Notes under the pieces: generated by a model
Databases searched by the model: none
What the model saw: only the letters and a program-made list of their open reading frames with translations
Told to the model about the DNA's origin: nothing
NCBI GenBank assembly: GCA_027484025.1
Contig: JAIXTI010000101.1
Span: forward strand, 1-52,818
DNA: 52,818 nt
Direction: 5' to 3'
Origin: a bacterium
Lineage (GTDB): Bacteria > Gemmatimonadota > Gemmatimonadetes > Gemmatimonadales > Gemmatimonadaceae
Part shown: positions 1 to 52,818 of the stretch, in pieces
Numbering within the stretch: the first letter of the stretch is position 1
How the letters are laid out: the number at the start of each line of letters is the position of its first letter
Made by a program: the position numbers and the translations under genes

Positions 1-477
1 GCCGTCGAAGACCGTGATGCCGCCATTGTCGATGGGCGTCATCTCGGGGAGACGGAAGACGCGAATGGCCTGCCGACCACGTTCGGTGGCGACCGCAATC
101 GAGACGGTGTCCTTGCCCAAGATGAAGCCGTCGACGATGTCGACGTTGTTCATGCGCATGAGCGGGCGCCGCGTGCGGGTCGTGTCGATGGTGCCGTCGA
201 GGCGGAACACGTAGACGCCGCCGGTGGAATCGCCCTTGTCGGTACCGAGGACAAATGAGCTTTCCGGCGCCGCGCGGTTGATCCAGATGGCCGGGTCGTC
301 GGAGTCGTTGAGGACGGCTTGGGTGACGACGTCGGCGCGGAGCGTGTCGGCGTTGCCGGCGGTCGCGGCCGTACTATCGGCGGCGGCCTTTGGGGCGCTG
401 TCGCAGGCCACCAGCGTCGACAGCAGCGCGATCGACAGCGATGTCCGGCTACGGAGAGCAAAAGGGGTCAGGGTCAT
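1..477 (-). CDS. Beta-propeller phytase-like lipoprotein (3' end outside window)
   Basis: The 159 codons present are open to the window edge, so the C-terminal part is missing. The protein starts with a short basic and hydrophobic leader ending in a lipobox, L-V-A-C, with the lipidated Cys at about residue 25, so it is probably an envelope lipoprotein. After a Ser/Ala/Thr-rich linker comes the first blade of a beta-propeller phytase: DDPAIWIN, then VLGTDKG and VYVFRLDG, and later NNVDIVDGF. In this family these acidic and Asn-Asp loops bind the calcium ions needed to hydrolyse phytate. It is transcribed away from the dehydrogenase at 623, with a 145 bp divergent gap. The family call is good; substrate is inferred and could be another phosphate ester. 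Confidence 0.85.
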   Translation of the reverse strand, partial: MTLTPFALRSRTSLSIALLSTLVACDSAPKAAADSTAATAGNADTLRADVVTQAVLNDSDDPAIWINRAAPESSFVLGTDKGDSTGGVYVFRLDGTIDTTRTRRPLMRMNNVDIVDGFILGKDTVSIAVATERGRQAIRVFRLPEMTPIDNGGITVFDG

Positions 478-610
478 CTCTAGCTGGGGAGGGGGAATGG
501 TGACAGCCGAACAATACTCTGACGGCCCGTACGTCGTGCTACTCTCCGGAGTGTCACGAATGCGTAATTCCCGAGGGCGCCGGGCGCTGCCCACTGACAT
601 GTTCAGAGCC

Positions 611-616
611 TACCTT
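611..616 (+). promoter_or_regulatory. Candidate -10 box (TACCTT) 6 nt before the dehydrogenase start
   Basis: TACCTT fits the TANNNT form and ends 6 nt before ATG 623, where there is no Shine-Dalgarno. Transcription starting about 7 nt after the box would begin at the ATG, giving a leaderless message. The -35 region is weak. The same spacing recurs at several other starts in this window. Confidence 0.4.
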
Positions 617-622
617 TCGTGA

Positions 623-1333
623 ATGACGAACTCTCCGACACGACCTGTTGCGCTCATTACCGGCGCCTCGCGCGGCATCGGCCGCGCCATTGCGCTGCGC
701 CTTGCGGCTGCGCATGACCTCGTTCTGGTCGCGCGCGACGCCGACCACTTGGCGAGTGTGGCGCGCGACTGCGAAGCGTCCGGTGCGCGCGTACAGACGC
801 TGGCGCTCGATGTCCGCGACGGCCTGGCCACGGCAACCGCGCTCACCGGGCTTCACGTGGATGTGCTCGTCAACAACGCCGGCGTAGCGGTCATGAAGCC
901 CTTTCTCGAAATGACCGCCGAAGAGTGGAACCGGCAGGTCGATGTCAATGTGAACGCATTGTATCACGTCACGCGGGCGCTCTTGCCGGGCATGGTGCAA
1001 CGCGGCCATGGGCATGTGTGCATCATCGGCAGCACGGCCGGACGCAACACCTTCGTGGGTGGCACCTGTTACACGGGCACCAAGCATTTCGTGATGGGCT
1101 TCGCCGAGTCACTGATGCTCGAGGTGCGCGACGCGGGCGTGGGCGTATCCGTGATCACGCCCGGTTCGGTGGCGACGGAGCTGTTCCCCGAGGGGACGAA
1201 TACCGCGTGGATGCTCGAGCCGGCGAATATCGCCGACGCCGTGGCGTTTGCGGTCACCGCGCCTCCGCACATGCTCGTGCATCGGCTCGAAGTGCGTCCG
1301 CTGTCGCCGAAGCGTCCGCGCTCCAGCTTTTAA
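623..1333 (+). CDS. Short-chain dehydrogenase/reductase (SDR)
   Basis: A classical SDR of 236 aa, the usual length for a Rossmann-fold NAD(P)-dependent oxidoreductase. The nucleotide-binding motif TGASRGIG lies near residues 14-21 and NNAGV follows at about 85. The catalytic Ser is in IIGSTAG and the Tyr-Lys pair in YTGTK, and a PG motif follows (ITPGS). An Arg after the glycine motif (ASRG) weakly suggests NADP(H). The substrate cannot be read from sequence. Its TAA stop directly abuts the GTG of the next gene. ATG 623 has no Shine-Dalgarno but has a TACCTT box 6 nt upstream. Confidence 0.9.
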   Translation: MTNSPTRPVALITGASRGIGRAIALRLAAAHDLVLVARDADHLASVARDCEASGARVQTLALDVRDGLATATALTGLHVDVLVNNAGVAVMKPFLEMTAEEWNRQVDVNVNALYHVTRALLPGMVQRGHGHVCIIGSTAGRNTFVGGTCYTGTKHFVMGFAESLMLEVRDAGVGVSVITPGSVATELFPEGTNTAWMLEPANIADAVAFAVTAPPHMLVHRLEVRPLSPKRPRSSF

Positions 1334-2599
1334 GTGGCGTACATGAGCGACGCGCGCGAATTGCTCGCTATCCGCGAGATTGCTCACGCCTTTCTGCTTG
1401 CGGAGCATCCGGGCGATGTGCAACAGTTTGCCCTCGACCGCATCACGCCCCTTCTCGGCGCGTCGTTCTCGCTCGTCATGCAACTCGGTGCCGATGGCGA
1501 ACTGCTGCGTCCCGTGGCGCAGCACGAGTGGCCGGCGCCGTATCGTTCGTGGATTGGTGCACTCCGGGTGCGCGTGGGAGACGGGCCGAGCGGCGTCGCC
1601 GTCGCCGAACGGCGGTTGGTGGAAGTAGTGGATCTGTTCGAGGAGCCGTCGCTGGTGGGGTGGCATGACGTGGCCCGCGAGCTGGGTTTTCGCTCCATCA
1701 TGGCCGCGCCATTGGAAACCGCCGACGGCCCCATTGGCGCACTGGCGTTCTACTTTGCCGACGCGACGACGGTCACCGACGAGCAGCGGGCGCTGGTTCG
1801 TCTCGTTGCCGATCAGCTGGCGGCTGCGACCGACAAGTCGCGACGTACGGAAGCACTTCGAAGGGCGAATGCCGCGTTGGCCGAGGCGAACGCGGAGCTG
1901 GAGCAGCAGGCCCAGTCGTGGGCGGCGGCGCAACGGGCACGTGACGCCTCCGAGACGCTCGTGGTGGACGCGTTGCTGTCGCTCACCGATACGGCCGACG
2001 AACGGAACGCGGAGCAGCGTCTCCATGCGGTGCACGCGCTGGCGATTGCGGCGCGGGAGTACGTGGCGGCCACACAGCCGGCGTTTCTGCTCGAGCCCAC
2101 CGACGTGGACCCGCGCGACGTGCTGCAGGAGGCGGTGTCACAGTGGCGCGGCCGGGCCCCGATGGTACCGGTGCAGGTGGACGAACCGACGGTCCTGCTC
2201 CCCACCATGCGAGCCGATCCACGCTGGCTGCGGCGGACCGTTGAGCTGGTCCTGGGGTTGGCGGTGGCTGGCGCCGCTACCGAGGGGGGACGGGTACATG
2301 CCGGCGTCCGTATTGGCCGTGGCTTTCTGGCGCTGCAGGTGGATTGGGAGGGGCGGGCGATCTTCGGCCAACTCCCTAGCGATCCGCCGCGTATACTTCG
2401 GGTATGCAGCGACGCGCTCCGCTGGGAGGCACACGACCCGTTTGCCGAGGCTCGACAGACGGTGACGGCCGTCGATCTGCCGCTGGCGCGGGCCCTCGCA
2501 AGTCGGTTGGGCGGCGAACTGCGGATTGAGGTGGCGGACACCGCTGCGGCAACCCGCGAAATGCTGCTCGTTTTCCCCGTCGATGCCGAACAGGCGTAG
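1334..2599 (+). CDS. GAF-domain protein with degenerate C-terminal kinase-like region
   Basis: 421 aa starting at GTG 1334 immediately after the upstream stop; ATG 1343 is an equally good start. Residues about 10-170 read as a GAF sensor domain (ending in a GALAFYF strand), followed by an Ala/Glu-rich coiled coil at about 170-215. The C-terminal half ends with a SRLGGELRIE segment like the tail of a histidine-kinase ATPase domain, but I see no phospho-accepting His box and no clear N or G boxes. It is therefore more likely a signal-binding or pseudo-kinase protein than an active kinase. It lies between an SDR and the MoxR cluster on the same strand. Ligand and partner are unknown. Confidence 0.65.
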   Translation: MAYMSDARELLAIREIAHAFLLAEHPGDVQQFALDRITPLLGASFSLVMQLGADGELLRPVAQHEWPAPYRSWIGALRVRVGDGPSGVAVAERRLVEVVDLFEEPSLVGWHDVARELGFRSIMAAPLETADGPIGALAFYFADATTVTDEQRALVRLVADQLAAATDKSRRTEALRRANAALAEANAELEQQAQSWAAAQRARDASETLVVDALLSLTDTADERNAEQRLHAVHALAIAAREYVAATQPAFLLEPTDVDPRDVLQEAVSQWRGRAPMVPVQVDEPTVLLPTMRADPRWLRRTVELVLGLAVAGAATEGGRVHAGVRIGRGFLALQVDWEGRAIFGQLPSDPPRILRVCSDALRWEAHDPFAEARQTVTAVDLPLARALASRLGGELRIEVADTAAATREMLLVFPVDAEQA

Positions 2600-2663
2600 C
2601 CCCGCATTCATGCCGGCGGCGGCCTGATCAGGCGCATCAACTTCGTACAGGAATTTTCACTCC

Positions 2664-3023
2664 ATGCAGGCTTCGCATCAGCAGTCCGGTCGGCAATTGC
2701 AGGATGTGCTCACCTCGCTCTCCGTGGCCGATGTGCTTACGGCTGCGACACATTTTTTTGCGCGTCGCAGTGGGGTGTATACGGCGTTCGTCGAGAAACA
2801 AGGGCCGACACACGTCGTGCTTCGTGGTCAGGGGGGCGAGGAGCTCGTCATCGGTGCACGGGAGACGCCCGCCGGGACGTCGGTGAGCGGCTCGAGTTAT
2901 TTGTTCGATCAGCAGATCGCCCGCTTCCTGGAGTCCCTGCCACCGGCGCCTCCGTACGTGGAGCCTCCCGCGCTGGCTGCCGGCAGCGACACTGGTGACA
3001 CCTCGGCCACGCCAACGGCGTAA
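2664..3023 (+). CDS. Conserved-looking small protein of unknown function
   Basis: 119 aa, no signal peptide and no membrane segment. Residues about 8-95 look like a compact alpha/beta domain (helix QDVLTSLSVADVLTAATHFF, then strands around VYTAFVEKQG and THVVLRGQ). The tail is Pro/Ala/Thr-rich and probably disordered. The stop abuts the GTG of the ubiquitin-like gene at 3024, so the two are probably cotranscribed and lead into the MoxR cluster. I do not recognise the family; a role as an accessory of the MoxR complex is only a guess from position. Confidence 0.7.
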   Translation: MQASHQQSGRQLQDVLTSLSVADVLTAATHFFARRSGVYTAFVEKQGPTHVVLRGQGGEELVIGARETPAGTSVSGSSYLFDQQIARFLESLPPAPPYVEPPALAAGSDTGDTSATPTA

Positions 3024-3385
3024 GTGAGCAACATGACCCAGCCTGAGAGCGGCGCCCGGAGCGGCGGCCATTTTGTGAATTCGTTGCGCGTGCGTCCCGA
3101 AGTGTTGCGTGTGGCGCCGGCAAGTGCGGTATCGCCGTGGGTTGTGCGCGTGCAGGCCGCGGAAGCGTGGGACGCGGTGCGCGTCGAATGCACGCCCGAC
3201 AGCACGATTGCCGAGGTGAAGCGCGTGGGGATGGCGAACCTGCTCCCCGATATTTCGGCGCCGGACGCGTATATGGTGAAGTTGCACGGCGCCGAGGTGC
3301 ACGATGAGCGCGTGACACTGCAGGCCGCTGGCGCAAAGGATGCATCCACGTTGTTCCTCACGTCGCGTCGTCGCCGTCCGCTCAA

Positions 3386-3389
<4 letters not shown>
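3024..3389 (+). CDS. Small protein with ubiquitin-like (beta-grasp) features
   Basis: 121 aa from GTG 3024, directly after the previous TAA; ATG 3033 is an alternative. Residues about 40-118 show a beta-grasp-like order: two strands (WVVRVQ, DAVRVEC), a helix (STIAEVKRVGMANLL), a strand (YMVKLHG), then EVHDERVTLQAAGAKD and a final strand STLFLTS. This resembles the ubiquitin core, where an EVK helix and a D-x-x-TL turn recur. The C-terminus is RRRRPLK, with no di-glycine, so conjugation in the ubiquitin manner is not implied. It overlaps the MoxR gene by 4 nt (GTGA), which suggests coupled translation. The fold assignment is by eye. Confidence 0.6.
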
Positions 3390-4420
<1,031 letters not shown>

Positions 4421-4454
4421 CGACGACTACGCACTCGGCGCGGACGACCGCCTG

Positions 4455-5351
4455 ATGTCGGTGTACGGACCGATGCTCGATGCCCTGCGCGGTGTGCGAT
4501 GGCCTGCACGCCGTGCGGTCGGCGCTGCTCCGGCGGGTACACACCGTTCCACGCAGAAAGGCACGGCCGGCGAGTTCACGGAGTATCGGCTGTATCGCCA
4601 GGGCGACGATCCGCGCGCGCTCGATTGGAAGCTGCTGGCCCGCAGTGATCGCGCGTTCGTGCGGCTCAGTGATGACCGTGCGCTGTTGTCGACGTGGATC
4701 GTGGTGGACGCGAGTGCCAGTATGGCGTTTCCGGCGACGACGCGTGACGGCGTGGGTGGCAAGTTCGCGCAGGCGAAAGCGGTAGCTGTAGGGCTCGCAG
4801 CCGTGGCGCATGCGTCGGCTGATCCGGTTGGCATACTGGTGGTGCATGGCACCGGTGTGACGCGAGTTCCGCCGCGTACGCGTCGAGGGACGGTGCAGGA
4901 GCTGGCGCGGGTGCTCGATGGCGTCGCGTGCAGCGGCGACGCGCCGCTGGCGCCGCACTTGGCTTCGTTACCTACGAACGCGCGCATCGTGCTGCTGACC
5001 GATTGTCTGGGTGACGCCGATGCGTGCCTCAAGGTGGCCGCGGCGCATGGTGTGGCGGGCGCGCTGATCGAGTGCGTGCACGTGGTGGCGGCGGAGGAGC
5101 TGTCGCCACCGACGGGTACGCACTTGGCGCGTGATCCGGAACGCACCGGAGTGGAGCAGGTCCTTGCCGCCAATGGTCGCGATGCGTACGTCACGGCGTT
5201 TGCCGGGTTCCGCAAGGAGATGTCGCAGCGGTGGCGGAGTACGGGTGCCGGCTACACCGAGGTGGTGACGTCCGTTGAGCCGGCGCGTGCGGTGCGTGCG
5301 GTGGTGATGGGGATTTCCGCGCCATCTATGCCGCTGAGTGCGGGGCGCTGA
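4455..5351 (+). CDS. DUF58 protein (MoxR partner, vWA-like fold)
   Basis: 298 aa from ATG 4455, the first in-frame standard start after the MoxR stop at 4420; CTG 4452 is the only nearby alternative. The DUF58 hallmark TEYRLYRQGDDPRALDW lies at about residues 40-56. It is followed by IVVDASASM, a MIDAS-like D-x-S-x-S that supports a von Willebrand A-type metal site. No membrane segment precedes the domain, so this is a short soluble form. It probably works with the MoxR ATPase and with the membrane proteins downstream. The start is the least certain point. Confidence 0.9.
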   Translation: MSVYGPMLDALRGVRWPARRAVGAAPAGTHRSTQKGTAGEFTEYRLYRQGDDPRALDWKLLARSDRAFVRLSDDRALLSTWIVVDASASMAFPATTRDGVGGKFAQAKAVAVGLAAVAHASADPVGILVVHGTGVTRVPPRTRRGTVQELARVLDGVACSGDAPLAPHLASLPTNARIVLLTDCLGDADACLKVAAAHGVAGALIECVHVVAAEELSPPTGTHLARDPERTGVEQVLAANGRDAYVTAFAGFRKEMSQRWRSTGAGYTEVVTSVEPARAVRAVVMGISAPSMPLSAGR

Positions 5352-5352
5352 C

Positions 5353-6654
5353 ATGCTGTCGTTCGCGGTGCCATGGGTGTTCGGAGTCGCTGTAGCTGCA
5401 GCGGCGGTCGTCTTCGGATTGCACCTGCTGTCGGTGCGCACGCCGCCGGTATTGGTGTTGCCCACTGCGCGGTTCGTACCCGGCGGTGATGCGCGCGCGG
5501 TCGCGCGGCAACCTCGCTTGAATGATCTGCTGTTACTCATGCTGCGAGTGCTGGCGTTACTCTGTGCCGGCGCGGCAATCGCGGGTGTGCAGTGGTCGAC
5601 CACGCGCGCCTCGCGATTGCGACTGGTGGTTGCCGACGAGGGGATGGTCGACACAGTCGCGTGGCGCGATTCGGTGCAGCGGGCACTCGCGGACGATGAT
5701 GCACTGGTGGCGACGCACCTGGCGCGTGGCGTGGCGCGGGATCCGGGAGCGGCGCTTGTGGCGGCAACGGCACAGAGCGCCGCGTTGCTGGCGACGCATC
5801 GTTCGCTGTCGACCGTGGAGCTCACGGTGGTCCTCGACAGCAGTGCCGCTACGCTGGCGGGCTATGCCGCGTGGCGTTCGCAGTGGCCGGGAGCGGTACG
5901 GGTGGTGACGCGAGGCGGAACGCCCGCGACGAGGACCTTGGCCAACGCGTTGCCGGTACGTGTGACGGGTGCCACCGATCGTGACGATGCGGTGGCGGCC
6001 GCGTTGACGTTGGGGCGTGGTACGGGCGCGGGCAGCGGAACAGCTGACACGGTGGTCATGGTTCAGCGCGGGTCTGCAGCGACGGACACGGCGGCAGCGC
6101 GCGAGGCGACGTCTCCGGCCACTCTCCAGGTCGCGTGGCCAAGCGATGGCATGCCCGAGTCGTGGATGCGTCGTTCCAAGGCTGATACTGTGGGTGCGTT
6201 GGTGGCTAACGGCAGCGCCCTGGTGGGGCCGTGGGTTCGCACGGCAATCCTGCGTGACTCCGTGCGCACACTGCTCGACACGAGTCGCACGATGCGCGCG
6301 GTCGCGTGGTGGAGTGACGGCGAGGTCGCGGCGATCGAGCGGCGCACCGGTAGCACGTGCACGCGCGAGGTCGCGGTGGTGGTTCCCCGCGGGAGCGATC
6401 TCCTGACCTCTTCCAGCGCGCGTGGCTTGATGTCGGCGCTCACGGGGCCGTGCGGTGGCGTGCGTATGTCGACGGTGATGCTGCGCGACGACCGTTCGGC
6501 CGTATCGGCGTTGGCACCGGCGTCGGCCTTTCGCGACGACGCGTTGAGTACCGAGGGGAGTGATCCGTGGTGGATGACGCCGGCGTTGCTCATGGTGGCG
6601 TTGCTATGCCTGACGGGTGAGTGGTGGTGGCGACGCCACGAGGCGGTCTCGTGA
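5353..6654 (+). CDS. BatA-like membrane protein (aerotolerance N-terminal domain type)
   Basis: 433 aa from ATG 5353, one base after the DUF58 stop. The N-terminus has two closely spaced membrane segments (about 5-27 and 57-78) separated by a short R-rich stretch, as in the aerotolerance/BatA N-terminal domain. A long Ala/Thr/Val-rich extracytoplasmic region follows, and a third membrane segment lies near the C-terminus (MTPALLMVALLCLTG) before a W-W-W-R-R stop-transfer end. I see no intact MIDAS motif, so it may be a structural partner rather than a metal-dependent vWA protein. It overlaps the next gene by 4 nt. Confidence 0.75.
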   Translation: MLSFAVPWVFGVAVAAAAVVFGLHLLSVRTPPVLVLPTARFVPGGDARAVARQPRLNDLLLLMLRVLALLCAGAAIAGVQWSTTRASRLRLVVADEGMVDTVAWRDSVQRALADDDALVATHLARGVARDPGAALVAATAQSAALLATHRSLSTVELTVVLDSSAATLAGYAAWRSQWPGAVRVVTRGGTPATRTLANALPVRVTGATDRDDAVAAALTLGRGTGAGSGTADTVVMVQRGSAATDTAAAREATSPATLQVAWPSDGMPESWMRRSKADTVGALVANGSALVGPWVRTAILRDSVRTLLDTSRTMRAVAWWSDGEVAAIERRTGSTCTREVAVVVPRGSDLLTSSSARGLMSALTGPCGGVRMSTVMLRDDRSAVSALAPASAFRDDALSTEGSDPWWMTPALLMVALLCLTGEWWWRRHEAVS

Positions 6655-8786
6655 GTATGCCGCTCGATTCCACACCGCTGTCGCAATCCATGTTGTTGAC
6701 GCGTGTGGAGCTGCTCCGAGACGGACTGCACGCGGTACGTCGCACGCGGCGTGCGCTGTTGAGTGTCGGGGTGTTGCTGGCGGTGCTGGTAGTCGCACAA
6801 ACCGCGCGGATGGTGTTTCCGTCTGTTGCGAGCGTGTCGTGGGCCGTGTGGGGCGCGGTTGGGCTGCTGTTGGCGGTCGTGGTGTACGTGTGGCGTGCTC
6901 CCGTGGCTCCAGATGTGGCGCGCACGGCGCTCTGGGTGGAAGAACGTGCGGGGCGGGAACCCGATTTTTCACTGACGACGGCCATCGAGTTGCTGTCGGC
7001 GCGGAAGCCGGCTGGAGAGACGCTGCTCGCGGCCGCGACGCGCGTGTTGGAGCGAGCCCCGCTGCGCGAAGCGATCACGGCCGACAAGACCATGGCGTGG
7101 CGAGGACCGGCCATCTTTGTGGCGTGTTGTCTGCTGCTATTGGCCATCGGGGCGACCGTGTCGCGAGACGCCACTGGCACTGGCGGCGTCGCCTCCAACG
7201 TGCGCGGTGGGCTTACGCGTGAAGCGCCCGCGGTGATTGCTCCCATGGGCGCGTGGACCATTCAGGTGCAGCCGCCGGCATATACGGAACTGCCGGCACG
7301 CACCCTTGGTGATGTCAACAGCGTAACGGCACTCCGCGGGAGCCGCATCGTAGTGCGTGGTGAGGGCAATCCACCGATGGTCGCCTTGCAACGCTTCGCT
7401 GGCGACAGCAGCCGCGCGGTATCGCCCGTACGCGCCGACAGCATGGGCCGTGGCTGGCAGACACTGGTGACCGCAACCGCGGCCCCGCTTACCCTGACGC
7501 TGTCGCGTGGTGGGACGCGCAGGCTGCTGGTGGTAGAGGGGCGCGCCGATTCGGTCCCGTTGGTCTCGCTCGACGCGCCGGCGCGTGACAGCGTGTTCCG
7601 CGAAGCGCGGGGCGTGCTGCCGTTGATTGCGACGGCGCGCGACGACATCGGACTCTCTCGTGCGAGCTTCGAACTGCTCGTGAGCTCCGGTGAAGGGGAG
7701 CGGTTCACCGTCAAGTCGGTCACGCTCGGCGCAGCCCGTTGGAGCGCCTCATCGCAGACGCGTGTTACGACACTGCGTTCGGCGCTCGACCTCGCGTCGT
7801 TGGGGCTGCAGCCCGGCGACGTGGTGCACTTGCGTGCGGTTGCGCGCGATGGTCATCCGGAGTCGACGCGCGAGTTCGGTAGCAGCGAAACGCGCGCCTT
7901 CCGTATTGCACGGCCAGCCGAGTACGACTCGGTGGCCGTGGAGCCGGCGCCGCCCCCTGAGGTGGACAAGTCGCTCATGAGTCAGCGGATGTTGCTCATG
8001 CTGACCGAGAAACTCGACAAGGCGCAGCGGCGCATGGCGCGACCCGAGGTCGTCCGTGAGTCGCTGAAGCTCGCGCGCGATCAGGCGCGGCTACGACTGG
8101 CGGTGGGCGACGTGGTGTTTCAGCGGTTGAGTGGTGAGTCGAGCGCCGAGCATGCACACTCGGCGGGCGACGGCCATGATCATGGCGTGGAGTTGCAAGG
8201 CGGCAAGCTGGCCATGAGCACGTCGTCCACGACGGGCATGCTGGAGGAAGGGAACGACTCGCCGGTGGTGGCCATCAACCAGCCGTTGCTCGAGGCCTAC
8301 AACGCCATGTGGGACGCGGGGCGGGCACTGGAACAGGGGGATCCGCACGCGGCCATTCCGCCCATGAAGCGGGCGCTCGAAGCCATCGAGCGCTCGCGTG
8401 CCGCGTCTCGTCTGTATCTCCGTGGCAAGCCACCGCAGGTGATCGTGGACATTGCCAAAGTGCGTCTTGCCGGAAAGGACACCGGGCGCGTGAACGTGCG
8501 CAGCGCGCGGATGGCGCGCCCCACGGGTGTGGCGGCGCGTGACGCGCGACTGGTGCAGGTGGCGCAGTTGGTCAACTCGAACGTGGCGGCGGCGCGCGAC
8601 TCGCTGGCCGTGTTGCGCGCGGAGTCTTTGGTGGATGCGCCCGCCTTCGCCAAAGCACTGTCGCGGACGCTCGAGGCCATGTCGGGCGGCGGTGATGTGA
8701 CGACGCGCTTTGTCGAGGCGCGACGCGTGTTGGGTATCGTGGTGCGCACCCGCGCGACCCCATGGTCACGTGGAGTCGTGCCATGA
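6651..8786 (+). CDS. Large DUF4175-like membrane protein
   Basis: 711 aa from GTG 6651 (ATG 6657 also possible), overlapping the previous stop. Three hydrophobic helices lie near the N-terminus (about 34-52, 62-82 and 150-170), with the acidic WVEERAGREPDFSL segment between them. A long extracytoplasmic part of beta-rich, Ig-like sequence follows, then an Arg/Ala-rich helical region after about residue 440. A His/Asp-rich patch (HAHSAGDGHDHG, about residue 500-515) could bind metal. This architecture and its place between BatA-like and DUF4159 genes match DUF4175-type proteins; molecular function is unknown. It ends in an ATGA overlap with DUF4159. Confidence 0.65.
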   Translation: MSMPLDSTPLSQSMLLTRVELLRDGLHAVRRTRRALLSVGVLLAVLVVAQTARMVFPSVASVSWAVWGAVGLLLAVVVYVWRAPVAPDVARTALWVEERAGREPDFSLTTAIELLSARKPAGETLLAAATRVLERAPLREAITADKTMAWRGPAIFVACCLLLLAIGATVSRDATGTGGVASNVRGGLTREAPAVIAPMGAWTIQVQPPAYTELPARTLGDVNSVTALRGSRIVVRGEGNPPMVALQRFAGDSSRAVSPVRADSMGRGWQTLVTATAAPLTLTLSRGGTRRLLVVEGRADSVPLVSLDAPARDSVFREARGVLPLIATARDDIGLSRASFELLVSSGEGERFTVKSVTLGAARWSASSQTRVTTLRSALDLASLGLQPGDVVHLRAVARDGHPESTREFGSSETRAFRIARPAEYDSVAVEPAPPPEVDKSLMSQRMLLMLTEKLDKAQRRMARPEVVRESLKLARDQARLRLAVGDVVFQRLSGESSAEHAHSAGDGHDHGVELQGGKLAMSTSSTTGMLEEGNDSPVVAINQPLLEAYNAMWDAGRALEQGDPHAAIPPMKRALEAIERSRAASRLYLRGKPPQVIVDIAKVRLAGKDTGRVNVRSARMARPTGVAARDARLVQVAQLVNSNVAAARDSLAVLRAESLVDAPAFAKALSRTLEAMSGGGDVTTRFVEARRVLGIVVRTRATPWSRGVVP

Positions 8787-9418
8787 GCGAGGCACTCCAC
8801 ATGGCTGCGGCACCTTTTGTCTTCGCCACGGCGCAATACGAAAGTGGCGACTGGGACTCGGCGCCCATGGTCCCGCCCAATCTCATCGATTCGGTGGCGC
8901 GCTACACGTCGCTGCCGGTACGGCCGCAAGGCGTAACGGTGCCGTTGTCGTCGGAGGCGGTGTTGCAGTACCCGCTGCTTTACCTCACGGGGCACTTGCC
9001 GGTACGATTCACGACGCGCGAGAGCGATGTGCTGCGAAAGTATCTCGAGCGTGGTGGACTGTTGTTCGTTGACGACCATAACCACGACGTGGACGGCGCC
9101 TTCAACAAGACGGCCCGCGAGGAGATCCGGCGTGTGGCGGGACCGCTGCTGCCGCTGCCCAACAGTCACGAGCTGTATCGCTGCTTCTTCGTATTCGAGA
9201 ACGGACCGCCTACGACGTCGCACGAGATGAACGGGTGGGGCGATAACCTCGTGCACGAGCAGCTCGACGCCGTCGTGAAAGACGGGCGCATTCGCGTGCT
9301 CTTCTCCAACAAGGATTACAGCTCGGAGTGGAGCTATCACCCCGACAACAAGCGATTCCTGTCGGTCGACAACACGCGATTCGGGGTGAACCTCGTCGTG
9401 TACGCGCTCACACGATGA
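8783..9418 (+). CDS. DUF4159 domain protein
   Basis: 211 aa from ATG 8783, whose TGA overlap with the upstream gene decides the start. Landmarks are FATAQYESGDWDSAP near the N-terminus, YPLLYLTGHLPVRFT, the glycine-rich turn YLERGGLLFVDDHNHD, and a C-terminal SNKDYSSEW and GVNLVVYAL. DUF4159 proteins have a GATase-like or Rossmann-like fold and recur in MoxR/BatA clusters of Gram-negative bacteria. Most have a signal peptide; none is evident here, so this copy may be cytoplasmic. The next gene overlaps its stop by 4 nt. Confidence 0.85.
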   Translation: MSEALHMAAAPFVFATAQYESGDWDSAPMVPPNLIDSVARYTSLPVRPQGVTVPLSSEAVLQYPLLYLTGHLPVRFTTRESDVLRKYLERGGLLFVDDHNHDVDGAFNKTAREEIRRVAGPLLPLPNSHELYRCFFVFENGPPTTSHEMNGWGDNLVHEQLDAVVKDGRIRVLFSNKDYSSEWSYHPDNKRFLSVDNTRFGVNLVVYALTR

Positions 9419-10812
9419 CCCGTCTTGTCTTCGAGCGGATTTGCCGTGCGCTGGCGGTTGGCTGTCTGCTGGCGCTGCTGGCGTTGACGGTGCGCGACAG
9501 TCAGCGCGGCTCCCGTTCGGCACGGCGTGCTTGGGTTACGCTGTCCAGTACAGTGGGCGCCGACAGCAGTGCACGCGATCTGCAGGCGTTGCGTCGCGCG
9601 GTGCTCGCGATGGCCTCGCACGCGGGTGCGCCGGACACCGTTCTGTTGCCAATGCGCGCGGTACCGCCCGCGCCGGTGCGCGCCGCCCTGCAAGCCATGC
9701 GGGCAGCGGGGGTTCCGGTGCTGTGGGGTGATTCGACTGATGCGCGTGGCCTCGCGTTGTCTGTGTCGCGCGCACCGGTGCCCGGAGCGCCGCTCGATGT
9801 GCGGGTGAGTGGACCGCGCGGCGCGGCAGTGCAGCTTCGCGATGCGGGCGGTTTGCTCGACTCGACGGCAGCGACGGGGCTGGTGCACGCCTGGCGATTG
9901 CAGTCGGCGTCTCCGCCATTGACGGCGCAGGTGGCACACGGCCGGGCAATGGCAATGCTCCCCGACTCGGTGGCGGCGCGTCGACTCCTCGTGGTGGCCG
10001 ACCCCGGGTGGGAGAGCAAGTTCGTCGTGGCGGCCCTCGAAGAAGCCGGGTGGCAGGTGGACGGCCGCTTTCGCGTGTCGCCCACGGGTGCGGTGACGGT
10101 TGGCGCACCGCTGAAGCTCGATACGGCGCGCTACGCGGCGGTACTCGTGCTCGATAGCACCGCGGTGAATGCCGCGGCGTTGAATACCTTTGTCTCGCAG
10201 GGCGGGGGCCTCGTGCTTGGCGGTGATGCGCTTCGCATCCCGGCGATGTCGGCGTTGCGCCCGGCGCGCGCGACGTCGCTGCGGGGCGGGATTGCCGGTG
10301 CCCTGCTCACCGATACCCCGCGGCGTGGATTGGAGGCGTGGGAAGTCGAGCCCGCCGCCAACGTGGTGGTGCTCGAGGAAGACCGTGGCGATCATAGCCA
10401 CGCCGAGCCGGCACTGCTGGCCCGGCGGGTTGGCGCGGGTCGCGTGGTGGCGATGCCGTACCGCGAGACATGGCGGTGGCGCATGGAGGGGAGTGACGCC
10501 GGTGTGGCCGAGCATCGGGAGTGGTGGCACACGGCAGTGACCGCGGCGGTGGACGGGCAGCGGATGGCTTTCCCTGCTGCGGCACTGTTGACGGACGCGC
10601 TGCCCGGGGAGGCGGCGCCGTACGCGGATCTGGTGGCGCGCAGTGGTGCGCCGTTGCCGGCATGGAGCACCGACGAGGCCACGACGGCGATGCGCGACGC
10701 GTACGGCAGAGAGAACGGACGTTCGCTGCCGTGGAGTCCCCTGCTGCTGTTGAGCGCCCTTGCCGCGCTGCTCGCAGAATGGACATCGCGGCGCCTTCGC
10801 GGGTTGCGGTGA
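9415..10812 (+). CDS. Membrane-anchored GATase-like protein ending the MoxR cluster
   Basis: 465 aa from ATG 9415 in an ATGA overlap. A membrane segment lies at about residues 8-27 and a second at the extreme C-terminus (SPLLLLSALAALLAEW) with a basic tail. The periplasmic middle contains RRLLVVADPGWESKFVVAAL and AALNTFVSQGGGLVLGGD, which resemble the nucleotide-flavodoxin or GATase-like domain of the larger BatA-type proteins. It looks like the last gene of the block, since the next start is 75 bp away. The domain call is by pattern and the function is unknown. Confidence 0.65.
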   Translation: MTRLVFERICRALAVGCLLALLALTVRDSQRGSRSARRAWVTLSSTVGADSSARDLQALRRAVLAMASHAGAPDTVLLPMRAVPPAPVRAALQAMRAAGVPVLWGDSTDARGLALSVSRAPVPGAPLDVRVSGPRGAAVQLRDAGGLLDSTAATGLVHAWRLQSASPPLTAQVAHGRAMAMLPDSVAARRLLVVADPGWESKFVVAALEEAGWQVDGRFRVSPTGAVTVGAPLKLDTARYAAVLVLDSTAVNAAALNTFVSQGGGLVLGGDALRIPAMSALRPARATSLRGGIAGALLTDTPRRGLEAWEVEPAANVVVLEEDRGDHSHAEPALLARRVGAGRVVAMPYRETWRWRMEGSDAGVAEHREWWHTAVTAAVDGQRMAFPAAALLTDALPGEAAPYADLVARSGAPLPAWSTDEATTAMRDAYGRENGRSLPWSPLLLLSALAALLAEWTSRRLRGLR

Positions 10813-10887
10813 GCGGGTGTGGTGCGCAGGATGTTTCGATGAGTATGTCGAGAGCGAATCCGAGGAGCCTTTTGTGAGCGTTCGGCG

Positions 10888-11820
10888 ATGAGCACACGTG
10901 TGGCGCTGATCTCGCACCCCGATTGTGGTCGACACGACACCGGGTGGGAGCATCCGGAGCATGTCGGTCGGCTGGTGGCCATTCCGCGTGCGCTCAAGCA
11001 CGACCTGGCGCTGTTCGAAGCGCTGGAGCATGTGGAAGGGCGTCACGCCACCGAAGCCGAACTCGCGTTGGCGCACGACGCGGCCTACATCGAGCGGGTG
11101 CGTACTTTGGTGGAGCAGGGCGGTGGGCGCCTCGATCCCGACACGGTGGTGAGCGAGGGCTCGTGGGACGCCGTCACGGCAGGTGCCGGCTGCGTCCTCG
11201 ACGGCGTGGACATGGCCTTCGACGGCCGCGCGGTGCGCAGCTTCAGCGCGGTGCGTCCTCCGGGGCATCACGCGCTGCGCGATCGCGCCATGGGGTTTTG
11301 TTTGTTCGGCAACGTGGCGGTGGCGGCGCGTTACGCCATTGCCGAGCACGGTTGTGAGCGTGTGCTGGTCGTAGACTGGGACGTGCATCACGGCAACGGC
11401 ACGCAGGCGCTGGTGGAAGACGAGCCGCGCGTTCACTTCGTGAGCATGCATCAGTGGCCGTGGTATCCGGGCACTGGCGCGGCTGACGATCACGGGCCGC
11501 ACAACACAGTGTGGAACGTGCCCATGGCGCCGTCATTACCGTCTGCGCAGTACGTGCAGGCGCTGCTCGGCGCCGTCGACGCGGCCACCGCGAACTGGAC
11601 CCCGGATCTCGTGATTCTGAGCGCGGGTTTCGATTGTCTTGATGGTGACCCGCTCGGCGCGTTCACGCTCACGCTCGACGATGTGCACACGATGACGCGC
11701 GCGTTGGTGGAGCGCGCCGAGCGCTGGTGCGGTGGACGGCTGGTGAGTGCGCTGGAAGGCGGCTACGAGCCCAAGCTGCTGGCGCAGGCGGTACTGGTTC
11801 ACCTTCGGGCGCTGGCATAG
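10888..11820 (+). CDS. Histone deacetylase-family amidohydrolase
   Basis: 310 aa with the whole zinc-dependent deacetylase signature: HPDCGRHDTGWEHPEH near the start, RPPGHHA (catalytic His pair), DWDVHHGNGTQ (zinc Asp and His), YPGTG, and the second zinc Asp in SAGFDCLDGDPLG, then EGGYEP at the end. Bacterial members cleave acetylated polyamines, acetoin-related substrates or acyl-lysines; the exact substrate cannot be set here. Start ATG 10888 is preceded by GAGGAG, but that is about 20 nt away, so initiation signals are poor. It is 18 nt upstream of corA and probably cotranscribed with it. Confidence 0.93.
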   Translation: MSTRVALISHPDCGRHDTGWEHPEHVGRLVAIPRALKHDLALFEALEHVEGRHATEAELALAHDAAYIERVRTLVEQGGGRLDPDTVVSEGSWDAVTAGAGCVLDGVDMAFDGRAVRSFSAVRPPGHHALRDRAMGFCLFGNVAVAARYAIAEHGCERVLVVDWDVHHGNGTQALVEDEPRVHFVSMHQWPWYPGTGAADDHGPHNTVWNVPMAPSLPSAQYVQALLGAVDAATANWTPDLVILSAGFDCLDGDPLGAFTLTLDDVHTMTRALVERAERWCGGRLVSALEGGYEPKLLAQAVLVHLRALA

Positions 11821-11837
11821 GCACTGTGGAGCAGATC

Positions 11838-12857
11838 ATGAGTCGCATTGTACCCACGTCCGTTCCGGGGCATCCGGATCCGGCGCCGCGCACGATCTAT
11901 CGTTCGTCGTCGGGAGAACAGGTGTTGGATTGTCATCCGCGTGATGTGCCGCAGTTGCTGGCGCAGGGCGGATTGATCTGGGTGGATATCGACAGCACGG
12001 TGCGCTCGCAGCACGCCCTGCTCGAGAAGGTGTTCGGGTTTCACCCGTTGGCGGTCGAAGACACGCTCAACCCGGCGTCGCGTGTAAAGCTCGAAGAGTA
12101 TCCGGGGTTCATGTACATCGTCACGCGTGCCGTGACGTTTGCCTCGGGCACGGACGACCCGTACGACCTCGAAACAAAGGATCTGCACTGTTTCCTGGGG
12201 CCGCGCTATCTGGTGACGGTGCACGCGGGGCCGCTGCCAGTGCTCGATACGGTGTTCGACAACGTGCATCGTTCGCCTGAGCTCCTGTCACGCGGCGTCG
12301 AGCGTGTATTGCACAGCGTGCTCGACTCGTCTGTCGATGCGTATTTCCCTATTCTCGACCAGGTCGACGAGTTCATCGACGGTCTCGAGGAACGGGTGTT
12401 CGTGGATTTCGATCAGGATGCGCTACGCGACGTGTTCAAGGTGAAGCGGCTGGTGCTGTCGTTGCGCCGCTACCTGCAGCCGTCGCGCGAAGTGCTCAAC
12501 GTGCTGACCAACCGTCCCACTGTGCTCATCTCGCCGGAAGCGCAGATTTATTTCCGCGACATTTACGATCATGTGCTGCGCATCAACGACGCGCTCGATA
12601 CGTATCGGGATCTCCTCAGCAGCACGATGGAATCGTACCTGTCGCAGGTGTCGAACCGGTTGGGCGCGACCACGAAGGGGCTGAGCGTGGTGGCGACGAT
12701 GTCGCTGCCCTTCGTGGTGGTGAGCGGCATGTGGGGGATGAACTTCACCAATATCCCGCTGTCGCAGTGGCGGTACGGGTTTCTGGCGCTCTTGCTGGCG
12801 CAACTGGGGCTGGGCGGGTTGCTCCTGCTGCTGCTGCGTCGTCAACGGTTGTTATGA
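11838..12857 (+). CDS. corA: CorA-type magnesium/cobalt transporter
   Basis: 339 aa. The N-terminal two thirds form the soluble funnel (WVDIDS, FHPLAVEDTLNPASRVKLEEYPGF). The long helix covers about residues 165-280, and two C-terminal membrane helices follow. The selectivity motif GMWGMNF includes the invariant GMN at the end of TM1, and the C-terminus is basic as usual. CorA forms homopentamers that let Mg2+ enter, gated by bound Mg2+. ATG 11838 aligns with family length. An upstream in-frame extension would run into the deacetylase gene and is unlikely. Confidence 0.95.
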   Translation: MSRIVPTSVPGHPDPAPRTIYRSSSGEQVLDCHPRDVPQLLAQGGLIWVDIDSTVRSQHALLEKVFGFHPLAVEDTLNPASRVKLEEYPGFMYIVTRAVTFASGTDDPYDLETKDLHCFLGPRYLVTVHAGPLPVLDTVFDNVHRSPELLSRGVERVLHSVLDSSVDAYFPILDQVDEFIDGLEERVFVDFDQDALRDVFKVKRLVLSLRRYLQPSREVLNVLTNRPTVLISPEAQIYFRDIYDHVLRINDALDTYRDLLSSTMESYLSQVSNRLGATTKGLSVVATMSLPFVVVSGMWGMNFTNIPLSQWRYGFLALLLAQLGLGGLLLLLLRRQRLL

Positions 12858-12908
12858 GTTTCCAGCAGCCGACCAGCCGTCCCCACTTTCCCCACGCGCT
12901 CCAGCCAC

Positions 12909-13907
12909 ATGTTTTGTCCTGAATGCGGCACCTGGAGCCGAGCCGCCGCCCCCCGGTGTACGCGGTGCAACGTGCCGCTTCCCGAGGTGTCGGCGCCGCC
13001 CATCGACATTCCCGACGAGGAGTTGCGGGAGCTGCGCCAGGCCACGGGGAACCGCTATACCGTGGTGAAGCGACTGGGGAGCGGCGGGATGGCTCACGTG
13101 TACCTGGCCCGGCACGCCGTGCTGGGCCGCCCGCTGGTGATCAAGGTGCTGCATCGCACGCTGGCGCTCGAACCCGAAATGCGGGAGCGGTTCCGCCGGG
13201 AGGCCGAGGCGGCCTCGCGGCTGGTGCACCCGTACATCTGCGCCATTGCCGACATGGGTACTTCGGGGGACCTCGAGTACCTGGCGATGCCGTACTATGC
13301 CGGCGGCTCGCTGGCCGACCTGCTGTCGCGCCGGAAGACGGTGTCGGCGGGGACGGCCGCCTCCGTGGCGGCGCAGGTCGCCACGGCGCTCGACTACGCA
13401 CATCGGCACGGGGTGGTGCACCGGGACATCAAGCCCGACAACATCCTGTTTGACGAAGATGGGAATGTGGCGCTCACCGACTTCGGCATCGCCACGGCGC
13501 GCTTCCATGGCCGACTGACGGCCAGCGGCCGCGCGATGGGCACGCCGCACTATATGAGCCCCGAACAGGCGATGGGGCGGCTCGTGGACGGCCGCAGCGA
13601 CCTGTACGCGGTGGGGCTGCTGCTGTACGAGATGCTGCTGGGGCACCCGCCCTTCGACGGTGACGACTCGTACGCCGTGGGCTACAAGCATGTGCATGAA
13701 GCCCCGGTGGCCCCCGATCAGGTGGACACGCGGGTGCCGGCGGCGCTGAGCGCGATCGTGATGAAATGTCTCGCCAAACAGGCGTCGGATCGTTACGATC
13801 GAGGCTTCGAACTTGCCGATGCGCTCGTGGAGTTTCTGGCCAGCACGGGCGGCGCCGAGTTCCGGTCGGCCCGTACTGCGCGCGCGTCGGGGCTCACGCC
13901 CTACTGA
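12909..13907 (+). CDS. Soluble Ser/Thr protein kinase with N-terminal zinc ribbon
   Basis: 332 aa. The first 20 residues form a four-Cys zinc ribbon (C-x2-C at 3 and 6, C-x2-C at 17 and 20). The Hanks-type kinase domain spans about 45-310: glycine loop LGSGGMAHVYLA, VIKVL lysine, HRDIKPDN near 171-178, DFG at about 191, GTPHYMSPEQ activation segment, and DLYAVGLLLYEMLLG. All catalytic residues are present, so it should be active. Unlike PknB it has no transmembrane helix or PASTA domains and is probably cytosolic. A PP2C phosphatase at 34015 is a possible antagonist, but the two genes are 20 kb apart. Confidence 0.93.
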   Translation: MFCPECGTWSRAAAPRCTRCNVPLPEVSAPPIDIPDEELRELRQATGNRYTVVKRLGSGGMAHVYLARHAVLGRPLVIKVLHRTLALEPEMRERFRREAEAASRLVHPYICAIADMGTSGDLEYLAMPYYAGGSLADLLSRRKTVSAGTAASVAAQVATALDYAHRHGVVHRDIKPDNILFDEDGNVALTDFGIATARFHGRLTASGRAMGTPHYMSPEQAMGRLVDGRSDLYAVGLLLYEMLLGHPPFDGDDSYAVGYKHVHEAPVAPDQVDTRVPAALSAIVMKCLAKQASDRYDRGFELADALVEFLASTGGAEFRSARTARASGLTPY

Positions 13908-13969
13908 GTTGACGAGCACGGGGGAGCGGGCCGGGCGGGCAGCCAGCGACTTCCCACTCCCGTTCTCTC

Positions 13970-14995
13970 ATGCAACTGCACGCAGAAATCGTCACGGTGC
14001 ACACCAAGCACCCGTTCATCATCGCGCGGGGCGGGCGGAGCGAGTACCGCGTGGTGTGGGTGCGCCTCGTCGACCGCGACGGCGCTGAGGGGTGGGGCGA
14101 GGCGTCGCCGAGCAGCTTTTACGGCGAGACCGCCGACTCGGTGATGGTGGCGTTGCAACGTCTGGCGCCGCTGCTGGAGCACGCTGACGCGTGGAGCATC
14201 GAGGCGATCGAGCGCGAGCTGGAGCGTGCGCTGCGCTGGAACGCGTCGGCACGGTGCGCGGTGAGCGCGGCGCTGCACGATCTCATGGGGAAGCGCCTGG
14301 GCGTTCCCGTGTGGAAGCTGTGGGGGCTCGATGCCAAGGCCGCACCGCTGTCGAGCTTTACGATCGGCATTGCGCCCGACGAAACGACGTTGCGCTCGCG
14401 TGTGCGCGAAGCCGCGCATCTGCCCATTCTCAAGATCAAGCTGGGCTCGAGCTGGGATCGCGACGTGCTGCGCATCGTGCGTGAGGAAGCGCCGAAGGCC
14501 ATTCTGCGTGTCGATGCGAATTGCGCGTGGACGGCGAAGCAGGCGCTGGGCATGCTCGACACACTCAACGCGGTGGGCGTGGACATGTTGGAGCAGCCGT
14601 TGCCGCCGGATGATCTGGCGGGGCTCAAGTTCGTGCGTGATCGCGCGAACATTCCCGTCGTGGCCGACGAGTCCTGCTTGGTCGCATCGGACATTCCCAA
14701 GTTGGAAGGGATCGTCGACGGCGTGAACATCAAGCTCGCGAAGTGCGGCTCGCTTCGAGAGGCGTTGCGCATGATTGCGGTGGCGCGTGCGCACGGGATG
14801 CGCGTGATGTGCGGGTGCATGATCGAGACGACGCTTGGCATTGCGGCAGCAGCGCATTTCTCGCCGCTGCTCGATGATGCAGATCTCGACGGGGCGGCGT
14901 TGTTGGCGGACGATCCCTTCGTGGGAACGGGGTTTGTGGAGGGGCAGGTGGTGTTGACCGAGCACGTCGGGCTCGGTGTGTCAACCAAGCCATGA
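13970..14995 (+). CDS. Dipeptide (L-Ala-D/L-Glu type) epimerase, enolase superfamily
   Basis: 341 aa of the muconate-cycloisomerase subgroup. Catalytic lysine motif KIKLG (about residue 162), metal ligands in RVDANCAW, LEQPLP and ADES, and the second catalytic lysine in KLAKCG are all present in order. N-terminal capping domain begins with TVHTKHPFIIARGG. Dipeptide epimerases convert L-Ala-D-Glu released from murein to L-Ala-L-Glu, allowing degradation of the peptide. That fits the muropeptide genes further along, although the fine substrate could be another dipeptide. It overlaps the next gene by ATGA. Confidence 0.85.
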   Translation: MQLHAEIVTVHTKHPFIIARGGRSEYRVVWVRLVDRDGAEGWGEASPSSFYGETADSVMVALQRLAPLLEHADAWSIEAIERELERALRWNASARCAVSAALHDLMGKRLGVPVWKLWGLDAKAAPLSSFTIGIAPDETTLRSRVREAAHLPILKIKLGSSWDRDVLRIVREEAPKAILRVDANCAWTAKQALGMLDTLNAVGVDMLEQPLPPDDLAGLKFVRDRANIPVVADESCLVASDIPKLEGIVDGVNIKLAKCGSLREALRMIAVARAHGMRVMCGCMIETTLGIAAAAHFSPLLDDADLDGAALLADDPFVGTGFVEGQVVLTEHVGLGVSTKP

Positions 14996-15681
14996 TTGTC
15001 ATGGCATCACCCGTGGTACCGTCGCGACGAGTGGCCCCATTCACGGCCGTGCTGTCTGCGGCCGGGTTGGTAACCGTGACCGTCTTTGCCGCGCCGATGT
15101 ACGCCCAGATGCCGGCCGTGCACGCCACGGCGCGCTTCGGGTTGGGGATGCCGAGTGACGACTACCAAACTGCGTGCGGATACGTCAGCCCAGCGTTCAG
15201 CGTCGATGTGCAAGGGAGTGGCCGCCTCTTTCCGCACATTGCGCTCGACCACTTCGCGGGCGCCGGCGGCGGTGACATCGCGTGTCTCGCCGGAGATCCG
15301 AGCACGACCACGGCGCGCGGCGGTCTGCAGTTGGACGGCGCGACCCGCCTTGGTGTGGGGGCCGGCGCGCGCATCGGGAGCAATCGCGCGCAACTCGAGG
15401 CGCTCGTTTCGGCTGGCGTCGTGTCGGGCCAGAACGGTTTCGTGCCTCCCGGTGCATCCTCTCGGGGGACGATCGTGCCCCATGTCGGCGGGCAACTGGC
15501 CGTCGTCGCGAATCGACACGTCGTGCTGTCGGCAGCCGCGCACTGGACCCGTCTGACCTTGGACGTTACATCGAACGGCACTGGTGCGGTGGAGAGGCGC
15601 CGGTCGTGGTCGCCCATGGTCACCATGCAGATTGGGGCGCGCATCCCTCTCGTTCGGCGACAAGCAGTCATCGCGCCGTAA
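14992..15681 (+). CDS. Secreted or outer-membrane protein of unknown function
   Basis: 229 aa from ATG 14992 in the upstream stop; ATG 15001 is also possible. A signal peptide is clear: basic start, hydrophobic core VLSAAGLVTVTVFAAP and cleavage near Y-A-Q-M at about residue 37. The mature part has alternating hydrophobic and polar beta strands rich in Gly, and ends with a strand-like MVTMQIGARIPL segment. It could be a small barrel, but it lacks the usual C-terminal aromatic residue. I do not recognise the family. Confidence 0.6.
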   Translation: MIVMASPVVPSRRVAPFTAVLSAAGLVTVTVFAAPMYAQMPAVHATARFGLGMPSDDYQTACGYVSPAFSVDVQGSGRLFPHIALDHFAGAGGGDIACLAGDPSTTTARGGLQLDGATRLGVGAGARIGSNRAQLEALVSAGVVSGQNGFVPPGASSRGTIVPHVGGQLAVVANRHVVLSAAAHWTRLTLDVTSNGTGAVERRRSWSPMVTMQIGARIPLVRRQAVIAP

Positions 15682-15705
15682 GTCACCGACGCTACGCGCC
15701 TTCAT

Positions 15706-15738
15706 CAGCGATCAGATCGCTGGATTGGTTTTCTTTCT
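15706..15738 (+). terminator. Possible weak terminator after the secreted-protein gene
   Basis: CAGCGAT and ATCGCTG form a 7-bp stem with a 3-nt loop at 15706-15722, followed by the T-rich run GATTGGTTTTCTTTCT. It sits 25 nt after the 15681 stop and before priA. The T tract is interrupted, so termination may be partial. Confidence 0.4.
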
Positions 15739-15773
15739 CCGTGGACGGTGACGGAGCGGTGACGGGACCGGGT

Positions 15774-15779
15774 TAAATT
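15774..15779 (+). promoter_or_regulatory. Candidate -10 box (TAAATT) 6 nt before priA
   Basis: An AT-rich hexamer in a GC-rich region, ending exactly 6 nt before ATG 15786. There is no Shine-Dalgarno (the intervening bases are pyrimidine-rich), so a leaderless start is plausible. Confidence 0.45.
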
Positions 15780-15785
15780 CCTCCT

Positions 15786-18062
15786 ATGTCATCCACGGTC
15801 CGTTGCATTGAGGTTGCGCTGGCGGTGCCGCTGTTCCGCACGTTCACGTACAGCGTGCCGGACGGTGTGGCGTGGCCTATTGCGGCGGGATCGCGTGTGC
15901 TGGTGCCGTTTCGCAATCGGGCCGAGATCGGTATTTGCCTGGGGGAGACGGCGCCGCCCGACGGGGTGAAGCTCAAGCCCATTCAGGCGGTGGTCGACAG
16001 CACGCCGTCGCTCCCCGACGCGCTGCTGCAGACGGCCCGCTGGATCAGCGACTGGTATGCGGCGCCCTTGGGGCTCACGCTGCGCAGCATGCTGCCCACG
16101 CCGCTTACGCAGGCCAAGTCGCCGGCACCGGTGGCCAAGACGCAGCGCGTTGTGCGCATCCTGCTCGAACTGCCGTCGCTGCTGCAGCGTGAGCAGACCT
16201 TCGCGCGCGCCAAGCAACAGCGGGCGGTGTACGACTTGCTCGAGGCGCAGGGTGGAGTGGCCCCGCTCGAGTCGCTGCGCGTGCAAGCCAATTGCTCGGC
16301 GGGGGTCATAACGGCCATGGCCAAGCGCGGGCTGGTGGAGGTGCGCGACGAGGTCATGCAACGCGATCCATTCGCCGAACGGGCGGGCGTGGCGCCGCCG
16401 CCCAATCCATCGGCGGCGCAGCGCGACGTCATCGATGCCATTCTGCGTGGTGATCCGGGGCAGGTGTTTCTCTTGCACGGCATTACCGGCAGCGGCAAGA
16501 CGCTCGTGTACATCGAAGTGCTGCGCGAGGTGCTGCGCACGCAAGGGCGCACCGCCATCGTGCTGGTGCCGGAAATCGCGCTCACCTCGCAAACGGTCGA
16601 TCGTTTCCGTGGCGCGTTCGGTGATGATGTGGCGGTGTTGCACTCGGGGCTCAGCGACGGCGAGCGTCTCGATGCGTGGCAGTCGTTACGCCGTGGCGAG
16701 CGGCGCATTGCGGTAGGTGCACGCTCGGCGTTGTTCGCCCCGCTCGAGCGCGTGGGTGTGGTGATCGTTGATGAAGAGCACGAGAGCAGCTACAAGCAAT
16801 CGGAAACGCCGCGCTATCATGCACGCGAAGCGGCCATCGTGCGCGCGCGCGCCGAAGGGGCGTTGGTGGTGCTGGGGAGCGCGACGCCGAGTCTCGAGAG
16901 TTGGGAACGGGCCGATCGTGGGCAGGCGGTACGTCTGTCGCTTCCCGACCGGGCGGGCGGCGCGCAGTTGCCGCCGGTGCAGGTGGTGGACATGCGCGTG
17001 GCCACCAAGGAGGCGCTGGCCGCGCGCAGTCCGCAGGCGCCATACGACCCCATGCTGAGTGTGTTCAGCACCACATTGCTGGCCGCCATCGAATCACGCT
17101 TGCATCGGGGCGAACAAAGTCTGTTGCTCCTCAACCGTCGCGGCTTCGCGGCGTTCGTGCAGTGTCACGCGTGTGGCGACGTGCAGGTGTGCCCGCACTG
17201 CAGTATTTCACTCACCTATCATCGCGTGCCCGAAGCGCTGGTGTGTCACTACTGCCAGTATCAGCACGACATGCCGTCGCTGTGTCCACAGTGTGCGAGC
17301 GACAAGTTGCAGCGGCGCGGGCTGGGGACGCAGCAGGTGGAGAAGCTGGTCGCCGAGCGCTTTCCCGAAGCGCGTATTGCGCGCATGGATGTGGATACCA
17401 CCAGCGGCAAGTGGGCGCACACGCAGATTCTCGACCGTGTGGGGCGTGGCGAGGTGGACATTCTGCTCGGCACGCAGATGATCGCCAAAGGGCTCGATTT
17501 CCCCAACGTCACGCTGGTGGGTGTCATCGACGCCGACACGGGGCTCAATCTGCCGGACTTTCGCGCGTCGGAGCGGACGTTTCAGCTACTCAGTCAGGTG
17601 GCGGGTCGCGCGGGGCGTGGCCCCAAGGGCGGCGATGTCGTCGTGCAAACGCGCATGCCACACGCGCATGCCGTCCAGCACGCGCTTACGCACAACTTTT
17701 TGGGGTTCGTGCGCGAGGAGCTGGGCGCGCGTCGGCATCCGGCGTATCCGCCGTTCGTCCACATTGCCAACGTGATCGTGAGCGGCGTGCATCAGGGCGC
17801 CACGGCGGCCGCGGCGACGGAGGCGGCCGAGTGGGTGACGCAGCTCATGAAGCGCCAAGGGCTGCGCGATCTGGTGCTGGTGGGGCCGGCGCCGTGTCCC
17901 ATCGATCGCATCAAGGACCGGTGGCGCTGGCATTTTCTGCTCAAGAGCTCACAGCCAAAGCTCATGACGCGGGTGGCGCGCTACGTCGCGGAGCGGTGTC
18001 CGGTACCCAAGGATTCGGAGTTGCGGCTGGTGGTGGACCGGGACCCGGTGAGTTTGTTGTAG
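15786..18062 (+). CDS. priA: Primosomal replication-restart helicase PriA
   Basis: 758 aa, close to the usual 730-800. The N-terminal 3'-DNA-binding domain covers about 1-105. Walker A is GITGSGKT at about 232-239 and the DEEH box is near 328. Four C-x2-C pairs from about residue 460 (CHAC, CPHC, CHYC, CPQC) make the zinc-binding insertion. Helicase C-terminal motifs follow: LGTQMIAKGLDFPNV and QVAGRAGRG. PriA reloads the replisome at stalled forks. No primosome partner gene lies next to it. Confidence 0.96.
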   Translation: MSSTVRCIEVALAVPLFRTFTYSVPDGVAWPIAAGSRVLVPFRNRAEIGICLGETAPPDGVKLKPIQAVVDSTPSLPDALLQTARWISDWYAAPLGLTLRSMLPTPLTQAKSPAPVAKTQRVVRILLELPSLLQREQTFARAKQQRAVYDLLEAQGGVAPLESLRVQANCSAGVITAMAKRGLVEVRDEVMQRDPFAERAGVAPPPNPSAAQRDVIDAILRGDPGQVFLLHGITGSGKTLVYIEVLREVLRTQGRTAIVLVPEIALTSQTVDRFRGAFGDDVAVLHSGLSDGERLDAWQSLRRGERRIAVGARSALFAPLERVGVVIVDEEHESSYKQSETPRYHAREAAIVRARAEGALVVLGSATPSLESWERADRGQAVRLSLPDRAGGAQLPPVQVVDMRVATKEALAARSPQAPYDPMLSVFSTTLLAAIESRLHRGEQSLLLLNRRGFAAFVQCHACGDVQVCPHCSISLTYHRVPEALVCHYCQYQHDMPSLCPQCASDKLQRRGLGTQQVEKLVAERFPEARIARMDVDTTSGKWAHTQILDRVGRGEVDILLGTQMIAKGLDFPNVTLVGVIDADTGLNLPDFRASERTFQLLSQVAGRAGRGPKGGDVVVQTRMPHAHAVQHALTHNFLGFVREELGARRHPAYPPFVHIANVIVSGVHQGATAAAATEAAEWVTQLMKRQGLRDLVLVGPAPCPIDRIKDRWRWHFLLKSSQPKLMTRVARYVAERCPVPKDSELRLVVDRDPVSLL

Positions 18063-18100
18063 CGCGACGGAGGTGCGCTCGCGTCGTCCTGTTTGCGCAT

Positions 18101-18106
18101 TAGACT
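18101..18106 (+). promoter_or_regulatory. Candidate -10 box (TAGACT) 6 nt before the aminotransferase
   Basis: TAGACT followed by TCGGGG and then ATG 18113. There is no purine-rich ribosome-binding site further upstream, and the -35 position is not conserved. The spacing matches the other TANNNT-N6-start cases in this window. Confidence 0.45.
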
Positions 18107-18112
18107 TCGGGG

Positions 18113-19261
18113 ATGTCAGCCACCCTCGATTCCATCCCGCCGTACGTTTTTTACGAACTCGATGACCGGCGTGCCGCCGCGCGCGCGGCCGGCAAGACGC
18201 TCATCGACGTGGGCATTGGCAGTCCCGACGGTCCGATCCCGTCGGTGGTCATCGAAGCCATGCAGCGGGTGGCAGCCGAGCGGCCGCTGAGCGGCTATCC
18301 GTATTTTCGCGCGCACCCGGTGTTTCAGCGTGCGGTGGCCGGTTATCTCGAGCGCCGCTTTGGCGTGACCATCGAGCCGGCTTCAGAGATGCTCGCGCTT
18401 GCCGGTTCCAAAGAGGGGATCGCGGAGCTCGTTCTCGCGCACGCGAAGCCGGACGACGTGGTGCTGGTGCCCGAGGTCTACTACCCGGTGTACGCGCGCG
18501 CCACGATGCTGGCCGGCGCGGAGCCCGTGTTCGTGCCGTTCCTGCCCGATGGGCGACTCGATCTCGACGCGATCACGCCGCAACAGGCGCAGCGCGCGCG
18601 CGTGATGATCGTGAACTATCCGGGCAATCCGACGACGACGTCCGTCTCGCTTGAGGAGTTGGCGCGTTACGTGGAGTTCGCTACCGCGCACGACATCGTG
18701 CTGCTGAGCGACTTGGCGTACAGCGAGCTGTCGTTCGATGGCTACGCGGTGCCGAGTGTGTTGCAGGTGCCGGGCGCGAAGGCGGTCGCCGTGGAGATGC
18801 ACACCTGCAGCAAGAGCTTCAACATGGCCGGCGTGCGCTCGGCGTTCATTGCGGGCAACAAGGCGGCTATTGCGCGACTCGATGCGTATCGCGCGAACAT
18901 AGGGTACGGTGCGTCGACACTGGCGCAGCTCGCGGGGGCCACGGCGTTCGACAACGCTGAGCAGATCGTGCCGCCCATTGTGGCGGAGTATCGGGTGCGC
19001 CGTGACGCGTTCGCGGCGGCGATGAACGCCGGTGGCTGGGCAGTGACGGCACCACGTGCGACGATGTACTTCTGGCTCGACGTGCCGGCCGGGTACGACG
19101 ACTGGGCGTGGGTGGACGCGCTCATCGCGGGACCGGGAGTCGTGGTGACACCGGGGATGGCGTTTGGTGCGGCGGGGAAGGGGAAGTTCCGGGTGAGTCT
19201 GGTGCAGGGGGCCGAGCGGCTGCGAGAGGCGGCGGCGGGGATCTTGAGCGCTGGGCGCTGA
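18113..19261 (+). CDS. PLP-dependent aminotransferase, class I/II
   Basis: 382 aa fold-type I aminotransferase. It shows IDVGIGSPDGPIP near the start, a NYPGNPTTT substrate/PLP loop, the PLP-ring Asp in LSDLAYSEL, and the Schiff-base lysine in HTCSKSFNMAGVR. The C-terminal RVSL carries the carboxylate-binding Arg. The pattern resembles aspartate or LL-diaminopimelate-type aminotransferases, but I cannot fix the substrate. It follows priA by 50 bp; a TAGACT box 6 nt before ATG suggests its own leaderless transcript. Confidence 0.88.
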   Translation: MSATLDSIPPYVFYELDDRRAAARAAGKTLIDVGIGSPDGPIPSVVIEAMQRVAAERPLSGYPYFRAHPVFQRAVAGYLERRFGVTIEPASEMLALAGSKEGIAELVLAHAKPDDVVLVPEVYYPVYARATMLAGAEPVFVPFLPDGRLDLDAITPQQAQRARVMIVNYPGNPTTTSVSLEELARYVEFATAHDIVLLSDLAYSELSFDGYAVPSVLQVPGAKAVAVEMHTCSKSFNMAGVRSAFIAGNKAAIARLDAYRANIGYGASTLAQLAGATAFDNAEQIVPPIVAEYRVRRDAFAAAMNAGGWAVTAPRATMYFWLDVPAGYDDWAWVDALIAGPGVVVTPGMAFGAAGKGKFRVSLVQGAERLREAAAGILSAGR

Positions 19262-19320
19262 ACTGCGGTTGGTCCGGCGGACTCGTGGACGGCGGTTAGT
19301 CCGGCGATAAACTGGCCACG

Positions 19321-19458
19321 GCACTAGCCCTCAGGGAAAAGAACGTAAGGGGAAAGGAAGAAGCGCGGTTCGCTCGGCACGGAACAACGAACGCGTTGTT
19401 ACGGTGGACGGCCCTGCGCTTTTTCCTATGCTCTTGCGTTCTTTTTCCTGAGGGCTAG
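19321..19458 (+). repeat. Palindromic repeat, left copy
   Basis: The arms begin GCACTAGCCCTCAGGG and end CCTGAGGGCTAG; about 40 bp of each arm can pair, and an inner hairpin AACAACG-AACG-CGTTGTT lies in the loop. The sequence matches the reverse complement of the right copy at 19971-20104 almost exactly in its outer ~54 bp and again towards its right end, with a divergent centre. Its last bases supply the TAG stop codon of the minus-strand gene at 19455. Confidence 0.85.
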
Positions 19459-19856
19459 ATCCGTCGCTCGTTAAACGACGGACCCGCCGCGCGCTTTTCC
19501 AGCACCCTCCTGTCGTAGTGCCCTTTCAGACCGTACAGCATTCGCCTGATCTGCTCCAATTCGTCGAGCGTCGACTCCAGTCCTTGGATCGGTCCCGCCA
19601 GTCGATCAGCGATTAGGAGGTGTGTTTCACATTCGTACGCAGACCCAATCGCAACCATCAGGTGGCGCACGGTTACGGCGGGATATGGCTGTCCAATGCC
19701 CTCAGCAATGTTTGCGGGCACGGAGGCGATGGCGCGAATCAGCTGCGTAGCGACACCGGGAAGCTTGCGTGCGGGGATCTGTTTGGAGATGCCGTGGATG
19801 ATCACGGCGAGGTCCATCGAGCGCTGCCAGACCAGAAGGTTTTTGGGATCTTGCAT
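19455..19856 (-). CDS. Four-helix-bundle protein (23S rRNA IVP / S23-like family)
   Basis: 133 aa. The family start LLVWQRSMDLAVIIHGISKQ is clear, followed by a helix RAIASVPANIAEGIGQP, the MVAIGSAYECETHLLIA helix and LDELEQIRRMLYGLKG. Members of this family were first noted as intervening-sequence proteins in 23S rRNA genes and are related to the Avd accessory protein of diversity-generating retroelements. They are assumed to bind nucleic acid as oligomers, with no enzyme activity known. The TAG stop lies inside the adjacent palindromic repeat. ATG 19856 has no Shine-Dalgarno but TACACT ends 5 nt before it. Confidence 0.88.
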   Translation of the reverse strand: MQDPKNLLVWQRSMDLAVIIHGISKQIPARKLPGVATQLIRAIASVPANIAEGIGQPYPAVTVRHLMVAIGSAYECETHLLIADRLAGPIQGLESTLDELEQIRRMLYGLKGHYDRRVLEKRAAGPSFNERRI

Positions 19857-19861
19857 GCGGC

Positions 19862-19867
19862 AGTGTA
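19862..19867 (-). promoter_or_regulatory. Candidate -10 box (TACACT) 5 nt before the four-helix-bundle start
   Basis: On the minus strand TACACT is followed by GCCGC and ATG 19856. It would give a leaderless message, meaning the cassette carries its own promoter. The -35 is unclear. Confidence 0.35.
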
Positions 19868-19970
19868 GCAGCGGCCGCTCGTGGGAGTGTCACCAAAAGC
19901 TTCGTGGGAGGATCGGAATGACGCAATGCGAAGAACCGCGGTTGTCTGATTCGGCGGTCAACGCGCGACG

Positions 19971-20104
19971 GCACTAGCCCTCAGGAAAGAGAACGCAAGG
20001 AAAAAGCGCGGTGCCGTCCACAAGAACAACGATCCCGTCGTTCTTGGCGGAGCAAACCGCGCTTCTCCCTTTCCCCTTACGTTCTTTACCCTGAGGGCTA
20101 GTGC
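19971..20104 (-). repeat. Palindromic repeat, right copy (inverted)
   Basis: It begins GCACTAGCCCTCAGG and ends CCTGAGGGCTAGTGC, extending to a perfect ACGGCAC/GTGCCGT at 19968-20107. Read on the minus strand it aligns to the left copy. Both copies share the GTGGACGGC and GCGCTTTTTCCT blocks. An inner hairpin with CAAGAAC and GTTCTTG-like arms fills the loop. Confidence 0.85.
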
Positions 20105-20149
20105 CGTGGCGCATAAACCGCCGGACCAACCAACCCCCGACCCCGACCG

Positions 20150-20731
20150 TTACTTGGCAGCCGGCTTCGGCTCGGCCAGCGCCATATCCCACTGCACCTG
20201 CACTTCGTTCTGAATGGGATTGACCTTCGAGTCGTACGCCACGCCGTAATCGAGGCGGTTGATGGCGAACGTGCCGCGGAACCGTCCGGCGCCGCCTTCG
20301 TAGAACACGGTGCTGGCGGGGACGACAATGCGCTTGGTGGTGCCGCGCACGGTCAGGTCACCGGTGATGTCGAGCTTGTTGGGGCCAGTCTGCTTGATGC
20401 TCACCGACTTGAACGTGATGTTCGGGTGCTTCTCGACGTCGAAGAAGTCGGCGCTCTTGAGGTGGCCGTCACGACGCTCGACGCGCGTGTTGATGCTCGC
20501 GACGTCAATGGTGATGGCGACCGAGGAGTTCTCCCACTTGGCGGCGTCGAGCTTCACATCGGCGTCCCACTTGCCGAAGAAGCCGTGCGCGCTGAGGAGG
20601 CGCGAGTCGGCGACGAAATTGATTTCGCTGTGCGCCTTGTCGATGACGTGCGGCTTGGGCTCCGGGAGCGGGCGGGCCGCGACGAGCAGAGGGAGCAGCA
20701 GGGCGGCGGCGAGGCGACGGGTCGTGAACAT
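20150..20731 (-). CDS. YceI-family periplasmic protein
   Basis: 193 aa from ATG 20731, chosen because GGGAGA lies 8 nt upstream and because a signal peptide (FTTRRLAAALLLPLLVAA) then begins properly. The mature protein has the YceI lipocalin-like order: IDKAHSEINFVADS, HGFFGKW, ASINTRVERRDGHLKSADFFDVEKHP, ITFKS, ITGDLTVRGTTK and a final FAINRLDYGV. YceI proteins bind isoprenoid-type lipids in the periplasm and are often stress-induced; the ligand here is unknown. Its 3' end adjoins the repeat cassette. Confidence 0.93.
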   Translation of the reverse strand: MFTTRRLAAALLLPLLVAARPLPEPKPHVIDKAHSEINFVADSRLLSAHGFFGKWDADVKLDAAKWENSSVAITIDVASINTRVERRDGHLKSADFFDVEKHPNITFKSVSIKQTGPNKLDITGDLTVRGTTKRIVVPASTVFYEGGAGRFRGTFAINRLDYGVAYDSKVNPIQNEVQVQWDMALAEPKPAAK

Positions 20732-20822
20732 GATGGATCTCCCAGAAAGAGTTGGAAAACGGAGGCCGTCGGACAAGACGTCCTCTCAACAGACACAGTC
20801 CACACGATAGATGGACAGGCAA

Positions 20823-20836
20823 TTATTCAGTAATAA
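20823..20836. promoter_or_regulatory. AT-rich palindrome in the yceI/acidic-protein divergent gap
   Basis: TTATT-CAGT-AATAA is a perfect 5-bp inverted repeat in the 224 bp gap between two divergent genes, and stands out from GC-rich surroundings. It lies about 90 bp before yceI and 120 bp before the plus-strand gene, so it could be an operator or part of a promoter. No regulator is assigned. Confidence 0.3.
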
Positions 20837-20955
20837 GATAGTGAGCCGGTTTGGAAAGGCAACCCCCCGCCTCTCCTTGTTCGCAGCCCCTGCCGTCAGT
20901 GATCTTTCGAGACTGCGAGTGAACGCCTGTTTGAGTCCTACCCTACCACGCTGAA

Positions 20956-21735
20956 ATGACCGATCCGGTTCCCGCTGTGACCGACGAGCTGCCCGTCGAA
21001 ACCGTCGAAACGCCTGTCGCGCCTGCCCCGGCGGTGCACGACCGCGCCGACAACCCGGTCACGGAAGTGGCGGAGCGCTTTCTGCGCGCTGTCGTAGCGT
21101 CGGTCCCGCTGGACCAGATCGAGGAGCTCCATCTTTTCTCGCCGCTGCGTCAGGGCACCGTGGAAACGGGGATTGCCGTACTGGCAGCGCGGGTGCCGCT
21201 GGCCGTGGTCGAGCCTGTGGCCGAGGCGCCGGTGGTGAGCGACGCGCCGGAACTGGGGCTCGACGAGGAGACGGCAGCGGATGCGGGCGAAAACGATGCG
21301 GGCGAAACCGACGCGACCGCTGTCGACGCCATTGATGAGGCGCTCGATGCCGACGAGCGCCTGACCGTCGTGCTCGACGACAGCGACATGGTGAGCCCCT
21401 ATGCACTCGAGGCCGAGCTCACCGACGACGTTGCTGCAACGCTTGACGAAGTGAGCGCCGAGGAGTCCGACGAAGCGGAAGCGATCATCGAACCGCCGGC
21501 TCCCAAAGAGCGCCCCGTGCGCCATACCGTGTACACGGCGCGCTATCGCTACGTCATCAAGGGGCCCGAGCGCGGCAAGTGGGAGTCGAACGTGAAGGCC
21601 GAAGCCGAGGCTCCGCTGATTACGGTGGAAACGGTTGTACGCGGTGTGCAGCGTCGTGCTGGTGAAGATTCCGAAATCGTGCGCTACAGCGCCGCGCAGA
21701 TTGCGCGCGCCTTGCGGCTGCCGTACCCCGGATAG
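20956..21735 (+). CDS. Acidic protein of unknown function
   Basis: 259 aa. Residues about 30-75 form a conserved-looking segment (VTEVAERFLRAVVASVPLDQIEELHLFSPLRQG). A very acidic low-complexity linker follows from about 85-180 (runs of Glu, Asp and Ala). The last ~80 residues form a basic beta-rich piece (VYTARYRYVIKGPERGKW). There is no signal peptide. It stands 12 nt before the Fur-family gene on the same strand. The long acidic linker joining two small domains suggests a flexible adaptor, but I do not recognise it. Confidence 0.6.
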   Translation: MTDPVPAVTDELPVETVETPVAPAPAVHDRADNPVTEVAERFLRAVVASVPLDQIEELHLFSPLRQGTVETGIAVLAARVPLAVVEPVAEAPVVSDAPELGLDEETAADAGENDAGETDATAVDAIDEALDADERLTVVLDDSDMVSPYALEAELTDDVAATLDEVSAEESDEAEAIIEPPAPKERPVRHTVYTARYRYVIKGPERGKWESNVKAEAEAPLITVETVVRGVQRRAGEDSEIVRYSAAQIARALRLPYPG

Positions 21736-21747
21736 TTCGTCACCTCC

Positions 21748-22224
21748 GTGAGCCACTCCCCCGATGCTGCGGCGATCGTGGCCGACAAGGAGGCGTTTCG
21801 TGCGTTCCTGCGCGATCACAACCTCCCGGCAACGGCACAGCGACTCGCGATTGCCGACACGGTGCTCGAAACCGATCGACACCTGTCGGCGGAAGACGTA
21901 GCGCAGGAGCTCAAGTCGCGTGGCGCATCGGCGGGAACCGCCACGGTGTATCGCACGCTCGAAGTGCTCGTGCGCAGCGGTCTCGTGGTGGAGCGCGACT
22001 TCGGTGAGGGGTTCAAACGGTATGAAGCCTCGCGCGGCGTACCGCATCACGAACATCTGCTCTGCACGGTGTGCGGGCGCGTGACGGAGTTCCGTGATGA
22101 ACGGCTGGAGCGCATGACCACCCTGTTGGCCGAAGCCCACGACTTTTCGCGTCAGCGACATCGACTCGTGATTTACGGCTTGTGCGGCGAGTGTCGCCGC
22201 GGCCCCGGTCGCAGCGCACGTTGA
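21748..22224 (+). CDS. Fur-family metal-responsive repressor
   Basis: 158 aa from GTG 21748. The winged-helix DNA-binding domain contains PATAQRLAIADTVLETDRHLSAEDVAQEL and the recognition helix AGTATVYRTLEVLVRSGLV. The C-terminal dimer domain has HHEHLLCTVCGRV (regulatory His plus C-x2-C), followed by LCGECRRG (second C-x2-C), the structural zinc site seen in Fur, Zur and PerR. I cannot choose between iron, zinc and peroxide sensing. Ferritin-like genes lie nearby, beyond ccdA on the other strand. It precedes ccdA by about 40 nt. Confidence 0.9.
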   Translation: MSHSPDAAAIVADKEAFRAFLRDHNLPATAQRLAIADTVLETDRHLSAEDVAQELKSRGASAGTATVYRTLEVLVRSGLVVERDFGEGFKRYEASRGVPHHEHLLCTVCGRVTEFRDERLERMTTLLAEAHDFSRQRHRLVIYGLCGECRRGPGRSAR

Positions 22225-22265
22225 TTCGACGATGACACTTTCAGCTTCCCTTCGCATGGCTATCC

Positions 22266-22991
22266 GTGGCACCTGAATCACTCACCGTCCTAGTGGCCTT
22301 CACCGCGGGGTTGCTCAGTTTCTTGAGCCCCTGCGTGCTGCCGCTCGTGCCCAGCTACGTCACGTTCATCACGGGGATGGGGCTGGACGACGTGTCGCGC
22401 GCCAAGCGGGCGGCGCTCGTGCATGCGCTGCTCTTCGTGCTCGGGTTCACGTTCATCTTCGTGGCACTCGGCGCTGGCGCCAGCGCGTTCGGACAGTTGC
22501 TGCGCCAGTATCGTGAGTGGATCGCCAGGATCGGCGGCGTGATGATGGTGCTGATGGGGCTCTGGATGCTCGACGTCATCAAGATCGGCGCCCTGCAGCA
22601 GGAGCGGCGCATGCATCTGAGCGACAAGCCACTCGGCTATCTGGGCACCGTATTCGTCGGTATCGCCTTCGGTGCCGGATGGACGCCGTGCCTCGGCCCG
22701 ACGCTGGGAGCCATTCTGTTGCTCGCGGCCAACGAAACGGAGCTCACCAAAGGCATCACGCTGCTCACCGCGTACTCCATGGGGCTCGCGGTGCCGTTTC
22801 TGCTCAGCGCGTTGGCCATCGAACGGTTCCTTGGCTTCTTCCAGAAGTTCAAGCACAACATTGGCCGCGTGAACCGCATTGCGGGCGGGTTGCTCGTTGT
22901 CGTTGGCATTCTGATGTTCACGGGATGGTTCGAGCGACTGGCCGCACTGCTGCAGCCGCTGACGCCAGCGTTTCTGCTCGAACGGTTGTAA
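22266..22991 (+). CDS. ccdA: CcdA-type cytochrome c biogenesis / thiol-transfer membrane protein
   Basis: 241 aa with six membrane helices, the size of CcdA rather than full DsbD. The two redox cysteines lie in LSPCVLPLVPSY (TM1) and GWTPCLGPTLG (TM4), each next to prolines as the family requires. CcdA passes electrons from cytosolic thioredoxin to periplasmic thiol proteins, for example for cytochrome c maturation. No thioredoxin-like partner is adjacent. The GTG start follows closely on the Fur-family gene, and a strong terminator lies 8 nt after the stop. Confidence 0.93.
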   Translation: MAPESLTVLVAFTAGLLSFLSPCVLPLVPSYVTFITGMGLDDVSRAKRAALVHALLFVLGFTFIFVALGAGASAFGQLLRQYREWIARIGGVMMVLMGLWMLDVIKIGALQQERRMHLSDKPLGYLGTVFVGIAFGAGWTPCLGPTLGAILLLAANETELTKGITLLTAYSMGLAVPFLLSALAIERFLGFFQKFKHNIGRVNRIAGGLLVVVGILMFTGWFERLAALLQPLTPAFLLERL

Positions 22992-22998
22992 CGCAACA

Positions 22999-23025
22999 AA
23001 GGGCGCTCCGCGGTGGAGCGCCCTT
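22999..23025. terminator. Bidirectional terminator between ccdA and the ferritin-like gene
   Basis: AAGGGCGCTCC and GGAGCGCCCTT form a perfect 11-bp stem with a 5-nt loop. It lies between convergent genes, 8 nt after one stop and 28 nt after the other. Confidence 0.85.
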
Positions 23026-23053
23026 CGCGTATTCGTGTTTGGCGCTGCGTGCC

Positions 23054-23890
23054 TTACGCGAGGAACGGCGTCACGATGGCCGTCACCTGAGACTTGGTGA
23101 GCGGTTCATCGAACGCTTCGGTGGCGGCCACGAGGCCTCCATTCGCGCTGAAGCCAGGGAGCGTTGAGAGCATCGCGCCGCCTTGGGTGGCGTTGTCTTC
23201 GCCATCGTAAATGCCCTGCGTGAACGCGGGGAGATCCTCGCGGCTGTTTCCCGTGATCCATCCCTTCTTGCCACGCAGACGCCGTACTTGCGCGGCGTGT
23301 CGCGCCTCGACGGAGTGAATGGAGAGCGCGGCGCCGAGGGCCGCCTTGTCGTTGATGAGGCGCGACGCCTGGCCCTTGTAGGCGCGCACGCCGGTATCCT
23401 CGAAGGCCATCGCGAGCGCCTTGAACGTTTCGTACTGCCCCGCGCCGAAGTTGAAGCCGGCCAGCGCTCCCTTGGCGGTGAAGTCGAACGCCGGCTTCGC
23501 GATCGGGGAGGCGCCCTTCTGCGAAATGAGCGTCTGCAGTGCCTGCACGTGCACCGTTTCGTGGCCCGCGATGACGGTGAACATGGTACGGTCCGCCGCA
23601 TCGATCAGGCCACTCGCCGCGATGCCACGATTGTAAAAGTCAGCTTCGAGGTGCTCGAGTAACAGTGCGAACTGCAGCACGTCGAGGACGTCGGACGGCG
23701 CCTGTCCGTATACATCGCGGGCGAGGGCGCCGAGTGCAATGGGGATGCTACCGAGCGCAAGCAACGCCGCGGTGCGGGTGCTGACTGATGCGCCGTCGGC
23801 GATTTCCGCCTCGCGCTGCGCCAGTGTTTCGCGGATGTCGGGGTCGATCGTCTCGACCAGCGGCATCGCGTTGAGCGATGAAGTCGTCAT
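23054..23890 (-). CDS. Ferritin-like domain protein (downstream copy)
   Basis: 278 aa from ATG 23890, preceded by GAGGA at good spacing. The ferritin-like four-helix domain shows helix A LQFALLLEHLEADFYNRG, the second helix with HETVHVQALQ, and later IHSVEARHAAQVR, giving the Glu and His residues expected of a di-metal site. Residues about 40-60 form a hydrophobic segment (RTAALLALGSIPIALGALA) that could be a non-cleaved anchor or Tat-like leader. It is a diverged tandem copy of the next gene and starts 12 nt after it. The metal and reaction are unknown. Confidence 0.85.
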   Translation of the reverse strand: MTTSSLNAMPLVETIDPDIRETLAQREAEIADGASVSTRTAALLALGSIPIALGALARDVYGQAPSDVLDVLQFALLLEHLEADFYNRGIAASGLIDAADRTMFTVIAGHETVHVQALQTLISQKGASPIAKPAFDFTAKGALAGFNFGAGQYETFKALAMAFEDTGVRAYKGQASRLINDKAALGAALSIHSVEARHAAQVRRLRGKKGWITGNSREDLPAFTQGIYDGEDNATQGGAMLSTLPGFSANGGLVAATEAFDEPLTKSQVTAIVTPFLA

Positions 23891-23901
23891 GGTCGTGTTC
23901 C

Positions 23902-24654
23902 TCAACCGTTGTTGTTGGGGCCCTGCACGAATGTGCCGGGCGCGTTCGCGAAGCCGAGCTTCTCCACCACGAAGTTCTGTGCGGCGCCGGCGACCTTGGT
24001 GGGGGAGTACACGTCATCGAACGCCGTGGGCGAGAAGTCGCCCGACTTGGGATTGAGCAAGTCGCGAATGACCGACGCGTGCCGCGCTTCGACCGACACG
24101 ATCTTGCCGGCGAGTGTGAGCAGGTCGGCCGAGGCGAGATACTGTCCGGCGCCGTTGTAGGCGGCCACACCGAGATCTTCGAACGTCTTGGCGGCCATGA
24201 GCACCGACGTGCGATCGCGGAAGTTTACGCCGGGATAGGTTGGGTTGACTGTAAAGTCGTTGCTGGCGCCGAGGGCGGCCTTGAAGAGTTCGCGGTGCTG
24301 CACTTCGTGATACTTGATGTCGAGCAGCACGGCCTTCTCGGCGGCGGTCAAATTCGACGCATCGAAGTTGCCGACGACTCGCGTGTAGAAGTCGGCTTCG
24401 AGCTGTTCCAACGCGTACGCGAACTGGAGCACGGCGATATCGCCCTTGGCGAAATCGATGATGAGCGGCGAGCCGCTGTTGGGCGTGACGTCGCTACCGG
24501 GCGAGGTGGGGTTGTCGTCACCGCAGGCCGCGAGCGCGGCAGGGAGCAGCATGAGGCTGCCCCCCATGGCCATGAGCTTGAGGATGTCACGGCGGGAGCG
24601 CGGGTTGTGCAGCAACCCCGCGTCTCCAATGGAGACGAACGGTTTGTCGGACAT
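23902..24654 (-). CDS. Ferritin-like domain lipoprotein with Tat-type leader (upstream copy)
   Basis: 250 aa from ATG 24654, chosen for the AGGGAG ribosome site just upstream. The leader has SRRDILKLMAMGG, a twin-arginine type motif, then a hydrophobic core and a lipobox L-A-A-C, so a folded, possibly metal-loaded lipoprotein may be exported. The ferritin-like domain has LQFAYALEQLEADFYTRV, YHEVQHRELF and VSVEARHASVIR, matching the neighbour position by position. Both genes probably form one transcript. It may follow the ABC exporter, whose stop is about 110 bp upstream. Confidence 0.87.
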   Translation of the reverse strand: MSDKPFVSIGDAGLLHNPRSRRDILKLMAMGGSLMLLPAALAACGDDNPTSPGSDVTPNSGSPLIIDFAKGDIAVLQFAYALEQLEADFYTRVVGNFDASNLTAAEKAVLLDIKYHEVQHRELFKAALGASNDFTVNPTYPGVNFRDRTSVLMAAKTFEDLGVAAYNGAGQYLASADLLTLAGKIVSVEARHASVIRDLLNPKSGDFSPTAFDDVYSPTKVAGAAQNFVVEKLGFANAPGTFVQGPNNNG

Positions 24655-24762
24655 GAAACTCCCTGGGCTGTACGGACGAGCCGGGCGCATCCCCATGCAT
24701 TCGCCATGGAGGGATGTCGCCGACGGCAGTGCTACGCCGCCCGGGAGATGCCGGATGTATCG

Positions 24763-26604
24763 CTAGGCTGCTTCGATCGCTTCGAGCAATTGTTGGCGAC
24801 GGAGCAACGAGGCGTAGCGCCCATTCTGCGCCACGAGTTGCTCATGCGTGCCCTGCTCAATGATGCGTCCCGCCTCGAGCACAATGATGTGGTCGGCATC
24901 GCGTACGGCGCTCACCCGGTGCGACGCAATGATGGCGGTGCGCTCCGACAGCGCGTCGCGCAGACCGTGCAGAATGGCCGACTCTGTCTGCGTGTCGACC
25001 GCGCTGAGGGCGTCGTCGAGCATGACAATGGCCGGCGTGCGCGCGAGAGCCCGCGCCAGCGCGGTGCGCTGCTTCTGTCCGCCTGAGAGGTTGATGCCGC
25101 GCTCGCCAAGGCGGGTTTCGAGACCATCGGGGAGCGACGCAATGGTTTCGGTGAGCTGTGCGACGCCGGTGGCTTGTGCGATGCGCCCCTCGGTTTGCGG
25201 CGCATCCTGCCCGATACCGTAGGCGATGTTCTCGCCCACGGTTTCACTGAAGAGCAGCGCCTCCTGCGGCACGTAGCCGATCATGCTGCGCAGTGCCGTG
25301 AGCGGCAGCTCGCGGATATTCACGTCGTCGAGCAGGATCTCCCCTTCCTGTGGTTCGAAGATGCGCGGGACGAGATCCATGAGTGCACTCTTGCCGGCGC
25401 CGGTCGCTCCGACGATGGCGAGTGTGCCCCCGGCTGGGATGCGGAAGGAGACGTCGCGCAGCACCCAGCGAGGTTCTGGCCCCGCGGCCACGCTCTCGCC
25501 CTGTGCGGCATTCGCGTCCGATACGGGATAGTGAAAGGACACATGCTTGAACTCGAGCGTGTGCCCGCGGACGGCCGGCGCCAGCGTCGCTACGCCCGTA
25601 TCGTGCACCGAGAGTGGTTCGGCTTCGAGCAACTCCAACACCCGCGTCATGGAGGCCGCCCCGCGCTGAAACAGATTGGTGGTCCACCCGAGCGCGATGA
25701 GTGGCCAGGTGAGCATCGTGAGATAGATGCCGAAGGCCACGTAGCTGCCCACGGTGAGTGTGCCGGCAATGAGCAGCCGGCCCCCCACACCGATCATCAC
25801 GGCGCCGCCAAGTCCTGCGAGGAGTGCGAAGCCCGGGCTCATGAGTCCGTTGAGGCGGGCGAGTCCCATGTTGGCTTCGAGGTATTCGTCGCCGAGTGCG
25901 TTCCAGCGGGCGCTCTCGGCCTCCTCTTGGCGATAGGCCCGGACAACACGGACGCCAGCGAGATTCTCCTGCGCGCGCGTCGTGAGCTGGCTGAACTGTC
26001 CCTGGGCGAGTTCAAAGCGCGTGTGCACCTGCTTGCCGAGCCGCAGCATAAGGAACGGCAGTCCCACCATGGGAAGGAGCGACGCCACGGTGAGCAGCGG
26101 CGAAATGCGCAGCATCATGACGAGCGCAAAGACGCCACCAAAGATCGTGTTGGTGAAGTACATGAGCGCAGGGCCGGCGGCCATGCGGACAGCGCTCAAG
26201 TCGTTGGTGAGCCGCGCCATGAGGTCACCCGTGCGCCAGCGCAGGTACCACGACGCATCGAGAGTGGAAAGGCGCGCAAAGACGTCCCGTCTGAGGTCGG
26301 TCTCGATGCGACGGCTCACGCCGTTCAGTGTGTTGCGCATGGTGAAGCGGAGGGTGCCGCTCACGGCTGCTGTGATCAGCATCACCAACCCGATCATCAC
26401 CAGCTCGCGCGGCGGCGCGCCACGCCCAATACTGTCGAGACCACGCTGCAGGAACGACGGCACGGAGGTGGTGAGTGCTGCCGACGCGACGACCGATATC
26501 AACCCGGACGCAACATGTAGGCGATACGGGTGGTAATATGGGAGAAGCCGGCGCAGTGTTTGCCACGCGTTCTGCTTATCTACATTCTCAGGGAGTCTGC
26601 CCAT
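24763..26604 (-). CDS. ABC exporter, fused membrane and ATPase domains
   Basis: 613 aa half-transporter. Six membrane helices lie in residues about 25-320 and the nucleotide-binding domain in about 355-600. Walker A is GATGAGKS, the signature LSGGQKQRTALARAL, Walker B IVMLDDALSAVD, and the H-loop IIASHRVS. Such MsbA/MdlB-type proteins dimerise and export lipids or drugs; the substrate is unknown. ATG 26604 is the best start because earlier in-frame starts would run far into the divergent lipoprotein gene. It has no Shine-Dalgarno, but TATATT lies 5 nt upstream. Its start codon overlaps that of the divergent gene. Confidence 0.9.
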   Translation of the reverse strand: MGRLPENVDKQNAWQTLRRLLPYYHPYRLHVASGLISVVASAALTTSVPSFLQRGLDSIGRGAPPRELVMIGLVMLITAAVSGTLRFTMRNTLNGVSRRIETDLRRDVFARLSTLDASWYLRWRTGDLMARLTNDLSAVRMAAGPALMYFTNTIFGGVFALVMMLRISPLLTVASLLPMVGLPFLMLRLGKQVHTRFELAQGQFSQLTTRAQENLAGVRVVRAYRQEEAESARWNALGDEYLEANMGLARLNGLMSPGFALLAGLGGAVMIGVGGRLLIAGTLTVGSYVAFGIYLTMLTWPLIALGWTTNLFQRGAASMTRVLELLEAEPLSVHDTGVATLAPAVRGHTLEFKHVSFHYPVSDANAAQGESVAAGPEPRWVLRDVSFRIPAGGTLAIVGATGAGKSALMDLVPRIFEPQEGEILLDDVNIRELPLTALRSMIGYVPQEALLFSETVGENIAYGIGQDAPQTEGRIAQATGVAQLTETIASLPDGLETRLGERGINLSGGQKQRTALARALARTPAIVMLDDALSAVDTQTESAILHGLRDALSERTAIIASHRVSAVRDADHIIVLEAGRIIEQGTHEQLVAQNGRYASLLRRQQLLEAIEAA

Positions 26605-27463
26605 GCGTGAATATACCCGTTCGTCCCGTACTACCGTCATGATGTCGTCGCTCGCGCTCGCTGCTCTGGCGGCCTGCGGCGGTGAGAAGGCCGACAACAC
26701 GTTGGCGAGCGATTCGGCGCTCGGCCGTGATCTCGCGCTCGCGCAGCAGGACAGCGTGCAGCCGCAGTTGCAGGACGTGCCGACCACGCCGCCCCCCGCC
26801 CCGGAGCCGACGGTTGCGCCGGCCCCCGCGCCGCGCCCGACGCCTCGTCCCGCGCGCCCGGCGCCCAAGCCCGCAGCGGCTCCGGCACCTGCGCCCGCTC
26901 CGGCGCCCAAGCCGGCGGTGGAAGTGAGCGGTACGGTGGCGGCGGGCACTGCGCTGTCCTTCGCCTCGGGCGAGAAGGTATGCAGCAACACGACGTCGGT
27001 CGGTGAGAAGTTCACCGCCGACCTCTCGGAGTCGGTGAACGCCACGAATGGTGTGACGATCCCGTCGGGCGCGACAGGCACGTTCGAAGTACTCGAGGCC
27101 AAGACTGCCAAGAACAGCAACGACAACACGGCGCTGCGTGTGCGACTGGTGTCGGTGCAGTTCGGCGGCAAGACGTACCCGGTGGAGGGCACGGTACAGA
27201 CGGCGAGCACCGAGCGCATTCGCAGCGCGACCAAGGGTACCGATGCCAAGAAGGTTGCCGGCGGTGCGATTCTTGGCGCGATTGCCGGTCAGGTGATTGG
27301 CAAGAACACCAAGGGCACGGTCATTGGTGCCGCGGCTGGCGCGGCGGCGGGTACGGCGGCCGCGGCAGCGACGGCGAACTACGACACGTGCCTCAACACG
27401 GGGTCGTCGATTTCGGTGACGCTTGATGGGCCGGTCACGATTCGTCCGGCGCCGGTGCGCTGA
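26603..27463 (+). CDS. Glycine-zipper lipoprotein with Pro/Ala linker
   Basis: 286 aa. The signal peptide ends in a lipobox L-A-A-C at about residue 23, so it is lipidated. A Pro/Ala-rich linker (about 60-108, with PAPAPAPKP repeats) leads into a beta-rich domain (about 110-205). A glycine zipper follows (GGAILGAIAGQVIG and GAAAGAAAGTAAAAA, about 218-255) of the kind found in outer-membrane lipoproteins. AGGGAG lies 7 nt before ATG 26603. Its start shares CATG with the divergent ABC gene, so its promoter lies inside that gene. Function is unknown, probably envelope. Confidence 0.78.
   Translation: MREYTRSSRTTVMMSSLALAALAACGGEKADNTLASDSALGRDLALAQQDSVQPQLQDVPTTPPPAPEPTVAPAPAPRPTPRPARPAPKPAAAPAPAPAPAPKPAVEVSGTVAAGTALSFASGEKVCSNTTSVGEKFTADLSESVNATNGVTIPSGATGTFEVLEAKTAKNSNDNTALRVRLVSVQFGGKTYPVEGTVQTASTERIRSATKGTDAKKVAGGAILGAIAGQVIGKNTKGTVIGAAAGAAAGTAAAAATANYDTCLNTGSSISVTLDGPVTIRPAPVR
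26610..26615 (-). promoter_or_regulatory. Candidate -10 box (TATATT) 5 nt before the ABC exporter start
   Basis: On the minus strand TATATT-CACGC-ATG. The box lies inside the first codons of the divergent lipoprotein gene. No Shine-Dalgarno is present for the ABC gene, which supports a leaderless start. Confidence 0.4.
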
Positions 27464-27532
27464 CGGCGGACTCGCGGGTGAGCAGAGATCCTTGAACTGC
27501 TCACACGGAGACATGGAGGAATGGAGAGCACG

Positions 27533-27565
27533 GAGCCTACTTCGCAGATTCAGCGAAGTAGGCTC
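27533..27565. terminator. Terminator between convergent lipoprotein and ggt genes
   Basis: GAGCCTACTTCGC and GCGAAGTAGGCTC pair perfectly over 13 bp with a 7-nt loop. The stem sits between two convergent stops (27463 and 27584) and can serve both strands, although the T tract is poor on the plus side. Confidence 0.8.
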
Positions 27566-27583
27566 TATGCTTTCATCCCTCAA

Positions 27584-29419
27584 TCAAAAGCCGATCGCCC
27601 CGCCCGATCGGCGTGGTTCGGGGAGTCCTTCCCAGCCGCCTTTCACGCGCATGATGGCGTTGACGTTCACGAGGCTGCGCAGTTCGCGCATGGCGTGACC
27701 GAAGCCGCGCAATGAGTCGAGGACGGACGGGCGAATGCCGCCGGCTTCGAAGGTGAGCGAGTCGGGGAGCGCCTGATGATGAACACGCGGGGCACGCATG
27801 GCATCGCCGAGTGTCATGCGATGCTCGATGACGTTGAGAATGACTTGGCTGGTGCCCGTGATGATCGTGGGGCCGCCGGCGGCGCCGACGACGAGAAGCA
27901 CTTGATCCTTGGGGTCGAGCACGATGGTGGGGGACATGGCGCTGAGCATGCGCTTGCCCGGCTGAATGGCGTTCGATTCGCCTTGGACGAGCCCGTACAT
28001 GTTGGGCTTGCCGGGCTGCGCGGCAAAGTCGTCCATTTCGTCGTTGAGCATGAAGCCGGCGCCGCGCACCCATACACTCGAGCCCCACGAGTTGTTGAGC
28101 GTCGTGGTGGTGGCAACAGCGTTACCGCGCGCATCGACCACGGAGTAGTGCGTAGTGTGCTCCGGTTCACGCGCGGCCTGTGCCATCGCGGCATCGAGAT
28201 CACGCGTGGGCGTGGCGCGCGTGTCGACGATGGTGGCGCGCAGCTTGGCCGCGTAGTTCTTGCTCGTGAGTTGCGCGAGCGGCACGGGGACGAAGGCGGG
28301 GTCGGCGAGCTTGGCGTTGCGATCGATGAAGGCGCGCTGATAGGCGCTGCCGAAGAGGTGGAACCACCGTGTGCTGCCGTACGCCGGGAGCGTGGGGTAC
28401 TGCTCGAGCACGTTCATCGCTTCGGCCATGGTGACACCGCCGCTGGATGAGGGCGGCATGCTGAGTAGCGCGTAGCCTCGATAGCCGGTGCGAATGGGGG
28501 CACGCCACACGGGCGTATACGCCGCGAGATCGGCCTTGGTGATGATGCCGCCGCCGCGCTGCATTTCGGCCACGAGCGAGTCGGCAATCCACGAGGTGTA
28601 GAATGCCTTGGGCCCCTGGTCGGCGATGGCCTGCAGCGTGCGCGCGAGATCGGGTTGCACGAGACGTGCGCCGGCCGCGAGCGGTTGTCCGTTGGGCGTA
28701 AAGGGCGAGTAGCTCTGAAAGCGGAGCAGCGTTTTCGAGGCGCGCTCGATGGAACCGCTGAGCGCGGTGTCGACCACGAAGCCGTCACGCGCGAGCGCGA
28801 TGGCGGGTTGCATGACGGCCGACAGCTTCATGGTGCCGTAGCGCTCGAGCAGCGCGGTGAGACCGGCCACCGCGCCAGGCACTCCCGACGCGAGATGTCC
28901 GTAAACGCTCTTGTCGGTGAGCTTGCCGTTGGCATCGAGATACATGTCGCGCGTCGCGGCGAGTGGCGCGATCTCGCGGTAATCGAGGGCGGCGGTGCGT
29001 CCGTCGGCCATGCGCACGATGGTGTAGCCACCACCGCCGATATTGCCGGCCTCGGGCCACGTCACGGCAAGCGCAAACCCCAGCGCCACGGCGGCGTCGA
29101 CGGCATTCCCACCGTCCTTCATGATCTGCGCGGCGGCGGCACTCGCCGCAGGACTGTTGCTCACCGCCATGACTTGCGACGCGAACGTGGCACCGGCTCC
29201 CGACTTGAGGCGCCATTGTTCGGGAAATTGCGCGGCCTGTCGATCGGGGATGGCGGGGTCGCCCAGTGGCGCGACGGCCCCAGCGGCGGCGCCAGGCGCA
29301 GTGCGTGGCGCGGTGCCGCTGGAGGACGACGTGCAAGCGGCCACGGTGCTGCACAGTGCTGCCGCGGCGAGCAGCGCGGCGGCGGAATGTCTGGGGAAGG
29401 ACGGGCCTGTGAAGAGCAT
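27584..29419 (-). CDS. ggt: Gamma-glutamyltransferase precursor
   Basis: 611 aa with a lipobox-like leader (CSTVAACTS), so probably exported and possibly lipidated. The catalytic Thr of the autoprocessing site lies in EHTTHYSVVDARGNAVA, where cleavage before TTHYS releases the small subunit. Further family blocks are GGNAVDAAVALGFALAVTWPEAGNIGGGG split through the large subunit, MPPSSSGG, MLSAMSPTIV and VGAAGGPTIIT. The enzyme cleaves gamma-glutamyl bonds, for example of glutathione, in the periplasm. It is followed 34 nt upstream by an outer-membrane protein gene on the same strand. Confidence 0.95.
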   Translation of the reverse strand: MLFTGPSFPRHSAAALLAAAALCSTVAACTSSSSGTAPRTAPGAAAGAVAPLGDPAIPDRQAAQFPEQWRLKSGAGATFASQVMAVSNSPAASAAAAQIMKDGGNAVDAAVALGFALAVTWPEAGNIGGGGYTIVRMADGRTAALDYREIAPLAATRDMYLDANGKLTDKSVYGHLASGVPGAVAGLTALLERYGTMKLSAVMQPAIALARDGFVVDTALSGSIERASKTLLRFQSYSPFTPNGQPLAAGARLVQPDLARTLQAIADQGPKAFYTSWIADSLVAEMQRGGGIITKADLAAYTPVWRAPIRTGYRGYALLSMPPSSSGGVTMAEAMNVLEQYPTLPAYGSTRWFHLFGSAYQRAFIDRNAKLADPAFVPVPLAQLTSKNYAAKLRATIVDTRATPTRDLDAAMAQAAREPEHTTHYSVVDARGNAVATTTTLNNSWGSSVWVRGAGFMLNDEMDDFAAQPGKPNMYGLVQGESNAIQPGKRMLSAMSPTIVLDPKDQVLLVVGAAGGPTIITGTSQVILNVIEHRMTLGDAMRAPRVHHQALPDSLTFEAGGIRPSVLDSLRGFGHAMRELRSLVNVNAIMRVKGGWEGLPEPRRSGGAIGF

Positions 29420-29453
29420 GCGACAGGGAGAGGGAGGGGGACGTCCGACGGGC

Positions 29454-30194
29454 CTACAGTTTGAAACGCAGCGACGCGCGCGTGGCGCGTGTGCGATAGG
29501 TGCGGCTGGTGCCTTCGGGGAGGTTGTCCTTCGCGTGCCACCCCATGCCGAAATCCTGCACGAGTGAAATCACGAGGCCGGGGGAGAGGGTGTATCCAAA
29601 CCCGAAGCCGAGTGAGCCGGCCAGGTCGAGCTGCAGCTCCTTGCCGGGAATGGGCTGACGGGTGTCTTTGGTGCGCAGGTTGCGGAAGGCGTTGACGCCG
29701 CCCTGGCCTTCGAAGAAGGTGTGAAAGCCATCGCCGCCACCGCTGCGAAACTGTGCCATGAGCGACCCGGTCTCTATTTGCGCCTGACAGGCATCGGGGC
29801 AAATGGCGCCGGGCAGCGGGTCGACGACACCAGTGCCGACGAGGCGGGAGGTGGCAACGTCCGCCACGCCGTAGCCGACGGACAGGCCGAAGGTCGTCGC
29901 AGGGTCGAGTGCCTTCTCGAGCGTGCCGCGCAGTTGCCAGAGCGGATCACTGCCGAAGCGTAGCAGTTTTCCGCTCGCGCCGTCGCTGATGTCGTTGATG
30001 ACGAGTCCGGCGGCCCCGCCGGAGAACCACCAGCCTTGGCTGGGACCGCGTGAACCGTTGCCCATGGGCGGGCGCCCACGGATTTGTGCGGCCAGCGGGA
30101 CGGGGATGGCGGCGAGTGACAGGCCGGCGAGGAGCAACGCTCCCTGCGAGACGTGCGACAGGCGAGAGTGGAGGGTAGAAACCAGGCTCAACAC
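29454..30194 (-). CDS. Predicted outer-membrane beta-barrel protein
   Basis: 246 aa from GTG 30194. The signal peptide has a hydrophobic core ALLLAGLSLAAIPVPLA and cleaves after A-A-Q. The mature sequence shows alternating strands (WWFSGGAAGLVIN, ATTFGLSVGYGVAD, GSLMAQFRSG, LAGSLGFGFGYTL, LVISLVQDFGMGW) and ends RASLRFKL, like a closing barrel strand but without terminal Phe. Two Cys in CPDAC could form a disulfide. It probably shares a transcript with ggt. Specific function unknown. Confidence 0.7.
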   Translation of the reverse strand: MLSLVSTLHSRLSHVSQGALLLAGLSLAAIPVPLAAQIRGRPPMGNGSRGPSQGWWFSGGAAGLVINDISDGASGKLLRFGSDPLWQLRGTLEKALDPATTFGLSVGYGVADVATSRLVGTGVVDPLPGAICPDACQAQIETGSLMAQFRSGGGDGFHTFFEGQGGVNAFRNLRTKDTRQPIPGKELQLDLAGSLGFGFGYTLSPGLVISLVQDFGMGWHAKDNLPEGTSRTYRTRATRASLRFKL

Positions 30195-30349
30195 GACTCC
30201 GAGGTTGACCTTCCGTTAAGTTTCCCGTGCGTCCCACACGCCCGGTGTCCGACAGTCTGCCGCCTGCTGCGTTTCTTGCGGCACACGGTCGAAAGCTATC
30301 GACACACGCCGCGGGCCGCTGTACGCGACGCCGCCGGCGTTGCCGTATC

Positions 30350-31321
30350 GTGTCGACCGTCCTTCAGCCCAATTCCGTGTCCGCTCCGGCGCTCGACCCC
30401 CGGGTCACCGAACGTCGCAATCCGCGCACCGCCGATATCGATCTCGCATCGCCGCTGGCGATCGTCGACATGATGAACGGCGAAGATCGCGCCGTCGCCG
30501 ACGCGGTGGCGTCGCAACGCGAACCGATCGCGCAGGCCATTGCGGCCATCGAGACGGCATTCCGCGCCGGCCGGCGTCTGCTGTACGTGGGAGCGGGCAC
30601 CTCCGGGCGACTCGGGGTGCTCGACGCGAGTGAATGTCCGCCCACCTTCGGGACCGATCCCGCCATGGTCGTGGGGATCATTGCCGGGGGCGATCACGCC
30701 CTCCGCAACCCCATCGAAGGCGCGGAAGACAGCGCGCCCGAAGGGGCGGTGCAGATGGACGCGCACGCGGTGACTGCGGGCGATGTGGTCGTGGGGATTG
30801 CCGCGAGCGGTACGACGCCGTTCGTCCGTGGTGCGTTGCTGCGCGCGCGTGAATTGGGCGCCACGACGGCGCTGCTGGCGTGCAGCGAACCGCCGCAGGC
30901 CATGCGTGACGCGGCCGACATTCTCATGCTCCCCATTGCGGGCCCCGAAGTGCTCACGGGAAGCACGCGCCTCAAGGCGGGCACCGCTACCAAGCTGGTG
31001 CTGAATATGCTCACGACCGGTGCGATGATTCGCGTCGGCAAGAGCTACGGCAACCTGATGGTGGACCTGCGCGCGACGAACGTGAAGCTGCAGGACCGCG
31101 CGGAGCGGATTGTGTGCGAGGTGACACAGCTCTCGCGTGATGACGCACGCGCGCTGTTGCAGCGCGCCGATGGTCGCGTCAAGCGCGCCCTCGTGATGCA
31201 CGCCCTGCAGGTAGATGCCACCACGGCTGACGCTCGGCTGGCCGAGGTCGGTGGCGTGATCCGCAAGATCGTGCCCGACGCGCCACCGCCGGTGTTGTCC
31301 GCGAACGGCGCTGTTCAATGA
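30350..31321 (+). CDS. murQ: N-acetylmuramic acid 6-phosphate etherase
   Basis: 323 aa from GTG 30350; GTG 30377 is also possible, and any longer version adds an Arg-rich stretch absent from the family. Core motifs are LLYVGAGTSGRLGVLDASECPPTFG (read in two parts; it includes the catalytic Glu in ASEC), IAGGDHALRNPIEGAEDS (second Glu), VVGIAASGTTPFV and GTATKLVLNMLTTGAMI. MurQ removes the lactyl ether from MurNAc-6-phosphate to give GlcNAc-6-phosphate. The substrate is made by AnmK, whose gene overlaps the stop by ATGA. Confidence 0.96.
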   Translation: MSTVLQPNSVSAPALDPRVTERRNPRTADIDLASPLAIVDMMNGEDRAVADAVASQREPIAQAIAAIETAFRAGRRLLYVGAGTSGRLGVLDASECPPTFGTDPAMVVGIIAGGDHALRNPIEGAEDSAPEGAVQMDAHAVTAGDVVVGIAASGTTPFVRGALLRARELGATTALLACSEPPQAMRDAADILMLPIAGPEVLTGSTRLKAGTATKLVLNMLTTGAMIRVGKSYGNLMVDLRATNVKLQDRAERIVCEVTQLSRDDARALLQRADGRVKRALVMHALQVDATTADARLAEVGGVIRKIVPDAPPPVLSANGAVQ

Positions 31322-32505
31322 CGGCACCCGCGGAGCAGGCGCAGCTGTTGGTGGGACTGATGTCGGGCACGTCGCTCGATGGCATCAGCGCGGCCGTCGT
31401 TTCCTTCACCGATCGCGCGAACGGAACACCACAGGCGTCGCTGCTGCACTTCGTGCAACGCGACTATACGGCGCAGGAACGGGAGCGGTTGGCGGCGGCC
31501 ATGCAGGGCGGGACGGCGCGCGAGCTGTGCCGGTTGCACGCCGACCTGGGCGAGTGGCTGGGCGACGCGGCGTGCGAGGCGATGCGCGGGGCCGGCGTGA
31601 CCGCCGCCGACGTGCGCGCAGTGGCGTCGCACGGGCAGACGCTGTGGCACGAAGCTGGACACAGTACGTGGCAGATTGGCGACGCCGCGCGCATTGCCGA
31701 GCGCACCGGGTGTACTGTGATCGCCGATTTCCGTGCGCGTGATATGGCAGTAGGCGGACAGGGGGCCCCGCTCGTGCCCATGGCCGACGTGTTGTTGTTC
31801 GCGCACGACGAGTCGTGGCGCGCGCTGCAGAACATTGGCGGCATTGGCAACGTGACCATCGTGCCGCCGGCTGCCAGCGGTACCGACGTGCGCGTCCGGG
31901 CGTTCGATACCGGTCCGGGCGTCGTCATCATGAACGGGGTCACGCAGCGCCTGTTCGGTGCCCCGTACGATCGTGATGGCGCGATTGCGGCGACGGGCCG
32001 TGTGTACGACGGGGTCGTGGAGGCGTTACTTGCCCACCCGTACTATGCCGAGCTGCCGCCCAAGAGTACGGGGCGTGAGCTGTTCACGCCGGCGTTCATC
32101 GAGACGTTCATTGCTCAGTGTACCGACGCCGGCGCGTCACCCGCCGATGTGATGTCGACGGCCGCCGCGTTTACTGCCGCGACGATTGCCGATCAGTATG
32201 CGCGCTTTCTGCCGGAGGCGCCGCAGGACGTGTTGCTTTCCGGCGGTGGCTCGCGCAACGCGTATCTGGTGCGCTGCATTACCGACGCCTTTGCGCGGCA
32301 CGCGCGGCAGGGGCGCCACGTCCCGCAGGTGCGTCTGTTCGACGACGTGTTTTTCGATGCCGAAGCAAAAGAGGCTGTGGCCTTTGCGCTCCTCGGCTAC
32401 CTCCATCTCACCGGGAGGCCGGGCAACGTGCCCAGTGCCACCGGTGCGCGTGCACCGCGCGTGTTGGGTGCACTGACTCCCGTTGCTTTGAGTGAGAAGT
32501 CATGA
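31318..32505 (+). CDS. anmK: Anhydro-N-acetylmuramic acid kinase
   Basis: 395 aa. The ATPase core is recognisable: LMSGTSLDGISAAVV at the N-terminus, VASHGQTLWH, DFRARDMAVGGQGAPLVP, LQNIGGIGNVT, FDTGPGVVIMNG and LLSGGGSRN near the end. AnmK opens the 1,6-anhydro ring and phosphorylates anhydroMurNAc, producing the MurQ substrate in the cytosol. ATG 31318 lies in the murQ stop and its own stop contains the nagZ start, so the three genes form a translationally coupled unit. Confidence 0.96.
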   Translation: MTAPAEQAQLLVGLMSGTSLDGISAAVVSFTDRANGTPQASLLHFVQRDYTAQERERLAAAMQGGTARELCRLHADLGEWLGDAACEAMRGAGVTAADVRAVASHGQTLWHEAGHSTWQIGDAARIAERTGCTVIADFRARDMAVGGQGAPLVPMADVLLFAHDESWRALQNIGGIGNVTIVPPAASGTDVRVRAFDTGPGVVIMNGVTQRLFGAPYDRDGAIAATGRVYDGVVEALLAHPYYAELPPKSTGRELFTPAFIETFIAQCTDAGASPADVMSTAAAFTAATIADQYARFLPEAPQDVLLSGGGSRNAYLVRCITDAFARHARQGRHVPQVRLFDDVFFDAEAKEAVAFALLGYLHLTGRPGNVPSATGARAPRVLGALTPVALSEKS

Positions 32506-33980
32506 GCGAACAGTCGCGTCGCGACCTCGCGCAGTTGTTGCTGCCGGTTATCCGTTGGACTCCCGATCGCGGTTTCTCCGAAGCGCGCCCGCTCATCGAT
32601 CACGCGTTGTCGCTGGGGGTGGGAGGCTTTCAACTCGTCGGTGGCGAGCAGGACGGCGTGCGCGCGCTCACGAAGGAGCTGCAGCTCAAGTCGAAGCATC
32701 CGTTGTTGCTTGCCGCTGAACTGGAACGTGGAGCCGGGCAGCAGTTTGCCGGCGCCACGGGGTTGCCGCCACTGGCGGCGGTCACGGCCATGGGCGACAT
32801 CGAAGCGTTGCGCCGCGCCGCGCGGCTGACGGCGCGTGAAGCGCGGACGATGGGCGTGAACTGGAATCTGGCGCCCGTGTGCGATCTCGATCTGCTCACG
32901 GAGAACCCCATCGTGGGGACGCGCGCGATTGGCAGCGATGCCCGCAAGGTGGCGCAGCTGGTGCAGGCGTGGATCGAAGCGACGCAAGCTGAAGGCGTGA
33001 TGGGATGTGCCAAGCACTTCCCTGGACTCGGGCGCGCGACGGCCGATCCGCATCGCGAAGCGTTGGCCGTCGACACGCCGGCCGATCAGCTCAAGGAGCT
33101 CGATCTGCATCCGTTCCGTGCCGCGATCACCGGTGGTGTGGCCAGCATGATGACGGCGCACGTGGCGTTTCCCGCGCTCGATTCGAGCAAGGTGCCAGCG
33201 ACGCTCTCGCGCGAAATCCTGCAGTGGTTGCTACGTCAGCAGCTCAAGTTCGACAATCTCATCACGTCGGACGCGATGACGTTGCCCGGAGTGTGTGACG
33301 GGCGAACGGTGGCCGACGCCTGCGTGCAGGCGCTGCGTGCCGGTTGTGACGTGCTGCTGTCGCCGGGCGATCTCGACACGACGCTCGATGCGCTCGAGAA
33401 GGCTCTCGACGATGGGACGCTCGATCCGGAGCGCATCAAGCAGTCGGTGCGTCGCCGTCTCAAGTGGGCGCAGTGGGTGTCGCCGCCGAACGACTGGCGT
33501 CGCCCGAGTGGCGCCGACACCGCGTGGGGCGCGTTGCTCGCCGACAAGGTGTTGCGTATCGACCAAGGACCGGTGCCGCCGATGGCGGGCGTCACCGAAG
33601 TCGCCCTCGTGGACGACGACGATGATGTGGAAGGACGTCGCGCTGATCGCACGGGTATTGTGGAGGCGATGCGTCTGGCGGGGAATGATGCGCGCATCGT
33701 GAGTGCACCGACACCGGCAAGCGCCGGCCCGTTCGTCATCGCGCTCTTCGCTGATTACCTCCCCAACAAGGGGCGCTTCACGCTACGCGACGATACCGTG
33801 GCCGCGGTGAAGGGGCTCGCCGCGCAGGCCGAAGCGATGCAGCGCTCCGTGGTACTGGTGGGGCTGGGCGATCCGCGTTGGGTGCAGCAGTTGGGGATGA
33901 CGGTGCCAACGATTCATGCGTGGAGCGGCGACCGTGTGATGCAGCAGGCGGCGGGACGCGGGTTGTTGCGCAAGAAGTAA
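32502..33980 (+). CDS. nagZ: Glycoside hydrolase family 3, beta-N-acetylglucosaminidase (NagZ-like)
   Basis: 492 aa without signal peptide, so cytosolic as NagZ of Gram-negative bacteria. The mobile catalytic loop reads KHFPGLGRATADPHREAL, keeping the Asp-His dyad (D182, H184), though the usual KHFPGHG has Leu in place of the first-loop His. The nucleophile Asp is in ITSDAMT. It is longer than E. coli NagZ (about 340 aa), with a C-terminal extension of about 130 residues that resembles the second GH3 domain. It would cut GlcNAc-anhydroMurNAc to feed AnmK. A lost second domain function cannot be judged. Confidence 0.88.
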   Translation: MSEQSRRDLAQLLLPVIRWTPDRGFSEARPLIDHALSLGVGGFQLVGGEQDGVRALTKELQLKSKHPLLLAAELERGAGQQFAGATGLPPLAAVTAMGDIEALRRAARLTAREARTMGVNWNLAPVCDLDLLTENPIVGTRAIGSDARKVAQLVQAWIEATQAEGVMGCAKHFPGLGRATADPHREALAVDTPADQLKELDLHPFRAAITGGVASMMTAHVAFPALDSSKVPATLSREILQWLLRQQLKFDNLITSDAMTLPGVCDGRTVADACVQALRAGCDVLLSPGDLDTTLDALEKALDDGTLDPERIKQSVRRRLKWAQWVSPPNDWRRPSGADTAWGALLADKVLRIDQGPVPPMAGVTEVALVDDDDDVEGRRADRTGIVEAMRLAGNDARIVSAPTPASAGPFVIALFADYLPNKGRFTLRDDTVAAVKGLAAQAEAMQRSVVLVGLGDPRWVQQLGMTVPTIHAWSGDRVMQQAAGRGLLRKK

Positions 33981-34014
33981 CGGCCGGTCGCGGGGCGCCG
34001 CGCCGTTGTTCGCG

Positions 34015-35214
34015 TCAGCGCCGAAGCAGTTGCATGGCGGTCCACACCAGGGCCGCCAAGGCCACGCTGCCGAGCAGAATGAACAGTGGCTGGACGGCGC
34101 GCTTCCGTTCGGCGATGGCCGGTTCCGGAAGCGGGGCGGCGACACTGGCCTTGTCGTCGATGTTGCGCTGCGCTGCGTCGGCTTCGCGCTGTTCTTCGCG
34201 CGTCGGCATCCGCACGCCTTGCCGCGGGGTGGGATCGCTCTTGATGGTGTTGCGCGGCGGGCGCGAAGTGGGTATTTCGCGCGTCTGATCGTAGAGCGTG
34301 CCTTCGAGGGGATACGCGGTGTACCCCACGCTGTCGGTTGCGTTGGATGCCACGAGGGCATCGCCTTCGAAGCGCACCGCAATCACGGTGATGTTGTCCG
34401 GACCGCCGCGGGCGTTGGCGCGATCGACGAGCTTGCGGCACACGAGGCGCACGTCCGGCTCGGTCGTGGTGAGTGCGCCGATTTCCTCGCCGCGCACGAG
34501 TCCTGACAGGCCGTCGCTGCACAGGATGAGCGTGTCGCCACGGCGCAGCTGCTGATGCGTGAGGTCGACCGTGATCTGCGCTTCCGGACCCAGCGCCTGC
34601 AGAATGATGTTGCGCCGGTCGCTGACTTCCGCTTCTTCCGGCGTGAGCTCACCGGCCTCCACCAGGCGTTGCATGAGCGACTGGTCCTTGGTGATCTGTC
34701 GCGCGAGCGCGTCGCGCACCAGGTAGGCGCGGCTATCGCCGACCTGTACGAGGAAGAGCCGATCGCCCAGCAGCCCGGCGATGGTCGCGGTCGTGCCCAT
34801 GCCGCGGTGCTCGGGGTTTTCCCGCGCATGCTGGTGAATGCGCGTGTTCGCGAGCACGGTGGCGTCGCGCAGCGCTTCGGCGAAGGTGGCAACGTCGGGC
34901 GTCGTTGCCTTGGACCACGACTCGCGAAGCCCCTCGAGCACCAACTGCCCGGCCATACTGCTCGCCAGTTCCCCGGAGGCGGCGCCGCCCATGCCGTCAG
35001 CCACCAGAAAGAGCAGGCCGTGCGCGTCGGCGGTGACCTCGTGGACGCCCTCCTCGAAGGTGAGCGTGGCGCCTGATTCCAGGTTGGCCACGAGGAAGGT
35101 GTCCTCGTTATGCTCGCGCGACTGCCCCACGTCCGTCAGCGCGAACACTCGGGCCACGACTCGGCGATCGCCGGTCGGGTGCGCTGAATTGGAATTGAGA
35201 GCGGATACGGTCAC
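34015..35214 (-). CDS. PP2C-type Ser/Thr protein phosphatase with C-terminal membrane anchor
   Basis: About 399 aa from GTG 35214, which overlaps a short upstream ORF; an in-frame GTG 35262 exists but lies upstream of the likely transcription start. PP2C metal motifs are complete: REHNEDTF, FLVADGMGGAASGE, MGTTATIAGLL, QVGDSRAYL, LILCSDGLSG and GGPDNITVIAV. After about residue 250 comes a charged linker, and a single membrane helix (LFILLGSVALAALVWTAMQL) ends the protein, so the catalytic domain faces the cytosol. It could reverse the Ser/Thr kinase encoded at 12909, although nothing but family logic links them. Confidence 0.94.
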   Translation of the reverse strand: MTVSALNSNSAHPTGDRRVVARVFALTDVGQSREHNEDTFLVANLESGATLTFEEGVHEVTADAHGLLFLVADGMGGAASGELASSMAGQLVLEGLRESWSKATTPDVATFAEALRDATVLANTRIHQHARENPEHRGMGTTATIAGLLGDRLFLVQVGDSRAYLVRDALARQITKDQSLMQRLVEAGELTPEEAEVSDRRNIILQALGPEAQITVDLTHQQLRRGDTLILCSDGLSGLVRGEEIGALTTTEPDVRLVCRKLVDRANARGGPDNITVIAVRFEGDALVASNATDSVGYTAYPLEGTLYDQTREIPTSRPPRNTIKSDPTPRQGVRMPTREEQREADAAQRNIDDKASVAAPLPEPAIAERKRAVQPLFILLGSVALAALVWTAMQLLRR

Positions 35215-35234
35215 AGCGTCTTGGTGCGGGCCAT
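35211..35234 (-). CDS. Seven-codon upstream ORF overlapping the PP2C start
   Basis: ATG 35234 opens a frame MARTKTL whose TGA overlaps the GTG start of the phosphatase (GTGA). No strong Shine-Dalgarno precedes it, but it lies about 10 nt after the transcription start expected from TATACT. Translation through it could load ribosomes onto the phosphatase start. It may also be chance. Confidence 0.35.
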   Translation of the reverse strand: MARTKTL

Positions 35235-35250
35235 TGCGTCGGAGGTGGGG

Positions 35251-35256
35251 AGTATA
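35251..35256 (-). promoter_or_regulatory. Candidate -10 box (TATACT) for the PP2C gene
   Basis: TATACT on the minus strand differs from the TATAAT consensus at one base and predicts transcription starting near 35244, leaving about 30 nt before GTG 35214. A TTGCAC-like -35 is 20 or more bases away and not optimal. Confidence 0.45.
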
Positions 35257-35375
35257 ACCCACCTACGGACGGGATCGCCGGAGGTTGCACCCGCGAACAC
35301 GATCGCGGAAGTCTTTGTTTAATGAGGACGCGTTGAAGATGGCCTCCGTTTCCCCGCTGGGTCAAATTCGGAGTT

Positions 35376-37322
35376 ATGCGGAGAACCCCTCAGTATTTCC
35401 CGGTTGCCGGCACGGCGACCGCTTGGTGGCTGGTGATCGCCAGCCTGGTCGTACCCCTCGCGGCCTGCGGCTCCGGGGCGCGCCCCGCGACTGGCGCGGT
35501 GCCGGCGCCGGCGGTGCCTGTGGCCCCTTTGGTGAAGGCCGGACTGCCCCCGGTGCCGGCGGTGCGCGGGGCGGCCGTGGCGATCCGGGTGCAGTACCCA
35601 GGACCGAACCAACTGCTCACCACCCGCGATTCAACCTTCATCCTCGGGTCGGTGGGTTCGGGGGACGTGGCACTTCGTATCAACGGGGTGACCGTCCCTG
35701 TGGCGCCGAATGGCGCCTTTTTGGGCTGGCTGGGGGCCCCGCTGGCGACGGCCCGCTATGAGATCGAGGCGGTGCGCGGGGCCGATACGGTGCGCCGGAC
35801 GGTGCCGGTCCGCTTTCCGGCCCGAACTCCGCTCATGGGCGGGGGGAAGCTGCGAGTGGATAGCGGCTCATTGGCCCCCGGGCGCGGCGTGTGGGCGCGA
35901 AACAGCGATCTGCTGCGGGTGAGTGTCCGTGCGCCCCGCAATGCCGTGGTGACGGTGCTGGGGGCCGACAGCGTGCGGTATCCGATGCTGGCAGCGGGCA
36001 TACCGGCGCCCGTCACCGATTCCACCGGCGATGCCGCGACCGTGTTCGCGACGGAGGTGGCGGCCTCGGTACTGGCCGACAGCGCCCGTCCATCGCGGGT
36101 GCTGGTGACGCGCGGCCGCGATTCGGTACTGCTTGCGGTGCCGCCGGTGCGTGCGCTCCCGACAACCTCGCGGCTGCTGGGCGTACTGCGATCGACGAGC
36201 ACGGTGGGCAGCGATACCGATCGGGTGGTCAGTGCCCGCACGATTGTCGACGGGACCTACAAGTGGCAGCTGCTTCCCGGTACGGTGCTCGAGGTGACGG
36301 GCCGCCAGAGTGGCTTTACGCGCGTGCGGCTCGATGCGCAGCTGGATGTGTGGGTGGACAACAATGACATCGCGCTGCTTCCGGCCGGTACGGCGCTGCC
36401 GCGGCGCGTGACCGGTGGCTTTCGCATGACGCCGTTCGTGACTCCCGCCGCGGAGTACGTGGATGTCGTGATCGGGACGGGCGACCGCCCGGCGCACCAT
36501 GTGGAAGCCGAAGGGTACACCATGACGCTCACGCTGTACGGTGTGCAGGCGAACCCCGACATCTCGCCGATCATTGGCAACGACTCCCTCGTGCGTCGTA
36601 TGGTGTGGGAGCAGGTCACGACCGATCGTGTGAAGATCACGCTCCAGCTGTCGCAGCCGGCGTATGGCTGGCTGTCGTTGTGGGATGATGCACGTCGCGC
36701 GTTCGTGTTGCGCGTGCGCCGGCTGCCGGCCATCGATGCGGCGCATCCACTGCGCGGGCTCACCATTGCCGTGGACCCCGGGCATCCGCCGGCGGGGTCC
36801 ACCGGCCCGACGGGGTTGTACGAAGGGGACGCGGTGTTTCCCGTGGGACTCAAGCTGGTAGAGCTGCTGCGCGAGCGCGGCGCGAACCCGGTCATCACGC
36901 GCACGAGTCTCGCGGCGGTGGGGCTCGCCGAGCGCGGTGTGCAGTCGCGCCGGGCCAACGCTCATGCGTTCATCTCCATTCACCTCAACGCGCTTCCCGA
37001 CGGTGTGAATCCGTTCACCACCAACGGCACGAGCACGCTGTTCTATCACAACGCCAGCGAGCCGTTGGCGCGTGATGTGCAGCGCGCGTTACAGGTGCGC
37101 TTTGGGCTGCGCGACCTTGGTGTGCACTATCAGAATCTGGCGGTCGCGCGCCCCAGCTGGTATCCGAGTGCCCTCGCCGAAGGGTTGTTCGTGATCGTGC
37201 CGGAACAGGAAGCGGCGATGCGGGACGAAGGATTTCAGCTCAAGTATGCGGAGGCGTTGCTGGAGGGGCTGGAGCAGTATTTCCGGCGACTGGCGATGCC
37301 GCAGCGCGAGCGCACCCCATGA
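35376..37322 (+). CDS. N-acetylmuramoyl-L-alanine amidase (Amidase_3) lipoprotein
   Basis: 648 aa. The leader ends in a lipobox L-A-A-C at about residue 31, suggesting a lipid anchor. The middle (about 265-340) contains a bacterial SH3-like segment (YKWQLLPGTVLEVTGRQSGF). The C-terminal amidase domain starts at about 463. Zinc-site motifs are AVDPGHP (about 465), GLYEGDAV, FISIHLNALPDG and the late Glu in FVIVPEQEAAM. The enzyme cleaves the bond between MurNAc and L-Ala in periplasmic murein, for example at division. It runs into the next gene by ATGA. Confidence 0.92.
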   Translation: MRRTPQYFPVAGTATAWWLVIASLVVPLAACGSGARPATGAVPAPAVPVAPLVKAGLPPVPAVRGAAVAIRVQYPGPNQLLTTRDSTFILGSVGSGDVALRINGVTVPVAPNGAFLGWLGAPLATARYEIEAVRGADTVRRTVPVRFPARTPLMGGGKLRVDSGSLAPGRGVWARNSDLLRVSVRAPRNAVVTVLGADSVRYPMLAAGIPAPVTDSTGDAATVFATEVAASVLADSARPSRVLVTRGRDSVLLAVPPVRALPTTSRLLGVLRSTSTVGSDTDRVVSARTIVDGTYKWQLLPGTVLEVTGRQSGFTRVRLDAQLDVWVDNNDIALLPAGTALPRRVTGGFRMTPFVTPAAEYVDVVIGTGDRPAHHVEAEGYTMTLTLYGVQANPDISPIIGNDSLVRRMVWEQVTTDRVKITLQLSQPAYGWLSLWDDARRAFVLRVRRLPAIDAAHPLRGLTIAVDPGHPPAGSTGPTGLYEGDAVFPVGLKLVELLRERGANPVITRTSLAAVGLAERGVQSRRANAHAFISIHLNALPDGVNPFTTNGTSTLFYHNASEPLARDVQRALQVRFGLRDLGVHYQNLAVARPSWYPSALAEGLFVIVPEQEAAMRDEGFQLKYAEALLEGLEQYFRRLAMPQRERTP

Positions 37323-40300
37323 GCGGTGGGGGCGTGGGGCGGTGGTGGCGCGCGTGGTACGCGGTGCTACTGGTGACGCTGTGCGCGACGTCGTTGCCCG
37401 CGCAGGTGGATCCGCGCGGGCCCGTGCGCACGATCACCACGACGCACCTGCGCGTGCACTTTGCCCCGCGGCTCGACTCATTGGCGCGCCTGGCGGCGGT
37501 GTATGCGGAGACGGCATATGGGCAGCTGTCGCGTGAGCTCGCGGCGCCGCGTGGTGTGATCGATCTGCTGCTGATCGACAACACCGATGTGAGTAACGGG
37601 TTTGCGCAGATTTTCCCGAGCAACCGCGTCGTGATCTACGCGGTGCCGCCGGTGACCTCGCGCGAGTTGCGCTTTCACGATGACTGGCTGCGCATGGTCA
37701 TCACGCACGAGCTCGCGCACATCTTTCATCTCGATCGTGCGCGTGGCCTGTGGCGTGTGGGGCGCGCGATCTTCGGGCGCAACCCATTGTTCTTTCCCAA
37801 TGCCTTCACGCCCAGCTGGGTGAAAGAAGGGCTGGCGGTGCATTACGAAAGTGCGCTTACGGGGAGCGGACGTCTGGTGAGCACGGAGTTTCCGGTGTTG
37901 CTGCGGGCGGCCGCTCGCGACAGTCAGCTGGTGCCGTTGGCGCGCTGGTCGTTGAGCACCACGCGCTTTCCTCGCGGGCAGGTGGCGTACGGGTACGGCG
38001 CGCTGCTCATGGGGCGCGCGGCGGATGCCGCGGATTCCGCGCGGCAGTCTGGGCACGCGGTGGGGATGCGCCGCTATGTCGACGTGACGGCGGCGAACGT
38101 CGTGCCGTTTTTGCTGCAGCGTAACTCGTACGCCGGCTTTGGGAAGTCATTCAACAGTACGTGGCAGGCGTTTGCCGACTCGGTGATGCGCGCGAGTATC
38201 TCGTCACGCAGGAATGACGACGCGTGGCGCATCGTGAGCCCCGACGGATGGTATGCCGAAAGTCCGCGTTGGGTTGGCGCCGATTCGGTGGTGTGGAGCG
38301 CGTCGAACGGGCGCGAAGTCACGGGCGTGTACGTGTCGCCGGTGTCCGCTGTCGGTGGTGCGAAGGCGACGGCGCCGCGTCGCGTGGCGTGGCGCAACGC
38401 GCTCGATGTGAACGTCCCGCTCGACTCGAGCGGTGATACCCTGGTGTACGCGCAACTCGAGCGACGCGATGCGTACATCACGCACAGTGATTTGTATCGC
38501 CGCAACGGGACGCGCGAAGTCCAGCTTACGCGTGGGGCTCGCCTCACGCAGCCCGACGCACGGCACGATGGCAGCATTGTCGCGGTGCAGTTGGCCGCCA
38601 ACGCCAGCCGCTTGGTGCGCGTGAGCGCCGATGGTGAGGTCATCACGCCGTTCACCGCCGATCGCACGGGTGAGCGCTGGGCGGACCCGCGCTGGTCTCC
38701 CGACGGGAGTGAGGTCGTGGCAGTGCAGCTGTTGCCGTCGGGGGTGCAGCGCGTGGTGGTGCTCGACGTCACGGGGCAGCTGCGGCGCGTGGTGACTGGC
38801 GGACGCGGGGTGTTTGCGAGTCCGTCGTTCACGCCCGATGGCGGGCGATTGGTGTGGGCGAGTGATGCCAGTGGTAGCATGCAGCTGGAGACGGCGCGGC
38901 GTGGTGCCGTAACGGTGGTCGACACAATGTCCTGGTTGCGTGAGGTCGGGTTGCCGACGCAGGCCAGTGCGGTATCGACGGCGGTGTACGAGCCCACGGT
39001 TTCACCCGACGGCCAACAGGTGGTGGCGCTGGTACAACGCGGCGATGGTTTTCATGTGGCGGTGGTGCCGCTCGATACCGCGGGGCCGCCGGTGCGTCGC
39101 ACGTGGTACCCAGGTAGTGCACGCGGTGCATCGCGCGCGCCGGCCAACGCCGATTCGCTGCGCATCGATTCGTTGCCCAGCCGGAAGTACTCGGCCAGGC
39201 CGATGCTGTGGCCTCGCTACTGGCTGCCGCTGGTTGGCGAAGGGCGCACCGGCGGTGCGACGTATGGTGTTGCGTCGAGCGGGGAAGACATTCTCGGGCG
39301 TCACGTGTGGGACGTGAGCCTGTTGCGCGAGCCCACGTTGGGCGAGACCGATGGCTCGCTCACGTACCGTTACGCGGGGCTGGGGATGCCCATCACGAGT
39401 GTGTCGTTCACGCAGGAGTGGGACGGCACCTTTGTGGTGCGCAACGACAGCGGTGCTGCGTTGGGGCTCGTCGCGCGCAAGCGGCGATTCCTGACGTTGA
39501 GCAACACCTACATCGTGCCGCGTATCCGCTGGACGGCGAGCGCCACGGTCGGCTTGCAATACGAAATGCGCGACTTTACGGCCGACGCCGATTCGGTGCT
39601 CGGGCCTGCCGATTCCGGTGTACGACTGGGGACGCGGTATCCGAGTTTCTTCTTCAACAGCAGCTATAGCACGGCGCGGTTGGCGTTGCGCGGTGTGAGT
39701 GTCGAAGAAGGGTTCAGCATTTCGCAGAGCACGTCGTATCGGTGGCTCGAGGACAATCCCGAAACGGGATCGTTCCGCAGTGTGCTCTCGGCACGCGGCT
39801 TCGTGCCGCTCAACTTGCCGGGCTATGCGCGGCACGTGCTGGCCGTGCGTGGTGCGGCGGCGTGGACCGACAATCGCACGCGGACGGAGTTCACCGTGGG
39901 AGGCACGAGCGGTGTGGCTACGGAGCTGTTACCCGGTGTGGCCGTGGGGGACCCTGCGCGGGCGTTCCCGGTGCGCGGCACCGTTCCGGGGGTGCAGCGC
40001 GGTGCGCGCGTAGTTGGTGGCACGGTGGAGTACCGGGCGCCGCTGGTGATGTTCAGTCGCGTGCCGAGTCCGCTGACGGTATACAGCGACCGGCTGAGTT
40101 TCGCGTTGTTCAGTGATGCAGCGCGGGCGTGGTGCCCGGCGGCGCTGCGCAGCAACACCACGGTGTGTTTGCCCAATGGCGTGCGTGACGGCTGGCTGGC
40201 GAGCGCCGGTGCCGAACTCGTGCTCGATGTGGCCGTGCAGTACGACGCGCCGCTGCGTTTGCGCGTCGGTTCGGCGGTGCCATATGCAGCGCCGGTCGGC

Positions 40301-40348
40301 GTGAGCCGCAAGGGCGCATTCTACGTGACACTTGGCGGATACTTTTAA
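37319..40348 (+). CDS. Metalloprotease-propeller-barrel outer-membrane protein
   Basis: 1009 aa with signal peptide (cleavage near L-P-A-Q). Three parts follow. Residues about 45-290 form a gluzincin-type peptidase domain with HELAH at 130-134 and a downstream Glu in WVKEG at 170. Residues about 300-640 carry TolB/WD40-like blades (DPRWSPDGSEV, SPSFTPDGGRLVW, PTVSPDGQQVVAL). The last ~350 residues show alternating strands ending in FYVTLGGYF, an outer-membrane barrel end with terminal Phe. It may be a surface protease anchored by its own barrel. It is coupled to the amidase gene. The barrel is inferred from pattern; the HExxH site is plain. Confidence 0.75.
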   Translation: MSGGGVGRWWRAWYAVLLVTLCATSLPAQVDPRGPVRTITTTHLRVHFAPRLDSLARLAAVYAETAYGQLSRELAAPRGVIDLLLIDNTDVSNGFAQIFPSNRVVIYAVPPVTSRELRFHDDWLRMVITHELAHIFHLDRARGLWRVGRAIFGRNPLFFPNAFTPSWVKEGLAVHYESALTGSGRLVSTEFPVLLRAAARDSQLVPLARWSLSTTRFPRGQVAYGYGALLMGRAADAADSARQSGHAVGMRRYVDVTAANVVPFLLQRNSYAGFGKSFNSTWQAFADSVMRASISSRRNDDAWRIVSPDGWYAESPRWVGADSVVWSASNGREVTGVYVSPVSAVGGAKATAPRRVAWRNALDVNVPLDSSGDTLVYAQLERRDAYITHSDLYRRNGTREVQLTRGARLTQPDARHDGSIVAVQLAANASRLVRVSADGEVITPFTADRTGERWADPRWSPDGSEVVAVQLLPSGVQRVVVLDVTGQLRRVVTGGRGVFASPSFTPDGGRLVWASDASGSMQLETARRGAVTVVDTMSWLREVGLPTQASAVSTAVYEPTVSPDGQQVVALVQRGDGFHVAVVPLDTAGPPVRRTWYPGSARGASRAPANADSLRIDSLPSRKYSARPMLWPRYWLPLVGEGRTGGATYGVASSGEDILGRHVWDVSLLREPTLGETDGSLTYRYAGLGMPITSVSFTQEWDGTFVVRNDSGAALGLVARKRRFLTLSNTYIVPRIRWTASATVGLQYEMRDFTADADSVLGPADSGVRLGTRYPSFFFNSSYSTARLALRGVSVEEGFSISQSTSYRWLEDNPETGSFRSVLSARGFVPLNLPGYARHVLAVRGAAAWTDNRTRTEFTVGGTSGVATELLPGVAVGDPARAFPVRGTVPGVQRGARVVGGTVEYRAPLVMFSRVPSPLTVYSDRLSFALFSDAARAWCPAALRSNTTVCLPNGVRDGWLASAGAELVLDVAVQYDAPLRLRVGSAVPYAAPVGVSRKGAFYVTLGGYF
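40340..40345 (+). promoter_or_regulatory. Candidate -10 box (TACTTT) 6 nt before the carbonic anhydrase-like gene
   Basis: The hexamer overlaps the last codons of the preceding gene (TAC TTT TAA) and is followed by TAATCC-ATG. Because Tyr-Phe-stop is also dictated by the barrel's C-terminus, coincidence is a real alternative. Confidence 0.3.
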
Positions 40349-40351
40349 TCC

Positions 40352-40840
40352 ATGAGCCAGTCTTTCATTCATCCCACCGCCGTCCTGCTTGGCGACGTGC
40401 AGCTGGCGGACGACACGAGCGTGTGGCCCACGGCGGTGATTCGCGGCGATGTCGAGCGCATTGTGATTGGGGCGCGCAGCAACGTGCAGGATGGCGCGGT
40501 CATTCATGCCGACCCCGGCAAGCCGACGATCGTGGGCGAGGAGTGCGTGATCGGCCATCGCGCCATCGTACACGGCAGTGTGCTCGAGGACGGCGTGCTG
40601 GTGGGGATGGGCGCGATTCTGCTGAACGGCGTGCACGTGGGCAGCGGGAGCATCATTGGCGCCGGGGCGGTGCTTACCGAGGGGATGGTGGTGCCGCCGG
40701 GCTCGATGGTGCTGGGCGTGCCGGGCAAGGTGGTGCGTGCGGTGAGCGCCGAGCAGCAGGCGGGGATTCGCGCCAATGCGGCGAGGTATGTGGCGCTGGC
40801 GGCGCGGCACCGGGCGGGGGAACTGCCGCGGATGAGCTAA
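40352..40840 (+). CDS. Gamma-class carbonic anhydrase-like hexapeptide protein
   Basis: 162 aa left-handed beta-helix protein. Hexapeptide turns run throughout (VLLGDVQLADDTSVWPTAVI, IVIGARSNVQDGAVI). Three His residues sit where the gamma-carbonic anhydrase zinc ligands are expected: VIHAD, VIGHRA and IVHGS. Trimers of such proteins hydrate CO2, though many family members have no measured activity. It begins 4 nt after the barrel gene. The C-terminal helix ends the family domain normally. Confidence 0.88.
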   Translation: MSQSFIHPTAVLLGDVQLADDTSVWPTAVIRGDVERIVIGARSNVQDGAVIHADPGKPTIVGEECVIGHRAIVHGSVLEDGVLVGMGAILLNGVHVGSGSIIGAGAVLTEGMVVPPGSMVLGVPGKVVRAVSAEQQAGIRANAARYVALAARHRAGELPRMS

Positions 40841-41264
40841 CGCGGTTCCTGTGGTTGCAGGCAATTCACTCCCCGCGAGTGTGAATGCAGGCAAGCGACC
40901 CCGTGCATGCGGCGGAAATGACCGAACCACGTCACAATTGTTCGTGGCGGGGTACTGACGGGTTGATGCGCGGTGTCGTGCTCGACGGCATTCCGTAACA
41001 GTATGTTGTTCAATCGTTTGCGCGGGGGCTTCGGCACTGTCAGAGGGCACTGTCATGGTGAGGTATGTGACAGAACGTCCATCGCGTGTGCAGAACGCTT
41101 CACAAAGCTGCGTCCGGTGGACAACTGCCCCGTCGCCGCACAAAAGTGATCTCTCGTTTGGAAGTGCGGGCGCCGTATAGCGTTACGGGGCGACTTGCGC
41201 GGTCTCACGAAGAGAGGCACCATACCGCCCCGCCAACGACCGCCCCAACAGGAGTATTTCCCGT
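40841..41264. other. 424-bp intergenic region upstream of nrdJ
   Basis: No convincing gene was found. A 10-bp direct repeat GGCACTGTCA occurs at 41033-41042 and 41046-41055, and CTGTCA/TGACAG form an inverted pair at 41050-41055 and 41068-41073, so an operator is possible about 200 bp before nrdJ. I looked for an NrdR box and a cobalamin-riboswitch B12 box and found neither. AGGAG lies 11 nt before the nrdJ ATG. Confidence 0.5.
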
Positions 41265-44200
41265 ATGCCTTTCTCTGTTACGCCACCGGACGGACTGGTT
41301 ACGCTGTCGTCGAATGCACGCACGGTGCTCGACAAGCGGTACCTCGTAAAGGACAAGTCCGGTACGTCAATCGAGAAGCCGGAGGACATGTTCTGGCGGG
41401 TGGCGACGGTGGTGGCCGAGGCCGACCGGCGCTACGGCGCGAGCGACGGGGCGGTGCAGGCGCTGGCGGAGGAGTTCTACTTCCTCATGACGCAGCGCCG
41501 GTTCGAGCCGAACTCGCCGACGCTCATGAACGCCGGCCGTCCGTTGGGGCAGCTGTCGGCCTGTTTCGTGTTGCCGGTGGAGGATGCGCTGAGCAACGGG
41601 CAGAACGGCATTTACGACACGTTGCGCAGCATGGCGCTCATCCATCAGTCCGGCGGCGGCACCGGCTTTTCGTTTTCGCGGTTGCGCAGCAAGGGGAGCA
41701 TGGTGCGCAGCACGACGGGGGTAGCGAGCGGTCCCATTTCGTTCATGGAGCTGTACGACGCGAGCACCGACGCGGTGAAGCAGGGCGGCACGCGTCGCGG
41801 CGCGAACATGGGCATTCTGCGCGTCGATCATCCGGACGTGCTCGACTTCATTGGCAGCAAGGAAGACCTCAGCAAGATCACGAACTTCAACATCTCGGTG
41901 GGGATCACCACGAAGTTCATGGACGCGCTCAAGGCCGACGGGTCGTACGATCTCCTCGATCCGTCGAACGGGGCCGTGGTGGGGCAGCTGCGCGCGCGCG
42001 AGGTGTGGGATCGCATGATTCTGGGCGCGTGGCGCACGGGCGAGCCCGGCGTGTTCTTCATTGACGAGGCGAACAAGTACAACCCGGTGCCGCATTTGGG
42101 GGCGTATGAGGCGACGAACCCGTGTGTCACGGGCGACACGCTCGTCTCGACGACGCACGGTCTCGTGCCCATCGCGCAGATGGCCGAGCGGGGTGACGCG
42201 GCGGGTGTCACGCTCGATTCACGTTTCAGCGCCGGCAAGGTGGGGCCGGCCGGCGTGCCGTTCGCGAGTGGCGTGAAGCCGGTATTCCGCGTGGTGACGC
42301 GCGAGGGCTACGAAATTCGCGTGACGGCCGATCACCGGTTCATGACCGCGCGGGGCTGGGTGGAAGCGCAGGCGCTACAGCCTGGTGATGCGCTGCACAT
42401 CCAGAACACCAAGGGCGGGTTTGGTGTTGAGGGCACGAGTGAGGAGGGGCGGGTGCAGGGGTGGCTTTGCTCGTCAAACGAGGTGACGACGCCGGAGTGG
42501 ATGGGTGGTATGGCGGCCGAAGGCGGTGCCGCGACCAAGCTCGATCGCGTTCCGGCAACGCTCGTTGCTGGTAGCGAGGCGATGCAGCACGGTTTCCTGC
42601 AGGCGCTCTTTACGGCGGATGCCCAGGTGGAATCCGCCCGACTCGTGCTCTTCGGTGAGTCGACTGTGCTGTTGCAGGACGTCCAGCGTATGCTTCTCAA
42701 CTTCGGTATTGCTTCTTCGCTGGAGGGCACATCGACGCTCGCGATCGAGCGTGAAAATGTGCAGCGCTTTGCAACCGAGATCGGTTTCGTCGGCGATGAA
42801 CGCAACGCGGATCTTGCAGCGTGTGTAGCGAGCAGCCGCGGACACGAGGCATTCACCGCCCGGTTCGACGCGCTGGTGCCTGCCGGTGAGGAGATGGTGT
42901 ACGACCTCACCGAGCCGCTCACGCACTCGTTTATCGGCAACGGATTCGTGGTGCACAACTGTGGCGAACAGCCGCTCCTCGCCTACGACGTGTGCAACCT
43001 GGGGTCGGTGAACCTTGGCTACTACGTACGCAACGGGCAGGTGGACTGGGATGCGATGCGTCGCGACATCGCGCTCAGCACGCACTTCCTCGACAACATC
43101 ATCGACGTCAACAAGTACCCGCTGCCGGAAATCGACGCGCTGAGCAAGCGCATTCGCCGCATCGGGCTTGGCGTGATGGGCTTTGCCGACATGCTCGTTC
43201 GACTCGGCATTCCCTACGACAGCGCCGAAGGGGTGGAGATGGGTCGTCGGGTGATGGAGTTCCTCGACGTCGAGGGGAAGAAGGAGAGCGAGCGACTGGC
43301 CAAGGAACGTGGTGCGTTCCCCGAGTGGGCGCGCAGTATCTGGGGGCCCGACGAAACGTGTGCGCGCGATGCGCAGGGGCAGCGCATTCGCCCCATGCAG
43401 CTGCTTCGCAACTGCAACGTGACCACGGTCGCGCCTACGGGAACCATCTCCATCATTGCCGGCTGTTCGAGCGGGCTCGAGCCGTTGTTCGCGGTGGCGT
43501 TCATGCGCAATCAGGCGGGCGTGATGATGCCCGACGTGAACGAAGATTTCGTGGCGATCGCGAAGGCCGAAGGGTGGTATAGCGACGAGCTGATGGAGCG
43601 CATTGCGAAGACGGGAAGCGTGAAGCATCCGGAGGTGCCGGTGTCGTGGCAGCGGGTGTTCAACACCGCCAACAACATCGCGCCCGAGTATCACATCCGC
43701 ATGCAGGCGGCGTTTCAGCAGCACTGTGACTCGGCGATCTCCAAGACCACCAACTTCGGTCACGCGGCCACGGTCGACGACGTGCGCGCCATTTACGAGA
43801 TGGCGTACGACATGAAATGCAAGGGCGTGACGGTGTATCGCGATGGTTCGCGCGACGGTCAGGTGCTGAGCACGGGCGCTACGCAGGATGCGGCGGCCAA
43901 GCGTGATGGCGCCGCCGCCGCACCGGCTGCAGGCGACGCGAAGACTGATGGCAAGGATGTCGCGGTGCTCAAGCGTGAACTCGGCGAACTGCAAGGCACG
44001 ATGGCCGAGCTGCAGAGCGAACTGGAACGCACGAAGAAGGCGCTGTTCACTGCGGAAGCGGAGAACGCGAACCGTCGCGGCAAGCGCTCACGCCCGGAAG
44101 TGATGCGCGGCACCACGTACCGCAAGGATACGCCGCTCGGCACGATGTTCGTGAACATCACCGAAGACGAGAAGGGACAGCCGTTCGAAGTGTTCCTCAA

Positions 44201-44681
44201 CCTCGGCAAGGCGGGTGGGAGTGCGATGGCCGATGCCGAGGCAATTGGCCGGCTCATTTCGCTCGCGTTGCGCAGCGGTATTTCGATGCAGGAAATCCAT
44301 CGCCAGCTGCGCGGTATTTCGAGCGATCGTGCGGTAGGGTTGGGTCCCAACAAGGTGTTGTCGTTGCCCGACGCGGTGGGCATTGCGCTGGAGCAGTGGT
44401 GGCGCGAGAAGCAGGGAGTGCAAACGGACATGCTGAGTGGCGGTTCCGCTGCGGGAATGAGTTCGTTCCCACCCGCGAGTTTGTCACCGTTGCCGACACC
44501 GGCCGCCGGTGTGCCCATTACGCGTCCCCCGATGGCTGCTGAGCAGGCGCAATCGCAGATGGATTTTGGGAACGTGGGCGGCGAGGTGTTCATGGGCACC
44601 TGTCCCGATTGCGGCTCGCAGCTGGAGTTCGCGGAAGGGTGCGTGAAGTGCCACGTGTGCGGGTTTAGTGAGTGCGGGTGA
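41265..44681 (+). CDS. nrdJ: Adenosylcobalamin-dependent (class II) ribonucleotide reductase containing an intein
   Basis: The precursor is 1138 aa; splicing out residues 287-565 would leave 859. The enzyme reduces ribonucleotides to deoxyribonucleotides using a B12-derived radical. N-extein motifs are PNSPTLMNAGRPLGQLSACF (Cys of the disulfide pair), QSGGGTGFSFSRLR and GGTRRGANMGIL. The conserved NPCGEQPLL is interrupted after NP; the following Cys is the predicted thiyl-radical residue and CNLGSVNL carries the second disulfide Cys. After a coiled-coil linker near 890-930 come a TSCPD-type domain and a C-terminal CPDC...CHVC cysteine cluster. AGGAG precedes ATG 41265. Confidence 0.97.
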   Translation: MPFSVTPPDGLVTLSSNARTVLDKRYLVKDKSGTSIEKPEDMFWRVATVVAEADRRYGASDGAVQALAEEFYFLMTQRRFEPNSPTLMNAGRPLGQLSACFVLPVEDALSNGQNGIYDTLRSMALIHQSGGGTGFSFSRLRSKGSMVRSTTGVASGPISFMELYDASTDAVKQGGTRRGANMGILRVDHPDVLDFIGSKEDLSKITNFNISVGITTKFMDALKADGSYDLLDPSNGAVVGQLRAREVWDRMILGAWRTGEPGVFFIDEANKYNPVPHLGAYEATNPCVTGDTLVSTTHGLVPIAQMAERGDAAGVTLDSRFSAGKVGPAGVPFASGVKPVFRVVTREGYEIRVTADHRFMTARGWVEAQALQPGDALHIQNTKGGFGVEGTSEEGRVQGWLCSSNEVTTPEWMGGMAAEGGAATKLDRVPATLVAGSEAMQHGFLQALFTADAQVESARLVLFGESTVLLQDVQRMLLNFGIASSLEGTSTLAIERENVQRFATEIGFVGDERNADLAACVASSRGHEAFTARFDALVPAGEEMVYDLTEPLTHSFIGNGFVVHNCGEQPLLAYDVCNLGSVNLGYYVRNGQVDWDAMRRDIALSTHFLDNIIDVNKYPLPEIDALSKRIRRIGLGVMGFADMLVRLGIPYDSAEGVEMGRRVMEFLDVEGKKESERLAKERGAFPEWARSIWGPDETCARDAQGQRIRPMQLLRNCNVTTVAPTGTISIIAGCSSGLEPLFAVAFMRNQAGVMMPDVNEDFVAIAKAEGWYSDELMERIAKTGSVKHPEVPVSWQRVFNTANNIAPEYHIRMQAAFQQHCDSAISKTTNFGHAATVDDVRAIYEMAYDMKCKGVTVYRDGSRDGQVLSTGATQDAAAKRDGAAAAPAAGDAKTDGKDVAVLKRELGELQGTMAELQSELERTKKALFTAEAENANRRGKRSRPEVMRGTTYRKDTPLGTMFVNITEDEKGQPFEVFLNLGKAGGSAMADAEAIGRLISLALRSGISMQEIHRQLRGISSDRAVGLGPNKVLSLPDAVGIALEQWWREKQGVQTDMLSGGSAAGMSSFPPASLSPLPTPAAGVPITRPPMAAEQAQSQMDFGNVGGEVFMGTCPDCGSQLEFAEGCVKCHVCGFSECG
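42123..42959 (+). other. Intein inserted in NrdJ directly before the radical cysteine
   Basis: 279 residues in frame within nrdJ. It begins C-V-T-G-D-T-L-V (block A, Cys1), has block B with the T-x-x-H motif (RVTADHRFM), and ends with block F VYDLTEPLTHSFIGNGF and block G VVHN, then Cys+1. All standard splicing residues are present, so it should be active. The centre holds one DOD-homing-endonuclease-like motif (GFLQALFTADAQV, where DG has become DA) followed by LLQDVQRMLLNFGI. I see no second LAGLIDADG copy. The homing endonuclease is therefore probably decayed and the intein now fixed. Confidence 0.95.
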
Positions 44682-44772
44682 TCGCAGGGGCCGAGTGTCG
44701 GGACGCAGAAGTGTTTTGACACACCGCGCAGAAGTTTCTTGAAATCGGGGCGGCGACCGTCGCTCCCATAGG

Positions 44773-44811
44773 GAAAACGGGTGCTGACCATGCTGGTCGG
44801 CACCCGTTTTC
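44773..44811 (+). terminator. Strong intrinsic terminator after nrdJ
   Basis: GAAAACGGGTGCTGACCA and TGGTCGGCACCCGTTTTC form an 18-bp stem with one wobble and a 3-nt loop. The T-rich sequence TTTTCTGTTCTT follows. It lies about 90 nt after the nrdJ stop. Confidence 0.88.
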
Positions 44812-44851
44812 TGTTCTTGAAGGTCGACGCCGACTGCGGTAGCTTTCGGAT

Positions 44852-44964
44852 GTGCGGTGATTTCCCAGGCTTGACGGGCCGCACACCGGGGCATGCCCCG
44901 TCCATTCCGTCTAAGTCGCAGCGGCGAGCGCCGGCGACCCATTACCTGGGTCACCGGCGTTTTT
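44852..44964 (+). ncRNA. Candidate riboswitch-like leader with alternative terminator
   Basis: Outer helix P1: CGGTGA (44855-44860) with TCACCG (44951-44956), and CCCAGG (44864-44869) with CCTGGG (44945-44950), separated on the 5' side by a TTT bulge. Inside are P2, GACGG/CCGTC (44873-44877, 44907-44911), enclosing the palindrome CGGGGCATGCCCCG, and P4, GTCGC/GCGAC (44915-44919, 44934-44938). The alternative is a terminator: CGCCGGCGACCC (44929-44940) with GGGTCACCGGCG (44948-44959), then TTTTT. P1 and P4 each use bases of the terminator, so the two folds exclude each other. I do not recognise a known riboswitch class. Pairing was done by eye. Confidence 0.6.
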
Positions 44965-44980
44965 GCCTTTGGAGGGGCCC

Positions 44981-45052
44981 ATGCCGCTGGCTCAATCGAT
45001 TTCTAGTTCAGAAGGTCGGCTGTTCGACCCGCACCGCCGGAGCAGCCGATGA
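44981..45052 (+). CDS. 23-codon leader ORF downstream of the structured leader
   Basis: ATG 44981 is preceded by GGAGGGG at ideal spacing, the best ribosome-binding site in this region. The peptide is 23 aa (starts MPLAQSISSSEGRL, ends HRRSSR). Its TGA overlaps the ATG of the next gene (ATGA), so translating it would deliver ribosomes to a start that lacks its own Shine-Dalgarno. No codon runs typical of amino-acid attenuators are seen. It may be a coupling leader or a real small protein. Confidence 0.6.
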   Translation: MPLAQSISSSEGRLFDPHRRSSR

Positions 45053-45843
45053 CCGTGTCGCTGTCCCGGTCGTTCCCCATCGAGACCGGCATCGCTCTCG
45101 ACTTCCGGCCGTCGAGCTACGTCGCCGATTGGTGCGCCACCGCGGCGGCGGTGCAGAACATCGTGGGCGAGGAGCGACGTGAGCGGGTGCATCAGCGGCT
45201 GGCGGCGGGGGGGCTGCGCGCACCCATGCCCGAGCGCCTACTCGCGGATCACCTCACGGCGCGGCTGCGCGATAAGGTGGTCGCCCTCGATCCTGCGCGG
45301 AACATCAGCGGGGAGTATCTGCCACCGTACGAGCCGGGCGAGAACGAGATCGCCCGTGTCGTATTGGGCACCACCCCGCGCCTTGTCTACAGTCTGCGCG
45401 CGTGGACGCGGATGCTTCCGGGAAAGCGCCCGCACTTCGGGAAGTCGACGCGACGCACCGGGGAGGACCACAAAGTGTACCGCCTCGTCGGAGAGGGCGG
45501 CGTGCTCTTCAGCATGCCTTCACCGTGGTCGGTCGGGCCCCTGTCGGTGCGAGAGCTAATCCAGCTCATTGATCGCGTGCAGGCCCCGCATCTGGACGAC
45601 GTGCCGACACACTTGCCGTTTCCTGAGGCCTTGGTGTGGTGGCGCGCACGCCATGAGCATGACGGCCGCGCGCTGCAGCGCTTTGTTCGGGTTTCGAGCG
45701 TGGTGTACCCGGAACTCGGGGCCTTCTACCGTCAACGACTCCGCTGGTGGGTCGCTGGCCGACTTGCCCGCCCGTCTGAGTGTATGCGATTCGCCGACGC
45801 GCTGGACCGAGCGATGGAGGGGTGTTGGCAACGCGCCCGGTGA
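45049..45843 (+). CDS. Unknown protein in a phosphatase-linked cassette
   Basis: 264 aa, no signal peptide or membrane segment. Landmarks are FRPSSYVADWCATAA near the start, SGEYLPPYEPGENEIARVV in the middle (possible beginning of a beta-rich domain), a YRLVGEGGVLFSMPSPWSVG segment, and PLSVRELIQLIDRVQ. The C-terminal third is Arg/Trp-rich and helical. The central part resembles a widely scattered family of uncharacterised proteins, but I cannot name it. Start 45049 is within the leader-ORF stop, and its own stop holds the GTG of the phosphatase, so the two proteins are made in a coupled way. Confidence 0.7.
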   Translation: MTVSLSRSFPIETGIALDFRPSSYVADWCATAAAVQNIVGEERRERVHQRLAAGGLRAPMPERLLADHLTARLRDKVVALDPARNISGEYLPPYEPGENEIARVVLGTTPRLVYSLRAWTRMLPGKRPHFGKSTRRTGEDHKVYRLVGEGGVLFSMPSPWSVGPLSVRELIQLIDRVQAPHLDDVPTHLPFPEALVWWRARHEHDGRALQRFVRVSSVVYPELGAFYRQRLRWWVAGRLARPSECMRFADALDRAMEGCWQRAR

Positions 45844-46394
45844 CCAGCGCTCCACCGGTTCGAGACATTCCGTGCCTTTTTTCACCGCGATACTTCACGG
45901 TCATCCACCCGCGGTTTTGGGGTGGCGAGCATCCGTGTTCCGGCGGAGCTGCCAGAACGCAGGCGGCGCGACTTACCGCGTTGCTGGACGCGGGGGTGAC
46001 GACTTTCGTCGACCTCACGGAACATGGTCGGGAAAACGGCGTGGCGTCGTACGCTCGACAATTACGTGGGCGGCGGCGGGGATTGTCGGTGGCCTACTTC
46101 AATTTCCCCATGCCGGATGCACAGGCTCCACGGTGTCGTGCGCAGGTGGAGCAGGTGCTGGACGTGGTTGATGCGGCGCTGGAGAATAGAGAGACGGTGT
46201 ACCTGCATTGTCGGAGTGGTATTGGGCGCACCGGCACTATGCTCGCCCTACATCTGGTTCGGCACGGGTACGCGCCCACGGACGCGTTGCGGCACATCGA
46301 AGCGGCGTGGCGTCGGGATGGGCGCAGTCTGGTGTGGCCGCGTTGCCCGCAAACGGAAGGGCAGAGGAGGTACATCATGGAGACGGTCAATTGA
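45840..46394 (+). CDS. Tyrosine/dual-specificity-type protein phosphatase
   Basis: 184 aa from GTG 45840 (GTGA overlap). The P-loop HCRSGIGRTG near residue 130 has the catalytic Cys and Arg of the C-x5-R family. The general acid Asp is probably in YFNFPMPDAQ, about 30 residues earlier. The N-terminal WGGEHPC and TTFVDLTEHG are typical of bacterial members of this group. The protein should dephosphorylate phosphotyrosine or another phosphate ester; the coupled neighbour at 45049 is a natural candidate partner, by inference only. The next gene begins in its stop codon (TTGA). Confidence 0.87.
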   Translation: MTSAPPVRDIPCLFSPRYFTVIHPRFWGGEHPCSGGAARTQAARLTALLDAGVTTFVDLTEHGRENGVASYARQLRGRRRGLSVAYFNFPMPDAQAPRCRAQVEQVLDVVDAALENRETVYLHCRSGIGRTGTMLALHLVRHGYAPTDALRHIEAAWRRDGRSLVWPRCPQTEGQRRYIMETVN

Positions 46395-46815
46395 GCTTTC
46401 ATCCCGCGTATTTCAAAACGCGTTTTCGCGTGGAACAGCTGCCATCATCATGGCCGGAGTCATTTGTGATCGTGACGGCCTACGCCACGACAGGCGAGCA
46501 ATGGTCGGACGCAGAGAACAAGCGGGGCGATGAGGCGCTGACGCAGCGCTTGGCCGAACAGGGGGATGGGGCCTGCGCGTCATCGGCTATGATCCCGTTA
46601 CCGGCCACGCCGAGCCGGGATGGGCATTGGAGGTTGATCTGGAGACAGGGATCGGCCTAGGTAGGGAGTTCCGACAGGACGCGATCTACAGGGTAGAAGG
46701 CGACCGGCTCGTTGTGGTGTTGTGTCGCGAAAATGGCGTGGCGGCCGTTGGCGGTTTTCGGGAACGGGTCGACTCATTCGCAACGCAGGCGTTCGCAAGC
46801 AAAGCGCAAGGATGA
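46391..46815 (+). pseudogene. DUF3293-like gene with a frameshift
   Basis: The first frame starts at TTG 46391 in the phosphatase stop and gives the DUF3293-like opening PESFVIVTAYATTGEQWSDAENK-type residues (shown in part), then LTQRLAEQG. At the G run 46561-46565 the matching sequence moves to another frame: GWGLRVIGYDPVTGHAEPGW, GLGREFRQDAIYRVEGDRL and VVVLC, ending at 46815. Adding one G to the run restores a continuous protein of about 141 residues. So it is a recent loss, a homopolymer sequencing error, or a programmed shift. Left uncorrected, the first frame continues to 46660 with unrelated residues. Confidence 0.8.
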
Positions 46816-46847
46816 TATTCCCGTGACAGTAACCTTGTGAGTTTGTG

Positions 46848-46881
46848 AACACTTGACAGCATTTCAAAGTGTTTGTACTAT
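46848..46881 (+). promoter_or_regulatory. Sigma70-type promoter with overlapping inverted repeat
   Basis: TTGACA (46853-46858), a 17-bp spacer and TACTAT (46876-46881) form a near-consensus promoter, unusual here. AACACTT (46848-46854) and AAGTGTT (46867-46873) are perfect inverted repeats that overlap the -35 and spacer, where a repressor could bind. Transcription would start near 46888, about 42 nt before the NYN-protein ATG. Confidence 0.8.
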
Positions 46882-46929
46882 ATTGTCGTCGCCATACGGT
46901 TCCCTCAAATCGCCAACCGGGAAATCCTA

Positions 46930-47466
46930 ATGTTCGCCTCGTCCAAAGCATCCGCTGCACGGTCGCTCTGTCTGGTCCCAGACCGTGTTATCCCTCGTGC
47001 GAAGCAACTCCCCGCCGGACGCGCCCTGCATCTCGTGGATATCGAGAACCTCGCCGGTGCCGCCCGGGAATACCGCTGTTCCGCAGGTGAGGCGCTGGCG
47101 CAGTACCGCGCGCTGGCCGGAGTGACGGAGGGGGATCACGCGGTGATCGCCGCTGGCGGCCCCATGGCGTTCCGTGCCGGCCGTCTGTGGCACGGTGCCC
47201 GTGTCGTGGCGGCACGCGGACTGAATGGCGCCGATCTGGCCCTGATCAGCGAGGTCAGTGTCCCGGAGGCTATCGCCGCGCGCTTCGACCGGGTCGTCAT
47301 CGGCTCAGGGGACGGCATCTTCGTCGAGTCCATCAACGCCCTGCGTCGGCTCGGTATTCCCGTTGGGGTGGTGGCGCCTATCGGGGGACTCTCGGCGCAT
47401 AGCTACCGCGCGGCTTCGTTCGTCCGCGTTATGCTACCCGCGTTGTCGCATCAGGAGGCGGCGTGA
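46930..47466 (+). CDS. NYN/PIN-like domain protein, possible ribonuclease
   Basis: 178 aa from ATG 46930. The fold shows a first strand with LHLVDIENLAG (acidic residue plus Asn), a middle GADLALISEV, and a strand ERVV-like FDRVVIGSGDGIFVESINAL, then GIPVGVVAPI. Three Asp residues spaced this way match the metal-binding acids of NYN/PIN nucleases. The protein would cut RNA, though no activity is shown. It opens the restriction island, has its own strong promoter, and its stop overlaps the GTG of the methylase-specificity gene. Confidence 0.78.
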   Translation: MFASSKASAARSLCLVPDRVIPRAKQLPAGRALHLVDIENLAGAAREYRCSAGEALAQYRALAGVTEGDHAVIAAGGPMAFRAGRLWHGARVVAARGLNGADLALISEVSVPEAIAARFDRVVIGSGDGIFVESINALRRLGIPVGVVAPIGGLSAHSYRAASFVRVMLPALSHQEAA

Positions 47467-50195
47467 GCGACTCGCAGCAAAACGCTCGTGTGACGGTGAG
47501 CGAGATTGCGCAGATCGCGGGCGTGTCTGTGTCCGCCGTGTCGAATTGGCGCAAGCGTTACGCTGACTTCCCAGTTCCTGTCGAGGGGACAGCCGCGGGA
47601 GATTTCTTCGCATTGAACGACGTGATTCCGTGGCTGGATCGTCGCGGGAAAAAGGTACGTGCTCCCAAGCAGGTGGGGCTCGGTGAGCTCATCGTCGGTG
47701 CCTCGGAAGCTCTCCGTGGTGAAGGGGCCGCCAACGAGTCGCGGTTACTCGCCCTACTGCAGGTGCTCACTGTTTCTCGCTTCTCTGTCGCGTCGAAAAC
47801 TCGCAACGTGCCTGGAAACGCCTTGGCGTGGTCAGGCCTCATGGCCGCGTCCGTGGACCACTTGCCCATCGCATGGCAGCTTGCCGTCGAGGCCCTACCC
47901 GTCGGCGAGACTTCTGCCGTGCGCGAGGTTCTCGAAACTCCAGCGATCTCTTGGGCCGGTGTACAGAAGCTGCTTATCGCGATTGATCGACTTGCCCGAG
48001 ACGGCATGCGCGACGCGAGTCCGCGGGTGTTTGGCGAAGCCATCTCCCTCGTGATCCATCAACTGCAGGAGTCCCAGGCGATTCGTGTCTTCGGTTCTGC
48101 AACTCCGAAGAGCCTGACGTCGATGATGGTGCGGCTGCTCTCACCAATTGAGGGCGTCGTCTACGATCCGGCCGCAGGACACGCGATGGCCTTGGCTGAG
48201 GCCGCAAGGCAGGCTCAGGGCAAAGCGATCCAGCTCGTCGGGCAGGAAATCTCAGAGTACAGCTGGCGCGTCGGTGTGCTGCATCTCGCTCTTTGCGGAC
48301 TCGAGGGAAACCTCAACAGGGGGGACACGCTGCTGCATGATGCCTTTCGTGGACAGGAGGCTGACCGGATCATTCTGGATCCACCCCTCAATGCGCGGCT
48401 TAGCTCCACCGACATCGTCTTCGATCCCCGTTGGAAGTACGGTACCTCCAACGTGGCGGATTGGATGTGGGCGCAGCACCTCATTCAGCATCTCGGGCCG
48501 AACGGTATCGGCGTCATGGTGGCATCGATGGGAAGCCTGGCCCGCGGCGGCCGCGATGCGATGATCCGCGCTCGTCTTATCGAGGCGGGTGAACTGGATG
48601 CCGTTATCGCTCTTCCGCCCGGTCTCGTCGCGGGGACTAATGTGTCCATCGCGCTGCTGCTCTTCGACCGGTCGCGTGTGGGGCCTCGGGGAGATGTGCT
48701 CTTCATCGATGCACGACAGCTTGGTATGTCGAGACGCGGGCTCACGAATGAGCTGACTCCCGAGGCGATCACCAAAATTGACGATGCGGTGCGTGTGTGG
48801 CGTTCAGGGCAGTCAGTGTCCGAGCCAACGTTTGCAGCCGTCGCCAGTGCCAGCGAAATCCTTGGACACCCGTCCACGCCTCGTGATCAGGAGGCCCACC
48901 CTGACCTTACGCCGAACCGATTCATCCGGTATGTCGCGGCGGTGGCGGAGGGGGCGGCGCTGTCAGAGCTGCAGCAGATCCATTCGACGCTTGTCGCATC
49001 GGGGCGTTCGCTCGCCGACCTAGGAGGATTGAGGTCAGCGGTAACTGCAGCTGCCGCACGCCTGACGGCATCGCAGGTCGAATGGCCGTCCGTCCGTCTC
49101 AAGGACGTTCTTGAGGAACGTCCCGTCGCCGGTAGCCGAATTGATCCGGACGGTGACGAGGATGAGAGGCCGTTTGTATCTACGACTCTCGTTACCGGCA
49201 GTGGAGGAAGACTTACGCAAGTACCCGAGGACACCACGCGCAGTCGTCGAAAGGCGCGCACTGCGCAACGTGGGGACGTGCTGCTGGCATCTCGAGGCAT
49301 CGACGGCTCGAGTCGTCGGGTGTCGTGTGCAACTGTTGAAGTAGACGCGGATCTGGCCTTCAGCGATTCGCTGCTCTTGCTCACGCCCAAGGCAGACCTC
49401 CTGAACCCGGATTACCTGAGGTATGCCCTGACTTCAAGTTCAGGTGTGTCCGCCCTGGCCGCCCTTGCCACCGGCACCACCATCGCCAACATCCGACCGG
49501 ATGCACTTATGGAACTCGAAATCCGTGTTCCTCCCCTCGATGTGCAGAGGCAGATGGTAACGTCGTTGCGCGCGGTTGAGCAGGCGTCAGAAACGTTGGC
49601 CTCGGCTACGCAGCAAGTATCGGAGCTTTTCAACCTGCTTCGGAACGGTGCGTCAGTGGGCCTTTTGGCGCCGACAGCCCCGGGCGATGCCGACGACTCT
49701 GTGGTGGGTTCAGGGCCCAGTCAAAATCCGCTGACCCATCCCGTTGGCATTTGCGTGGATGGCGGCCCTGACGCTCCTCGCGGGCATCACTGGTTCAGCG
49801 ATGATCGGGTGGCACTGCGTTGGTATCTCGACAATCATGTAGTCCCCATGCTGAAGCGCAGTCATGACGCAGATCAGCTCTCCGCTGTGGAATACGCGCG
49901 GGTGTGGGCGGAGAAGCGAGGGGTCGGGCTGTCATTGGCAGCTTCATCGATCAACGCTGCCACCGCTCCGAAGATGCGCGTGGCATGGGTCGGAACCTTC
50001 GACGAACTGCGTGGCGGATCATCCACGTACGCGCGGTACCTCTGTGCAGAGTATTGGGAGGCCGTTCAAGGCGATGGAACCTTTCGTCGGCGCTGCAACC
50101 CCGACGAGATGATCCCAGAACAGCGGGGCATCTTCGACGAAGACGTCGAACGGTTCATCTCCATGCTCAACACGTTTGACTCGCAACCGACCTGA
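47463..50195 (+). CDS. HTH-methylase-specificity fusion, type I restriction-modification-like
   Basis: 910 aa from GTG 47463 (GTGA overlap; AGGAGG upstream). Residues about 12-58 are an HTH (SEIAQIAGVSVSAVSNWRKR). About 200-420 is an N6-adenine methylase domain in which motif I reads DPAAGHA (235; usual form DPACGSG) and motif IV reads DPPL (306; usual NPPY/F). About 540-735 is one type I target-recognition domain (VRLKDVLEE, RGDVLLASRGI, IANIRPDALMELEIRVPPL). A final ~170 residues are unassigned. The altered motifs suggest reduced or absent methyl transfer, perhaps leaving a DNA-recognition role. A canonical HsdM follows. Confidence 0.8.
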   Translation: MSDSQQNARVTVSEIAQIAGVSVSAVSNWRKRYADFPVPVEGTAAGDFFALNDVIPWLDRRGKKVRAPKQVGLGELIVGASEALRGEGAANESRLLALLQVLTVSRFSVASKTRNVPGNALAWSGLMAASVDHLPIAWQLAVEALPVGETSAVREVLETPAISWAGVQKLLIAIDRLARDGMRDASPRVFGEAISLVIHQLQESQAIRVFGSATPKSLTSMMVRLLSPIEGVVYDPAAGHAMALAEAARQAQGKAIQLVGQEISEYSWRVGVLHLALCGLEGNLNRGDTLLHDAFRGQEADRIILDPPLNARLSSTDIVFDPRWKYGTSNVADWMWAQHLIQHLGPNGIGVMVASMGSLARGGRDAMIRARLIEAGELDAVIALPPGLVAGTNVSIALLLFDRSRVGPRGDVLFIDARQLGMSRRGLTNELTPEAITKIDDAVRVWRSGQSVSEPTFAAVASASEILGHPSTPRDQEAHPDLTPNRFIRYVAAVAEGAALSELQQIHSTLVASGRSLADLGGLRSAVTAAAARLTASQVEWPSVRLKDVLEERPVAGSRIDPDGDEDERPFVSTTLVTGSGGRLTQVPEDTTRSRRKARTAQRGDVLLASRGIDGSSRRVSCATVEVDADLAFSDSLLLLTPKADLLNPDYLRYALTSSSGVSALAALATGTTIANIRPDALMELEIRVPPLDVQRQMVTSLRAVEQASETLASATQQVSELFNLLRNGASVGLLAPTAPGDADDSVVGSGPSQNPLTHPVGICVDGGPDAPRGHHWFSDDRVALRWYLDNHVVPMLKRSHDADQLSAVEYARVWAEKRGVGLSLAASSINAATAPKMRVAWVGTFDELRGGSSTYARYLCAEYWEAVQGDGTFRRRCNPDEMIPEQRGIFDEDVERFISMLNTFDSQPT

Positions 50196-50273
50196 TGGTG
50201 TCTACCAAGGCCTCTCGGCTGCCGCTGCACCTTTCTCCGCTCGTCTCGTTCGCTACGAACTCCGTCTTCCGAT

Positions 50274-52427
50274 ATGAATCACTCTGAAATCGTCAGCTTT
50301 CTTTGGGGCGTCGCTGACCTCGTGCGCGACACCTTCAAGCGCGGCAAGTACCAGGATGTCATCCTCCCGCTCACGGTCCTGCGCCGTCTCGACTGCGTGC
50401 TGGCAGATAAGAAGGAGCACGTGCTCGCCAAGCAAGCGGAACTCCGCGGCAAGAAGCTGGACAATCTTGACGCCCAGCTCCGAAGAGCCTCTGGCTTCGC
50501 CATTTACAACACGTCGCGGTACGACTTCGACAAGCTACTGGGTGATGCGCCGCACCTCGCCGCAAACCTGCGCAACTATATCGCTGGGTTCAGTGCGAAC
50601 ATGCGCGAGGTGATCGAGCGTTTCGACTTCGATAACACGATCTCGAAGCTCGACGAGGCGGGGCTGCTCTTTCAGGTGCTCGAGCGCTTCAAGTCGGTGG
50701 ATCTGCACCCCTCGCGCGTGGATAACGCAACGATGGGAACGATCTTCGAGGAGCTGCTCCGCAAGTTCAACGAAGCGCTCAACGAAAATCCCGGTGAACA
50801 CTTCACGCCGCGAGACGTGGTGCACCTGATGGTGGACCTCATGCTGGCCGGCGACGAGGCGCGCATCCAGGGGGAGGGCATCGTGCGAACGGTGTACGAC
50901 CCGTGCTGTGGTTCCGGCGGCATGCTGATGCTCACCAAGGAGCACATCCAGAGCGGGATCATCAAGGATGGGCACCAGCTGCAGCCGCCCATCAACCCTG
51001 ACGCGGAGCTCCATCTCTTCGGCCAGGAGGTCAACCCGGAGACGTGGGCCGTCTCCAAGTCTGACCTGTACATGAAGGACCCCACTGGGCGCGATGCGGA
51101 CCGCATCGCGTACGGGAGCACGCTCTCCAATGACAAGCACAGTGGCGTGGGCTTCGACTACCTGATTGCCAACCCGCCCTACGGAAAGGATTGGAAGGGG
51201 GACGCTGACGCTGTGAAAGCCGAACACGACCGCGGTGCAGCCGGTCGTTTTGGCCCCGGACTGCCGCGAATCAGTGACGGACAGCTGCTCTTTCTGCTCC
51301 ACATGCTGGCACACACCAAGGACGTGGCCGAGGGCGGCTCCCGGATTGCCATCATCATGAATGGCTCGCCGCTGTTCACGGGTGACGCGGGCAGTGGTGA
51401 GAGCGAAATCCGACGCTTCATCTTCGAGAACGATCTGCTCGATTCGCTGATCGCACTGCCCGAGCAGCTGTTCTACAACACGGGCATCGCCACCTACATC
51501 TGGGTCGTCACGAATCGCAAGGCGCCGGCACATCGCGGGACGGTGCAGCTGGTGGACGCCTCGGGGTTCTGGGTGCCGATGCGGAAGAGCCTCGGCGACA
51601 AGCGTCGCGAGATCCCCATTGACAAGGCGCGCGAGATTTTCGCCCTGGTACGAAACAGACGTGACGGTGAAACGCGTCGCGTGGAGAAGGACGGCAAGGT
51701 GGAGGATGTTGTGGTGAGCCGTGTCTTCCCCACGTCGCACTTTGGCTATCGCAAAATCACCGTCGAACGACCGCTCCGGCTTAACTTTCAGGCAAGCCCC
51801 GAGCGGATTGGACGCCTTGAGGAGGAGCGCGGCTTTGCAGCGCTCGCGCAGTCGAAGAAGAAGGGGGCTGCCGGGGCTCAAGAACAGGCGGAGGGTCGCG
51901 CGCTGCAGGCAGAGCTTCGCGCGATGCTCGCCACTCTTCCCGGCACGCTGGTGAAGGATCGCGCTGAGTTCGAGGGGCTGCTCAATGCGGCGGCGAAGAA
52001 GGCAGGCGTCAAGCTCGCGGCCCCGGTTCGTAAGGCTATTCTCTCTGCACTGTCGGAGCGGGACGAAACGGCCAGTGTTTGCCGCGATGCCGACGGCGCG
52101 CCTGAGCCCGATCCGGAACTGCGTGACACGGAGAGCGTGCCGTTTATGGTCGGGACCGACACAGCCGATGATGACGGCGTCCCAGCCAGCGTGCGCGAGT
52201 TTTTTGACCGCGAAGTGCTTCCGCACGTACCAGACGCGTGGATTGATACGGCCAAGCGCGACGACAAGGACGGCCTCGTGGGGCTCGTGGGCTACGAGAT
52301 CAATTTCAATCGCTACTTCTACCGCTACACGCCGCCTCGTCCGCTGGAAGAGATCGAGCAGGACATCCGTGCCATCGAGGGCGACATCGTCCGGATGCTG
52401 GCGCAGGTGACGGGGGGCGGAAAGTGA
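50274..52427 (+). CDS. hsdM: Type I restriction-modification DNA methyltransferase subunit
   Basis: 717 aa. The HsdM N-terminal helical domain covers about 1-150 (YQDVILPLTVLRRLDCVL), and GEHFTPRDVVHLMVDLM precedes the catalytic domain. Motif I DPCCGSGG is at 209-216 and motif IV NPPY at 300-303, both intact, so it should methylate adenine. The C-terminal ~200 residues, with charged helices, are longer than in E. coli HsdM. Separate hsdS and hsdR genes are not in the window and may lie beyond it. The gap from the fusion gene is 78 nt, with no clear promoter. Confidence 0.95.
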   Translation: MNHSEIVSFLWGVADLVRDTFKRGKYQDVILPLTVLRRLDCVLADKKEHVLAKQAELRGKKLDNLDAQLRRASGFAIYNTSRYDFDKLLGDAPHLAANLRNYIAGFSANMREVIERFDFDNTISKLDEAGLLFQVLERFKSVDLHPSRVDNATMGTIFEELLRKFNEALNENPGEHFTPRDVVHLMVDLMLAGDEARIQGEGIVRTVYDPCCGSGGMLMLTKEHIQSGIIKDGHQLQPPINPDAELHLFGQEVNPETWAVSKSDLYMKDPTGRDADRIAYGSTLSNDKHSGVGFDYLIANPPYGKDWKGDADAVKAEHDRGAAGRFGPGLPRISDGQLLFLLHMLAHTKDVAEGGSRIAIIMNGSPLFTGDAGSGESEIRRFIFENDLLDSLIALPEQLFYNTGIATYIWVVTNRKAPAHRGTVQLVDASGFWVPMRKSLGDKRREIPIDKAREIFALVRNRRDGETRRVEKDGKVEDVVVSRVFPTSHFGYRKITVERPLRLNFQASPERIGRLEEERGFAALAQSKKKGAAGAQEQAEGRALQAELRAMLATLPGTLVKDRAEFEGLLNAAAKKAGVKLAAPVRKAILSALSERDETASVCRDADGAPEPDPELRDTESVPFMVGTDTADDDGVPASVREFFDREVLPHVPDAWIDTAKRDDKDGLVGLVGYEINFNRYFYRYTPPRPLEEIEQDIRAIEGDIVRMLAQVTGGGK

Positions 52428-52471
52428 ACGCAAACCGTCGATATGAATGGCATTGGTGTAAGCTATTTGTG

Positions 52472-52500
52472 TTGACTGTGTGCTCGCAGTGACGCATAAT
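52472..52500 (+). promoter_or_regulatory. Sigma70-type promoter of the AbiEi-like gene
   Basis: TTGACT (52472-52477), 17-bp spacer, CATAAT (52495-52500). The predicted transcription start, 6-7 nt on, is at or next to ATG 52507, and no Shine-Dalgarno is present, so the message is likely leaderless. Confidence 0.7.
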
Positions 52501-52539
52501 GTCTACATGGAATATCATGCTATCGACATTTCGCGTCAC
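52489..52539 (+). promoter_or_regulatory. Inverted-repeat operator overlapping the AbiEi-like start
   Basis: GTGACGCATAATGTC (52489-52503) is inverted at 52525-52539 (GACATTTCGCGTCAC), with 13 of 15 positions matching. The left arm covers the -10 box and the right arm lies in the first codons. AbiEi-type antitoxins are known to repress their own operon through inverted repeats, so autoregulation is a reasonable reading. Confidence 0.6.
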
Positions 52540-52818
52540 GGTCACGCGCGCGAGGACCCGGCCGACCGGCTTCGTCGCGCCGGTCTCGGCGGGGTGTTCC
52601 GCCCTCGGGAGCTCGAATCCGTGGGAATAACCCGCGACCAACTGCCGGCCCTCATGCGGGCGGGGGTGGTGGAGCGGGTGGGGCGCGGGCTTTACCGCCT
52701 CGCGACTGCCGAGCCGACCGAGAACCACTCACTGGCCATGGCCTGTACTCGCGTGCCGCGAGGCATCATCTGCCTGCTCACGGCCCTCCGCGTACACGGC
52801 ATTGGCACGCAAGCCCCC
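52507..52818 (+). CDS. AbiEi-family antitoxin/transcriptional regulator (3' end outside window)
   Basis: 104 codons are open to the window end. After a short N-terminal stretch the winged-helix part reads GVFRPRELESVGITRDQLPA, then MRAGVVERVGRGLYRLA and the family-typical ICLLTALRVHGIGTQAP. AbiEi proteins are antitoxins of type IV abortive-infection toxin-antitoxin pairs; the nucleotidyltransferase toxin AbiEii would be expected just beyond the edge. Its own promoter and operator separate it from the hsdM transcript. ATG 52507 is set by the leaderless promoter. Confidence 0.82.
   Translation, partial: MEYHAIDISRHGHAREDPADRLRRAGLGGVFRPRELESVGITRDQLPALMRAGVVERVGRGLYRLATAEPTENHSLAMACTRVPRGIICLLTALRVHGIGTQAP

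Follow-up and report, generated by a model that had tools for sequence, protein, structure and literature searches.

Leader and gene neighbourhood

The window, the whole stretch of 52,818 nucleotides analyzed here, carries a 126-nt leader ahead of two genes, and the features of leader and genes are given on the plus strand. The first gene (45049-45843) encodes a 264-aa protein that falls into no Pfam, NCBIfam or PHROG family, and the second (45780-46394) a dual-specificity-type protein phosphatase (Pfam Tc-R-P, 1.6e-19; PTP-SAK, 6.4e-15). The first-pass annotation had named the locus a phosphatase cassette, a label that does not fit, since the phosphatase comes second and is found near only 5 of the 81 leaders compared below; it was thus ruled out as the point of the system. 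A ribosome site, GGAGGGG at 44971, directly follows the leader, as annotated. At this site, after the terminator, starts an upstream ORF of 23 codons (44981-45052), whose ATGA stop overlaps the next start and which is near-identical in locus L004. Since in L091 and L106 the gene starts directly at the ORF position, the original start of the gene may have been displaced here and now serve translational coupling.

On the upstream side lies the gene for a ribonucleotide reductase large chain (41265-44681), which contains an intein with a LAGLIDADG domain; in the gap that separates this gene from the element, a hairpin and T-run resembling a terminator were noticed by eye at about 44774-44810. Downstream of the phosphatase, the stretch 46873-50195 encodes an NYN-like protein (below the Pfam cut-off) and then a 910-aa N6 DNA methylase that also has a type I specificity domain and weakly matches HTH, the methylase being shared with L104. 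This neighbourhood is restriction- or defence-like.

The promoter and terminator scan of the window gave nothing at its thresholds. A probable promoter can nevertheless be proposed at 44817-44845 (TTGAAG, 17 nt, TAGCTT), which would start transcription just before helix P1; it is weak and had no match in the strict scan. Among the 81 leaders, TTGAC occurs upstream of the motif in 39 (7.2 in shuffles) and a -10-like hexamer within the last 18 nt before it in 63 (7.8 in shuffles). The window promoter, weak as it is, thus probably occupies the same position as in its relatives.

The strands named in the first-pass annotation are all present in the sequence: CGGTGA (44855-44860) and CCCAGG (44864-44869) face CCTGGG (44945-44950) and TCACCG (44951-44956), giving a bulged outer helix of 12 Watson-Crick pairs, and the terminator arms and TTTTT are likewise in place. 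Among 200 dinucleotide shuffles of the leader, none gave a helix of 12 or more pairs whose strands are separated by 60 bases or more (0/200), and five gave one at any distance; a 12-pair outer helix at that strand distance is not expected by chance. The leader itself folds better than 200 of 200 shuffles (z -2.8). Compared as bare helix sets without a pseudoknot, the annotated fold (-41.1 kcal/mol) and the set of P1, hairpin and terminator (-41.8 kcal/mol) have near-equal energies, which is what a switch should show. Unconstrained minimum-energy folds of the leader contain the terminator and lack the annotated outer fold.

A conserved pseudoknot motif

A DNA search recovered a second copy of the motif, 88% identical, in the window's own genome, and matches in 16 of 61 genomes, own genome included; the match in G047 (L017) covers query positions 69-101 only, with no visible motif. 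A covariance model, R1, was built from 18 copies including that of the window. The aptamer of the window (44849-44918) scores 78.7 bits against it (E 4.9e-14), being itself part of the seed. In the window's genome (92.9% complete), R1 finds the motif only at the two cassettes with the 264-aa gene; no model match at E≤10 was obtained at its metK or at three loci resembling MetY (38-45% identical). Across Gemmatimonadota, R1 detected the motif in 60 of 395 genomes and 26 of 138 genera, the match in G037 being probably false and the copy of G314 being truncated where its contig ends.

An exact pattern scan of 84,980 species genomes (genome_contigs) returned 39 stretches: 27 labelled Gemmatimonas, Gemmatimonadaceae, Gemmatimonadales, Gemmatimonadetes or Gemmatimonadota, one Roseisolibacter, one Candidatus Kuenenia, and ten contigs labelled Acidobacteria, Acidobacteriota, Vicinamibacterales or Vicinamibacteraceae. 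The label Candidatus Kuenenia stuttgartiensis (L135) is probably wrong. No stretch with the exact motif pattern was present in the viral contigs. Of the 39 stretches, 24 were taken as loci already in the set and 15 were added. Not counted among the resulting 81 leaders are L082, a match of 29.3 bits that reads as coding sequence and was taken as false; L080, incomplete at the end of its contig; L033, L034 and L040, which duplicate L099, L111 and L094; and model matches at 16.7-23.6 bits.

The motif has a constant order: P1, GAUUU, the 5' strand of a pseudoknot (CGAYUUGACGG), P1', a variable hairpin and the 3' strand of the pseudoknot (CCGUC-U-AAGUCG). In the window, P1 is formed by TGTGCGGT (44851-44858) and GCCGCACA (44878-44885). 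The local hairpin GTGCGG/CCGCAC (44852-44857 and 44879-44884), previously read as a third, competing state, lies within this helix and is conserved in the family. GAUUU (44859-44863), a putative third strand of a triplex, is found in most aligned copies, some carrying GGUUU, GUUUU or AGUUU instead. The pseudoknot 5' strand GGCUUGACGG (44868-44877) has its partners at 44907-44911 and 44913-44917, within the 3' strand (44907-44918) that bears a bulged U at 44912. UAAGUCG is near-invariant in this strand, with exceptions in L079 (CUGUCUUG) and L081 (UAAGGCA), and the part preceding it compensates changes of the 5' strand. Directly after P1 stands the variable hairpin P3 (44887-44900); in A2, a MAFFT alignment of 18 sequences, 77% of its cells are paired and four of eight pairs show two-sided change. 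The aptamer is thus the local hairpin plus a pseudoknot that was absent from the annotated fold.

To assess covariation, the 81 copies were aligned to R1 (alignment A4) and its 80 distinct rows were counted. As R1 models just P1 and P3, this alignment was made without any constraint from the pseudoknot. P1 and the 11-pair pseudoknot are paired in 97.4% of 1515 cells. Two-sided change affects 12 of 19 pairs and 63 cells, against 4.5 and 13.7 in shuffles; kinship among the sequences inflates these counts and, since the window's genus supplies about one third of the 81 rows, cell counts are not event counts. None of 500 shuffles matched the real alignment on any of five measures, and sliding the partners by 1-3 columns lowered pairing to 20-43%. 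All eight counted P1 pairs have two-sided changes (95.3% of cells paired). In the pseudoknot, the five pairs below the bulged U are paired in 100% of cells and the six above it in 97.9%, with the variants GACGG/CCGUC, GAUGG/CCAUC, GAUGG/CUAUC, GGUGG/CCACC, GGCGG/CCGCC, GUUGG/CCAAC and GAAGG/CCUUC. The compensatory types are spread over different genera and both phyla. The covariance-model search across Gemmatimonadota proposed in the first-pass annotation thus yielded a family with compensatory changes in P1 and the pseudoknot, and not homologous leaders devoid of covariation.

Downstream genes and relation to known SAM riboswitches

Genes of methionine and SAM metabolism follow the motif in most places. 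According to gene context and Pfam searches on representatives, 28 of the 81 leaders precede MetK and 26 precede MetY and/or a MetX-homoserine dehydrogenase fusion (MetX-Hom), so that 54 stand before one of these genes, the placement expected of a SAM regulon. All ten Acidobacteriota copies are located before metK. In ten leaders a member of the 264-aa family is encoded within 5 kb (in L133 the gene starts about 1.6-2 kb downstream). The remaining 17 leaders have neither met genes nor the 264-aa family nearby; among them, L069 and L056 are at contig ends, L054 is next to a peroxiredoxin and L086 next to a SNF2-type helicase.

A known SAM element often stands in series with the motif. The Rfam tandem scan covered 78 of the 81 leaders, with L029, L036 and L038 outside. 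SAM-II (RF00521, above the gathering cut-off) was found after the motif on the same strand in 23 of these 78 leaders, all 23 before metY/metX, and no second element was found by Rfam at the gathering cut-off in the 28 metK leaders. SAM-I (RF00162) matched after the motif in 4 of 11 loci at E≤1, L057 (48.5 bits) lying above the cut-off and L078, L053 and L137 below it, with seven unmatched. The diverged SAM-I (S-box)-like elements are at L057:3046-3149, L078:4920-5041, L053:4651-4756 and L137:1843-1952. By eye, an S-box-like element was also seen after the motif in L056, L060, L064, L066, L069, L070, L071, L073, L077, L079 and L133. These elements stand mostly ahead of hypothetical genes, seven copies align well (alignment A6), and they may represent an unrecognised S-box variant.

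The motif itself received no name from Rfam: no family matched it at E≤10 in 18 loci and one short stretch, at E≤1 in 11 loci, or at the gathering cut-off in further leaders. The RF01826 model gave no motif match at E≤10 in the same 18 loci, the short stretch and the window's genome, where Rfam SAM_V found nothing at this threshold, and the RF00521 model matched only the downstream neighbour in tandem loci, never the motif. The earlier remark that the element matches no known class agrees with these Rfam scans; in architecture, on the other hand, it resembles the pseudoknot riboswitches SAM-II and SAM-V. As in these, the P1 loop pairs downstream to form an H-type pseudoknot, and both helices covary.

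In PMC6061858, SAM-V is described as consisting of P1, a seven-nucleotide third strand, P2 and a hairpin P3 right after P1, with U47 in the P2 3' strand pairing with the adenine of SAM beside base triples. The new motif shares with SAM-V (RF01826) the H-type pseudoknot, a third strand between P1 and the pseudoknot, a P3 directly after P1 and ahead of the pseudoknot 3' strand, and a bulged U adjoining U-A pairs. It differs in having five pairs below this U (three in SAM-V, as deduced from the same text), two residues (GA) before UUU and a longer P1. Most copies of the motif carry a terminator in place of control of translation at the ribosome site, the SAM-V mode. Furthermore, the motif occurs in Gemmatimonadota and Acidobacteriota, whereas SAM-V is reported there from marine alphaproteobacteria and Bacteroidetes.

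With SAM-II (RF00521, SAM_alpha), the motif has in common a loop that starts with GAUUU (GAUUUG in the RF00521 consensus), directly after P1, and has UUG a few residues before its end, together with C-U-AA in the 3' strand; these core residues occupy the same topological places in both, a correspondence established by eye. SAM-II is likewise described as controlling mostly transcription (PMC6061858). The motif departs from it by a hairpin in place of the A-rich loop and by a longer pseudoknot. The SAM/SAH riboswitch (RF01727) is also reported as a small pseudoknot before metK (PMC2864571), but it did not match in Rfam and its binding region, as described in PMC7367207, is different. Since no Rfam family matched and the pseudoknot is apparently two pairs longer below the bulged U, the best reading of the sequence is a variant within the SAM-II/SAM-V kind that is a member of neither RF00521 nor RF01826. 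No report of the motif appeared among the matches listed in the literature search, subscription papers being mostly outside its scope.

Strand exchange and interpretation

In the window, the aptamer is followed by an intrinsic terminator (44930-44964), with arms at 44930-44940 and 44948-44958, a U-tract (TTTTT) at 44960-44964 and an energy of -21.0 kcal/mol alone. By a crude finder, 69 of the 81 leaders have a hairpin followed by a T-run. In 66 it starts no more than 12 nt from the aptamer; in L054, L068 and L125 it starts 58-88 nt downstream. The finder gave no terminator in the other 12. One divergent copy without a terminator found, L081:5028-5090(-), lies about 20 nt before metK and may act on translation.

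The pseudoknot and terminator strands follow each other in the order PK5, PK3, T5, T3, which offers two exchanges. In 58 of 81 leaders (12.6 in shuffles), the stretch from +6 to +36 behind the aptamer contains GCGAC, complementary to GUCGC/GUCG of the pseudoknot 3' strand (PK3), and in the window it would allow an antiterminator hairpin, GUCGC(AG)CGGC/GCCGGCGAC (44915-44938). Of 69 leaders compared with shuffled arms, 23 had better pairing of PK3 with T5 at p≤0.05 (window p 0.06) and 11 better pairing of PK5 with T3, the equivalent of the annotated outer helix (window p 0.3), with 3.5 expected by chance in each case; both tests are rough, since the finder sometimes extended the stems, that of the window included. 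The outer helix (44855-44956; 44855-44869 with 44945-44956) was taken in the first-pass annotation as a helix that encloses two others. Its strands exist, but with the annotated P4 they would belong to an antiterminated, ligand-free state, as its possible outer part, rather than to the aptamer, and with 11 of 69 leaders the helix is a weak candidate for a family-wide antiterminator and is not a generally conserved feature.

From the metK context and the layout of the strands, we infer both ligand binding and the direction of control. In the bound state, PK5 would pair with PK3 and T5 with T3. SAM would be received by the bulged U together with the U-A pairs that lie above this residue, GAUUU supplying the third strand, and AAGUCG would thereby be locked into the pseudoknot; the terminator 5' arm GCCGGCGAC would then be released, the terminator would form and transcription would stop before the gene. 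Without ligand, AAGUCG(C) would capture this 5' arm, and the resulting PK3-T5 hairpin could be nested inside a PK5-T3 helix. Indeed, CGGUGA-UUU-CCCAGG of the window copy could also hold the terminator 3' arm. RNA polymerase would then read through into the genes for the 264-aa protein and the phosphatase.

The earlier proposal of a transcription-attenuating, riboswitch-like element is strongly supported by the relatives in two phyla, the compensatory changes, the terminator, the possible strand exchange and the met genes behind 54 of 81 leaders. As to what it senses, we regard as the probable answer an OFF riboswitch of the SAM-II/SAM-V type that acts on transcription and stops it upon SAM binding. 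Covariation, the genes that follow, the SAM-II and SAM-I elements downstream, the layout and the recurrent GCGAC speak for this reading. Against it stand the 17 leaders with neither met genes nor the 264-aa family nearby, the lack of any Rfam match, the differences from SAM-V in pseudoknot and third strand, the limited number of leaders with significant strand exchange, the leaders in which the finder placed no hairpin close by, the terminator that the unconstrained folds of the window's leader hold already without ligand, and the failure to find the motif at the metK and MetY-like loci of the window's genome. Since 23 of the 78 leaders scanned stack the motif before SAM-II, the ligand could also be a different one. 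The fold and the switch would then be unchanged, but respond to another compound of the methionine cycle (SAH, methionine, homocysteine or a SAM relative), and a downstream SAM-II or SAM-I element would add the second input of a two-input gate; for a close variant of a SAM aptamer, sensing of spermidine is reported (PMC10853860). This alternative seems rather improbable to us, because 28 of 81 copies stand before metK without a second Rfam element, where SAM is the expected signal, and because tandems for one and the same ligand are common (SAM-II/SAM-V, 149; SAM-II pairs, 44; PMC9481103).

The sequence is also compatible with a leader bound by a regulatory protein and not by a metabolite, but near-invariant residues in the pseudoknot and third strand, as in SAM-II, and the sharing of the element by two phyla make this a distinctly improbable explanation. 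We give hardly any credence to ordinary terminator pairs lacking a conserved sensor: GC-rich leaders do fold readily, and a 12-pair helix arose at some distance in 5 of 200 shuffles, but the motif is conserved with covariation in two phyla.

SAM riboswitches are a main test case for different RNA folds that recognize one ligand. The SAM-type OFF switch favoured here would give SAM-II/SAM-V a relative that controls transcription and occurs in two phyla, no Rfam 15 family having matched it in the scans, and suggests how many of these bacteria may control metK. Leaders with two consecutive SAM-type elements are already described (PMC9481103 and PMC11508383); here the new motif and its terminator come first and the SAM-II or SAM-I-like element second, offering natural two-riboswitch leaders for the study of tandem logic. 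More speculatively, and with appreciable doubt on our part, the motif could form a separate SAM-sensing class (provisionally 'SAM-VII') that arose or diverged in Gemmatimonadota and Acidobacteriota, with a longer pseudoknot, that serves as a first gate before SAM-II and SAM-I-like elements, possibly for different ligands, and controls the 264-aa family as a new part of SAM homeostasis.

Of 395 genomes, 14 contain a match to the 264-aa family, counting the window's own, and the motif is located upstream in 7 of the 16 places with such a match. Among the relatives, the sole domain trace is a sub-threshold NAD_binding_9 in one protein (E 0.032), and the AlphaFold model (mean pLDDT 72.5) had no PDB match at E≤0.001. 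As to the role of the protein, the one hint is its recurrent position behind SAM-type elements, which suggests that the family is probably SAM-regulated. Weak divergent aptamers (22.1-25.6 bits) are present at most about 140 nt upstream of a 264-aa family gene at L162:1211-1306, L163:1351-1431 and L164:2042-2122(-); these copies carry CUAAAGC, SAM-II having CUAAA, and are possibly intermediates towards SAM-II. A doubtful match of 17.3 bits lies about 480 nt upstream of the family gene in L158. At L156 and L166, neither of which matches the new motif, an S-box-like element was recognized by eye before the 264-aa family gene.
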